From Actinomycetota bacterium (GTDB lineage: Bacteria > Actinomycetota > Actinomycetes > Nanopelagicales > Nanopelagicaceae), in the NCBI GenBank assembly GCA_947505195.1, contig CANNIM010000002.1, positions 1 to 43,772 on the forward strand: DNA of 43,772 bases. The letters are read 5' to 3'. The position numbers and the translations under genes were made by a program. Below, in pieces: positions 1 to 43,772 of the stretch. Every line of letters starts with the position of its first letter. The first letter of the stretch is position 1. A model generated the notes under the pieces. That model saw only the letters and a program-made list of their open reading frames with translations. It ran no database searches and was not told the DNA's origin.

Positions 1-386
1 AAATTTGGGATCTGGTCTACAGAGGCGGCGAGGGTTGCTAAATCGCCAACGCCATTTAGATTTGCGACGGTGTCGCGTAATTTCACAACAGCTTCGGATG
101 CGTCGGATGGCACCATTGCACCACTCTTGATGCGAGCAGCAAGTAGCGCAACTTCGGATGCGACTGCTTCAAACTTGCGAACAAAATATGCGAGCGCCTC
201 TTCCGAGCTCTTGCCAGGATATGAGCCGACAGCTTTTTCACCAGATGGAGTTAATACATAGACAGTGCCATCTTGATCAACGCGACCAAATTTTGAAGGA
301 TCTCCGATTAGGGCGGATGCGGCACTTACATTTGAATCGCCAGGTGTTACTGCTTGGGCAACTTCAGTTGGGTTGATATCCATCAT
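1..386 (-). CDS. DUF349-family protein, N-terminal part (runs off the window start)
   Basis: Reverse-strand reading from ATG at 386 (or 383): MMDINPTEVAQAVTPGDSNVSAASALIGDPSKFGRVDQDGTVYVLTPSGEKAVGSYPGKSSEEALAYFVRKFEAVASEVALLAARIKSG..., open to the window edge. Resembles actinobacterial DUF349 proteins encoded next to the MBL-hisS pair. Missing from the ORF track because it is truncated. Confidence 0.75.
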   Translation of the reverse strand, partial: MMDINPTEVAQAVTPGDSNVSAASALIGDPSKFGRVDQDGTVYVLTPSGEKAVGSYPGKSSEEALAYFVRKFEAVASEVALLAARIKSGAMVPSDASEAVVKLRDTVANLNGVGDLATLAASVDQIPN

Positions 387-550
387 GGTAATACTCGCTC
401 GCTTTCATTGCGCGTTAGGTTCGCGGGGTTGCAAACCATTCGTTATGACTTATCTGATTAGTTATGCGTGCGGGCTAAAGATACCCTTAACCGTTGGGAT
501 GGCAAAAGTGGTCTTGCGCAATTAGCCCCAATACGGGCCGCTCACGCGTG

Positions 551-1270
551 ATGGATAGGGGTGAACCTTTGATTCTTGAGGTGATTGCCGCACCCTATTT
601 CGCTACAAACTGTTGGATCCTTGCACCAACTAAGAATTCTGAATGCTTCATCGTGGATCCAGGGATGGCCAACCCGAGCCTGGTTTCGGCAATTAAAAGC
701 GCCCTGAATAAACACAATCTAAAACCAATAGCAACGCTAGTAACTCATGGGCACTTGGATCACACTTTTTCGGTTCGGCCTTTTGCAAATGAATATGGTG
801 TCCCAACGTTGATTCATACAGCTGATAGAAAATTGTTAGCCGACCCATATCGAGCCCTAAATGCAGGCGGTGAGAGTCAGCAAATAATGGCCGCCTTTGG
901 TGTAACGAAATTTGAAGAGCCAGAAATCGTGCGCGAAGTTCTAGATGGCGAGAAGTTTCAACTCGCGGGTTTTGATATTGAGGTTGGCCATGCGCCAGGG
1001 CATACCGCTGGTTCGGCAATTTTCACGGTAAATGATGAGTTCTTGATTTCGGGTGATGTCTTATTTGCCGGTGCAATTGGGAGAACGGATTTACCAACTG
1101 GGTCGCCTAGCGCAATGCGTAATTCATTAATCTCTAAAATATTGCCCCTGAATAACGAATTAATAGTCCTGCCTGGGCATGGTCCACAAACTACAATTAG
1201 ACGCGAGCTATCTAGTAATCCTTATTTGCAGGAAGAATTTCTGCAATCAAAGCCAGGACGGGGGGAGTAA
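551..1270 (+). CDS. MBL-fold metallo-hydrolase (glyoxalase II-like)
   Basis: THGHLDH metal-binding motif, downstream GHAPGHTAGS and SGDVLF; adjacent to hisS as in other Actinobacteria. Start chosen at the internal ATG 551; the ORF opens at 494. Confidence 0.85.
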   Translation: MDRGEPLILEVIAAPYFATNCWILAPTKNSECFIVDPGMANPSLVSAIKSALNKHNLKPIATLVTHGHLDHTFSVRPFANEYGVPTLIHTADRKLLADPYRALNAGGESQQIMAAFGVTKFEEPEIVREVLDGEKFQLAGFDIEVGHAPGHTAGSAIFTVNDEFLISGDVLFAGAIGRTDLPTGSPSAMRNSLISKILPLNNELIVLPGHGPQTTIRRELSSNPYLQEEFLQSKPGRGE

Positions 1271-2529
1271 TGAAAGAGTTACAGGCCCCTAAAGGCGTAA
1301 GCGAATATTTTCCGCCACGCTCCCAATATTTCGAATTTGTTCGTGAAACCTTAATTGAATCAGCGAAAATTTCTGGCTATCAACTAATGGAGTTACCCGT
1401 ATTTGAAGATACCGAGTTATTTAGACGCGGTGTAGGAGAATCGACCGATGTAGTTTCAAAAGAGATGTATACCTTTGAAGATCGCGGTGGTCGTTCGATA
1501 ACTCTTCGCCCAGAAGGAACCGCTGGCGTTATGCGCAGCGTTATTGAACATAACTTAGATAAATTAACACTTCCGTTAAAGGTTTGGTATTCCGGTGCTT
1601 ACTTCCGTGCCGAACGGCCACAAGCCGGGAGATATCGGCAGTTCTATCAAGTTGGAATTGAAGCAATTGGGTTGAACGATCCAGAGATCGATTTTGAAGT
1701 TATAGCGGTAGCAGATCGGGCTTTTAAGAAATTGGGCTTGAAATCTTATCGACTGGATATAACTTCTTTGGGCGATGCAAAGAGCCGGGCCAGTCATCGA
1801 AGCGATTTAGTTGCTTACATTTCAAAATTGAATTTGGATGAGGCGACCGTCAAAAAAGCTGAGTTAAATCCGCTACGCCTATTCGACGATAAGCGTGCGC
1901 AAATTCAAGAGGCGATGGCTAAAGCGCCGCTACTTCTGGATTATTTATCGCAAGAGAGCAAAGAAAATTTCCAGCGAGTTCAAGAGTTGTTGCAAGAAGC
2001 AAAGATTGATTTCACCATCAATCCAAGAATGGTGCGCGGCCTTGATTATTACACCGGCACTACCTTCGAATTTGTGAGCGAAAAGTTGGGTGCACAATCT
2101 GGAATCGGTGGTGGCGGTCGGTATGACGGATTAATGGCAGAACTTGGCGGCAGTGATTTATCGGGAATAGGTTTTGGACTTGGCGTTGATCGAATTCTTC
2201 TTGCATGTGAGGCGGAGGGAATATTCGATTCTTCAATAAATAAGCCACAGTTAGATCTTTTCCTAATCGCTTTAAGTGCGCAGGAGAAGGGCTTTGTTTC
2301 AAAACTGGTTAATGAACTTCGCAATTCTGGTATTTCTTGCGACATGGCCTATGGCGATCGTGCCCTTAAGGGAGCTATGAAGTCGGCGGATAAAAGTGGG
2401 GCGAAATTCAGCGCGGTAATTGGTTCTGATGAAATTAAATCAGGCCTAGTAGCAGTTAAAGATATGGATTCAGGGGAGTCAAAAGAAGTTAGAATCACCG
2501 CCTTAAGTAATGAATTTAAAACCAACTAA
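1270..2529 (+). CDS. hisS: Histidyl-tRNA synthetase
   Basis: [56 protein letters not shown] class II HisRS motifs; TAATG overlap with the previous gene. Confidence 0.97.
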
Positions 2530-2552
2530 GCAATTATCGGAGCGCATTTAAG

Positions 2553-4313
2553 ATGATAAGAACGCATACTGCAGGGTCATTGCGAAAGAGCGATGTTGGC
2601 TCAAAAGTTGTTCTCGCAGGTTGGGTTGCAAGACGCCGCGATCATGGTGGCGTTGCTTTTATCGATCTTCGTGATTCATCCGGGGCATCGCAGGTTGTAA
2701 TTAATGATGAAGCTTTAGCAGGTTCTTTGCGCGCCGAGTGGTGTGTGTTGATCACGGGCACTGTTCGAATTCGCCCTGCTGGTAATGAAAATGCAAATAT
2801 TCCAACTGGAGAAATAGAAGTGGTTTGTGAGGAGCTTCAAGTTCTAAGCGAGGCTGCCGCGCTCCCATTTCCAGTTGATAGTGGAGACTTAAACACAATC
2901 AGCGAAGAAGTGCGTTTGAAATATCGCTATTTAGATTTACGCAGAGAAGGTCCTGCAAAGAATCTTCGACTCCGTTCGAAGGTCACATCGGTAATTAGAA
3001 CAGTCATGGATGACGAAGATTTCCTAGAGATTGAGACGCCATATTTGACGCGTTCGACTCCGGAAGGTGCTCGAGATTTCTTGGTGCCTGTGCGACTCCA
3101 ACCAGGCTCTTGGTATGCACTTCCACAATCGCCACAGCTATTTAAACAACTATTGATGGTTGCAGGCATGGAACGTTATTACCAAATTGCTCGCTGTTTC
3201 CGCGACGAGGATTTCCGTGCAGATCGCCAACCAGAATTTACGCAATTAGATATTGAAATGTCTTTCATTGATCAGGAAGATATTCTGCAGGTAGCAGAGA
3301 AAATTTTGTCCAGAGTGTTCAAGAAAATCGTTGACTTCGATATTCCATTACCTATCCCGAGAATGACTTATTGGGAAGCGATGCGCCGTTATGGTTCTGA
3401 CAAACCAGATTTACGTTTCGCAAATGAACTTATAGATTGCACTGATTTTTTTGCTGATACGACTTTCCGAGTCTTCCAATCCGCACATGTAGGCGCAGTC
3501 GTTATGCCAGGTGGTGCGGATTCTCCAAGGCGTGAATTAGATGCCTGGCAGGAATGGGCTAAGGCGCGAGGTGCAAAAGGTTTGGCTTATATTTTGGTTG
3601 GAACTGATGGAGTTCTTGGTGGACCAGTCGCAAAGAATCTCTCAGAAAAAGAAGCGGCAGGAATTGTTGGACATGTTGGAGCTAAGCCAGGTGATGCAAT
3701 ATTTTTTGCTGCTGGAGATCGTGTTTCATCGCTCAACCTGCTCGGTGCTGTGCGACTTGAAATAGGAAAGCGTTGTAACTTAATCAATGAGAAAACATGG
3801 AATTTCCTATGGATTGTTGATGCGCCGATGTTTGAACAAATCGATAGCGCTGATTCAAATAGTGGTTGGACTGCTGTGCATCATCCTTTTACAGGTCCAA
3901 AACCGGAATTCGCAAATACCTTCGATAAAGATCCAGCTAGCGCACTTGCCTACGCTTACGACATTGTTTTGAATGGAAATGAGATTGGTGGCGGTTCCAT
4001 TCGTATCCATGATCGCAAAATGCAATCACGAGTATTCGACACGATAGGTCTTTCTCAGGAAGAGGCTGAAAGTAAATTTGGTTTTCTATTGGAAGCGTTC
4101 AATTACGGCCCGCCTCCTCACGGTGGAATCGCACTTGGGCTTGATCGTTTATGTGCGCTATTAGTCGGCGCGGAATCAATCCGCGAGGTAATTGCCTTTC
4201 CGAAAACGGCTAGTGGCGGAGATCCGCTAACTGGTGCCCCAACTCCAATTACCGCGCGACAGCGTAAAGACGCTGGTGTAGATTTTGAGCCAGTCAATAT
4301 CCCACAGGAGTAA
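2553..4313 (+). CDS. aspS: Aspartyl-tRNA (Asp/Asn) synthetase
   Basis: N-terminal OB fold ([23 protein letters not shown]), [52 protein letters not shown]. Confidence 0.97.
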
Positions 4314-4321
4314 AACGCCCA

Positions 4322-4981
4322 ATGCAACTTATGCTAAGACGTTTTGTTATCGCAACGTTATTGGCCTGTTCAATTATTGGTTTGACTAGCTGTTCACAAT
4401 CCCAAATTTATGCCGCTGATAAATCCAGTGGAGTTTACGTAGCCATACCTAATGGTTGGCATAAAATTTCTTCAAAGCAGTTGAATAGCGCAGAAGCCAA
4501 ATCTACGGCGGACGGAGCGGCCGAAAGACTTGCCAGTGTTGTTTGGCAAGAAGCATATTCAACTTCGCCTGCAACCACACCGCTATCAATCTTCAGTTTA
4601 GATGCTCCGGATGGCGCAGTTGTTTATGTTCGCGTTCGAGATCTTGGCTATGACGATTTGAATTCAATTTCCTACAATTCGCTTCGTAACCTAATTCTTC
4701 CAATCACAACGTGGCTTGAAGATCCAACTAAGGCAAACTCGAAATTCGTTTTATATGATGATTATGAGCGAGTAGAGAAAATAGCTAGAGGGGTAAGAAC
4801 GACCTATACTTTTGGCGATCCGAGTGGAATCTCTGAAACTGTGGATCAAACAGCGTTAGTTTCGGATGATCGATCAAGAATTTATGTCTTATTAGTCCGA
4901 GCCCCTACAAAGTATTTCAAAAAACATTCCAAAGAACTCCAAGCGATTGGTGATTCGTTCACCGTGAGAGGCAATAAATGA
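4322..4981 (+). CDS. Putative lipoprotein of unknown function
   Basis: N-terminal hydrophobic signal and lipobox-like LTSC (MLRRFVIATLLACSIIGLTSC); stop overlaps the next gene start (ATGA). Confidence 0.75.
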   Translation: MQLMLRRFVIATLLACSIIGLTSCSQSQIYAADKSSGVYVAIPNGWHKISSKQLNSAEAKSTADGAAERLASVVWQEAYSTSPATTPLSIFSLDAPDGAVVYVRVRDLGYDDLNSISYNSLRNLILPITTWLEDPTKANSKFVLYDDYERVEKIARGVRTTYTFGDPSGISETVDQTALVSDDRSRIYVLLVRAPTKYFKKHSKELQAIGDSFTVRGNK

Positions 4982-7239
4982 GCGTACAAAGCCGGCCCCG
5001 CGATACCGATCGAACTACGCGCATTCACCTATCGTTCTATGATCGCACCAAGTTCTTATTGCTCTTTGCAATTGTTTTCTTCGTCCTAGCTTGGGCCAAT
5101 ATGGCAGATAATCCATTGTTATCTTTCACTGATGCGCTTTCTGCAACAGTAAACACCAAATCTTGGCTACTGGTTCTAGCTGCAGTTGAAATAATTCGAC
5201 AAGTTCACTTTGCTCTTGCTGAATTACTTGCCCCGTATCATGGCATTTGGGTTAAATATTTTGCCTTTGTTGACCGCATACTTCATAAGTTAAGCGACTG
5301 GAACCGTTTCAGATTGGGTCGGGTTATCAAGTGGCTGGTTTTCATTGCACTGCTCTCAGTTGTTCTAGGTGCCATCTATAAAGAGACACCAGTACGAGCG
5401 CTATTTTTTGCACCGAAAGCCTTGTGGTCTGCACTTCCAATGCTTGGGCAACTTCTCTTTGCTGTTTTCTTCGTAATCATTCAATTTGGTGCCATTTTCT
5501 GGTTCTTGAGTCGTGGTGGAGTAGATACCTATTTTCCTGATGACATCCGTACGAGATTTTCCGATGTATGGGGACAAGATCATGTTCTCAATCGAATTCG
5601 CGAAAATCTTCTCTTCCTTGAAACACCTGAGCTAATTGAAAAACATGGTGGATATGTTCCGGGTGGAATCCTGCTCTGGGGGCCTCCGGGTACTGGAAAG
5701 ACACTGATGGCCGAATCTATGGCGGGCGAAACTGGAAAGCCCTTTGTATTTGTTGATCCAGGCGCCTTCACAAATATGTTCATGGGCGTTGGCATTCTTA
5801 AAGTAAAAAGTTTATTTAGGAAATTGCGGAAACTTGCGCTGCGATACGGTGGAGTTGTTGTATTTTTCGACGAAGCGGATTCTTTAGGTAATCGTGGTAT
5901 CAGTCGACCTCAGATGTACACGAATGAGAATAGTAAGAGCGTTTTTGGTACACCATGCAATGGTGGGAACTATCTATCCGATCCAGGTAAATCATTAGTA
6001 ACTAGCGCAGCTTTGGCGAGCAATCAATTTGTTATGGGTGGAGCGGGCGGCGGTGGCGGTGGCGGAATGGGAACACTCCAAGCGCTGTTGACCGAACTTT
6101 CTGGGCTTAAAAAACCCAGAGGATTTATTAACCGCGTAGTACGACGAGCACTTGGAATGCGTCCAAAGAATCCGCCGAAATATCGAATTTTGGTTGTAAT
6201 GGCTACAAATATGCCAGAAGCGCTCGATGAAGCGCTTTTGCGTCCGGGTCGAATCGATCGCATGTACCGAGTCGGATATCCAAGTAAGGCTGGAAGAATT
6301 AGAACCTACGAGGGGTATTTAGCAAAAGTCTCTCATTCGTTAACTGCTGAAGAGATAGATAAATTAGCGATAATCACGCCGTATGCAACTGGCGCAATTA
6401 TTAAGGACACAATTAACGAAGCGCTAATCATGGCGATTAGGAATGATCGCACCTCTATAACTTTGGGCGATGTAATAAAAGCTAAGCAGTTGAAGGATTT
6501 AGGACCAGCGGAAGATGTTGAATATATCGAACGTGAACGTCATGCGGTTGCTGTCCATGAAGCTTGCCACGGAGTGATGGCGCATTTAGTAAGACAACAT
6601 ATGGCTATAGATTTGGCAACAATTGAAAAAGGTTCTGACTATCTCGGCATGGTGGCAAGCATTCCGCCGGATGATCAATTCACAAGATGGCGCACCGAAT
6701 ATGAAGCAGATATTTTGGTTTCAGTTGCATCACTGGCAGGGGAACGAATGTTCTTCGCGGGCGATAACTCTTCGGGAGTTTCAGGGGACCTGGAGAGCGC
6801 AACAACAATCGCTAGTTTTATGGAAGGTCATTGGGGGATGGGTTCCACAATTTCTTCACATGCATCCAATCGCCGTAATGAGGTCGGCGCTCCAGGTGGA
6901 AATCGCGGTAAAGAAGACAGCACTAAAAATTTAAGAATGGCTCTTGGGGATCGAATCGAGAATAACCTCTCCTCTTTACTGATTCGCGCCGAAGAGATTC
7001 TGAATGAAAATAAGTTTAAAGTGCTTGCTCTCGCGCATGCCCTTGAAACTTATAAAACTATTTCCGGTGATGATGTAATTGCAGTGATGAATGGGGAGAA
7101 GGGACCGCTTGTAGATGGTCGCCCATATGCAGTCCAAGGAAATCTAGATTTAATTTGGAATTATCATTTAGCGGCCGTCGTCGCTCATCAAAAGCACGAA
7201 CGCCCTGATCTTCCGATCCCAGTATTTGAGGCTTCTTAA
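4978..7239 (+). CDS. FtsH-like membrane AAA+ ATPase/zinc metalloprotease (divergent)
   Basis: Several N-terminal hydrophobic segments, Walker A GPPGTGKT, Walker B VVVFFDEAD, MFMGVG pore-loop-like motif, ATNMPEALDEALLRPGRIDR, HEACH zinc motif and later SGDLESAT (FtsH TGASNDLQQAT region). Confidence 0.88.
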   Translation: MSVQSRPRDTDRTTRIHLSFYDRTKFLLLFAIVFFVLAWANMADNPLLSFTDALSATVNTKSWLLVLAAVEIIRQVHFALAELLAPYHGIWVKYFAFVDRILHKLSDWNRFRLGRVIKWLVFIALLSVVLGAIYKETPVRALFFAPKALWSALPMLGQLLFAVFFVIIQFGAIFWFLSRGGVDTYFPDDIRTRFSDVWGQDHVLNRIRENLLFLETPELIEKHGGYVPGGILLWGPPGTGKTLMAESMAGETGKPFVFVDPGAFTNMFMGVGILKVKSLFRKLRKLALRYGGVVVFFDEADSLGNRGISRPQMYTNENSKSVFGTPCNGGNYLSDPGKSLVTSAALASNQFVMGGAGGGGGGGMGTLQALLTELSGLKKPRGFINRVVRRALGMRPKNPPKYRILVVMATNMPEALDEALLRPGRIDRMYRVGYPSKAGRIRTYEGYLAKVSHSLTAEEIDKLAIITPYATGAIIKDTINEALIMAIRNDRTSITLGDVIKAKQLKDLGPAEDVEYIERERHAVAVHEACHGVMAHLVRQHMAIDLATIEKGSDYLGMVASIPPDDQFTRWRTEYEADILVSVASLAGERMFFAGDNSSGVSGDLESATTIASFMEGHWGMGSTISSHASNRRNEVGAPGGNRGKEDSTKNLRMALGDRIENNLSSLLIRAEEILNENKFKVLALAHALETYKTISGDDVIAVMNGEKGPLVDGRPYAVQGNLDLIWNYHLAAVVAHQKHERPDLPIPVFEAS

Positions 7240-7252
7240 GTCGCCTATCAGG

Positions 7253-7258
7253 TAGGCT
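7253..7258 (+). promoter_or_regulatory. Candidate -10 element (TAGGCT) for leaderless DUF948 gene
   Basis: TAGGCT-TGAACT-ATG (start 7265). Confidence 0.4.
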
Positions 7259-7264
7259 TGAACT

Positions 7265-7666
7265 ATGGGTCCAGGTGGAATTGCAACAATTATCGCAGCG
7301 ATTTCGCTTCTCGTAATTGCGCTGGCACTTGGCTATGCCGTTATACGAGTCGGCAAATTGGTTGATCAAGCAGGAGCCGCAATAACTGACTTAACTGCGG
7401 AAGTCACACCTCTCCTAGAAGAGGTTACTTTGACCGTTGAATTAATTAATGGACCTCTACAAAGCATTAACAAGGTAACGAAAACTGTTGAAGGTCTCAC
7501 GACAAAGATTTCAGATAAAACTGAAGGCTTTTTGGATAAGAATAAAATGGCAATGAACGCAGCAGGCGCTCTGCTCGCCGTCTCCAAAATGAAGGCGGAA
7601 TCCGAAAGTAAGAAAAAAGGGAAGAAGAAGAGTAAGAAAGTCGCGCCCGACGAGGAGTTCGAGTAG
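7265..7666 (+). CDS. DUF948-type membrane protein
   Basis: Single N-terminal TM followed by LxxxVxPLLEEVTLTVELING heptad-like region and basic tail; sits directly upstream of alaS as in other Actinobacteria. Confidence 0.75.
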   Translation: MGPGGIATIIAAISLLVIALALGYAVIRVGKLVDQAGAAITDLTAEVTPLLEEVTLTVELINGPLQSINKVTKTVEGLTTKISDKTEGFLDKNKMAMNAAGALLAVSKMKAESESKKKGKKKSKKVAPDEEFE

Positions 7667-7670
7667 TCGC

Positions 7671-10355
7671 GTGAATTCTGCTGAGATAAGAACTCGTTGG
7701 CTTAATTTTTTTGAATCTGGAAATAGCCAAGGTCTAAAACACACAGTTGTTCCATCAGCGTCTTTAATCGCTGACGATCCAAACTTACTTTTAGTTAACG
7801 CGGGAATGGTTCCCTTTAAACCATTTTTTCTTGGCGAAATAAAAGCACCATATGAAAGGGCGACCTCGGTCCAAAAGTGTGTGCGAACTCTTGATATTGA
7901 TGAGGTTGGTAAAACAACTAGACATGCATCCTTCTTTCAAATGTGCGGAAATTTCTCCTTTGGCGATTACTTTAAAGAGGGAGCAATCGCTCTTGCTTGG
8001 GAGTTATTAACAAAACCTGTGGCTAATGGGGGATATGGATTTCCAGAAGAGAAACTGTGGGTAACAGTTTTTCAGAGTGACGATGAAGCAGCTGATATTT
8101 GGCATAAGAAGATTGGTATTCCAAAAGAACGCATTCAACGGCGCGGTATGGAAGATAATTTTTGGTCAATGGGAGTACCGGGACCTTGTGGGCCTTGCTC
8201 CGAAATTTATTATGACCGCGGTCCAGAATATGGGCGCGACGGTGGACCGATTGCAGATGAAGATCGATATTTAGAGGTCTGGAATTTAGTTTTCATGCAA
8301 AATATGCGCGGCTCTGGTTCTGGGAAAGATGATTTTCCTATCCTCGGTGAACTTCCCGCTAAGAGTATTGATACCGGGTTGGGCTTAGAGCGCATGGCGG
8401 CGCTCCTTCAAGGCGTGGAAAACATTTATGAAATCGATACGACGATGCAGATTCTCAATGTGGCATCAGAGTTAACGGGTGTTAAATATGGCGCGAATGA
8501 GAAGAGCGATGTTGCTCTTAGAGTTATCGCTGACCACGCACGCACTTCAATGATGTTGATTGGTGATGGCGTTCTACCTGGGAATGAAGGACGAGGATAT
8601 GTTCTCCGTCGCATGATGCGCCGCACAATTAGAAATATGCGAATTCTTGGCGCGGGCGACCCAACTTCTCGCGAATTAGTTGCTGCTGCAATAGGTGCAA
8701 TGGGAACGCAATATCCTGAACTGGTTGAGAATAAAGAGCGCATAACTGCGGTGACCGTTAACGAAGAGGAATCTTTCCTTACAACCCTTAAGAGTGGGAC
8801 TCAAATATTCGATGTTGCTGCGGGGAGTGTAAAGAAATCAAAATCAACAAAGTTAGATGGCGATACAGTATTTAAACTGCACGATACCTATGGATTCCCA
8901 TTTGATCTAACTCTAGAGATGGCAAGTGAAGCTGGGCTCTCGGTAGATGAAGAAGGATTCCGAAAATTGATGAAGGAACAGAAGGATCGCGCAAAAGCTG
9001 ATGCGCGTACAAAGAAGACCGGCCACACCGATGTAAGTGAATATCGAAAAATTCTTGATGCGAGCGGTGCAACAAAGTTCACGGGATATACCGAGACCAG
9101 TAGCGAGTCAAAAATTGCAGCAATAATGGTTGACGGTAAATCGGTGCAGGAAGCTGACATCAATACCGATGTAGAACTTATTTTGGATAGAACTCCATTT
9201 TATGCTGAAGGTGGCGGGCAATTACCGGATGGGGGTTTGATAACACTTTCGAATGGTGCGGTTGTCGAAATTGATGGTGTGCAAACACCTGTACCAGGGT
9301 TATATATCCACAGAGGACAAGTTATATCTGGATCGGTTGATAAAAAGAGCGTTGCAATCGCAACGATTGATATTGAGAGACGTTTAGCAATATCCCGAGC
9401 TCATACTGCAACTCATATGGTTCACAAAGCCTTCCGTGAGATTCTTGGGGAGACCGCTACTCAGGCTGGATCAGAGAATTCGCCAGGACGATTTAGATTT
9501 GATTTTCCTGCAACGGGCGCAGTTCCTGCAAGTGTTTTAGAAGAGGTAGAAGGACGCGTCAATAATTTACTCTTAGATAATTTAAACGTTACAGCAAAAG
9601 TTATGACGCAGCCAGAAGCGAAAGCAATGGGTGCAATGGCACTTTTCGGTGAAAAATATGGCGATCAAGTGCGAGTGGTGAGCGTCGGTGATTGGGCCCA
9701 TGAATTATGTGGCGGTACCCACGTTAAATCATCTGGTGAATTAGGAGTAGTGAAATTACTTTCAGAAGCATCTATTGGTGCGGGAGTACGACGAGTTGAA
9801 GCTCTAGTCGGTCGAGATGCCTACGGCTTTTTAGCCCGCGAACACTTACTATTGAATTCACTCACTGAAATTATTAAGGGCGCTCGAATTGAAGAGCTAC
9901 CTGCAAGGATTTCGGATCTAATCGATAGATTGAAGAGCGTTGAGAAGGAGCTGGCTACTTTCAAGACGGCACAAATATTAGCTACAGCTTCAGAACTTTT
10001 GAAATCCACATCTAAGGTTTCGGGCTTTGAAGTTCTCAGCGCAGAGTTAGAACCGAATATTTCTGGAGATGATCTACGGACTATCTCTCTAGATTTACGT
10101 AATCGCTTATCTGATGGAATAGTAATTCTTGCCTCTAAGGGTTCTGATAGATCAACACTTGTTGTTGCAGCCTCTCCAAAGGCAATAAAGTCGGGCATAA
10201 AAGCTGGCGCACTTGTTAAGTTGGGTTCAGAAATACTTGGTGGCGGAGGTGGCGGAAAAGATGATTTCGCACAAGGCGGTGGCGCAAACCATTCCGAGAT
10301 CGCCAACGCATTGAGTGCAATAAGTAAATCAATAGGCCAAATAGCGGGTAAGTAA
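7671..10355 (+). CDS. alaS: Alanyl-tRNA synthetase (GTG start)
   Basis: RTRWLNFFESGNSQGLKHTVVPSASLI, NAGMVPFKPFFLG, ARTSMMLIGDGVLPGNEGRGYVLRRMMRR, HTATHMVHKAFRE, ELCGGTHV, C-terminal GGGGGGKDDFAQGGG. Confidence 0.97.
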   Translation: MNSAEIRTRWLNFFESGNSQGLKHTVVPSASLIADDPNLLLVNAGMVPFKPFFLGEIKAPYERATSVQKCVRTLDIDEVGKTTRHASFFQMCGNFSFGDYFKEGAIALAWELLTKPVANGGYGFPEEKLWVTVFQSDDEAADIWHKKIGIPKERIQRRGMEDNFWSMGVPGPCGPCSEIYYDRGPEYGRDGGPIADEDRYLEVWNLVFMQNMRGSGSGKDDFPILGELPAKSIDTGLGLERMAALLQGVENIYEIDTTMQILNVASELTGVKYGANEKSDVALRVIADHARTSMMLIGDGVLPGNEGRGYVLRRMMRRTIRNMRILGAGDPTSRELVAAAIGAMGTQYPELVENKERITAVTVNEEESFLTTLKSGTQIFDVAAGSVKKSKSTKLDGDTVFKLHDTYGFPFDLTLEMASEAGLSVDEEGFRKLMKEQKDRAKADARTKKTGHTDVSEYRKILDASGATKFTGYTETSSESKIAAIMVDGKSVQEADINTDVELILDRTPFYAEGGGQLPDGGLITLSNGAVVEIDGVQTPVPGLYIHRGQVISGSVDKKSVAIATIDIERRLAISRAHTATHMVHKAFREILGETATQAGSENSPGRFRFDFPATGAVPASVLEEVEGRVNNLLLDNLNVTAKVMTQPEAKAMGAMALFGEKYGDQVRVVSVGDWAHELCGGTHVKSSGELGVVKLLSEASIGAGVRRVEALVGRDAYGFLAREHLLLNSLTEIIKGARIEELPARISDLIDRLKSVEKELATFKTAQILATASELLKSTSKVSGFEVLSAELEPNISGDDLRTISLDLRNRLSDGIVILASKGSDRSTLVVAASPKAIKSGIKAGALVKLGSEILGGGGGGKDDFAQGGGANHSEIANALSAISKSIGQIAGK

Positions 10356-10805
10356 GTGAGGCCGGGACGACGAATTGCCTTCGATTTCGGTGATGTTCGC
10401 ATCGGTGTGGCAATTACAGATTCGTCAGGGATTCTTGCATCACCGCTAGATTTCATAGCTAATTCTGCAGAGAAGTTGCGCTCTAACTTAGTAGATCTAT
10501 ATCAAGAATACGATCCAATTTATACTGCGATTGGTTTTCCACTTCATTTATCAGGAAGTGAGAGCGTGAAAAGTGCGAGCGTTACGCAATTTGCTCTCTT
10601 AATTAGCGAGATCACACCAAACCCGATCTACTTGATAGATGAGCGAATGACTACGGTGTCTGCCAGCCGTACTCTGCGTGAAGCTGGTTTGAATTCTAAA
10701 TCGGCCAAAGGCGAGATTGACTCCATGGCGGCGAGCGCGATTCTAGATTCCGCACTGAATCAAGAGCGCATTCAGGGTGCGCCGATCAAGACTTTTGAAC
10801 CATGA
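10356..10805 (+). CDS. ruvX: Holliday junction resolvase-like YqgF/RuvX (GTG start)
   Basis: RIAFDFGDVRIGVAITD and YLIDERMTTVSA motifs; position between alaS and mltG. Confidence 0.9.
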   Translation: MRPGRRIAFDFGDVRIGVAITDSSGILASPLDFIANSAEKLRSNLVDLYQEYDPIYTAIGFPLHLSGSESVKSASVTQFALLISEITPNPIYLIDERMTTVSASRTLREAGLNSKSAKGEIDSMAASAILDSALNQERIQGAPIKTFEP

Positions 10806-11803
10806 ATAGAAAACTTAGAGTGACAGCCTTGGCTCTAGTTGGGCTGCTTTTGATTATTGGTTTTATTCGGCTACAACCACAGAGCGATTTCCCTTCAAAT
10901 GAACCCGGCAAAGAGATTGAATTTGTTATAGCAGATGGCGAACTTGGAAGTTCAATTGCTACTAATTTGGAGAAGCGCGGCGTTATCAAGAGTGCGGCGC
11001 GCTTTGTGGAGGAATTCACTAAAGATCCAAAAGCACAAGGAATAAGCGCGGGATCGCATTCGATCCAACTCCATATCCCAGCGAAGCTTGCAATCTCGCA
11101 ACTTCTAGATCCAAAACGTTTGAATAACTTATTGTTAGTGAAGGAGGGGTCCACCTTCTCTGATGTACTAAAGCAATTGCGTGCAAATGACCACATCTCG
11201 AAGAAGGATATGAGTTACGCAACAGTTGAATCGATATTTCCTAAGGCCACAAAATCTTTAGAGGGCTCACTCTTCCCGGCACATTATTCTTTCACTCCGA
11301 ATACTTCGATGTCGGAAGCGCTAGCGACGATGGTTAAAAAGGCCAGAATTGAAACCTCCGGAATTGGCCTTGCTGCGGGCTATGACAAATACAAACCCTT
11401 CGAGGTTCTAACGATTGCATCAATGGTTCAAGTTGAAGGCGATTTAGAAGATTTTGCCAAAGTGGCAAGAGTTATCTATAACCGGCTGCAGATTGGAATG
11501 GCCTTGCAATTAAATTCAACCGTTCAATATGCTGCTAATTCGCGTGGAAAGATTCTCCTCTCAAATAAGGCGACAAAAATAGATTCGCCATACAACACTT
11601 ATAAGTACGCCGGCCTGCCCCCTACGCCAATTTCTAATCCGAGCCTTGATGCAATCGCGGCAAGCCTGAAGCCTGCAAGCGGGGATTGGTTATATTTCAT
11701 TACTGTTGCTCCTGGTGATACTCGATTCACCAAGAATTTCACAGAATTCTCAAATTGGAATACGGAGTTCAATAAGAATGTGGCGGCAGGTAAATTTAAA
11801 TGA
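10802..11803 (+). CDS. mltG: Endolytic transglycosylase MltG (YceG-like)
   Basis: N-terminal TM; LTIASMVQVEGDLEDFAKVARVIYNRLQIGMALQLNSTVQYA and YNTYKYAGLPPTPISNPSLDAI. Confidence 0.93.
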   Translation: MNRKLRVTALALVGLLLIIGFIRLQPQSDFPSNEPGKEIEFVIADGELGSSIATNLEKRGVIKSAARFVEEFTKDPKAQGISAGSHSIQLHIPAKLAISQLLDPKRLNNLLLVKEGSTFSDVLKQLRANDHISKKDMSYATVESIFPKATKSLEGSLFPAHYSFTPNTSMSEALATMVKKARIETSGIGLAAGYDKYKPFEVLTIASMVQVEGDLEDFAKVARVIYNRLQIGMALQLNSTVQYAANSRGKILLSNKATKIDSPYNTYKYAGLPPTPISNPSLDAIAASLKPASGDWLYFITVAPGDTRFTKNFTEFSNWNTEFNKNVAAGKFK

Positions 11804-12588
11804 TTAAAGCTGCGGTATTGGGATCGCCCATAACTCATTCCCTCTCGCCAAAAATCCATAAGAGAGCCTACGAAATACTTGGGATTGCTGGGGATTACAC
11901 GGCAGTTGAAGTCAATGAAGAGACATTTCCTAACTTCTATGCAGAGAGTTCGAAAGGTAATTGGACTGGCTTCTCCTTGACGATGCCACTTAAAGAGATC
12001 GCAATTAGATATTGCACAGAAGTAAGTGAGACTGCTCGTAGGATCAATTCTGCAAACACTTTGTATAGATTAGGAAATGAATGGAACGCGACATCGACCG
12101 ATTGCTTGGCGTTCGCTAATCTTCTTGAGGTTTCGACTGATTCGAAAGTCGCCATCATAGGTGGTGGGGGAACAGCTCGAGCTGCAGCAGGTGCACTAAA
12201 CACTAAGGTGGCAGAAATTGATGTGCTGCTCCGTTCACCAGATCGGCTAGTGGCAATGGCTGAATCGGCTCCTGACGTTTTATTGACTCGCCTAGAGATG
12301 TCTGCAAACTTAGATTCATATGATCTAATAATTCAAAGTACACCAGCAAATGCTTTCGATGCTCATATCCAAGACCTGAAAAGCGCGCAAGGGGTTTTGG
12401 TCGAATGTCTTTATAAGCCCTGGCCAACAGCTTTAGTTAATCGATATACCGAACTGGGAGGTCGCGTAATTAGTGGTCGTGATCTGCTAGTTGAACAGGC
12501 GCTATTCCAGATAGAGATCTTCTCCGCACAAACTTTTGACTTTGATTCAATGCGGACACAGTTGTTGGCCCATATCTCAAAGGATTAG
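11800..12588 (+). CDS. aroE: Shikimate dehydrogenase
   Basis: AAVLGSPITHSLSPKIHKRAYE, FSLTMPLKE, NSANTL, GGGGTARAA. Confidence 0.92.
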   Translation: MIKAAVLGSPITHSLSPKIHKRAYEILGIAGDYTAVEVNEETFPNFYAESSKGNWTGFSLTMPLKEIAIRYCTEVSETARRINSANTLYRLGNEWNATSTDCLAFANLLEVSTDSKVAIIGGGGTARAAAGALNTKVAEIDVLLRSPDRLVAMAESAPDVLLTRLEMSANLDSYDLIIQSTPANAFDAHIQDLKSAQGVLVECLYKPWPTALVNRYTELGGRVISGRDLLVEQALFQIEIFSAQTFDFDSMRTQLLAHISKD

Positions 12589-12627
12589 AGATATCCACAG
12601 GTGGGGAATTTGAAAGACTGTCTCCGC

Positions 12628-12633
12628 TAAATT
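12628..12633 (+). promoter_or_regulatory. Candidate -10 element (TAAATT) for leaderless A24 peptidase gene
   Basis: TAAATT-GTCAGA-ATG (start 12640). Confidence 0.45.
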
Positions 12634-12639
12634 GTCAGA

Positions 12640-13053
12640 ATGTTTGAAGTATTTGCTCAGATTGGTTACCTAACCTTTGCTCTCATAATTTCAAAGAGCG
12701 ATATCACTCGTCGAGTTATCAGCAATAGAAGCTTGCTTTTCTTCGCGATCTTCTCGGTTCTATTAAATATAAAGTTTCTTGGTTTAACTTTTTTAATTAG
12801 CGTATGCCTTGCTACGTGCCTATTAATCGCGATTCACCTAATCTTTAGCGGGCGAGTAGGTTCGGGGGATTTAAAATTGTTCTGGGTTATGACGATTTGG
12901 AGCCCGGTTTTCTTGGAATGGTTAGTGTTTTTTGCATGGTCTTGGATATTAGGGGGAATTTTTAGCATCGCTTCATCCCTTTATTTGCGAAGGCTCGGTT
13001 CCAGCATTCCATTCGCGCCATTTATTTTTCTTGGCTTTCTCGCTTCGATATAG
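12640..13053 (+). CDS. A24-family prepilin peptidase-like protein (short, no N-methylase domain)
   Basis: Multi-TM protein with GSGDLKLFW motif (A24 second Asp), upstream [12 protein letters not shown], and C-terminal [10 protein letters not shown]. Confidence 0.7.
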
Positions 13054-13147
13054 CCCTATTTCAAGCGCGAAGTATCCAACATCTGACACAATAAGAGCCT
13101 GCAATCCGCGGTGGCGGATTATTTCAAAGAAAATTAGGGGAGTTGCC

Positions 13148-14332
13148 GTGATTCGTTGGTTAACCGCTGGTGAATCTCATGGACCTGCACTTAGTGCAAT
13201 CCTCGAAGGAATGCCCGCACATATTGAAATTACCAAAGAGATGATCGATGCAGATTTGCAACGTAGACGATTAGGTTTTGGTCGTGGGGCTAGACAGACT
13301 TTTGAAGCTGATGTGGTTTCGATTCTTGGTGGAGTTCGACATGGAAAATCACAAGGCGGTCCGATATCGCTTCAGATTGGTAATTCAGAATGGCCCAAAT
13401 GGTCGAAGGTAATGGCACCAGAAATAGTGGATCAAAAAGAGTTAAGCGAATTAGCCAGAAATGCACCACTAACTCGACCTAGGCCCGGACATGCAGATTT
13501 AGTCGGAATGCAGAAGTATAACTTCGATGATGCACGGCCAATCTTAGAGAGAGCTAGTGCACGTGAAACTGCTGCTCGTGTTGCACTCGGCGCAGTAGCG
13601 CGGGCTTTTCTCGATCAAGCTATTGGAATAAAGATTATGAGCCACGTTATTTCTATAGGTAGCGCTGTGGCGAAAGCGGATTACAAGTTACCAACCTATG
13701 CAGACCGCACAGTAGTTGATGAAGATCCAGTGAGAGCTGCTGATAAATCTCTTAGCGCAGAGATGGTTAAAGAGATTGAAAGCGCACATAAAGATGGCGA
13801 CACCTTAGGCGGAGTTGTAGAGGTTCTGGCTTTTAACGTTCCGGTTGGACTTGGTGCCCACACTCATTGGGACCGCCGATTGGATTCCAAACTTGCAGCT
13901 GCGCTAATGGGAATTCAGGCGATTAAGGGTGTAGAACTCGGTGATGGATTTGAATCTGCAAGGCGACGTGGATCATCTGCACATGATGAAATTGAGAAGA
14001 ACGCTGCTGGAAAAATTGTTAGACGAACAGATCGTGCTGGTGGAACAGAAGGCGGAATCACTAACGGAGAAATTTTGCGGGTTCGCGCAGCAATGAAACC
14101 TATTTCAACGGTCCCTAAAGCCCTAGACACAATCGATACTGCCACTGGTGAAGCAGCAAAGGCTATTAATCAACGTTCTGATGTTTGTGCAGTTCCCGCC
14201 GCAGGGATTGTCGCCGAGGCAATGGTCGCACTTGTTTTGGCCGATGCAGTTCTTGAAAAATTTGGTGGCGATAGCGTTGGCGAAGTTGCACGCAACTTTA
14301 AGAATTACATCGAGAATCTCGGAATCGCATAA
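13148..14332 (+). CDS. aroC: Chorismate synthase (GTG start)
   Basis: [77 protein letters not shown]. Start taken at GTG 13148 after GGGGAG; the ORF opens earlier at 13031. Confidence 0.96.
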
Positions 14333-14844
14333 TGCCAAAGGCGGTTCTCATTGGCCCGCCAGGAGCGGGTAAATCTTCAGTTGGAAGGCAACTCGCAAAG
14401 CTATTGCAATGTGAAATTTTGGATACCGATGTAGAGGTCGAAAAACGAAGTGGCAAGAAGATTTCAGATATTTTTACCGAAGATGGCGAGCCGGCATTCC
14501 GTGCGATCGAAAAAGAAGTCGTCATCGAAGCGCTAACAGAGGCGAATGGTGTGGTCGCATTGGGTGGCGGATCAGTTTTGGATCCCGAGGTTTCCGAGTT
14601 ACTAAAAAAGAGTGGCCTACCTGTTGCCTATTTAGAAGTTTCAATCTCACAAGCTGCGCCTAGAGTCGGGTTCAATAAGGAACGTCCTCTCTTAACAATT
14701 AATCCGCGCCAGCAGTGGCTCGCTCTGATGGAAGTTCGTAGACCGATCTATGAATCTTTATCAACACTTCAGATAAAAACAGATAATCGTAAACCGATCG
14801 AAGTTGCTCAAGAAATTATTTCGGCGCTGGGAATTAAGATATGA
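14332..14844 (+). CDS. aroK: Shikimate kinase
   Basis: P-loop IGPPGAGKSSVGRQLA, DTDVEVEKRSGKKISDIF, ALGGGSVL. Confidence 0.94.
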   Translation: MPKAVLIGPPGAGKSSVGRQLAKLLQCEILDTDVEVEKRSGKKISDIFTEDGEPAFRAIEKEVVIEALTEANGVVALGGGSVLDPEVSELLKKSGLPVAYLEVSISQAAPRVGFNKERPLLTINPRQQWLALMEVRRPIYESLSTLQIKTDNRKPIEVAQEIISALGIKI

Positions 14845-15881
14845 AATCTATTTCGATTAAAGCAGAGCGCGAATATTCAGTAAATTTCGATCGTAAATGG
14901 CGTGATGCGATTGTTGAGATTGCAAAAGCCCACGAAAAAACGTTAATAGTTGCGCCAGTCGAACTGGTTGCACTTTTAAAAATTGATGCGAATTTTCAAG
15001 AGCTAAAGTCGAAAATTGAAATAGTTAGCACCCCCAATGGCGAGGCTGCAAAGTCTCCTGAATTCCTCCTGAAGATGTGGAAGATTTGCGGTGATTTCGG
15101 ATTAACTCGAAGTGATTCCATAGTAGGTATTGGTGGGGGAGCAACAACTGATTTGGCTGGTTTTGTTGCGGCCACTTGGCTTCGTGGAATCACTTGGCAT
15201 GCAATCCCAACTTCACTTGCCGGGATGGTTGATGCGGCGATTGGTGGCAAAACTGGAATTAATAGTGAGCACGGAAAGAATTTAATCGGATCATTTTATT
15301 CACCAGGATCCGTAACGATCGATGAGAGTTTGTTGCAATCGCTTCCTGCCAGAGATTTCAATGCGGGAATGGCAGAAGTCATAAAGGCTGGTTTCATAGC
15401 GGACCCAATTATTTTGGATTTAGCAGACGATGCTAAGAAGAATATCTCGGAATTAATCTGGCGCAGCATTGATGTGAAGGCAAGGGTTGTTAGCGCCGAT
15501 TTCAAGGAGAGTCGACTGCGTGAAATTCTTAATTACGGTCACACTCTTGGTCATGCGGTTGAAAAATTGGAGAGCTACAAGCTTCGACATGGTGAAGCGG
15601 TTTCGATTGGGTTAGTTTTTGCCGCGGAACTTAGCAATCTGGTCGGGAAACTTGGAAATGAAGTTGTGTTGAGGCATCGCGAACTGCTTTTAAAATATGA
15701 ACTACCGATCGCATACAAGAGCGGAGAATTTCCGAAACTCTTGGATTTAATGTCGAGTGATAAGAAGGCACGTGGGGCTAACTTGAGGTTTATTGGTTTA
15801 GAAGGCGTTGCTAAACCCATCTGGCTAGAGAATATAACTAGCGACGAATTAGCAGGCGCCTATGAGAGAATTTCCCTATGA
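14841..15881 (+). CDS. aroB: 3-dehydroquinate synthase
   Basis: SIVGIGGGATTDLAGFVAATWLRGI, PTSLAGMVDAAIGGKTGIN, LNYGHTLGHAVE. Confidence 0.96.
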   Translation: MKSISIKAEREYSVNFDRKWRDAIVEIAKAHEKTLIVAPVELVALLKIDANFQELKSKIEIVSTPNGEAAKSPEFLLKMWKICGDFGLTRSDSIVGIGGGATTDLAGFVAATWLRGITWHAIPTSLAGMVDAAIGGKTGINSEHGKNLIGSFYSPGSVTIDESLLQSLPARDFNAGMAEVIKAGFIADPIILDLADDAKKNISELIWRSIDVKARVVSADFKESRLREILNYGHTLGHAVEKLESYKLRHGEAVSIGLVFAAELSNLVGKLGNEVVLRHRELLLKYELPIAYKSGEFPKLLDLMSSDKKARGANLRFIGLEGVAKPIWLENITSDELAGAYERISL

Positions 15882-16309
15882 AAATTCTAGTTTTGAATGG
15901 GCCAAATCTCGGTCGCTTAGATCTGCGCGATTCAAAGGTATATGGCGATATTGATTTTCCTGCGCTAACTGAACTTATTGTTTCGGCGGGCAAGGAATTC
16001 AATATCGAATGCGATGTGAGACAGAGTGATAGCGAAGTTGAAATAATCTCCTGGTTGCATGAAGCGGCTGATAAGAACACGCCGGTGATAATCAACCCAG
16101 CTGCATTTACACATTATTCATATGCAATTCGTGATGCCGCCGATATGGTTAAGGCACCGCTGATCGAAGTTCATCTCTCTAATCCGATGTCTCGCGAGGA
16201 GTTCCGCCATACCTCGGTAATCTCTGGAGTGGCCAATGGAACGATTGCTGGCTTTGGTCCAGATTCGTATCGCCTTGCGCTGATAGCAATTTCGCGCATG
16301 GTTAAATAG
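15878..16309 (+). CDS. aroQ: Type II 3-dehydroquinate dehydratase
   Basis: ILVLNGPNLGRLDLRDSKVYG, IINPAAFTHYSYAIRDA, EVHLSNPMSREEFRHTSVIS, GFGPDSYRLAL. Confidence 0.96.
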   Translation: MKILVLNGPNLGRLDLRDSKVYGDIDFPALTELIVSAGKEFNIECDVRQSDSEVEIISWLHEAADKNTPVIINPAAFTHYSYAIRDAADMVKAPLIEVHLSNPMSREEFRHTSVISGVANGTIAGFGPDSYRLALIAISRMVK

Positions 16310-16408
16310 CTGGGATAAGTAAAACTGCCCAAACTCTTCAGGTATTCTTAAGGCATTGCATCGGGCGCAAATCGCAGCCAAAGCTTTCTTGGAAATGGAA
16401 TTTTGATA

Positions 16409-16969
16409 ATGGCAACAACAAATGATTTGAAGAACGGCATGTGTTTAGATATTGACGGTCAGCTCTGGAACGTAGTTGAATTCCAGCACGTTAAACCCGG
16501 GAAAGGACCAGCGTTCGTTCGAACCAAATTAAAATCTGTGACTACCGGGAAAGTTATCGATCGCACCCTTAACGCTGGTGTCAAAGTAGATGTTGCGATT
16601 CTCGAGAAGCGTGACATGACCTTCTTATACCGAGATGGCGATGATTTCGTTTTCATGGATCAGAAAACTTTTGATCAGATGAATATCTCAGCAACAGTTG
16701 TCGGTGATTCTGCAGATTACATGCTTGAAAATTGTGAAGCGAATGTTGCTATCCACGAAGGTAATCCGCTTTATATCGATCTACCAGCATCCGTTGAACT
16801 GACTATTACTTATACTGAACCTGGCCTCCAGGGAGATCGTTCTTCAGGTGGAACTAAGCCAGCCACACTAGAGACGGGAATAACTGTTCAAGTTCCGTTA
16901 TTTATAAAGCAAGATGAGAAAGTCCTAGTCGATACCCGTACAGGTGCATACCTAGGTCGAGCAAACTAG
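16409..16969 (+). CDS. efp: Elongation factor P
   Basis: [41 protein letters not shown]; start at ATG 16409 (ORF track opens at a TTG at 16403). Confidence 0.97.
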
Positions 16970-17376
16970 TGAGTGCCCGCCGAAAGGCGCGCAAGCGTGC
17001 TTTAGATTTTCTCTACGAAGCAGATATCCGTGGTGCGAGCGCTTTAGATCTTCTCGCGGTGCGGCCAGCGGAAGAACTTTCACAGGGTGAATATGTAATG
17101 GAGTTACTTGTCGGCGTAGCGGAACATCACAGCAAGATTGATGAACTTATTACCACATATGCCCAAGGTTGGGACATGGACCGGATGCCTGTAATTGATC
17201 GCAATATTCTGCGGATTGCACTCTTTGAACTGCTCTGGGTAGATGGATTAGACGATCAAATCGCCGTCTCTGAAGCGGTGGAAATTGCCACCGAACTCTC
17301 AACTGATGATTCTGCAAAATATATCAATGGAGTTTTGGGTCGAATCGTTATCTTAAAACCATCCTTTGCACTTTAA
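16969..17376 (+). CDS. nusB: Transcription antitermination factor NusB (GTG start)
   Basis: ARRKARKRALDFLYEADIRG, DRMPVIDRNILRIALFELLW, VSEAVEIATELSTDDSAKYINGVLGRI. Confidence 0.95.
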   Translation: MSARRKARKRALDFLYEADIRGASALDLLAVRPAEELSQGEYVMELLVGVAEHHSKIDELITTYAQGWDMDRMPVIDRNILRIALFELLWVDGLDDQIAVSEAVEIATELSTDDSAKYINGVLGRIVILKPSFAL

Positions 17377-17381
17377 TTAGT

Positions 17382-17867
17382 TTAGGGTTTTGCTAAGAGT
17401 AACCCGCGATTTAAGAGCCAATCGTACGACGTTGCCTCATCCTTGTTCAACAGAAGAGCAATGGTGGTTAAATCGGAGTTACGTATTGAAAGTACCTCGC
17501 CGTTCCAATCTCTACGTTTTGCACAGATCAAAGTAGCAAAATTCCTAATATTTGTGCTCTCGCTATCACTTGGAGCTAGATTGGTAGTTGCACGTATGTC
17601 CAATGTAATTTTCTCTCTGGGAGTAGCCTTTACATCTTTCCGAAGCCCTAGTAGTTCATCCAAGGGGACTTGATAAAAATTTGCGAGAGTTATTGCTTTT
17701 TTCACAGATAGGGCGCGGTCACACCTCTCATATGAACCGATGACTACGGCCTTCCAAACACCGCCAGATTTCTCCTCTACCTCGCGGAGCGTCAGACTTT
17801 TGGCCTTACGTACTGCTTTTATTGATGCGGCAATCTCTTCTATTGAAAGTTCGGGAATTATTATCAT
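17382..17867 (-). CDS. bldD: BldD-like transcriptional regulator (XRE-type HTH plus BldD C-terminal domain)
   Basis: VEEKSGGVWKAVVIGSYERCDRALSV closely resembles the BldD HTH; C-terminal RRDWNGEVLSIRNSDLTTIALL resembles RGDYNGKVLSIRQDDLRTLAVI. Located between nusB and pyrR as in Streptomyces. Start taken at ATG 17867 rather than 17945. Confidence 0.88.
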   Translation of the reverse strand: MIIIPELSIEEIAASIKAVRKAKSLTLREVEEKSGGVWKAVVIGSYERCDRALSVKKAITLANFYQVPLDELLGLRKDVKATPREKITLDIRATTNLAPSDSESTNIRNFATLICAKRRDWNGEVLSIRNSDLTTIALLLNKDEATSYDWLLNRGLLLAKP

Positions 17868-17873
17868 TGGGCG

Positions 17874-17879
17874 AGAATA
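17874..17879 (-). promoter_or_regulatory. Candidate -10 element (TATTCT) for leaderless bldD
   Basis: Reverse strand TATTCT-CGCCCA-ATG; TANNNT exactly 6 nt before the start codon. Confidence 0.5.
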
Positions 17880-17950
17880 GGCACGGGGAGCCGCAGATGG
17901 ATTTGTCTGTCCACAGGTGGTATCTTTTGCGAGCCCGAGAGGCAAGAAAG

Positions 17951-17986
17951 TCCTTTAACGATCCGTCCAGAGAGGCGGCGAAGGAG
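17951..17986 (+). promoter_or_regulatory. PyrR-binding hairpin overlapping the pyrR Shine-Dalgarno
   Basis: TCCTT-TAA-CG-AT-CCGTC-(CAGAGA)-GGCGG-CG-AAGGA: 5-bp upper stem, CNGNGA hexaloop, 5' bulges, and basal stem TCCTT/AAGGA containing the pyrR SD (AAGGAG, 17981-17986). Confidence 0.82.
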
Positions 17987-17991
17987 AAAAA

Positions 17992-18519
17992 ATGGCTACA
18001 GTCCTGGATGCCGGCGAAATTAGCCGAGCACTAAAGCGCATTGCACATGAAATCATTGAACACAATCGCGGCTTAGAGAGCGTTGTTTTACTTGGAATCC
18101 CGACTAGAGGCGCATTTCTTGGCGAGAGAATCGCACAATTCCTTGGAGAAATTCAAACACCAGTTCCGGTAGGAACTTTGGATATAACGCTCCACAGAGA
18201 TGATCTTAGGTTGCGCCCACCACGGCCATTGCTGCCGACTCTAATTCCTAGCGGTGGCATAGAAGGTAAAGACGTTGTGCTGGTAGACGATGTTCTATTT
18301 TCGGGACGCACTATTCGCGCAGCCTTGGATGCACTTGGTGAAATTGGAAGACCCAGAACGGTGCAGTTAGCTGTGTTGGTAGATCGCGGACATCGCGAGC
18401 TTCCGATTCGAGCGGACTACGTAGGTAAGAATATTCCGACGGCCGCTACAGAATCCGTGAAGGTCCGTCTTAGCGAGATCGATGGCGAAGATAGCGTTGC
18501 GATTGTGGCGGGTGTCTAA
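17992..18519 (+). CDS. pyrR: PyrR: pyr operon regulator / uracil phosphoribosyltransferase
   Basis: [48 protein letters not shown] (PRPP motif). Confidence 0.96.
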
Positions 18520-19473
18520 GTGAAGAAACATCTGCTTTCGATAAACGATTTAACTGCAGTAGATGCCCTGGAGATATTGAATACCGCTCGCGAACTAGCG
18601 AAGATATCAGATGGACCAGTGAAAAAACTTCCTACGTTGCGCGGGCGAACAGTTGTAAATCTCTTCTTCGAGGATTCGACAAGGACCAGAATTTCCTTTG
18701 AATCCGCGGCAAAACGCTTATCTGCTGATGTTATAAATTTTTCAGCGAAAGGTTCAAGTGTCAGTAAAGGTGAATCTTTAAAGGACACCGCTCAAACTCT
18801 GCAGGCAATGGGCGCGGATGCAGTGGTAATTCGACATGGCGCTTCGGGTGCGGCTCAACGCCTCGCAGATTCCGGTTGGATAAGCGCTTCCGTAATCAAT
18901 GCCGGAGATGGAACACATGAACATCCAACTCAAGCACTTCTAGATGCCTACACAATTCGCAGCAGGTTTCCAGAGTTTCGGGAGAGTTTTGATGGTCTAA
19001 AGGTTGGAATCGTTGGCGATATTCTGCACTCGCGGGTGGCACGGAGCAACGTGTTGTTATTAACAAAACTTGGAGCGCATGTAACACTGATTGCGCCACC
19101 AACGCTGATACCAGTTGGTGTTACCGATTGGAAAGTAGATGTTAGTTATAACCTTGATTCCATCATCAATAGCGTTGATGTACTAATGGTTCTTCGAGTG
19201 CAATCAGAACGGATGGCCGATTCATTCTTCCCATCGGAGCGCGAATATTCGCGGGGATATGGCTTAGATTTAGCAAGGTTAAATTCTTTGAAGGAGAACG
19301 CGATAGTTATGCACCCTGGTCCGATGAATCGCGGATTGGAAATCTCTGCCGAAAGTGCAGATTCTCATAAATCAGTTGTGCTCGCACAAGTTTCAAATGG
19401 CGTACTCGTACGGATGGCAGTTCTTTATCAACTACTTGGTGGCGCAGCGCTTGCCGGAGAGGTGAGTGTGTAA
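18520..19473 (+). CDS. pyrB: Aspartate carbamoyltransferase catalytic subunit (GTG start)
   Basis: [59 protein letters not shown]. Confidence 0.97.
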
Positions 19474-20766
19474 ATGCAATTCACAATTGGAAATGCCCGG
19501 ATGCTTGATGGGCAAATCGTTGATGTTGTTATAAATGACGAGGTTATCTCCGAGATTGGGAACGGTTTAAAGGTTGGTGAATTTATCGATGCCAAAAAGA
19601 ATTTATTGATTCCTGGGTTGGTTGATTTGCACACACATTTGCGCGAGCCTGGTCGAGAAGATTCCGAGACTGTAGCCACTGGAAGTGCCGCGGCGGTAAA
19701 GGGTGGTTACACCGCAATCTCAGCGATGGCAAATACTTTCCCGGTTGCAGACACAGCAGGTGTAGTTGAACAGGTTTACAGATTGGGTCAAGAAGCTGGC
19801 CTATGTGATGTCTTCCCAATTGGCGCTGTCACACAGGGGCTTAAGGGTGAAGCGCTGGCAGAACTTGGAGCAATGGCAAATTCTAAAGCTAAGGTCAGAA
19901 TATTTAGTGATGATGGAAAATGTGTTTCAGATCCACTGTTGATGCGCCGGGCCCTTGAATATGTAAAAATTTTCAATGGAATCATTGCGCAACATGCCCA
20001 AGATCCAGCACTGACTGTTGGCTCGCAGATGAATGAAGGAATTGTTTCTGCGCGCCTCGGTTTAACAGGTTGGCCAGCAGTAGCGGAAGAAGCGATAATT
20101 GCGCGAGATATTCTTTTAGCAGAGCATGTAGGAAGTCGGCTCCATATCTGTCATTTAACGACGGCGGGCGGAGTTGATTTAGTTCGCTTCGCAAAATCGC
20201 GTGGAATTAACGTCACCGCAGAAGTGACACCACACCACTTACTTCTTACCGATGAATTGGTGCAAAATTATGATCCTATTTTCAAAGTTAATCCACCGCT
20301 CCGTACCGAAAAAGATGTACTTGCGCTACGCAAAGGTTTAGCGGATGGAACAATAGATATCGTTGGCACCGATCATGCACCTCATCCAACTGAAGATAAA
20401 GATTGTGAATGGCAGAGCGCCGCATTTGGAATGGTTGGGCTTGAAACTGCACTTTCGGTTGTAGTTAAAGCGATGATTGAGAGTAAGTTGATGAGCTGGT
20501 CAGATCTGGTAGATCGGATGTCTATCACCCCAGCTAAAATCGCAGGTTATTCCAAGCACGGCAATCAAATCGTTAAAGGATCTCAAGCAAATCTAACAAT
20601 TATCGACACAGATAAGACATGGATTGTTGACCGTAATAGACTCAGCTCTAAGAGTAAAAACACACCGTTCGATGGCATGAAATTACCTAGTCAAGTTATT
20701 CATACTTTTTTGCACGGGAAGCAAGTACTGAACGATGGCCTAGTTGTGAATGGGGGAAGCAATTGA
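19474..20766 (+). CDS. pyrC: Dihydroorotase
   Basis: [55 protein letters not shown]. Confidence 0.96.
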
Positions 20767-21884
20767 GTAAAGCTTTCCTCGTCCTAGATGATGGAACGGT
20801 ATTTGAAGGAGAAAGTTGGGCTTGTGAGGGCGAAACCTTCGGCGAGGCTGTTTTCTCAACGGGTATGACGGGTTATCAAGAGACGCTAACTGATCCTTCG
20901 TATCACAAACAGGTTGTGATTATGACTGCTCCTCATATTGGGAATACTGGAATGAACTCAAGCGATGAGGAATCGAAAAAAATTTGGGTAGGTGGTTTTG
21001 TAGTAAGAAATCCATCACCAGTTGTAAGTAACTGGCGTTCAGAGCGAACTCTTGAAGATGACTTGATTGCCAATAACGTTGTAGGAATCAAAGGGTTAGA
21101 CACTCGAGCAATCACCAGGCACCTACGAGATCTAGGATCGATGCGGGTGGGAATCTTCTCAAATACGGAGTTAACTCGAGAAGAGATGATTATTAAAGTT
21201 CGAAAGTCCCCGCAGATGGCTGGATCGTTTTTAGCTGATAGCGTCTCAACGCAAGAGCAATATATAGTTCCAGCGATCGGTGAAAAGAAATTCACTGTTG
21301 TAGCGTTGGATTTGGGAATTAAAGCAGCCACTCCAAGGTCAATGTCTGAGCGTGGAATAGAAGTGCATGTGTTACCTGCGACCTCTACGATGATAGAAAT
21401 TGCGTCGCTAAAGCCGGATGGAATCTTTCTCTCAAATGGGCCTGGAGACCCAGCGACAATGGTGGATGCAATCGCGCTAGTGCGGGAAATAATGACGGCC
21501 CGCGTTCCGCTCTTCGGAATATGTTTCGGACATCAAATTATCGGACGTGCCCTCGGTTTTGAAACCTATAAATTGCCTTTTGGCCATCGTGGAATTAATC
21601 AACCAGTAAAGAATCCTAGAAGTGGTGTCGTCGAGATAACTGCGCACAATCACGGATTTGCTGTTGCTGCACCAGTTGAGGGAAATTTCAATACTATTTA
21701 TGGCGCAGGTTTTGTTTCGCATATCTCTTTAAATGATGGGGTAGTGGAAGGTCTTGAATTATTGGAGAGTCCGGTATTTAGCGTTCAGTACCATCCTGAA
21801 GCAGCCGCAGGTCCACATGATGCGAATTATCTCTTCGATCAATTCGTAACGCTGATGGCGAATGCGCGGGTATCAAATGCCTAA
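20763..21884 (+). CDS. carA: Carbamoyl-phosphate synthase small subunit (TTG start)
   Basis: [66 protein letters not shown]. Confidence 0.97.
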
Positions 21885-24800
21885 AGATCAATCCATTAAA
21901 AGTGTTCTTGTAATTGGTAGTGGACCTATTGTTATTGGCCAGGCTTGTGAATTTGATTATTCCGGTACCCAAGCTTGCCGAGTTTTACGTAGTGAAGGAA
22001 TTCGAGTAATTTTAATTAATTCCAATCCTGCAACAATAATGACCGATCCAGAGTTTGCGGATGCGACATATATTGAGCCGATCACTGCTGAGATTATCGA
22101 GCAAATAATTATCAAGGAGAAGCCGGATGCGATTCTGGCAACCCTTGGTGGGCAGACGGCGCTGAATGCAGCGATGGAACTTTATGAGCGCGGTTCGTTA
22201 GAACGATTAGGTGTGAAATTGATTGGTGCGGATATTCCAGCAATCAAGCGTGGTGAAGATCGTGAAGTTTTTAAAACGATAGTTGAAAAAATTGGTGGCT
22301 CTTCAGCGAAATCGGTTATTTGTCACACGATGAGTGAATGCATTGCCGGTGCTCAAACTTTGAACTATCCAGTCGTAGTAAGACCTTCGTTCACTATGGG
22401 CGGTCTTGGGTCTGGAATTGCATATGATCAGAGCGATCTAGAGCTAATTGCTGGGGCTGGTTTGCGGCATAGCCCAACTACAGAAGTACTTCTCGAAGAG
22501 TCCATTATCGGCTGGAAAGAATTTGAATTAGAAGTTATGCGTGATCATAAGGATAACGTCGTGATCGTTTGTAGCATTGAAAATATCGACCCAATGGGAG
22601 TTCACACTGGAGATTCAATTACAGTTGCTCCGGCACTTACCTTGACGGATGTTGAGTATCAGAAGCTTCGGGATCTTTCTATTAAAATCATTCGTGAGGT
22701 TGGTGTAGCCACGGGTGGTTGCAATATTCAATTTGCAGTAAACCCAGCTGACGGTCGAATTATCGTTATCGAGATGAATCCACGGGTATCTAGATCTTCA
22801 GCTTTAGCTTCTAAGGCGACTGGATTTCCAATCGCAAAGATCGCTACAAAGTTGGCTATTGGATATGCGCTAGACGAAATCCAGAATGATATTACGAAAT
22901 CTACGCCAGCTTCTTTTGAGCCGACTTTGGATTATATTGTTGTGAAGGTTCCTAGATTTGCTTTCGAAAAATTTCCAGAGGCAGATACTAAATTAACAAC
23001 CACAATGAAGAGCGTTGGTGAAGCGATGGCTATCGGGCGCTCATTTCCCGAAGCGTTACAGAAGGCTCTGCGGTCAGTAGAGAAAAAGGGCACGAGTTTC
23101 CATTGGAATACGGCTGGGGTGAGTAGGGAATATTTGCTCTCCGCAATGGCGATTCCAACCGAACACCGATTGCAACAAATCCAACTTGGACTCTATTTGG
23201 GTGCTAGCGTCGATGAAGTTTTTGCAGCTACTAAAGTTGATCCTTGGTTTCTTGCGCAAATAGTTGCTATCAATGACATAGCCCATCAGATTAAATCGGA
23301 GCCCTCGCTAACCGATCAGTTGTTACGGATTGCTAAGAGCTACGGTTTTTCAGATGCCCAAATATCTGAATTAACCGGTCAAACCCGAGCCGATATCGCG
23401 GCAACACGCTATCGGATTGGATTGCGTCCGGTATTTAAAACTGTTGATACTTGCGCGGCAGAATTTGAAGCGCACACGCCATACCATTATTCAAGTTACG
23501 ATTTAGAGAGCGAAGTTATTTCTCGAACCAAACCCGCAGTTATTATCTTGGGTAGTGGACCAAACCGTATTGGCCAAGGAGTTGAGTTTGACTATTCATG
23601 TGTGCATGCCGCATTCGCGCTTAAGGAGGCGGGGTTCGAAACGATCATGATTAATTGCAATCCAGAGACTGTCTCCACTGATTACGACACTTCGGATCGT
23701 CTTTATTTTGAGCCACTTACACTTGAAGATGTTCTTGAAGTCATTTACGCAGAAGAGTTAGCTGGCCCAGTAATAGGAGTCATTGCTCAACTTGGTGGGC
23801 AAACCCCGCTGGGCTTAGCACGTGGTTTGCAAGATGCAGGTGTAACAATTTTAGGTACCTCACCTGATGCTATTGACTTGGCTGAGGATCGCGGACAATT
23901 TGGCGAGTTGCTTGAAATCAATTCCTTAGATGCGCCAACCTTTGGGATGGCCGATACTTTCGAAGAAGCGGTTGCAATCGCTCATCGAATTACTTACCCA
24001 GTTCTAGTGCGACCTTCATTCGTGCTCGGTGGACGGGGAATGGAAATTGTCTATGATGATGAGTCGCTAGCGGGCTTTATCCAGAAAGCAACAGAGATAA
24101 CACCCAATCATCCGGTGTTGATTGATAAGTTTCTTGATGACGCGATTGAAATAGATGTTGATGCGTTATTTGATGGCGAGGAACTGTATTTGGCTGGAGT
24201 TATGGAGCATATAGAAGAGGCGGGTGTGCATTCAGGTGATTCAGCTTGTGTCTTGCCTAGTTACTCAATTGGAAGTGCGCTGCGTCAAAAGATACGTGGT
24301 GCGACTGAGAAACTTGCTCGCGGCATCGGCGTTCGTGGACTTATTAATATTCAATTTGCGGTTGTTAATAATTCCAGTGACAGTGAAAAGTTGTTCGTAT
24401 TGGAAGCTAATCCACGCGCATCAAGAACCGTGCCATTTGTAAGTAAAGCAACTGGCAATCCACTTGCAAAGTGTGCTGCTCTTATCGCTACTGGAAAAAA
24501 GATTTCAGAACTTAGAGAGCTCGGTTTATTACCAACTTCTGGTGATGGAATTCCAAAGGGAATTTCTGTAAAAGAGGCGGTACTTCCGTGGAATAGATTT
24601 CGAAGAGATGATGGAACTGGAGTTGATTCAGTTCTAGGACCTGAGATGCGTTCAACAGGTGAAGTGATGGGCATCGCAAAAACTTTCGGAGAAGCATATG
24701 CAAAAAGTCAGACCGCAGCGTTTGGAGCACTACCGCTATCAGGATCGGTGTTTCTGTCGCTATCCGAACGGGATAAAAAATCAGCGTTAGAACCGGCGCG

Positions 24801-25158
24801 AACTCTTTCGGAACTGGGTTTCAAGTTATTTACTACCCAAGGGACTTATCAATATTTGCTCGAGAATGGCGTTAGCTCCGAAGTTGTTCGTAAGCATTCA
24901 CAGGGACGAGGAGCAAATGGAGAGTTCACCGCAGTTGATTTAATTACTGAAGGTGTAGTTGGATTAGTAATAAACACTCCGTTGGGTCGTGGAACCAGGT
25001 TTGATGGTTGGATGATTCGCACAGCGGCGATACAACGTGGAGTTCCTTGTATAACGACGATTGCAGGCTTTAAAGCAGCAGTCGCTGGAATTTCTGAGTT
25101 ACAAGGCAAGAGTTTTGGCATTAATTCCATTCAAGAGTGGTTGGCGATAAGCGAATGA
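21877..25158 (+). CDS. carB: Carbamoyl-phosphate synthase large subunit
   Basis: [37 protein letters not shown] and the second-half repeat [29 protein letters not shown]-terminal MGS-like domain. Start set to ATG 21877. Confidence 0.97.
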
Positions 25159-26012
25159 TGGGGATAAATAAGAACGCTAGCCAGGTTATTGCTGAAATTG
25201 TGAGCAACAAGAAGGTTGGCGCTTATCACCACATGGTTTTTGCAGTGGGGGAGTTAGCTAAATTTGCGAAGCCGGGAAACTTTGTTGCGATTGCGGTTGG
25301 CGGTGAAAGCAGCTCAATGGTTTTACGTCGAGCTTTCGCTATTTATCGCGCCTTTGACCGAGGTACCAACGGTGGACTCTTAGAGATTGTTGTTGCGCCA
25401 CATGGTGCAGGAAGTACTTGGCTCACTAATCAAAGCGTGGGCTTCAAGGTTGATTTGATTGCACCGCTCGGCACTGCATTTGGTATTCCAACAGAACCTA
25501 TTCGCGCACTTCTTGTCGGTGGCGGTTATGGCAGCGCCCCCCTCTTCGGCTTATCTGAAGTATTGAAGAACCGTGGATGTCGTGTCGACATGGTTTTGGG
25601 TGCAAGTACGGCGATGAAGATCTATGCGCCGTTAGATGGAAAGCGCTCAGTGAGCAGCTTGACCATCACCACGGAAGATGGAACAACGGGGATCACTGGG
25701 AAGGTAACGGATGTCCTACCTGGAATTATCGAAACAAATCAGATAGATATTATTTATTCCTGCGGACCAATGGGAATGTTGGAAGCGATAAATCAGATTG
25801 CAGCAGAATTAGGTGTTGTGCACCAATGCGCGGTTGAGGAAGCAATGGCTTGCGGGATTGGTGTTTGTATGACTTGCGTGTTGCCTATTAGGGGCGAGGA
25901 TGGTGAAATTCGTATGGTGCGCTCGTGCATCGATGGACCAGTTGTTGATGGTTCCAGCGTGATTTGGGGTTCTAAGCGTCAGATCCCCGAAGGAACATGG
26001 GGAGCGAATTGA
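25155..26012 (+). CDS. pyrK: Dihydroorotate dehydrogenase electron-transfer subunit (PyrK-like)
   Basis: FAD/NAD-binding architecture, [17 protein letters not shown], and Cys cluster [18 protein letters not shown]; directly precedes pyrD. Confidence 0.9.
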
Positions 26013-26947
26013 TGTTTAATTTCCGCACGAGTTTGGGGCAGGCCGAGTTCGAAAATCCAATATTTACAGCAAGCGGTTGCGCAGGCTCTGGAAAAGAATT
26101 AGCTCAGTTCTTCGACCTTACTGAACTTGGGGCTGTAGTTACGAAGTCAATAATGCTTAAGGCGAGATCTGGCAGAGCCACTCCAAGAATGGCAGAAACT
26201 CCAAGTGGCATGCTTAACTCAATTGGTTTACAAGGACCAGGGATCGATTTGTTTTTAGAGAAAGATATTCCTTGGTTGCGCGAGCAAGGTGCACGAATAG
26301 TTGTGAGTATCGCAGGCGAGAGCGTTGAAGATTACGCAATTCTTGCGCGCAAATTACGAGCAGTGCAAGGGATCTCTGCTTTGGAAGTAAACATCTCGTG
26401 CCCCAATGTTGAAAATCGTGGGCAAGTTTTCGCCTGCCAACCGGCCACTGCAAGAGCAGCGATCGAAGCCGTGCGAAGAAATATTGGCGGTGATCTTCCG
26501 ATTATCGCGAAGTTAACACCGGATGTTACGAGCATCGTCGAGATAGCGGAAGAAGTTGTGGCCGCTGGTGCTGATGCTCTTGCGTTAATCAATACCGTTC
26601 TCGGAATGGTCATAGATATCAACACGATGCGTCCGAAGTTAGCCGGAAAAACTGGTGGACTATCTGGGCCAGCGATTAGACCAATCGCAGTAAGGGCGAT
26701 TTATCAAGTGCACGAAGCGCTGCCAAATGTAAAAATTCTTGGAATGGGTGGAGTTGCATCTGGTCGAGACGCGCTCGAACTCATTCTCGCAGGAGCTTCG
26801 GCGGTATCAGTAGGAACCGCAACATTTGGTAACCCAACTGCGGTAATTAAAATTAAGGAAGAATTGCAGAATGAATTGATTGCTCATGGATTTGATTCGC
26901 TTCGAGAAGCGGTTGGCTATGCACATCGGAAGGAGGTAAACCTATGA
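26012..26947 (+). CDS. pyrD: Dihydroorotate dehydrogenase (class 1B-like)
   Basis: FENPIFTASGCAGSGKELAQF, NSIGLQGPGID, EVNISCPNVENRG, IIAKLTPDVT, GGLSGPAIRPIAVRAIY, GMGGVASGRDALELILAGASAVSVGTA. Confidence 0.94.
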   Translation: MFNFRTSLGQAEFENPIFTASGCAGSGKELAQFFDLTELGAVVTKSIMLKARSGRATPRMAETPSGMLNSIGLQGPGIDLFLEKDIPWLREQGARIVVSIAGESVEDYAILARKLRAVQGISALEVNISCPNVENRGQVFACQPATARAAIEAVRRNIGGDLPIIAKLTPDVTSIVEIAEEVVAAGADALALINTVLGMVIDINTMRPKLAGKTGGLSGPAIRPIAVRAIYQVHEALPNVKILGMGGVASGRDALELILAGASAVSVGTATFGNPTAVIKIKEELQNELIAHGFDSLREAVGYAHRKEVNL

Positions 26948-27645
26948 GCGCTAAGTCGCCGATAATTTTGGCTCTCGATACCCAAGATTTAGATACAGCC
27001 AAGAATTGGATCTCTGCAACAAATTCGTCAATCTCGATTTACAAAATTGGCTTGGAATTTTTCCTGAAGTTCGGCACAAAGGGGCTAAATGATTTGAAAA
27101 GCTCCGGAGAATTTCAGGTGTTCTTAGATTTGAAACTTCATGACATCCCAAATACCGTCGCAGGGGCTGTCGCTTCGGTCAAGGATTCAGGACCAAAGTT
27201 TCTCACTGTTCACGCGAGTGGTGGCACCGAAATGATTCGAGCCGCTAGTAGCGCCGCTCCACAAGTTTCTATTACCGCCGTAACAATTCTGACCTCACTT
27301 TCAGATGAAGATGTATCAGGAATCGGTTATGCAAAGGGAGCAAAAGAGAGTGCTATCGGACTAGCCCTCTTGGCTAAAAATAGCGGTGCACGTTCCATTG
27401 TTTGTTCACCATTTGAAGCGCGCGAAATCCGAAACGCTGTGGGCCCTGAGATTGAAATAATTACTCCAGGAGTGCGACCAGCGGGTGAAGATCAAGGGGA
27501 TCAGAAGCGAACCATGAACCCTGTTGAAGCAATCGCTGAGGGTGCAAACTATTTGGTGATTGGTAGACCGATTACGGATTTAGCAAAGATATCTTTAACG
27601 CAAATGAGTGATGGTGCTGCAAGGATTTTGGATAGTCTGAAATAA
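26944..27645 (+). CDS. pyrF: Orotidine 5'-phosphate decarboxylase
   Basis: ILALDTQDLDTAKNWI, FLDLKLHDIPNTVAGA, TVHASGG, ITPGVRPAGEDQGDQKR, YLVIGRPIT. Confidence 0.96.
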   Translation: MSAKSPIILALDTQDLDTAKNWISATNSSISIYKIGLEFFLKFGTKGLNDLKSSGEFQVFLDLKLHDIPNTVAGAVASVKDSGPKFLTVHASGGTEMIRAASSAAPQVSITAVTILTSLSDEDVSGIGYAKGAKESAIGLALLAKNSGARSIVCSPFEAREIRNAVGPEIEIITPGVRPAGEDQGDQKRTMNPVEAIAEGANYLVIGRPITDLAKISLTQMSDGAARILDSLK

Positions 27646-27648
27646 CAA

Positions 27649-28539
27649 ATGGGAAATAGACCACCTGATCTCTCCCCGCAAGAGCGAAAAGCGGCTGGTG
27701 AGAAAGCAGTTGCATCTAGACGTGAACGTGCTGAGATTAAGGCCGCGCTCACGAGCGGTGAGATTGGAATTTTTGAAGCCATAAATGATGGTAGGCAATC
27801 GATCCAAAGGATGCGCGTTAGTGAATTACTCGATGCCGCTCCGGGAATCGGCCCGCGTCGGGCGTTCACGATTATGTCGAAGGCAGGGATATCAGATACC
27901 CGTAGAATTGGCGGCTTAGGAAGACATCAATTGCAGAGATTAAGAAGTGAGATGATCTTGAATAAAGTTCCAGTAAACCAAGGCGCGCTAATTGTTATGT
28001 CTGGTCCTGGTGGGGTTGGCAAGAGCACTATTACTGCGCATCTTCGAAATCATCCAGCGGTATGGGTAAGTACGTCCGTTACTACTCGTGAACCCCGTGA
28101 AAATGAACGTGATGGACACGATTACCATTTCATTACCGAAGAAAAATTTGATCAGTTGATAGCGAACAATGAATTTCTTGAATGGGCCCAATTTGCAGGT
28201 GCTAGGTATGGAACCCTTAAGGGCGCCGTTGAAAGCGCCCGTAATTTGGGAAAACATGTATTGCTTGAAATCGAGATAGCGGGAGCAAGACAGATAAGAA
28301 GGGCTGAACCCGAAGCGCTTCTAGTATTTATCTCGCCACCTTCCTGGGAAGATCTGGTTGAACGCTTAACCAGCAGAGGAACTGACTCAATTGAACGCAG
28401 GGCTGCGCGATTAGCACTGGCTGAGGAAGAGATGGCTTGTGCGGGGGAGTTCGATGAGGTCCTGATAAATCACCAGGTCGAGGAAGTGGCCTTAGCACTG
28501 CTATCCTTAGCGGCTTCACGAGCCAATCGGCTCAGGTAA
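27649..28539 (+). CDS. gmk: mIHF-guanylate kinase fusion: N-terminal actinobacterial integration host factor domain plus C-terminal Gmk
   Basis: N-terminal about 100 aa LSPQERKAAGEKAVASRRERAEIKAALTSGE...MRVSELLDAAPGIGPRRAFTIMSKAGISDTRRIGGLGRHQLQRL matches mIHF; then IVMSGPGGVGKSTI, SVTTREPRENERDGHDYHFI, EFLEWAQFAGARYGT of guanylate kinase, in one uninterrupted ORF. Confidence 0.9.
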   Translation: MGNRPPDLSPQERKAAGEKAVASRRERAEIKAALTSGEIGIFEAINDGRQSIQRMRVSELLDAAPGIGPRRAFTIMSKAGISDTRRIGGLGRHQLQRLRSEMILNKVPVNQGALIVMSGPGGVGKSTITAHLRNHPAVWVSTSVTTREPRENERDGHDYHFITEEKFDQLIANNEFLEWAQFAGARYGTLKGAVESARNLGKHVLLEIEIAGARQIRRAEPEALLVFISPPSWEDLVERLTSRGTDSIERRAARLALAEEEMACAGEFDEVLINHQVEEVALALLSLAASRANRLR

Positions 28540-28598
28540 AGACAAATAAGAATTGCACCAAATCGTTTAGTTTCGTATGAATTAGAGGAAGGCTCGTT

Positions 28599-28877
28599 AT
28601 GACAACCATGGATGGAATCACAAACCCACCGATTGATAATTTATTAGAGGCCGCCGGTTCAAAATACAGCCTGGTTCTTTATGCGGCTAAGCGCGCACGT
28701 CAGATCAATGCTTACTACTCACAACTTGGCGAAGGTCTTCTGGAATATGTAGGGCCTCTAGTTGACACATATGTTCATGAGAAGCCACTTTCTATTGCAC
28801 TTCGTGAAATTAACGAAGGTCTACTCACAATTGAAAATCTTGAGCCAGTTGCTCCTGAAGCAGTAGTTGCTGAATAA
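28599..28877 (+). CDS. rpoZ: RNA polymerase omega subunit
   Basis: [50 protein letters not shown]; position between gmk and coaBC. Confidence 0.93.
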
Positions 28878-28908
28878 ATCTTAATTTTTTAGATAACCAA
28901 TTATTACG

Positions 28909-30099
28909 ATGACACTCTTGGGTCGTGAATTAATCCTAGGAGTCGGCGGTGGGATATCTGCATACAAATCGGCAGAGTTATTACGACGCCTTCAAGATAT
29001 TGGCTTCGGAGTTACAGTAATCCCAACGCGAGCTAGTCTTAATTTTGTAGGAACCGCTACTTGGGAAGCGCTATCCGGTCGTCCAGTAACTGAGAATCTT
29101 TGGAATAATGTTCATGAAGTTCCACATATAAGAGCAGCCCGAAGCGCTAATTTGATTGTTGTTGCTCCTGCCACGGCCGATTTATTGGCAAAGGTGGCCG
29201 CTGGTTTAGCCGATGATTTCTTAACAAATGTATTGAGTGCAACAACTTCGCCGGTGGTCTTTGTTCCTGCGATGCATCCAGAGATGTGGGCTAATCCCGC
29301 AACTATGAAGAACGTTGCTGTACTTCGTGAGCGTGGGTATTTAGTTATCGAGCCAGATGAAGGACGCATGACAGGGGATGATTTTGGAATCGGTCGCTAT
29401 CCAGAAGTAAATCGAATAATTTCGGAGCTCTCTACCTATGCCGAACTCAAATCCGATCTCTTGGGCAAGAAAATTCTCGTTACTGCAGGTGGAACTCGCG
29501 AAGCAATCGACCCGGTTCGTTATATCGGTAACCATTCAAGCGGTAAGCAAGGTTATGCAATTGCCAAAGCAGCTCGTAATCGAGGAGCTCAAGTAGTACT
29601 TATTTCGGCAAATTCAAACTTGCCTGATCTAGCGGGCATAGAAACAATATCCGTTACTTCAACGTTGCAGATGCAGGAAGCCCTCAACTCACGTTTCCCA
29701 GAATGCGATTTATTTTTCATGGCTGCTGCGGTTGCCGATGCACGTCCGATTGAAGTAGCTTCGGAGAAATTAAAGAAGGGTAGCTTCAACCGGATAGAAT
29801 TGGAAACTAATCCGGATTTAATTTTTGAGTTATCTAAATCGCGTCGTTCATCACAAATTCTTATTGCATTTGCAGCCGAAACCGGGGAGATGGATATCGC
29901 TGCGGCGAAAATCAAAATGAGCAGTAAAGGCGCTGACTTGCTCTTTTTAAATGATGTAAGCAACGGTTCTATATTTGGATCTGATAAAACAGCAGGAATA
30001 TTGATCGATAGCAATGGCGCTGTCTTGGAATGTGCACAACAAGAGAAGGACACGCTAGCTGATCTGTTACTAGATCAAGCTCTTACTAAGTTAGGGTAA
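28909..30099 (+). CDS. coaBC: Bifunctional phosphopantothenoylcysteine decarboxylase / phosphopantothenate-cysteine ligase
   Basis: [85 protein letters not shown]. Confidence 0.96.
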
Positions 30100-30103
30100 A
30101 CCA

Positions 30104-31297
30104 ATGACCAAACGTCTCTTCACCTCAGAATCAGTCACCGAAGGCCATCCAGATAAGATGGCAGATCAAATTTCAGATGCGATCCTCGATTCATTACTTT
30201 CGCAAGACGTTAAGAGTCGTGTGGCTGTTGAGACCCTTATTACAACAGGCCAAGTTCATGTTGCTGGTGAAGTTACCACCGACGGTTACGCCGATGTCAT
30301 GTCGATAGTTAGAGATACCGTTCTTAGTATTGGTTATGACTCTTCAGAAAAAGGTTTTGACGGAAACTCCTGCGGTGTTTCACTCTCAATTGGGCAACAA
30401 TCAAGTGATATTGCACAAGGTGTGGATTCTGCGCTCGAGAAAAGAATTTCATCATCTTCCGATCCATTAGATCTACAGGGCGCTGGCGATCAAGGGCTGA
30501 TGTTTGGTTATGCCTGCGATGACACCCCTGAATTGATGCCGTTACCGATTTCTATGGCTCATAAACTTGCACTACAACTTTCAAAAGTTCGTAAATCAGG
30601 TGAGGTTGATTATCTCCGCCCAGATGGCAAGACTCAAGTAACAATTGAATATGCTGGCGATAAGGCAGTAGCGCTAAATACTGTTGTGATTTCCACTCAG
30701 CACGCCCCTCACGTCGATCTTGAAAAAACGCTAGCTCCCGAGCTGAAGAGATTGGTAATTGATCCAATAATTTCAGGGCTAAATATCGATACTTCAGATG
30801 TGCGAATATTAATTAATCCAACGGGACGTTTTGTTATCGGTGGCCCGATGGGAGATGCTGGACTTACAGGGCGCAAAATCATCGTTGATACATATGGTGG
30901 CATGGCTCGGCATGGTGGTGGTGCATTTTCAGGCAAGGACCCATCCAAAGTTGATCGTAGCGCCGCATATGCAATGCGCTGGATAGCCAAGAACGTCGTT
31001 GCCGCTGGATTAGCAACTCGTTGTGAAGTTCAAGTTGCTTATGCAATTGGTAAAGCACAACCAGTGGGTCTTTTTGTTGAAACCTTTGGTACAGAAACAA
31101 TTGCCACAGCGAAGATTGCAGATGCAGTTATGGCCACGTTTGATCTTCGACCAGCTGCGATTATCCGCGATTTGGATTTGTTGCGCCCAATATATGCAGA
31201 GACTGCTTCATATGGACATTTTGGTCGTGAACTTCCGAACTTCACTTGGGAGCGAACAGATCGAGCAGCTGCACTCAAAGAAGCGGCATCTAGGTAA
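30104..31297 (+). CDS. metK: S-adenosylmethionine synthetase
   Basis: [78 protein letters not shown]. Confidence 0.98.
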
Positions 31298-31303
31298 ATG
31301 TAG

Positions 31304-33175
31304 GTGGCTGAGGTAAAGCCACTGCGTCTAAAGGCGCAACGGGTAGCCAAGAGAGTTGCGATTGCAACGGATTCACCTACAGTACAAATCTGCGTCGATA
31401 CTGGTGTATTTCATCTTCCGAATATTTTTGATTATTTGGTTCCGGAAGAGATATCAGAACTAATTCAACCTGGTGTTTTCGTTAAGGTGCAATTTGGTCC
31501 AAATGAGTGTTCCGGTTACGTTGTGAGCCGAAATCCATCAGATTTAGAGTTAGCAAAGTTGAAACCGATTTTAAAATTGATTTCACCCATCCCATTATTA
31601 ACTGATGAACTAATTGAAATCATTGCGCTCACGTGTGAACGTTATGCCTGCAAACCCTGGGATGTTATTCGGAGCGCAATTCCGATGCGAATGGCTGGTG
31701 CGGAGAGATCATTTATTGGACGGAAACTTCCAAAGGCTGATGGAGAGATTTTAGAGCGGAAGCATGAATTGACCATAACAAATAGCAGTGATGGTCTTGC
31801 TCATAAGATAAATGAAATTTTAAGTAGCCTTACAGGCTCCGAACAGTTGCTCGTGATAGTTCCAGATCAACGAGATGTTTCTCAAATTACCAGCGCCAAT
31901 CTAAATGTAACCCCAATTATTCTGACTTCATCCGAGACGAAATCGTTACGGTATGAAAATTACCTAAAAACCAGATTTGATCAACCTAAGTTAATACTAG
32001 GAACTCGAAGTGCAATATTCACACCGCTTTCACCGAATTCAACAATCTTGATATTAAATGATGGCGATGATTCCATGTATGAGAAGAGATTTCCAACGTG
32101 GAATGTTAGGGATATAGCGATGTTACGAAGCGGTGATTTCTCACTCCATTTCCTTAGCGCGAGTCCTACCCTAGAAATAGTTAGGTTATCCGAATTAGGA
32201 TGGATAAAAGCAAAGCGCGAAGGAGCCGATTCTCAGAGTAAAAAGGTTCCGATATATTTTGCAGATTCGACCGTATCGGATATCTCTGTGATTAAGAATG
32301 GGTTGAAACACGGAAGCGTTTTGGTCGCAATGGCAGAAACTGGTTATGTGAATGCCATGGGATGCCAAAAATGCCGCAATCAAGCGAAATGTGGTTGTGG
32401 CGGAAAATTATATATACCTACAAAAATCAGTTATCCGAAATGCTTCTTATGCGATGAGGAATTTAAAGATTGGCAATGCTCGTGGTGCAACGGGAACATC
32501 ATCAGGGCTATAAGTAAGGGGTCTACTAGATACGCAGAAGAAATCGGCAAGGCAGTACCTGGAACGAGAGTTCTAATGAGTAAAGGTGTCGCTCGGCTAG
32601 ATTTTCTTCCCGAGAGCGTCGAACACCTCTTGGTAATTTCTAGTTATGGATGTGAGCCAACCGGCACTTATTCTGCAGTTGTATTAATGTCCCTAGAAAA
32701 TTTAACTAATCGCGTCGATCTGCGAAGTCTTGAATTTGCGAGACGAGTTATTTTCGAAAATATAAATCGGGTAGCAAAAAGTGAAGGATCAGCCATTCAC
32801 CTAGATCTTCCATCTACAAATCCAATTTCCCAAGGTTTGTTGCGAAATGACCCTTACCGATTATGTTTAGATGAAATTCAAGAACGGCAAAGTTCAAACT
32901 TGCCACCATTTACCAGATTGGCAACGCTAGTGGGGGAGAGTGCCGCAATCCGCACACTTGCACGTTCGCTTGAAGAGAACGAACTCTTTACTGCGATTTC
33001 TGTTATCGGAAATCCACTAGAAAAAGGATTGGCTAATCAAACATCAAAACTGGTACTACGAAGTGAGATTGCGCGTTCAGAGGAATTCTCTGAATTCTTC
33101 CGTGATTTGTCGCGATATCGCGGAATAAAAGCGCTCTCGCCATTGCAGCTTCGGATGGATCCATTTTCAATTTAG
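31304..33175 (+). CDS. priA: Primosomal protein N' (PriA), apparently helicase-defective (GTG start)
   Basis: PriA-like N-terminal domain (VDTGVFHLPNIFDYLVPEEI), LILGTRSAIFTPL, Cys-rich zinc-binding segment CQKCRNQAKCGCGG...CFLCDEEFKDWQCSWCNG; canonical Walker A and DEEH not found. Confidence 0.85.
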   Translation: MAEVKPLRLKAQRVAKRVAIATDSPTVQICVDTGVFHLPNIFDYLVPEEISELIQPGVFVKVQFGPNECSGYVVSRNPSDLELAKLKPILKLISPIPLLTDELIEIIALTCERYACKPWDVIRSAIPMRMAGAERSFIGRKLPKADGEILERKHELTITNSSDGLAHKINEILSSLTGSEQLLVIVPDQRDVSQITSANLNVTPIILTSSETKSLRYENYLKTRFDQPKLILGTRSAIFTPLSPNSTILILNDGDDSMYEKRFPTWNVRDIAMLRSGDFSLHFLSASPTLEIVRLSELGWIKAKREGADSQSKKVPIYFADSTVSDISVIKNGLKHGSVLVAMAETGYVNAMGCQKCRNQAKCGCGGKLYIPTKISYPKCFLCDEEFKDWQCSWCNGNIIRAISKGSTRYAEEIGKAVPGTRVLMSKGVARLDFLPESVEHLLVISSYGCEPTGTYSAVVLMSLENLTNRVDLRSLEFARRVIFENINRVAKSEGSAIHLDLPSTNPISQGLLRNDPYRLCLDEIQERQSSNLPPFTRLATLVGESAAIRTLARSLEENELFTAISVIGNPLEKGLANQTSKLVLRSEIARSEEFSEFFRDLSRYRGIKALSPLQLRMDPFSI

Positions 33176-33196
33176 GCAAAATACTATTAGCGGCCT

Positions 33197-33202
33197 TAGA
33201 AT
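33197..33202 (+). promoter_or_regulatory. Candidate -10 element (TAGAAT) for leaderless def
   Basis: TAGAAT-TAGGTC-GTG (start 33209); no SD-like sequence between. Confidence 0.45.
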
Positions 33203-33208
33203 TAGGTC

Positions 33209-33769
33209 GTGCCTGTTCAACCAATTCGCTTATTCGGAGACCCTGTTCTTACAACGCCGGCGGGGTTAGTGACTACTTTCGACAAAGATCTCCGGAATTT
33301 AGTTTCAGACTTGATTGAAACCATGCATGAAGCTCCTGGGGCGGGTCTAGCTGCACCACAAATTGGAGTCTCACTACAAGTTTTTGTTTGGGATATTGAC
33401 GAGGGCGATGGACATCTAATCAATCCAACCCTAGATCTTTCCGAAGAATTGCAAGAGGGGGAAGAGGGCTGCTTAAGTTTTCCCGGTTTAGTCTATGAAA
33501 CTCCGCGCGCTTTTCGAGCGGTGGCAAAAGGTTTCAATATGCACGGTGAGCCAGTAACGATTGAAGGTACTGAACTTCTAGCACGAGTACTGCAACACGA
33601 GACCGACCATTTGAATGGAATTGTCTTTATCGATCGTCTTTTAACATCGGAGCGGAAATTAGCAATGGCTGATATCCGCAACTCGGAGTGGTTTGGCGAA
33701 GCCACAGCACTTGGCAACTCACCGATCATCAAATTTAGTCCGCATTCAACTAAAGGTTTGGCGATTTAG
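33209..33769 (+). CDS. def: Peptide deformylase (GTG start)
   Basis: GAGLAAPQIGVSLQVFV, EEGCLSFPG, LQHETDHLNGIVFIDRL. Confidence 0.96.
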   Translation: MPVQPIRLFGDPVLTTPAGLVTTFDKDLRNLVSDLIETMHEAPGAGLAAPQIGVSLQVFVWDIDEGDGHLINPTLDLSEELQEGEEGCLSFPGLVYETPRAFRAVAKGFNMHGEPVTIEGTELLARVLQHETDHLNGIVFIDRLLTSERKLAMADIRNSEWFGEATALGNSPIIKFSPHSTKGLAI

Positions 33770-33770
33770 A

Positions 33771-34688
33771 ATGCAGATATCTGTAGCTTCTTCTTCGCTT
33801 GTTTCTATTCCAATTATTGAGGCGGTTCTCGCGAGTGAACACACGTTGGGTTCAATCATTACTAACCCCGATAAGCCAGTGGGTCGTGGCAAAAAGATTG
33901 AGGCAAATGATTTAGCAAAATGGGCGCAGGAGAAAGGCTTAGATGTCGCGAAACCGGCGGATACCTCGGAGCTGAATCGACATTTACTCTCAGCTCAGCC
34001 ACAACTTATTATTACTTGTGCATACGGTCGCTTGATTCCAGTAGAACTATTGCACGGTCCAAGATTTGGTTGGATTAATTTGCATTTTTCAATACTTCCT
34101 AAACTCCGTGGGGCCGCTCCTGTGCAATGGGCGATTCTAAATGGCGAAACTAGCACCGGATACTCAATCTTCAAGTTGGATAAAGGAATGGATACGGGAC
34201 CGGTTTATCTTTCGAAAGAATTAAACATGTCACCAACAGATACGACTCCCTACTTGTTGGATAAGTTGGGCAAGTTGGCCGCACCTGACATACTCGAAGT
34301 TGTTTCTACAATAGGTAAAACCAGACCCTCTCCCCAACCACTTAACGGGGTAACGCTTGCCCCAAAGATTTCGAAAGATATGGCCCGCATTGATTGGTCT
34401 AGTCCTACGGAAACAATTCTTCGACAGGACCGAGCCCTATCGGATAACCCAGGTATTTGGAGCGTGTTTGAAGGTGAGCGCATATCTCTCTTTGGTTTAA
34501 GTGAGGTTCTAGCGCCGAACTCTTTAATAAGCCCTGGAGATATTGAAGTTGTCGGAGGAGATCTACTGGTTCGAACAGCAGATAGCATTGTTCAGATTAA
34601 TGAAGTAATCCCTGCAGGAAAAAAGCGAATGAGCGGTGCGGATTTTGCGCGCGGAGCGCGTTTGATTCAAGGATCGAAGTTTGAGTAG
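33771..34688 (+). CDS. fmt: Methionyl-tRNA formyltransferase
   Basis: ITNPDKPVGRGKKIEANDLAKWA, YGRLIPVELL, INLHFSILPKLRGAAPVQWAILNGETSTGYSIFKLDKGMDTG. Start set to ATG 33771. Confidence 0.95.
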   Translation: MQISVASSSLVSIPIIEAVLASEHTLGSIITNPDKPVGRGKKIEANDLAKWAQEKGLDVAKPADTSELNRHLLSAQPQLIITCAYGRLIPVELLHGPRFGWINLHFSILPKLRGAAPVQWAILNGETSTGYSIFKLDKGMDTGPVYLSKELNMSPTDTTPYLLDKLGKLAAPDILEVVSTIGKTRPSPQPLNGVTLAPKISKDMARIDWSSPTETILRQDRALSDNPGIWSVFEGERISLFGLSEVLAPNSLISPGDIEVVGGDLLVRTADSIVQINEVIPAGKKRMSGADFARGARLIQGSKFE

Positions 34689-36036
34689 TAAAGGATTTTC
34701 TAAACCAAAACCCGGCGCCGCAAGGCTTTTAGCCTACGATTTAATCACTCAGGTCAATCGTGGTGGTGCTTATGCAAACCTTCGGTTACCAGAACTTCTT
34801 GATAATTCAGATCTTGAGTTGAGGGATCGTGCATTTGTTACGGAGCTCGCATATGGAACTCTACGTATGCAAGGTAAACATGATTACGCAATCTCGAAAA
34901 AAGCAGATAGATCCTTTATTGAACTTGATGAGAAGATAATCGATCTTCTCCGACTAGGAATCCACCAAATTTTTGAAATGCGTGTTCCGATACATGCGGC
35001 CGTTGGTGAAACAGTGGAAGTAGCTCGGGCAGTCGCTGGTGAATCGAAAGCGAGTTATGTAAATGCAATTCTTCGTTCAATCTCCGCAGATTTAGAGATT
35101 TACGATCGGCTAGAAGCGGATTCAACTGTTTCGAGCCTAGAGAAACTTGCAGTTCTCCACTCGCATCCAACATGGATTATTTCTGCCTACTTCGATCAAT
35201 TGAGAGACTGGGGCGCCGTAACCGAACTCCTAAAGATAAACAATGTTCCAGTCGCACCGCACATCGTTGCGTGGCCTGGAAAATCGACAGTCGCTGAGAT
35301 TCTTGCAGTCGGTGGCACGAAATTAGAACTAGGAACTTTCGCAGTTCTATCGGATCATTTACCGAATGAATACCCCGCAATCAAGGATAAGCGAGCCGGC
35401 ATTCAAGATATGGGTTCACAATTAATTTCTGAGATATTTTTTGCTACGAAGGATGCAGCCTCAGAACATTGGTTGGACTTATGTGCCGGACCTGGTGGAA
35501 AGGCTGCACTCTTGAATAATTTACTTGATCAAAGTGCTGATTCTTATGACTTCCTTGCAAATGAACCAAGCGAGCATCGAGCAGAATTAGTTGCCCGAGT
35601 TATTCCGAGATCTAAGATTATTTCTCTTGATGGTCGGAACTATGCAAGTTTCGGAAAGAAGTTTGATCGTATTCTTATAGATGCACCATGCTCAGGACTT
35701 GGAGCGCTACGTCGGAGACCAGAAGCCAGATGGCGCAGGACGTTAAGTGATCTTAAGGAATTACTGCCACTGCAACGAGAGTTGATTGATTCTGCTTATG
35801 AGATGTTGAATCCAGGTGGCATTATCGCTTTCGCCACGTGTTCACCGTTATTGGCTGAAACTAAGGGTCAAGTACTGGATGCTCAGTACCGTCACAAGGA
35901 TCTGCAGATTCTAAATATTTCGGAATTCTCACCTGTAGGCAAAACCGGGGTTAACGATGATGGAACTCTTCAGTTGTGGACTCATATTGATGGCTCAGAT
36001 TCTATGTTTATGGCGTTGCTCCAAAAAGCAAAGTAA
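34681..36036 (+). CDS. rsmB: 16S rRNA (cytosine967-C5)-methyltransferase RsmB/Sun (TTG start)
   Basis: NusB-like N-terminal domain, DRAFVTELAYGTLRMQGKHDY, WLDLCAGPGGKAALL, DRILIDAPCSGLGALRRRPEARWRR. Confidence 0.93.
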   Translation: MSSKGFSKPKPGAARLLAYDLITQVNRGGAYANLRLPELLDNSDLELRDRAFVTELAYGTLRMQGKHDYAISKKADRSFIELDEKIIDLLRLGIHQIFEMRVPIHAAVGETVEVARAVAGESKASYVNAILRSISADLEIYDRLEADSTVSSLEKLAVLHSHPTWIISAYFDQLRDWGAVTELLKINNVPVAPHIVAWPGKSTVAEILAVGGTKLELGTFAVLSDHLPNEYPAIKDKRAGIQDMGSQLISEIFFATKDAASEHWLDLCAGPGGKAALLNNLLDQSADSYDFLANEPSEHRAELVARVIPRSKIISLDGRNYASFGKKFDRILIDAPCSGLGALRRRPEARWRRTLSDLKELLPLQRELIDSAYEMLNPGGIIAFATCSPLLAETKGQVLDAQYRHKDLQILNISEFSPVGKTGVNDDGTLQLWTHIDGSDSMFMALLQKAK

Positions 36037-36091
36037 TTCTCCTTTATTTTTAAGTATAGTTAAGGGTCGCTAAAGTGGAAAGGGCGGAACT

Positions 36092-36751
36092 GTGATCCGG
36101 ATTTGCCCAAGTATTCTCAATGCCGACCGCAATAATCTCGCTTCAGAGATTAAAAGAATTTCTGATACTTCCGACCTCTTACACCTCGATGTAATGGACA
36201 ATATTTTTGTTCCCAATAAGACATTCTCGTTAGAGGAATCTCGTAAGATTATTTCGGAAACTTCAATCCCGGTCGATGTGCATTTAATGATTGCTGATCC
36301 AGATGAGCAGGCCCATTTGTACGCTAAGTGTGGCGCGGCAAGTGTTACCTTCCATTTAGAAGCTAGTAAAAGACCTCATGAAACTATCGCCATGATTGCG
36401 AGTGAAGGTTCTCGGGTTGGGATCGCTTTGAAACCTGATACGCCTTTCGAACTCTTGGCTCCCATAATGAGTGAAATTGATATGGTTCTGATCATGACCG
36501 TGGAACCTGGATTTGGCGGACAGAGTTTTATGGCGGACATGATGTCCAAGGTTTCACAGGCTCGGGCGGAGATTGATCGTAAATATTTCGGGAAGATCTG
36601 GCTTCAAGTTGACGGCGGAATATCGCTTGAAACTATTGCTGTAGCTAGCGCAGCTGGTGCTGACACCTTTGTTGCAGGAAGCGCGGTATTCAAGGCAGAC
36701 AATCCTGGTGAAATGGTGGAATTGCTTCGGACAGCTGCACGTTCTAATTAG
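36092..36751 (+). CDS. rpe: Ribulose-phosphate 3-epimerase (GTG start)
   Basis: ICPSILNADRNNLASEI, LHLDVMDNIFVPNKTF, VDVHLMIADPDE, MTVEPGFGGQSFM, VDGGISLETIAVASAAGADTFVAGSAVF. Confidence 0.95.
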   Translation: MIRICPSILNADRNNLASEIKRISDTSDLLHLDVMDNIFVPNKTFSLEESRKIISETSIPVDVHLMIADPDEQAHLYAKCGAASVTFHLEASKRPHETIAMIASEGSRVGIALKPDTPFELLAPIMSEIDMVLIMTVEPGFGGQSFMADMMSKVSQARAEIDRKYFGKIWLQVDGGISLETIAVASAAGADTFVAGSAVFKADNPGEMVELLRTAARSN

Positions 36752-36776
36752 TGAACTTGGTTGGTGCTAAATAGGT

Positions 36777-36782
36777 TAAAAT
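36777..36782 (+). promoter_or_regulatory. Candidate -10 element (TAAAAT) for leaderless hisE
   Basis: TAAAAT-TTGGGT-ATG (start 36789). Confidence 0.5.
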
Positions 36783-36788
36783 TTGGGT

Positions 36789-37052
36789 ATGAAAAACTTT
36801 GACTCGTTGTGGGAAGAGTTGAATCAATTAGCTTTGGCTAAACCTACTGATTCTCGTACGGTCAAGGAGTTGGATTCAGGAATCCACGCGATCGGCAAGA
36901 AGATTATTGAAGAGGCGGGCGAGGTATGGATAGCAGCGGAGTACCAAAGTGATGAAGAGCTTGCACTTGAGATAAGCCAATTGCTTTACCATCTTCAGGT
37001 ACTAATGATTGCTCGCGGAATTAAATTAGATGATGTTTACAAGAAGCTATAG
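36789..37052 (+). CDS. hisE: Phosphoribosyl-ATP pyrophosphatase
   Basis: [16 protein letters not shown]...[48 protein letters not shown]; followed by hisG. Start set to ATG 36789. Confidence 0.94.
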
Positions 37053-37063
37053 ATAGGAAAACA

Positions 37064-37912
37064 GTGACGCTCAAGATTGCCGTACCGAATAAGGGTTCAC
37101 TCGCGGAGAGTTCTGCGTTAATGCTTAAAGAGGCAGGATATCGCCAACGTACAGACCTTCGAGATTTGGTATTTATCGATCCCGATAATGATGTGGAATT
37201 TTATTATTTACGACCGAGAGATATTGCGGTCTATGTTGGAAGCGGCGAACTTGAAGCAGGAATAACAGGAAGAGACTTATTGCTGGACTCTGGGGCTGAT
37301 GCCTCAGAAATTTTGCCACTCGATTTCGGAAAGAGTACTTTCAGATTTGCTGGGCCTTTAGAAAAGAAATTTCGTGAGGTAGATCTAGCAGGCAAAAGAA
37401 TTGCTACCGCTTATCCTGGATTACTCCAAAACTATTTGGCTGGTAAAAATATGAAGGCCGCTATTGTTCGATTGGATGGTGCTGTCGAAAGTGCTATTCG
37501 ACTTGGCGTTGCAGATGCGATTGCTGACGTAGTTTCGACCGGTGGAACGCTGCGGGCTGCGGGCCTAGCGATATTCGGTGATGTTCTTCTGCAGAGTGAA
37601 GCGATTCTGATCACGCGTAACGGCTCAACCCAACTTCCAGTTATCGACACACTGGCACGTAGATTAAGTGGTGTTGTTATTGCTCGGCAATACGTCTTGG
37701 TTGACTACGACATTAAAAGTGTTGACCTGAAACGCGCCTGTGCGTTGACTCCTGGAATCGAATCACCAACTATTTCGCCACTTCAGAAATCAGACTGGAG
37801 CGCAGTTCGAGCAATGGTTAAACGTTCTGACATAAATAGAATCATGGATGAGTTGTGGTCGGTTGGTGCTAGAGGGATTCTGGTAACTGACATTCACGCC
37901 TGCCGTCTTTAG
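37064..37912 (+). CDS. hisG: ATP phosphoribosyltransferase, long form (GTG start)
   Basis: LKIAVPNKGSLAESSALMLKEAGY, YVGSGELEAGITGRDLL, DAIADVVSTGGTLRAAGL, regulatory C-terminal domain ending ARGILVTDIHACRL. Confidence 0.96.
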   Translation: MTLKIAVPNKGSLAESSALMLKEAGYRQRTDLRDLVFIDPDNDVEFYYLRPRDIAVYVGSGELEAGITGRDLLLDSGADASEILPLDFGKSTFRFAGPLEKKFREVDLAGKRIATAYPGLLQNYLAGKNMKAAIVRLDGAVESAIRLGVADAIADVVSTGGTLRAAGLAIFGDVLLQSEAILITRNGSTQLPVIDTLARRLSGVVIARQYVLVDYDIKSVDLKRACALTPGIESPTISPLQKSDWSAVRAMVKRSDINRIMDELWSVGARGILVTDIHACRL

Positions 37913-37915
37913 CAA

Positions 37916-39121
37916 TTAGCTTTCGAGGTCCACACTTTCAATCTCTTTGCGCGTAATTCCCATCAGATATAAAACGGAGTCTAGATACGGTGAAGTTATG
38001 GAGCTATCTGCTGCCGCCTGAACGGCTGGTTTCGCGTTGAAAGCAATTCCTAGTCCCGCAATCTCAAGCATCCCCAGGTCGTTAGCACCATCACCGATTG
38101 CAATTGTCTGAGAGAGAGCAACCCCTTCTTTAGCGGCGAATTCCCGCAGGGCATCTGCTTTTGCAGCTCGATCAATAACCGCTCCAGTTAATTTTCCGGT
38201 TAACTTTCCACCGGAGGTTTCTAAGGTATTCGCACGGTAGAAATCAATATTCAGTTCTTTTAATAGAGGCTCGATTACATTTAGAAAACCACCAGAAACA
38301 ACGCCGACCTTATGGCCCAGGCGGTGCAGTGTGCGAATCAAAGTTCGAGCCCCTGGGGTAAGAGTTATCTCAGCTTTAACTTCATCAAGAATTGCCACAT
38401 CAGCACCAGTTAAAAGTGCAACGCGGGCGCTTAGTGAACTGACGAAATCTAATTCACCTCGCATCGCAGAATCGGTAATGGCGGAAACTTGATCTCCAAC
38501 GCCATATCTAGACGCAATTAAATCTATTACTTCCTGTTGAATAAGCGTTGAATCCATATCGAGTAAGACAATTCTTTTCGCACGTCTGGTAAGCCCACTT
38601 TGCTCAACTGCAATATCAATCCCATTCGCGCGAGCTATTTCCGCAAGTTCGCGTTGAATAATTTTAAGGTCGTTCTCATTTGATTCGAGAGTGACTTCAA
38701 ATTCGATTGCCGTTAGGGGATAGGAGGCGGTGCGATGAATTCGGTCGATATTCCCGCCTTGTTCTGCAATCTTTGTGGCGAGAGCGGCTACTCCAGATGG
38801 CAATAGCTTTTGCGATAGCGCCACAATATGCAAGTTTGAGTTTTTTACATCTCGCTTCGATTCATCCGTGAAATCAATAGCCAAATCCAAACCGAGTTGA
38901 TTGGTTCTCTCTAAGAGATCTTTCTCGATTGCAGATTCGTGGGCCGGATCGAGAGAAATCAATGCCGTAAGGATCAAACGCCCTCTTATTACAACTTGCT
39001 CAATATCTAAAATTGCTATGGCGAAGGGTTCTAAGCAAGCAAAAAGGGCTTGAGTAACTCCCGGAGCATCGATTCCAGAAATTAGTATTAGGCCAGTGTG
39101 TTCTAATTTTTCTTGGCTCAT
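37916..39121 (-). CDS. serB: Phosphoserine phosphatase with N-terminal ACT region
   Basis: HAD motif I LLDMDSTLIQQEVIDLIA, GHKVGVVSGGFLNVIEPLL, AIGDGANDLGML; ACT-like N-terminus. Confidence 0.95.
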   Translation of the reverse strand: MSQEKLEHTGLILISGIDAPGVTQALFACLEPFAIAILDIEQVVIRGRLILTALISLDPAHESAIEKDLLERTNQLGLDLAIDFTDESKRDVKNSNLHIVALSQKLLPSGVAALATKIAEQGGNIDRIHRTASYPLTAIEFEVTLESNENDLKIIQRELAEIARANGIDIAVEQSGLTRRAKRIVLLDMDSTLIQQEVIDLIASRYGVGDQVSAITDSAMRGELDFVSSLSARVALLTGADVAILDEVKAEITLTPGARTLIRTLHRLGHKVGVVSGGFLNVIEPLLKELNIDFYRANTLETSGGKLTGKLTGAVIDRAAKADALREFAAKEGVALSQTIAIGDGANDLGMLEIAGLGIAFNAKPAVQAAADSSITSPYLDSVLYLMGITRKEIESVDLES

Positions 39122-39127
39122 GGTCCT

Positions 39128-39133
39128 AGATTA
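39128..39133 (-). promoter_or_regulatory. Candidate -10 element (TAATCT) for leaderless serB
   Basis: Reverse strand TAATCT-AGGACC-ATG (start 39121). Confidence 0.5.
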
Positions 39134-39180
39134 GCGGTTCGGCGCATTAACTTGCTCCCGATACAGGTATCTTTACGCCT

Positions 39181-39966
39181 GTGGCCCAGGTTCTGCAAGT
39201 AGAGAATGTAACTGTTGTTCGTGACGGTAAAACTATTCTTGGTCCAATTGATTGGCAAGTTAATGAGAACGAACGATGGGTAATTCTTGGACCCAATGGC
39301 GCCGGAAAATCGACGCTCTTCTCACTCTGTTCTAGTCAGATTCATCCAACTACTGGCACCGTCCATATTCTCGGATCGAAATTAGGCGCTGTAGATGTAT
39401 TTGAGCTTCGCCCCAGAATTGGTTTCATGGGATCAACCCTCGTAAACCAATTTCCTGAAGATGAAAAAGTTTTGGATGTGGTTTTAACTGCAGCGTACGC
39501 AATGTTAGGCAGATGGCAAGAAGCATATGAACTTTGGGATGAATCTAGAGCGCAAGGACTTTTAACAACTCTCGGAGTTCGCGAATTAGCCGAGCGAAAG
39601 TTCTTCACTCTAAGTGAAGGTGAGAAGAAGCGAACGCTTATCGCGAGATCATTAATGGCCGATCCAGAAATTCTTTTGCTTGATGAGCCGGCGGCTGGTT
39701 TGGATTTAGGTGGTCGTGAGGACCTGCTTCGCCGCTTTGATGCCCTGGCATCCGATCCATACTCACCTGCGACGCTCATGATTACACATCACATAGAAGA
39801 AATCCCTGCTGGCTCAACCCATGCGCTCTTGTTGAAATCAGGACATATCGTTGCAAGTGGCGCAATAGGCGGAGTCGTCACTTCGGAGAATTTGACTACT
39901 GCCTATGAGATGCCAATCAACGTTGCTGTGACTAATAATCGTTTTACAGCAAACGCAATCAGTTAG
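39181..39966 (+). CDS. ABC transporter ATP-binding protein (no permease gene nearby; GTG start)
   Basis: Walker A LGPNGAGKSTL, signature LSEGEKKRTLIARSL, Walker B ILLLDEPAAGLD, H-loop MITHHIEEIP. Confidence 0.92.
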   Translation: MAQVLQVENVTVVRDGKTILGPIDWQVNENERWVILGPNGAGKSTLFSLCSSQIHPTTGTVHILGSKLGAVDVFELRPRIGFMGSTLVNQFPEDEKVLDVVLTAAYAMLGRWQEAYELWDESRAQGLLTTLGVRELAERKFFTLSEGEKKRTLIARSLMADPEILLLDEPAAGLDLGGREDLLRRFDALASDPYSPATLMITHHIEEIPAGSTHALLLKSGHIVASGAIGGVVTSENLTTAYEMPINVAVTNNRFTANAIS

Positions 39967-39976
39967 AACTGACTGA

Positions 39977-40606
39977 ATGCTTTACGAAAAACTGCCCTCG
40001 CAATGGCAGGAAGCTATTCCGGACTCAAAACGCCTTTTGTCTAGAATTGATCTTCCCAAATTACGTATTCCAGAAGATGGTTTAATTTTTAAAGCCTTCG
40101 AGATTCCTATTGAATCTATCAAGGTAGTGATTCTGGGCCAAGACCCATATCCAACACCAGAACACGCAATGGGTTTGGCTTTTAGCGTTCCAAGCGATGT
40201 CAAGAAGTTTCCGCCCACTCTTAAGAATATTTTTAAGGAGTTATCCGAAGATGTTGGTGTAATTCCCAGCACTGGGAATCTCTACCCTTTACAAGATAAG
40301 GGCGTATTTCTTTTAAATCGAGTTCTTACAACCACACCGCATTTAAGTCAGGCGCATGCGAATATTGGTTGGGAGATTTTTACTGAAGCTGTGGTTAAAT
40401 TTCTATCGCAACGACCAGTTGTTTTTATTTTATGGGGGAAGAGCGCACAGGAGCTTGCACCGCTAATAGATACATCGAAACTGATAATCGGAGTACATCC
40501 AAGTCCACTCTCGGCTTATCGTGGTTTCTTCGGTTCCAAACCCTTCAGTGAAGCCAACGTCAAGCTGGCAAAATTAGGCGTTAACGCAATCGATTGGAAA
40601 TTTTAG
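39977..40606 (+). CDS. ung: Uracil-DNA glycosylase, family 1
   Basis: VVILGQDPYPTPEHAMGLAFS, GVFLLNRVLTT, FILWGKSAQEL, IGVHPSPLSAYRGFFGSKPFSEAN. Confidence 0.96.
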   Translation: MLYEKLPSQWQEAIPDSKRLLSRIDLPKLRIPEDGLIFKAFEIPIESIKVVILGQDPYPTPEHAMGLAFSVPSDVKKFPPTLKNIFKELSEDVGVIPSTGNLYPLQDKGVFLLNRVLTTTPHLSQAHANIGWEIFTEAVVKFLSQRPVVFILWGKSAQELAPLIDTSKLIIGVHPSPLSAYRGFFGSKPFSEANVKLAKLGVNAIDWKF

Positions 40607-41270
40607 AGACCAAGCCCAAATTCGTTGCAATTGAATTACCAATGAAGAGGGCGAACATTGCAGTCCCGATGCCGAGCGATCCCCCTAGCAATTTTCCAAT
40701 GATGAGAACGGTTAGCTCAACGCTCAGCCTTGCTCTTGAGATTCTGATCCCGGTATGTCGGTGAATTGATGTCATAAGTCCGTCTCTAGGTCCAGCTCCC
40801 ATTCCACAAGTTATATATAGAGCCGAGCCTGCACCAACTAAACCAATTCCGATTAAAACGTAGAGAATCTGCAGAAACAGAAAGTCACGAACCTCTGGCA
40901 CATGGTCAACACCAATCTGAATGAATACCGCAATAACCGCAATATTGCTTAGAGTTCCAAGACCGGGTTTCTCTCGTAACGGCCACCAGAGCGCAAGAAC
41001 GCAGATTGAAACCAGGGCGGTACTTTCTCCGATCGTAAGTCCAGTTTGAAGCGACAGACCTTCGGCCAATACAACCCAGGGGGAGTTTCCAATTGTTGAT
41101 TGAATTAGAAGTGATTCACCTAGACCGAATAGCGCTAATCCCAAAAACAAAACAACACCAATTCGTGGGGTCAAAGCCCAACGGTTTTTTGCTGTCCAGG
41201 GCGTGATCGGGATTGTTCGTGCCGGTTTCAGGAAGTGAGTAATTTTCTCGCCAGCGCCTCTTAAATTCAC
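40581..41270 (-). CDS. YczE/YyaS/YitT-type integral membrane protein (GTG start)
   Basis: Multiple TM segments, LALFGLGESLLIQSTIGNSPWVVLAEGLSLQTGLTIGE, YITCGMGAGPRDGLM. Confidence 0.78.
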   Translation of the reverse strand: MNLRGAGEKITHFLKPARTIPITPWTAKNRWALTPRIGVVLFLGLALFGLGESLLIQSTIGNSPWVVLAEGLSLQTGLTIGESTALVSICVLALWWPLREKPGLGTLSNIAVIAVFIQIGVDHVPEVRDFLFLQILYVLIGIGLVGAGSALYITCGMGAGPRDGLMTSIHRHTGIRISRARLSVELTVLIIGKLLGGSLGIGTAMFALFIGNSIATNLGLVSKISNRLR

Positions 41271-41276
41271 TGTTAG

Positions 41277-41282
41277 AGTCTA
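41277..41282 (-). promoter_or_regulatory. Candidate -10 element (TAGACT) for leaderless YczE-like gene
   Basis: Reverse strand TAGACT-CTAACA-GTG (start 41270). Confidence 0.45.
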
Positions 41283-41307
41283 CCGATTCGACCGGAGGTT
41301 TAAGCAG

Positions 41308-42042
41308 ATGTTTACGGGTCTTGGAACAATAATTAATGTTCTTGCAATACTTGTTGGTTCAGGGATAGGTATTTTTGCGGGTTCGAAATTTAAAGAAGAA
41401 ACTCGAGAGCTGATCACAACAGCCCTCGGCTTTGTAACGTTATTGGCTGCCGCAGATGCCATTCGTCATTTGTGGAACAAAGATTTTATAGGGGCGCTTC
41501 CGAAAGGCTGGGCAATTCTTGCGGTTCTTGCTTCGCTTCTGTTGGGTGCACTAATTGGAAACGCTCTTGCGATTGAGAAGCGGCTGGAAGTCGTTGGCAT
41601 CAGTTTGAAAAATCGATTTGATCCGAATGGTTCAAGCCCATTCGTTGATGGCTTTGTATCAGCATCACTTTTATTCGTAATTGGCCCAATGGCAATACTC
41701 GGTTCAATTAGTGATGGCACGGGCGCGGGGATTGATTTATTAGTTCTTAAGAGCATTCTTGACGGCGTCACCTCAATCGCATTTGCGGCAACTTTAGGTT
41801 GGGGAGTTGCAGTATCGGCACTGCCTGTTGGGATTTATCAATTTGCCTGGACCAGTGTTGGACTAGTTCTTGGCGCAGTGTTACCGGATTATCAAATATT
41901 AGCGATGACCGTTACCGGTGGAATTCTGCTCCTTGGAATAGGTTTGCGCATGCTCAAAATAAAGCAAGTGCCGGTAGGAAATCTCCTACCAGCACTATTC
42001 CTTGCCCCAATGATTGCAGCGTTACTACATAACTTTAACTAG
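41308..42042 (+). CDS. DUF554 (YdfK-type) integral membrane protein
   Basis: MFTGLGTIINVLAILVGSGIGIFAGSKFKEETRELITTALGFVTL, FVDGFVSASLLFVIGPMAILGSISDGTGAGIDLLVLKSILDGVTSIAFAATLGWGV. Confidence 0.88.
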   Translation: MFTGLGTIINVLAILVGSGIGIFAGSKFKEETRELITTALGFVTLLAAADAIRHLWNKDFIGALPKGWAILAVLASLLLGALIGNALAIEKRLEVVGISLKNRFDPNGSSPFVDGFVSASLLFVIGPMAILGSISDGTGAGIDLLVLKSILDGVTSIAFAATLGWGVAVSALPVGIYQFAWTSVGLVLGAVLPDYQILAMTVTGGILLLGIGLRMLKIKQVPVGNLLPALFLAPMIAALLHNFN

Positions 42043-42047
42043 CGAAT

Positions 42048-43088
42048 TTAGAACTTCTTGGCATCAATTACAAAGCGATACTTCACATCGCTTTTTACGG
42101 TCCGTTCGTAAGCCTCATTTATATATGAAGGTTCGATTACTTCAACATCGCTCACAATATTGTGTTCACCGCAGAAGTTGAGCATTTCTTGGGTCTGTGA
42201 AATTCCACCAATCATTGAACCTGCAAGAGAGCGGCGCTGAGCTAGAAGCGTTGGTGTACTTATTTCATATGGTTTGCCCGGCAAACCGATCAATACTAAT
42301 GTTCCATCCAATTTCAAACGTTCTAGGAATGGCGTCAAATCCATATCCGCAGAAACTGTATTTAGAATCAAATCGAAATCTTTGGCCATCGCTGCCAAAG
42401 TTGCTGGGTCCTTTGTTACGACGAAATCATGCGCTCCCATCTTCTTTGCATCCGCCTCTTTAGAAGGAGAATGCGAAAAGACGGTTGTGTGTGCGCCAAG
42501 AGCGACTGAGAATTTAAGTCCCATGTGCCCAAGCCCGCCAAGCCCAATGATTCCGACCTTCTTACCTTTTCCGGCTCCCCAATTCTTAAGTGGTGAATAG
42601 AGCGTTATACCTGCGCATAGAAGTGGCGCGACTCCAGCCATATCTAAATTTGCGGGAATAGTTACGGCGTAATCTTGATCGACAATAAAAGTATCGGAGT
42701 ATCCGCCTTGTGCAACTGTTTTGCCATCGCGTTCGTAACCATTATAGGTACCAGTCATTCCCTCGATGCAGTATTGCTCAAGTCCTGATTTGCATGAGTC
42801 ACATTTACGGCAAGAATCTATGAAAACACCGACACCTATGCGGTCGCCAACTTTAAATTTTGTGACTGAGCTTCCAATTTCTGTTACAACGCCGGCAATT
42901 TCATGACCTGGCACCATAGGAAATATTGCTGGCCCCCACTCTTCGCGGGCTTGATGGATATCTGAATGGCAAATTCCGGCATATTCAATTTGTAGCGCAA
43001 CATCTGCTGGTCGCAATTCACGTCTAGAAAAGGTAAATGGAACTAAGGCCTTTGATGCTTCTAGAACTGCGTATCCCTTTGACTGCAT
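42048..43088 (-). CDS. NAD(P)-dependent zinc alcohol dehydrogenase (MDR superfamily)
   Basis: CHSDIHQAREEWG, VPGHEIAGVVTEIGSSVTKFKVGDRIGVG, CRKCDSCKSGLEQYC, GLGGLGHMGLKF. Start set to ATG 43088, preceded by AAGGGAG. Confidence 0.92.
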   Translation of the reverse strand: MQSKGYAVLEASKALVPFTFSRRELRPADVALQIEYAGICHSDIHQAREEWGPAIFPMVPGHEIAGVVTEIGSSVTKFKVGDRIGVGVFIDSCRKCDSCKSGLEQYCIEGMTGTYNGYERDGKTVAQGGYSDTFIVDQDYAVTIPANLDMAGVAPLLCAGITLYSPLKNWGAGKGKKVGIIGLGGLGHMGLKFSVALGAHTTVFSHSPSKEADAKKMGAHDFVVTKDPATLAAMAKDFDLILNTVSADMDLTPFLERLKLDGTLVLIGLPGKPYEISTPTLLAQRRSLAGSMIGGISQTQEMLNFCGEHNIVSDVEVIEPSYINEAYERTVKSDVKYRFVIDAKKF

Positions 43089-43149
43089 TTTTCTCCCTTT
43101 GGTTAACTTATTCATTCTATGGTTTAACGAGTTGCGATTTTACTTCTCG

Positions 43150-43233
43150 TGTCCGAGAGGGGACTTGAACCCCTAATCCCTTGCGGGAACTAACACCTCA
43201 AGCTAGCGCGTCTGCCAATTCCGCCACCCGGAC
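43150..43233 (-). tRNA. tRNA-Leu (anticodon GAG)
   Basis: Reverse strand GTCCGGGTGGCGGAATTGGCAGACGCGCTAGCTTGAGGTGTTAGTTCCCGCAAGGGATTAGGGGTTCAAGTCCCCTCTCGGACA: 7-bp acceptor stem, anticodon stem CTAGC/GTTAG with loop TTGAGGT, long variable arm, T-arm GGTTCAAGTCC; no encoded CCA. Confidence 0.95.
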
Positions 43234-43306
43234 CGATGGAAATCATTGAGTGGCGCAACGATACCAATCGCACGCGCATCATCACAATTGAGGCAAGATA
43301 GGGCCT

Positions 43307-43772
43307 ATGTTAAAGAAGGCAAAGAATGCGAAGACAGAAAATATGGCTATTACAGGCCCAATTGATATTGCTCTCTTGGAAGAGGAATGTATTTCAATCT
43401 CCCAGGAAATGATTCGGATTCCAAGCGTTAATTTTGGTGACGGAGTTGGCGATGAGAGATCAATGGCGGATTATGTTGCCAAGAAGCTCGCCGAAGTAGG
43501 AATAGATTCAGAGCAAATTGTCACTGGAGAAAATCGCGTAAATGTTGTAGCAAAAATTGTGGGAGTGGATCAAAGTCGACCTGGCCTTGTCGTGCATGGA
43601 CACCTCGACGTAGTTCCAGCGAGTGCTGACGATTGGACCGTAAACCCATTTGGTGGAGAGATTAAAGATGGCTATTTATGGGGTCGTGGCGCAGTCGATA
43701 TGAAAGATATGGATGCGATGATTCTTGCGATAGTTCGCGCCTGGAAGCGATCTAATTACCAGCCTCCAAGAA
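43307..43772 (+). CDS. M20-family metallopeptidase, N-terminal part (runs off the window end)
   Basis: Direct translation from ATG 43307: ...LVVHGHLDVVPASADDWTVNPFGGEIKDGYLWGRGAVDMKDMDAM, open to the window edge. Not in the ORF track because it is truncated. Start could instead be ATG 43343. Confidence 0.9.
   Translation, partial: MLKKAKNAKTENMAITGPIDIALLEEECISISQEMIRIPSVNFGDGVGDERSMADYVAKKLAEVGIDSEQIVTGENRVNVVAKIVGVDQSRPGLVVHGHLDVVPASADDWTVNPFGGEIKDGYLWGRGAVDMKDMDAMILAIVRAWKRSNYQPPR

Follow-up and report, generated by a model that had tools for sequence, protein, structure and literature searches.

The mycobacterial nucleoid protein mIHF (Mycobacterium Rv1388; PDB 6tob) and its Streptomyces relative sIHF (SCO1480; PDB 4itq, 6bek) are stand-alone proteins of about 105 aa, encoded just before rpoZ-coaBC-metK-priA. 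The mIHF of M. tuberculosis is reported to be essential and one of that organism's ten most abundant proteins (PMC6155035). The guanylate kinase of bacteria (Gmk; TIGR03263, M. tuberculosis Rv1389, PDB 1s4q) is translated from a start codon of its own. The stretch of DNA that we analysed, 43,772 nucleotides of an actinobacterial contig (CANNIM010000002.1; hereafter the window), carries both proteins as one. It resembles the described systems in its full-length mIHF match and predicted mIHF fold, in its gene position, and in its complete catalytic Gmk domain, which is the genome's only copy. Unlike them, its mIHF is joined to Gmk, where it stands in place of the kinase's own start codon, carries another residue where the RRxRG motif has its third arginine, and evolves faster. 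Both parts belong to known families; what is new is the architecture and its recurrence, and in a literature search that covered subscription papers only in part we found no description of an mIHF-Gmk fusion.

The fusion gene and its two domains

The original prediction, an mIHF segment fused in frame to a complete guanylate kinase, is borne out by profile matches above both curated cut-offs within one open frame, with no stop or frameshift inside its 296 codons:

27649..28539, + strand: mIHF-guanylate kinase fusion gene, 296 aa, a single frame conserved in relatives
27664..27951, + strand: actinobacterial IHF (mIHF/sIHF) domain with S13-like H2TH fold, residues 6-101 (NF041260, PF22525, PDB 4itq, 6bek_A)
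27952..27981, + strand: inter-domain linker, residues 102-111; in separate genes the place of the stop, start and Shine-Dalgarno (SD) sequence
27982..28509, + strand: guanylate kinase domain, residues 112-287 (TIGR03263; model compared with 1s4q)
28003..28029, + strand: Gmk P-loop GPGGVGKST, residues 119-127

The actinobacterial IHF profile NF041260 scores 96 bits, where 60 are required, and is aligned over positions 3-100 of 102, while the guanylate kinase profile TIGR03263 scores 207 bits against a cut-off of 160, over positions 1-177 of 180. The Pfam models H2TH_5 (PF22525, 57 bits) and Guanylate_kin find the same two domains. By sequence, the N-terminal part matches sIHF 4itq (E=1e-19) and mIHF 6tob (E 1e-13), and the whole protein matches M. 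tuberculosis Gmk. As mIHF forms only part of 296 aa, the protein falls outside the size of a stand-alone mIHF (~105 aa), and the locus is classed as a fusion containing an mIHF domain; NCBIfam types NF041260 as 'equivalog_domain', which fits the occurrence of this domain inside longer proteins. The P-loop and residues S143, R147, R150, Y159, E178, R239 and R243 are all present in the Gmk part, which, judged on its sequence, is a complete catalytic domain with intact motif residues and a predicted GMP to GDP activity.

Structure prediction points the same way. AlphaFold2 modelled the whole fusion protein with a pLDDT of 91 and a pTM of 0.83, and the N-terminal domain alone again with a pLDDT of 91; the linker residues, too, were modelled with high confidence. 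The top Foldseek matches of the modelled N-terminal domain were 6bek and 4itq, both sIHF bound to DNA (rmsd 1.1 Å), with a TM-score of 0.88 of target for 6bek_A, and the modelled Gmk part aligned to M. tuberculosis Gmk 1s4q with a TM-score of 0.85 of target. The mIHF fold is thus predicted to be kept in the fusion. A defined placement of the two domains relative to each other is suggested only by the pTM.

Copy number, neighbourhood and translation

We ruled out an assembly artefact or a missed stop codon, as the same frame, of ~297 aa and with a gap of 13 codons between the domain matches, recurs within the family, in independent metagenome-assembled genomes (MAGs) as well as in genomes that consist of a single contig. 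Exactly one mIHF (NF041260) and one Gmk (TIGR03263) exceed the cut-offs in the window's genome, a 936-kb MAG whose 66% completeness limits any call of absence made there, and in congeners that are 94-99% complete; in one of these (G297) the single gene is split over two contigs. A separate mihF elsewhere, which would have spoken against the original prediction, was therefore found neither in the window's genome nor in its near-complete congeners, and in the latter the fusion is both the sole mIHF and the sole Gmk. HU (PF00216) is present in 23 of 23 genomes tested. Related named database records, 70-99% identical, are freshwater MAGs named 'Actinobacteria' and 'Candidatus Nanopelagicales'. Two public MAG records titled 'Bifidobacterium breve' (L091, L095) also hold a fusion, ~80% identical to the window's freshwater protein, so these titles look wrong.

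The fusion lies in the order carA/carB-pyrK-pyrD-pyrF-[fusion]-rpoZ-coaBC-metK-priA, and relatives with separate, adjacent mihF and gmk share this order, in keeping with the proposal that two neighbouring genes were joined. Its immediate neighbours, and a possible internal start, are as follows:

26944..27645, + strand: pyrF, upstream, its stop codon 3 nt away from the first codon of the fusion
28599..28877, + strand: rpoZ, downstream, in conserved synteny
27952..27954, + strand: internal ATG, candidate start of a free Gmk of 195 aa, neither conserved nor preceded by an SD above background

The fusion start has no strong SD, and we infer that translation of the fusion is coupled to pyrF within the operon. 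In the window's family (f1), pyrF and the mIHF part are a median of 24 nt apart in fused loci and 33 nt apart in unfused ones, versus 135 nt in other lineages, so that a separate promoter for mihF would hardly fit; considering that the spacing is short in fused and unfused members alike, this tight operon coupling is older than the fusion.

It had also been proposed that the locus makes a free Gmk beside the full-length protein, by initiation at 27952, and proteolysis could have the same outcome. An ATG does stand in the linker, and some ATG or GTG occurs in that stretch in 14 of 18 same-genus loci. However, the ATG at the 27952 codon itself is found in only 9 of these 18, and pairing to the anti-SD upstream of it (-2.9 kcal/mol) is at background (-2.65 kcal/mol), a combination that rules out a conserved internal start and leaves this part of the original prediction without backing. 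Further afield, an ATG or GTG is present in the linker stretch of just 2 of 16 loci of family f9 and absent from that of the g197 and f97 fusions. We consider two products improbable; these sequences are most simply read as giving a single, full-length protein.

Upstream, the window also encodes pyrK and a class 1 type pyrD (25137-26947; NF005574 over cut-off). The quinone-dependent class 2 PyrD is the usual form in actinobacteria, and this pair may be unusual for the phylum.

Distribution and history of the fusion

Scoring a locus as fused if both domains share one stop-free frame, we found 11 fused genera in f1 (g1, g197, g198, g199, g200, g202, g203, g204, g227, g229, g231) versus six with separate, adjacent mihF and gmk (g201, g205, g206, g228, g230, g232). 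As had been suspected, the fusion extends beyond this lineage: all sampled genomes of f9 are fused (one locus being interrupted by a contig end), which makes the earlier suggestion of Microbacteriaceae plausible, as f9 may be that family. Fusions also occur in genus g274 of f97 and in some genomes of genus g196 of f69. These fusions share with that of the window the order of mIHF then Gmk in one frame and the lost third arginine; they differ in the spacing between domain matches (48-54 nt in f9, 60-78 nt in g274 and 60 nt in g196) and, from the distribution seen, in origin. The fusion has thus arisen independently in at least three families beyond f1.

In nearly all other members of the class that we examined, mihF and gmk are separate and mostly adjacent. 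Many of these genomes, from several families and including loci L063, L066 and L077, have the two genes in the same frame with a single stop between them, and are therefore one substitution short of a fusion. We considered programmed read-through at such loci, but the stop is TAG in some and TGA in others, and in several cases a start codon comes after it, so we treated them as plain neighbouring genes.

Within f1, a tree was built from 13 neighbouring proteins, the fusion itself left out and all markers coming from one linked region. It places unfused g201, g230, g205 and g228 at the base and, above them, two groups with strong support that include fused genera, inside one of which unfused g206 and g232 nest together with fused g204. 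A single origin with the fused genera of f1 as one clade is rejected (delta lnL 124, or 75 without g204; KH p <= 0.0004). As the fused genera do not form one clade, the f1 genes either fused once and then split, or fused several times. The spacing between domain matches, 39 nt in most fused genera, speaks for a single early fusion with later fission; in g204 it is 78 nt, and the genes there may have fused anew. The nested unfused loci are those of g232 (L189-L193, L204) and g206 (L197, L198), and at some g232 loci the two domains share a reading frame but for a stop in the linker, which is suggestive of gene fission.

Could the join be simply a by-product of compact operons, with both domains working independently as before and no new function gained? 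The genes were tightly packed before they fused, as seen in the 26-70 nt between domains in unfused members of the family; in-frame neighbours with a single stop recur in several families, and fission or repeated fusion within f1 would sit well with such neutrality. On the other hand, a protein as essential and abundant as M. tuberculosis mIHF (PMC6155035) is hard to match 1:1 with an enzyme, and the change in the motif arginine described below tracks fusion. We therefore regard a neutral fusion as having only a slim chance of being right.

Other lineages have dispensed with mIHF altogether. Genera g285 and g251 of f97 (genomes G628, G677, G501 and G581, at least 95% complete) have no mIHF genome-wide, and at loci L220 and L221 of this family none lies between pyrF and gmk; both g285 genomes tested carry two HU genes. 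These genera represent a natural loss of a protein that is essential in M. tuberculosis. A protein so essential and abundant there is, in the window, tied one-to-one to a housekeeping enzyme, yet elsewhere in the class it is gone. As mIHF is separate in some lineages, fused or apparently re-separated in others and missing from a few, together they offer a natural test of which mIHF functions are indispensable, and of whether a functional link underlies the conserved pairing of mihF with gmk. Moreover, genes of ~300 aa annotated as 'guanylate kinase' may conceal a genome's only mIHF.

Changes in the mIHF domain and its likely role

One study reportedly assigns the mIHF arginines R170, R171 and R173 a role in DNA binding. 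With numbering that begins at residue 86, the published start (PMC6155035), they fall on the RRxR motif, and in the window the motif has changed:

27901..27912, + strand: RRxR motif, RRIG in the window, residues 85-88, the third arginine being replaced by Gly88

The third motif position is basic in none of 90 distinct fused sequences, which come from independent fusions, versus 66 of 91 separate ones (Arg/Lys), while the first two arginines are usually kept. The third arginine is also missing from some separate mIHFs (those of g232, of part of f97 and of other classes), so its loss is not confined to fusions and does not prove that binding is weaker. The mIHF part has a net charge of +7.3 in the window's genus, where separate relatives have about +8.5 to +9, and the charge remains strongly positive except in f69. 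It also changes faster: dN of mIHF relative to Gmk is 1.3-2.05 in fused groups versus 0.5-1.1 in most separate ones (clade A being excluded from these ratios, and dS being saturated for most pairs, which leaves dN/dS values thin), with exceptions among separate genes in g232 (1.37) and unfused f97 (2.05). The lost arginine and the faster evolution count against assuming a normal mIHF attached to Gmk. They suggest an altered, probably weaker, contact with DNA rather than decay.

The main rival to this weaker-binding reading is that, once the stop codon was lost, mIHF gave up useful DNA binding and became a folded extension that stabilises or positions Gmk. Indeed, the third arginine is gone in every fused lineage, the mIHF part outpaces Gmk when fused, relatives (g285, g251) manage without mIHF, HU is present, and a pTM of 0.83 is compatible with defined packing between the domains. 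However, the fused families have all kept the fold, a basic charge, R85/R86 and the GIG/GLG turns, identity within fused genera stays near 60% with no sign of decay, and none of the fused lineages seen has a truncated mIHF domain. A purely structural mIHF is possible, though we think it somewhat unlikely.

The most likely explanation, to which we would give about an even chance, is a single bifunctional protein in which mIHF now binds DNA more weakly and is tied to Gmk 1:1, the chromosome being packed by HU. The full-length fusion would be made by translation coupled to that of pyrF; the C-terminal domain would phosphorylate GMP, and the N-terminal H2TH domain would contact DNA through its remaining basic surface, more weakly and at the copy number of an enzyme, which would put part of the guanylate kinase pool on the nucleoid. 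With HU as the main packing protein, the need for abundant stand-alone mIHF may have relaxed, permitting fusion and, in f97, outright loss. Perhaps the two halves also communicate, such that GMP/ATP or (p)ppGpp on Gmk alters the grip of mIHF on DNA, or DNA alters the kinase, coupling compaction to guanine-nucleotide supply in a way repeatedly exploited by fusing the neighbours; such a nucleotide-responsive nucleoid protein seems to us a rather remote prospect.

Lastly, locus L081 (f69, g196) is a distant fusion whose mIHF-like domain is acidic and without the arginine motif; over the two f69 loci, the mean net charge of this domain is -3.
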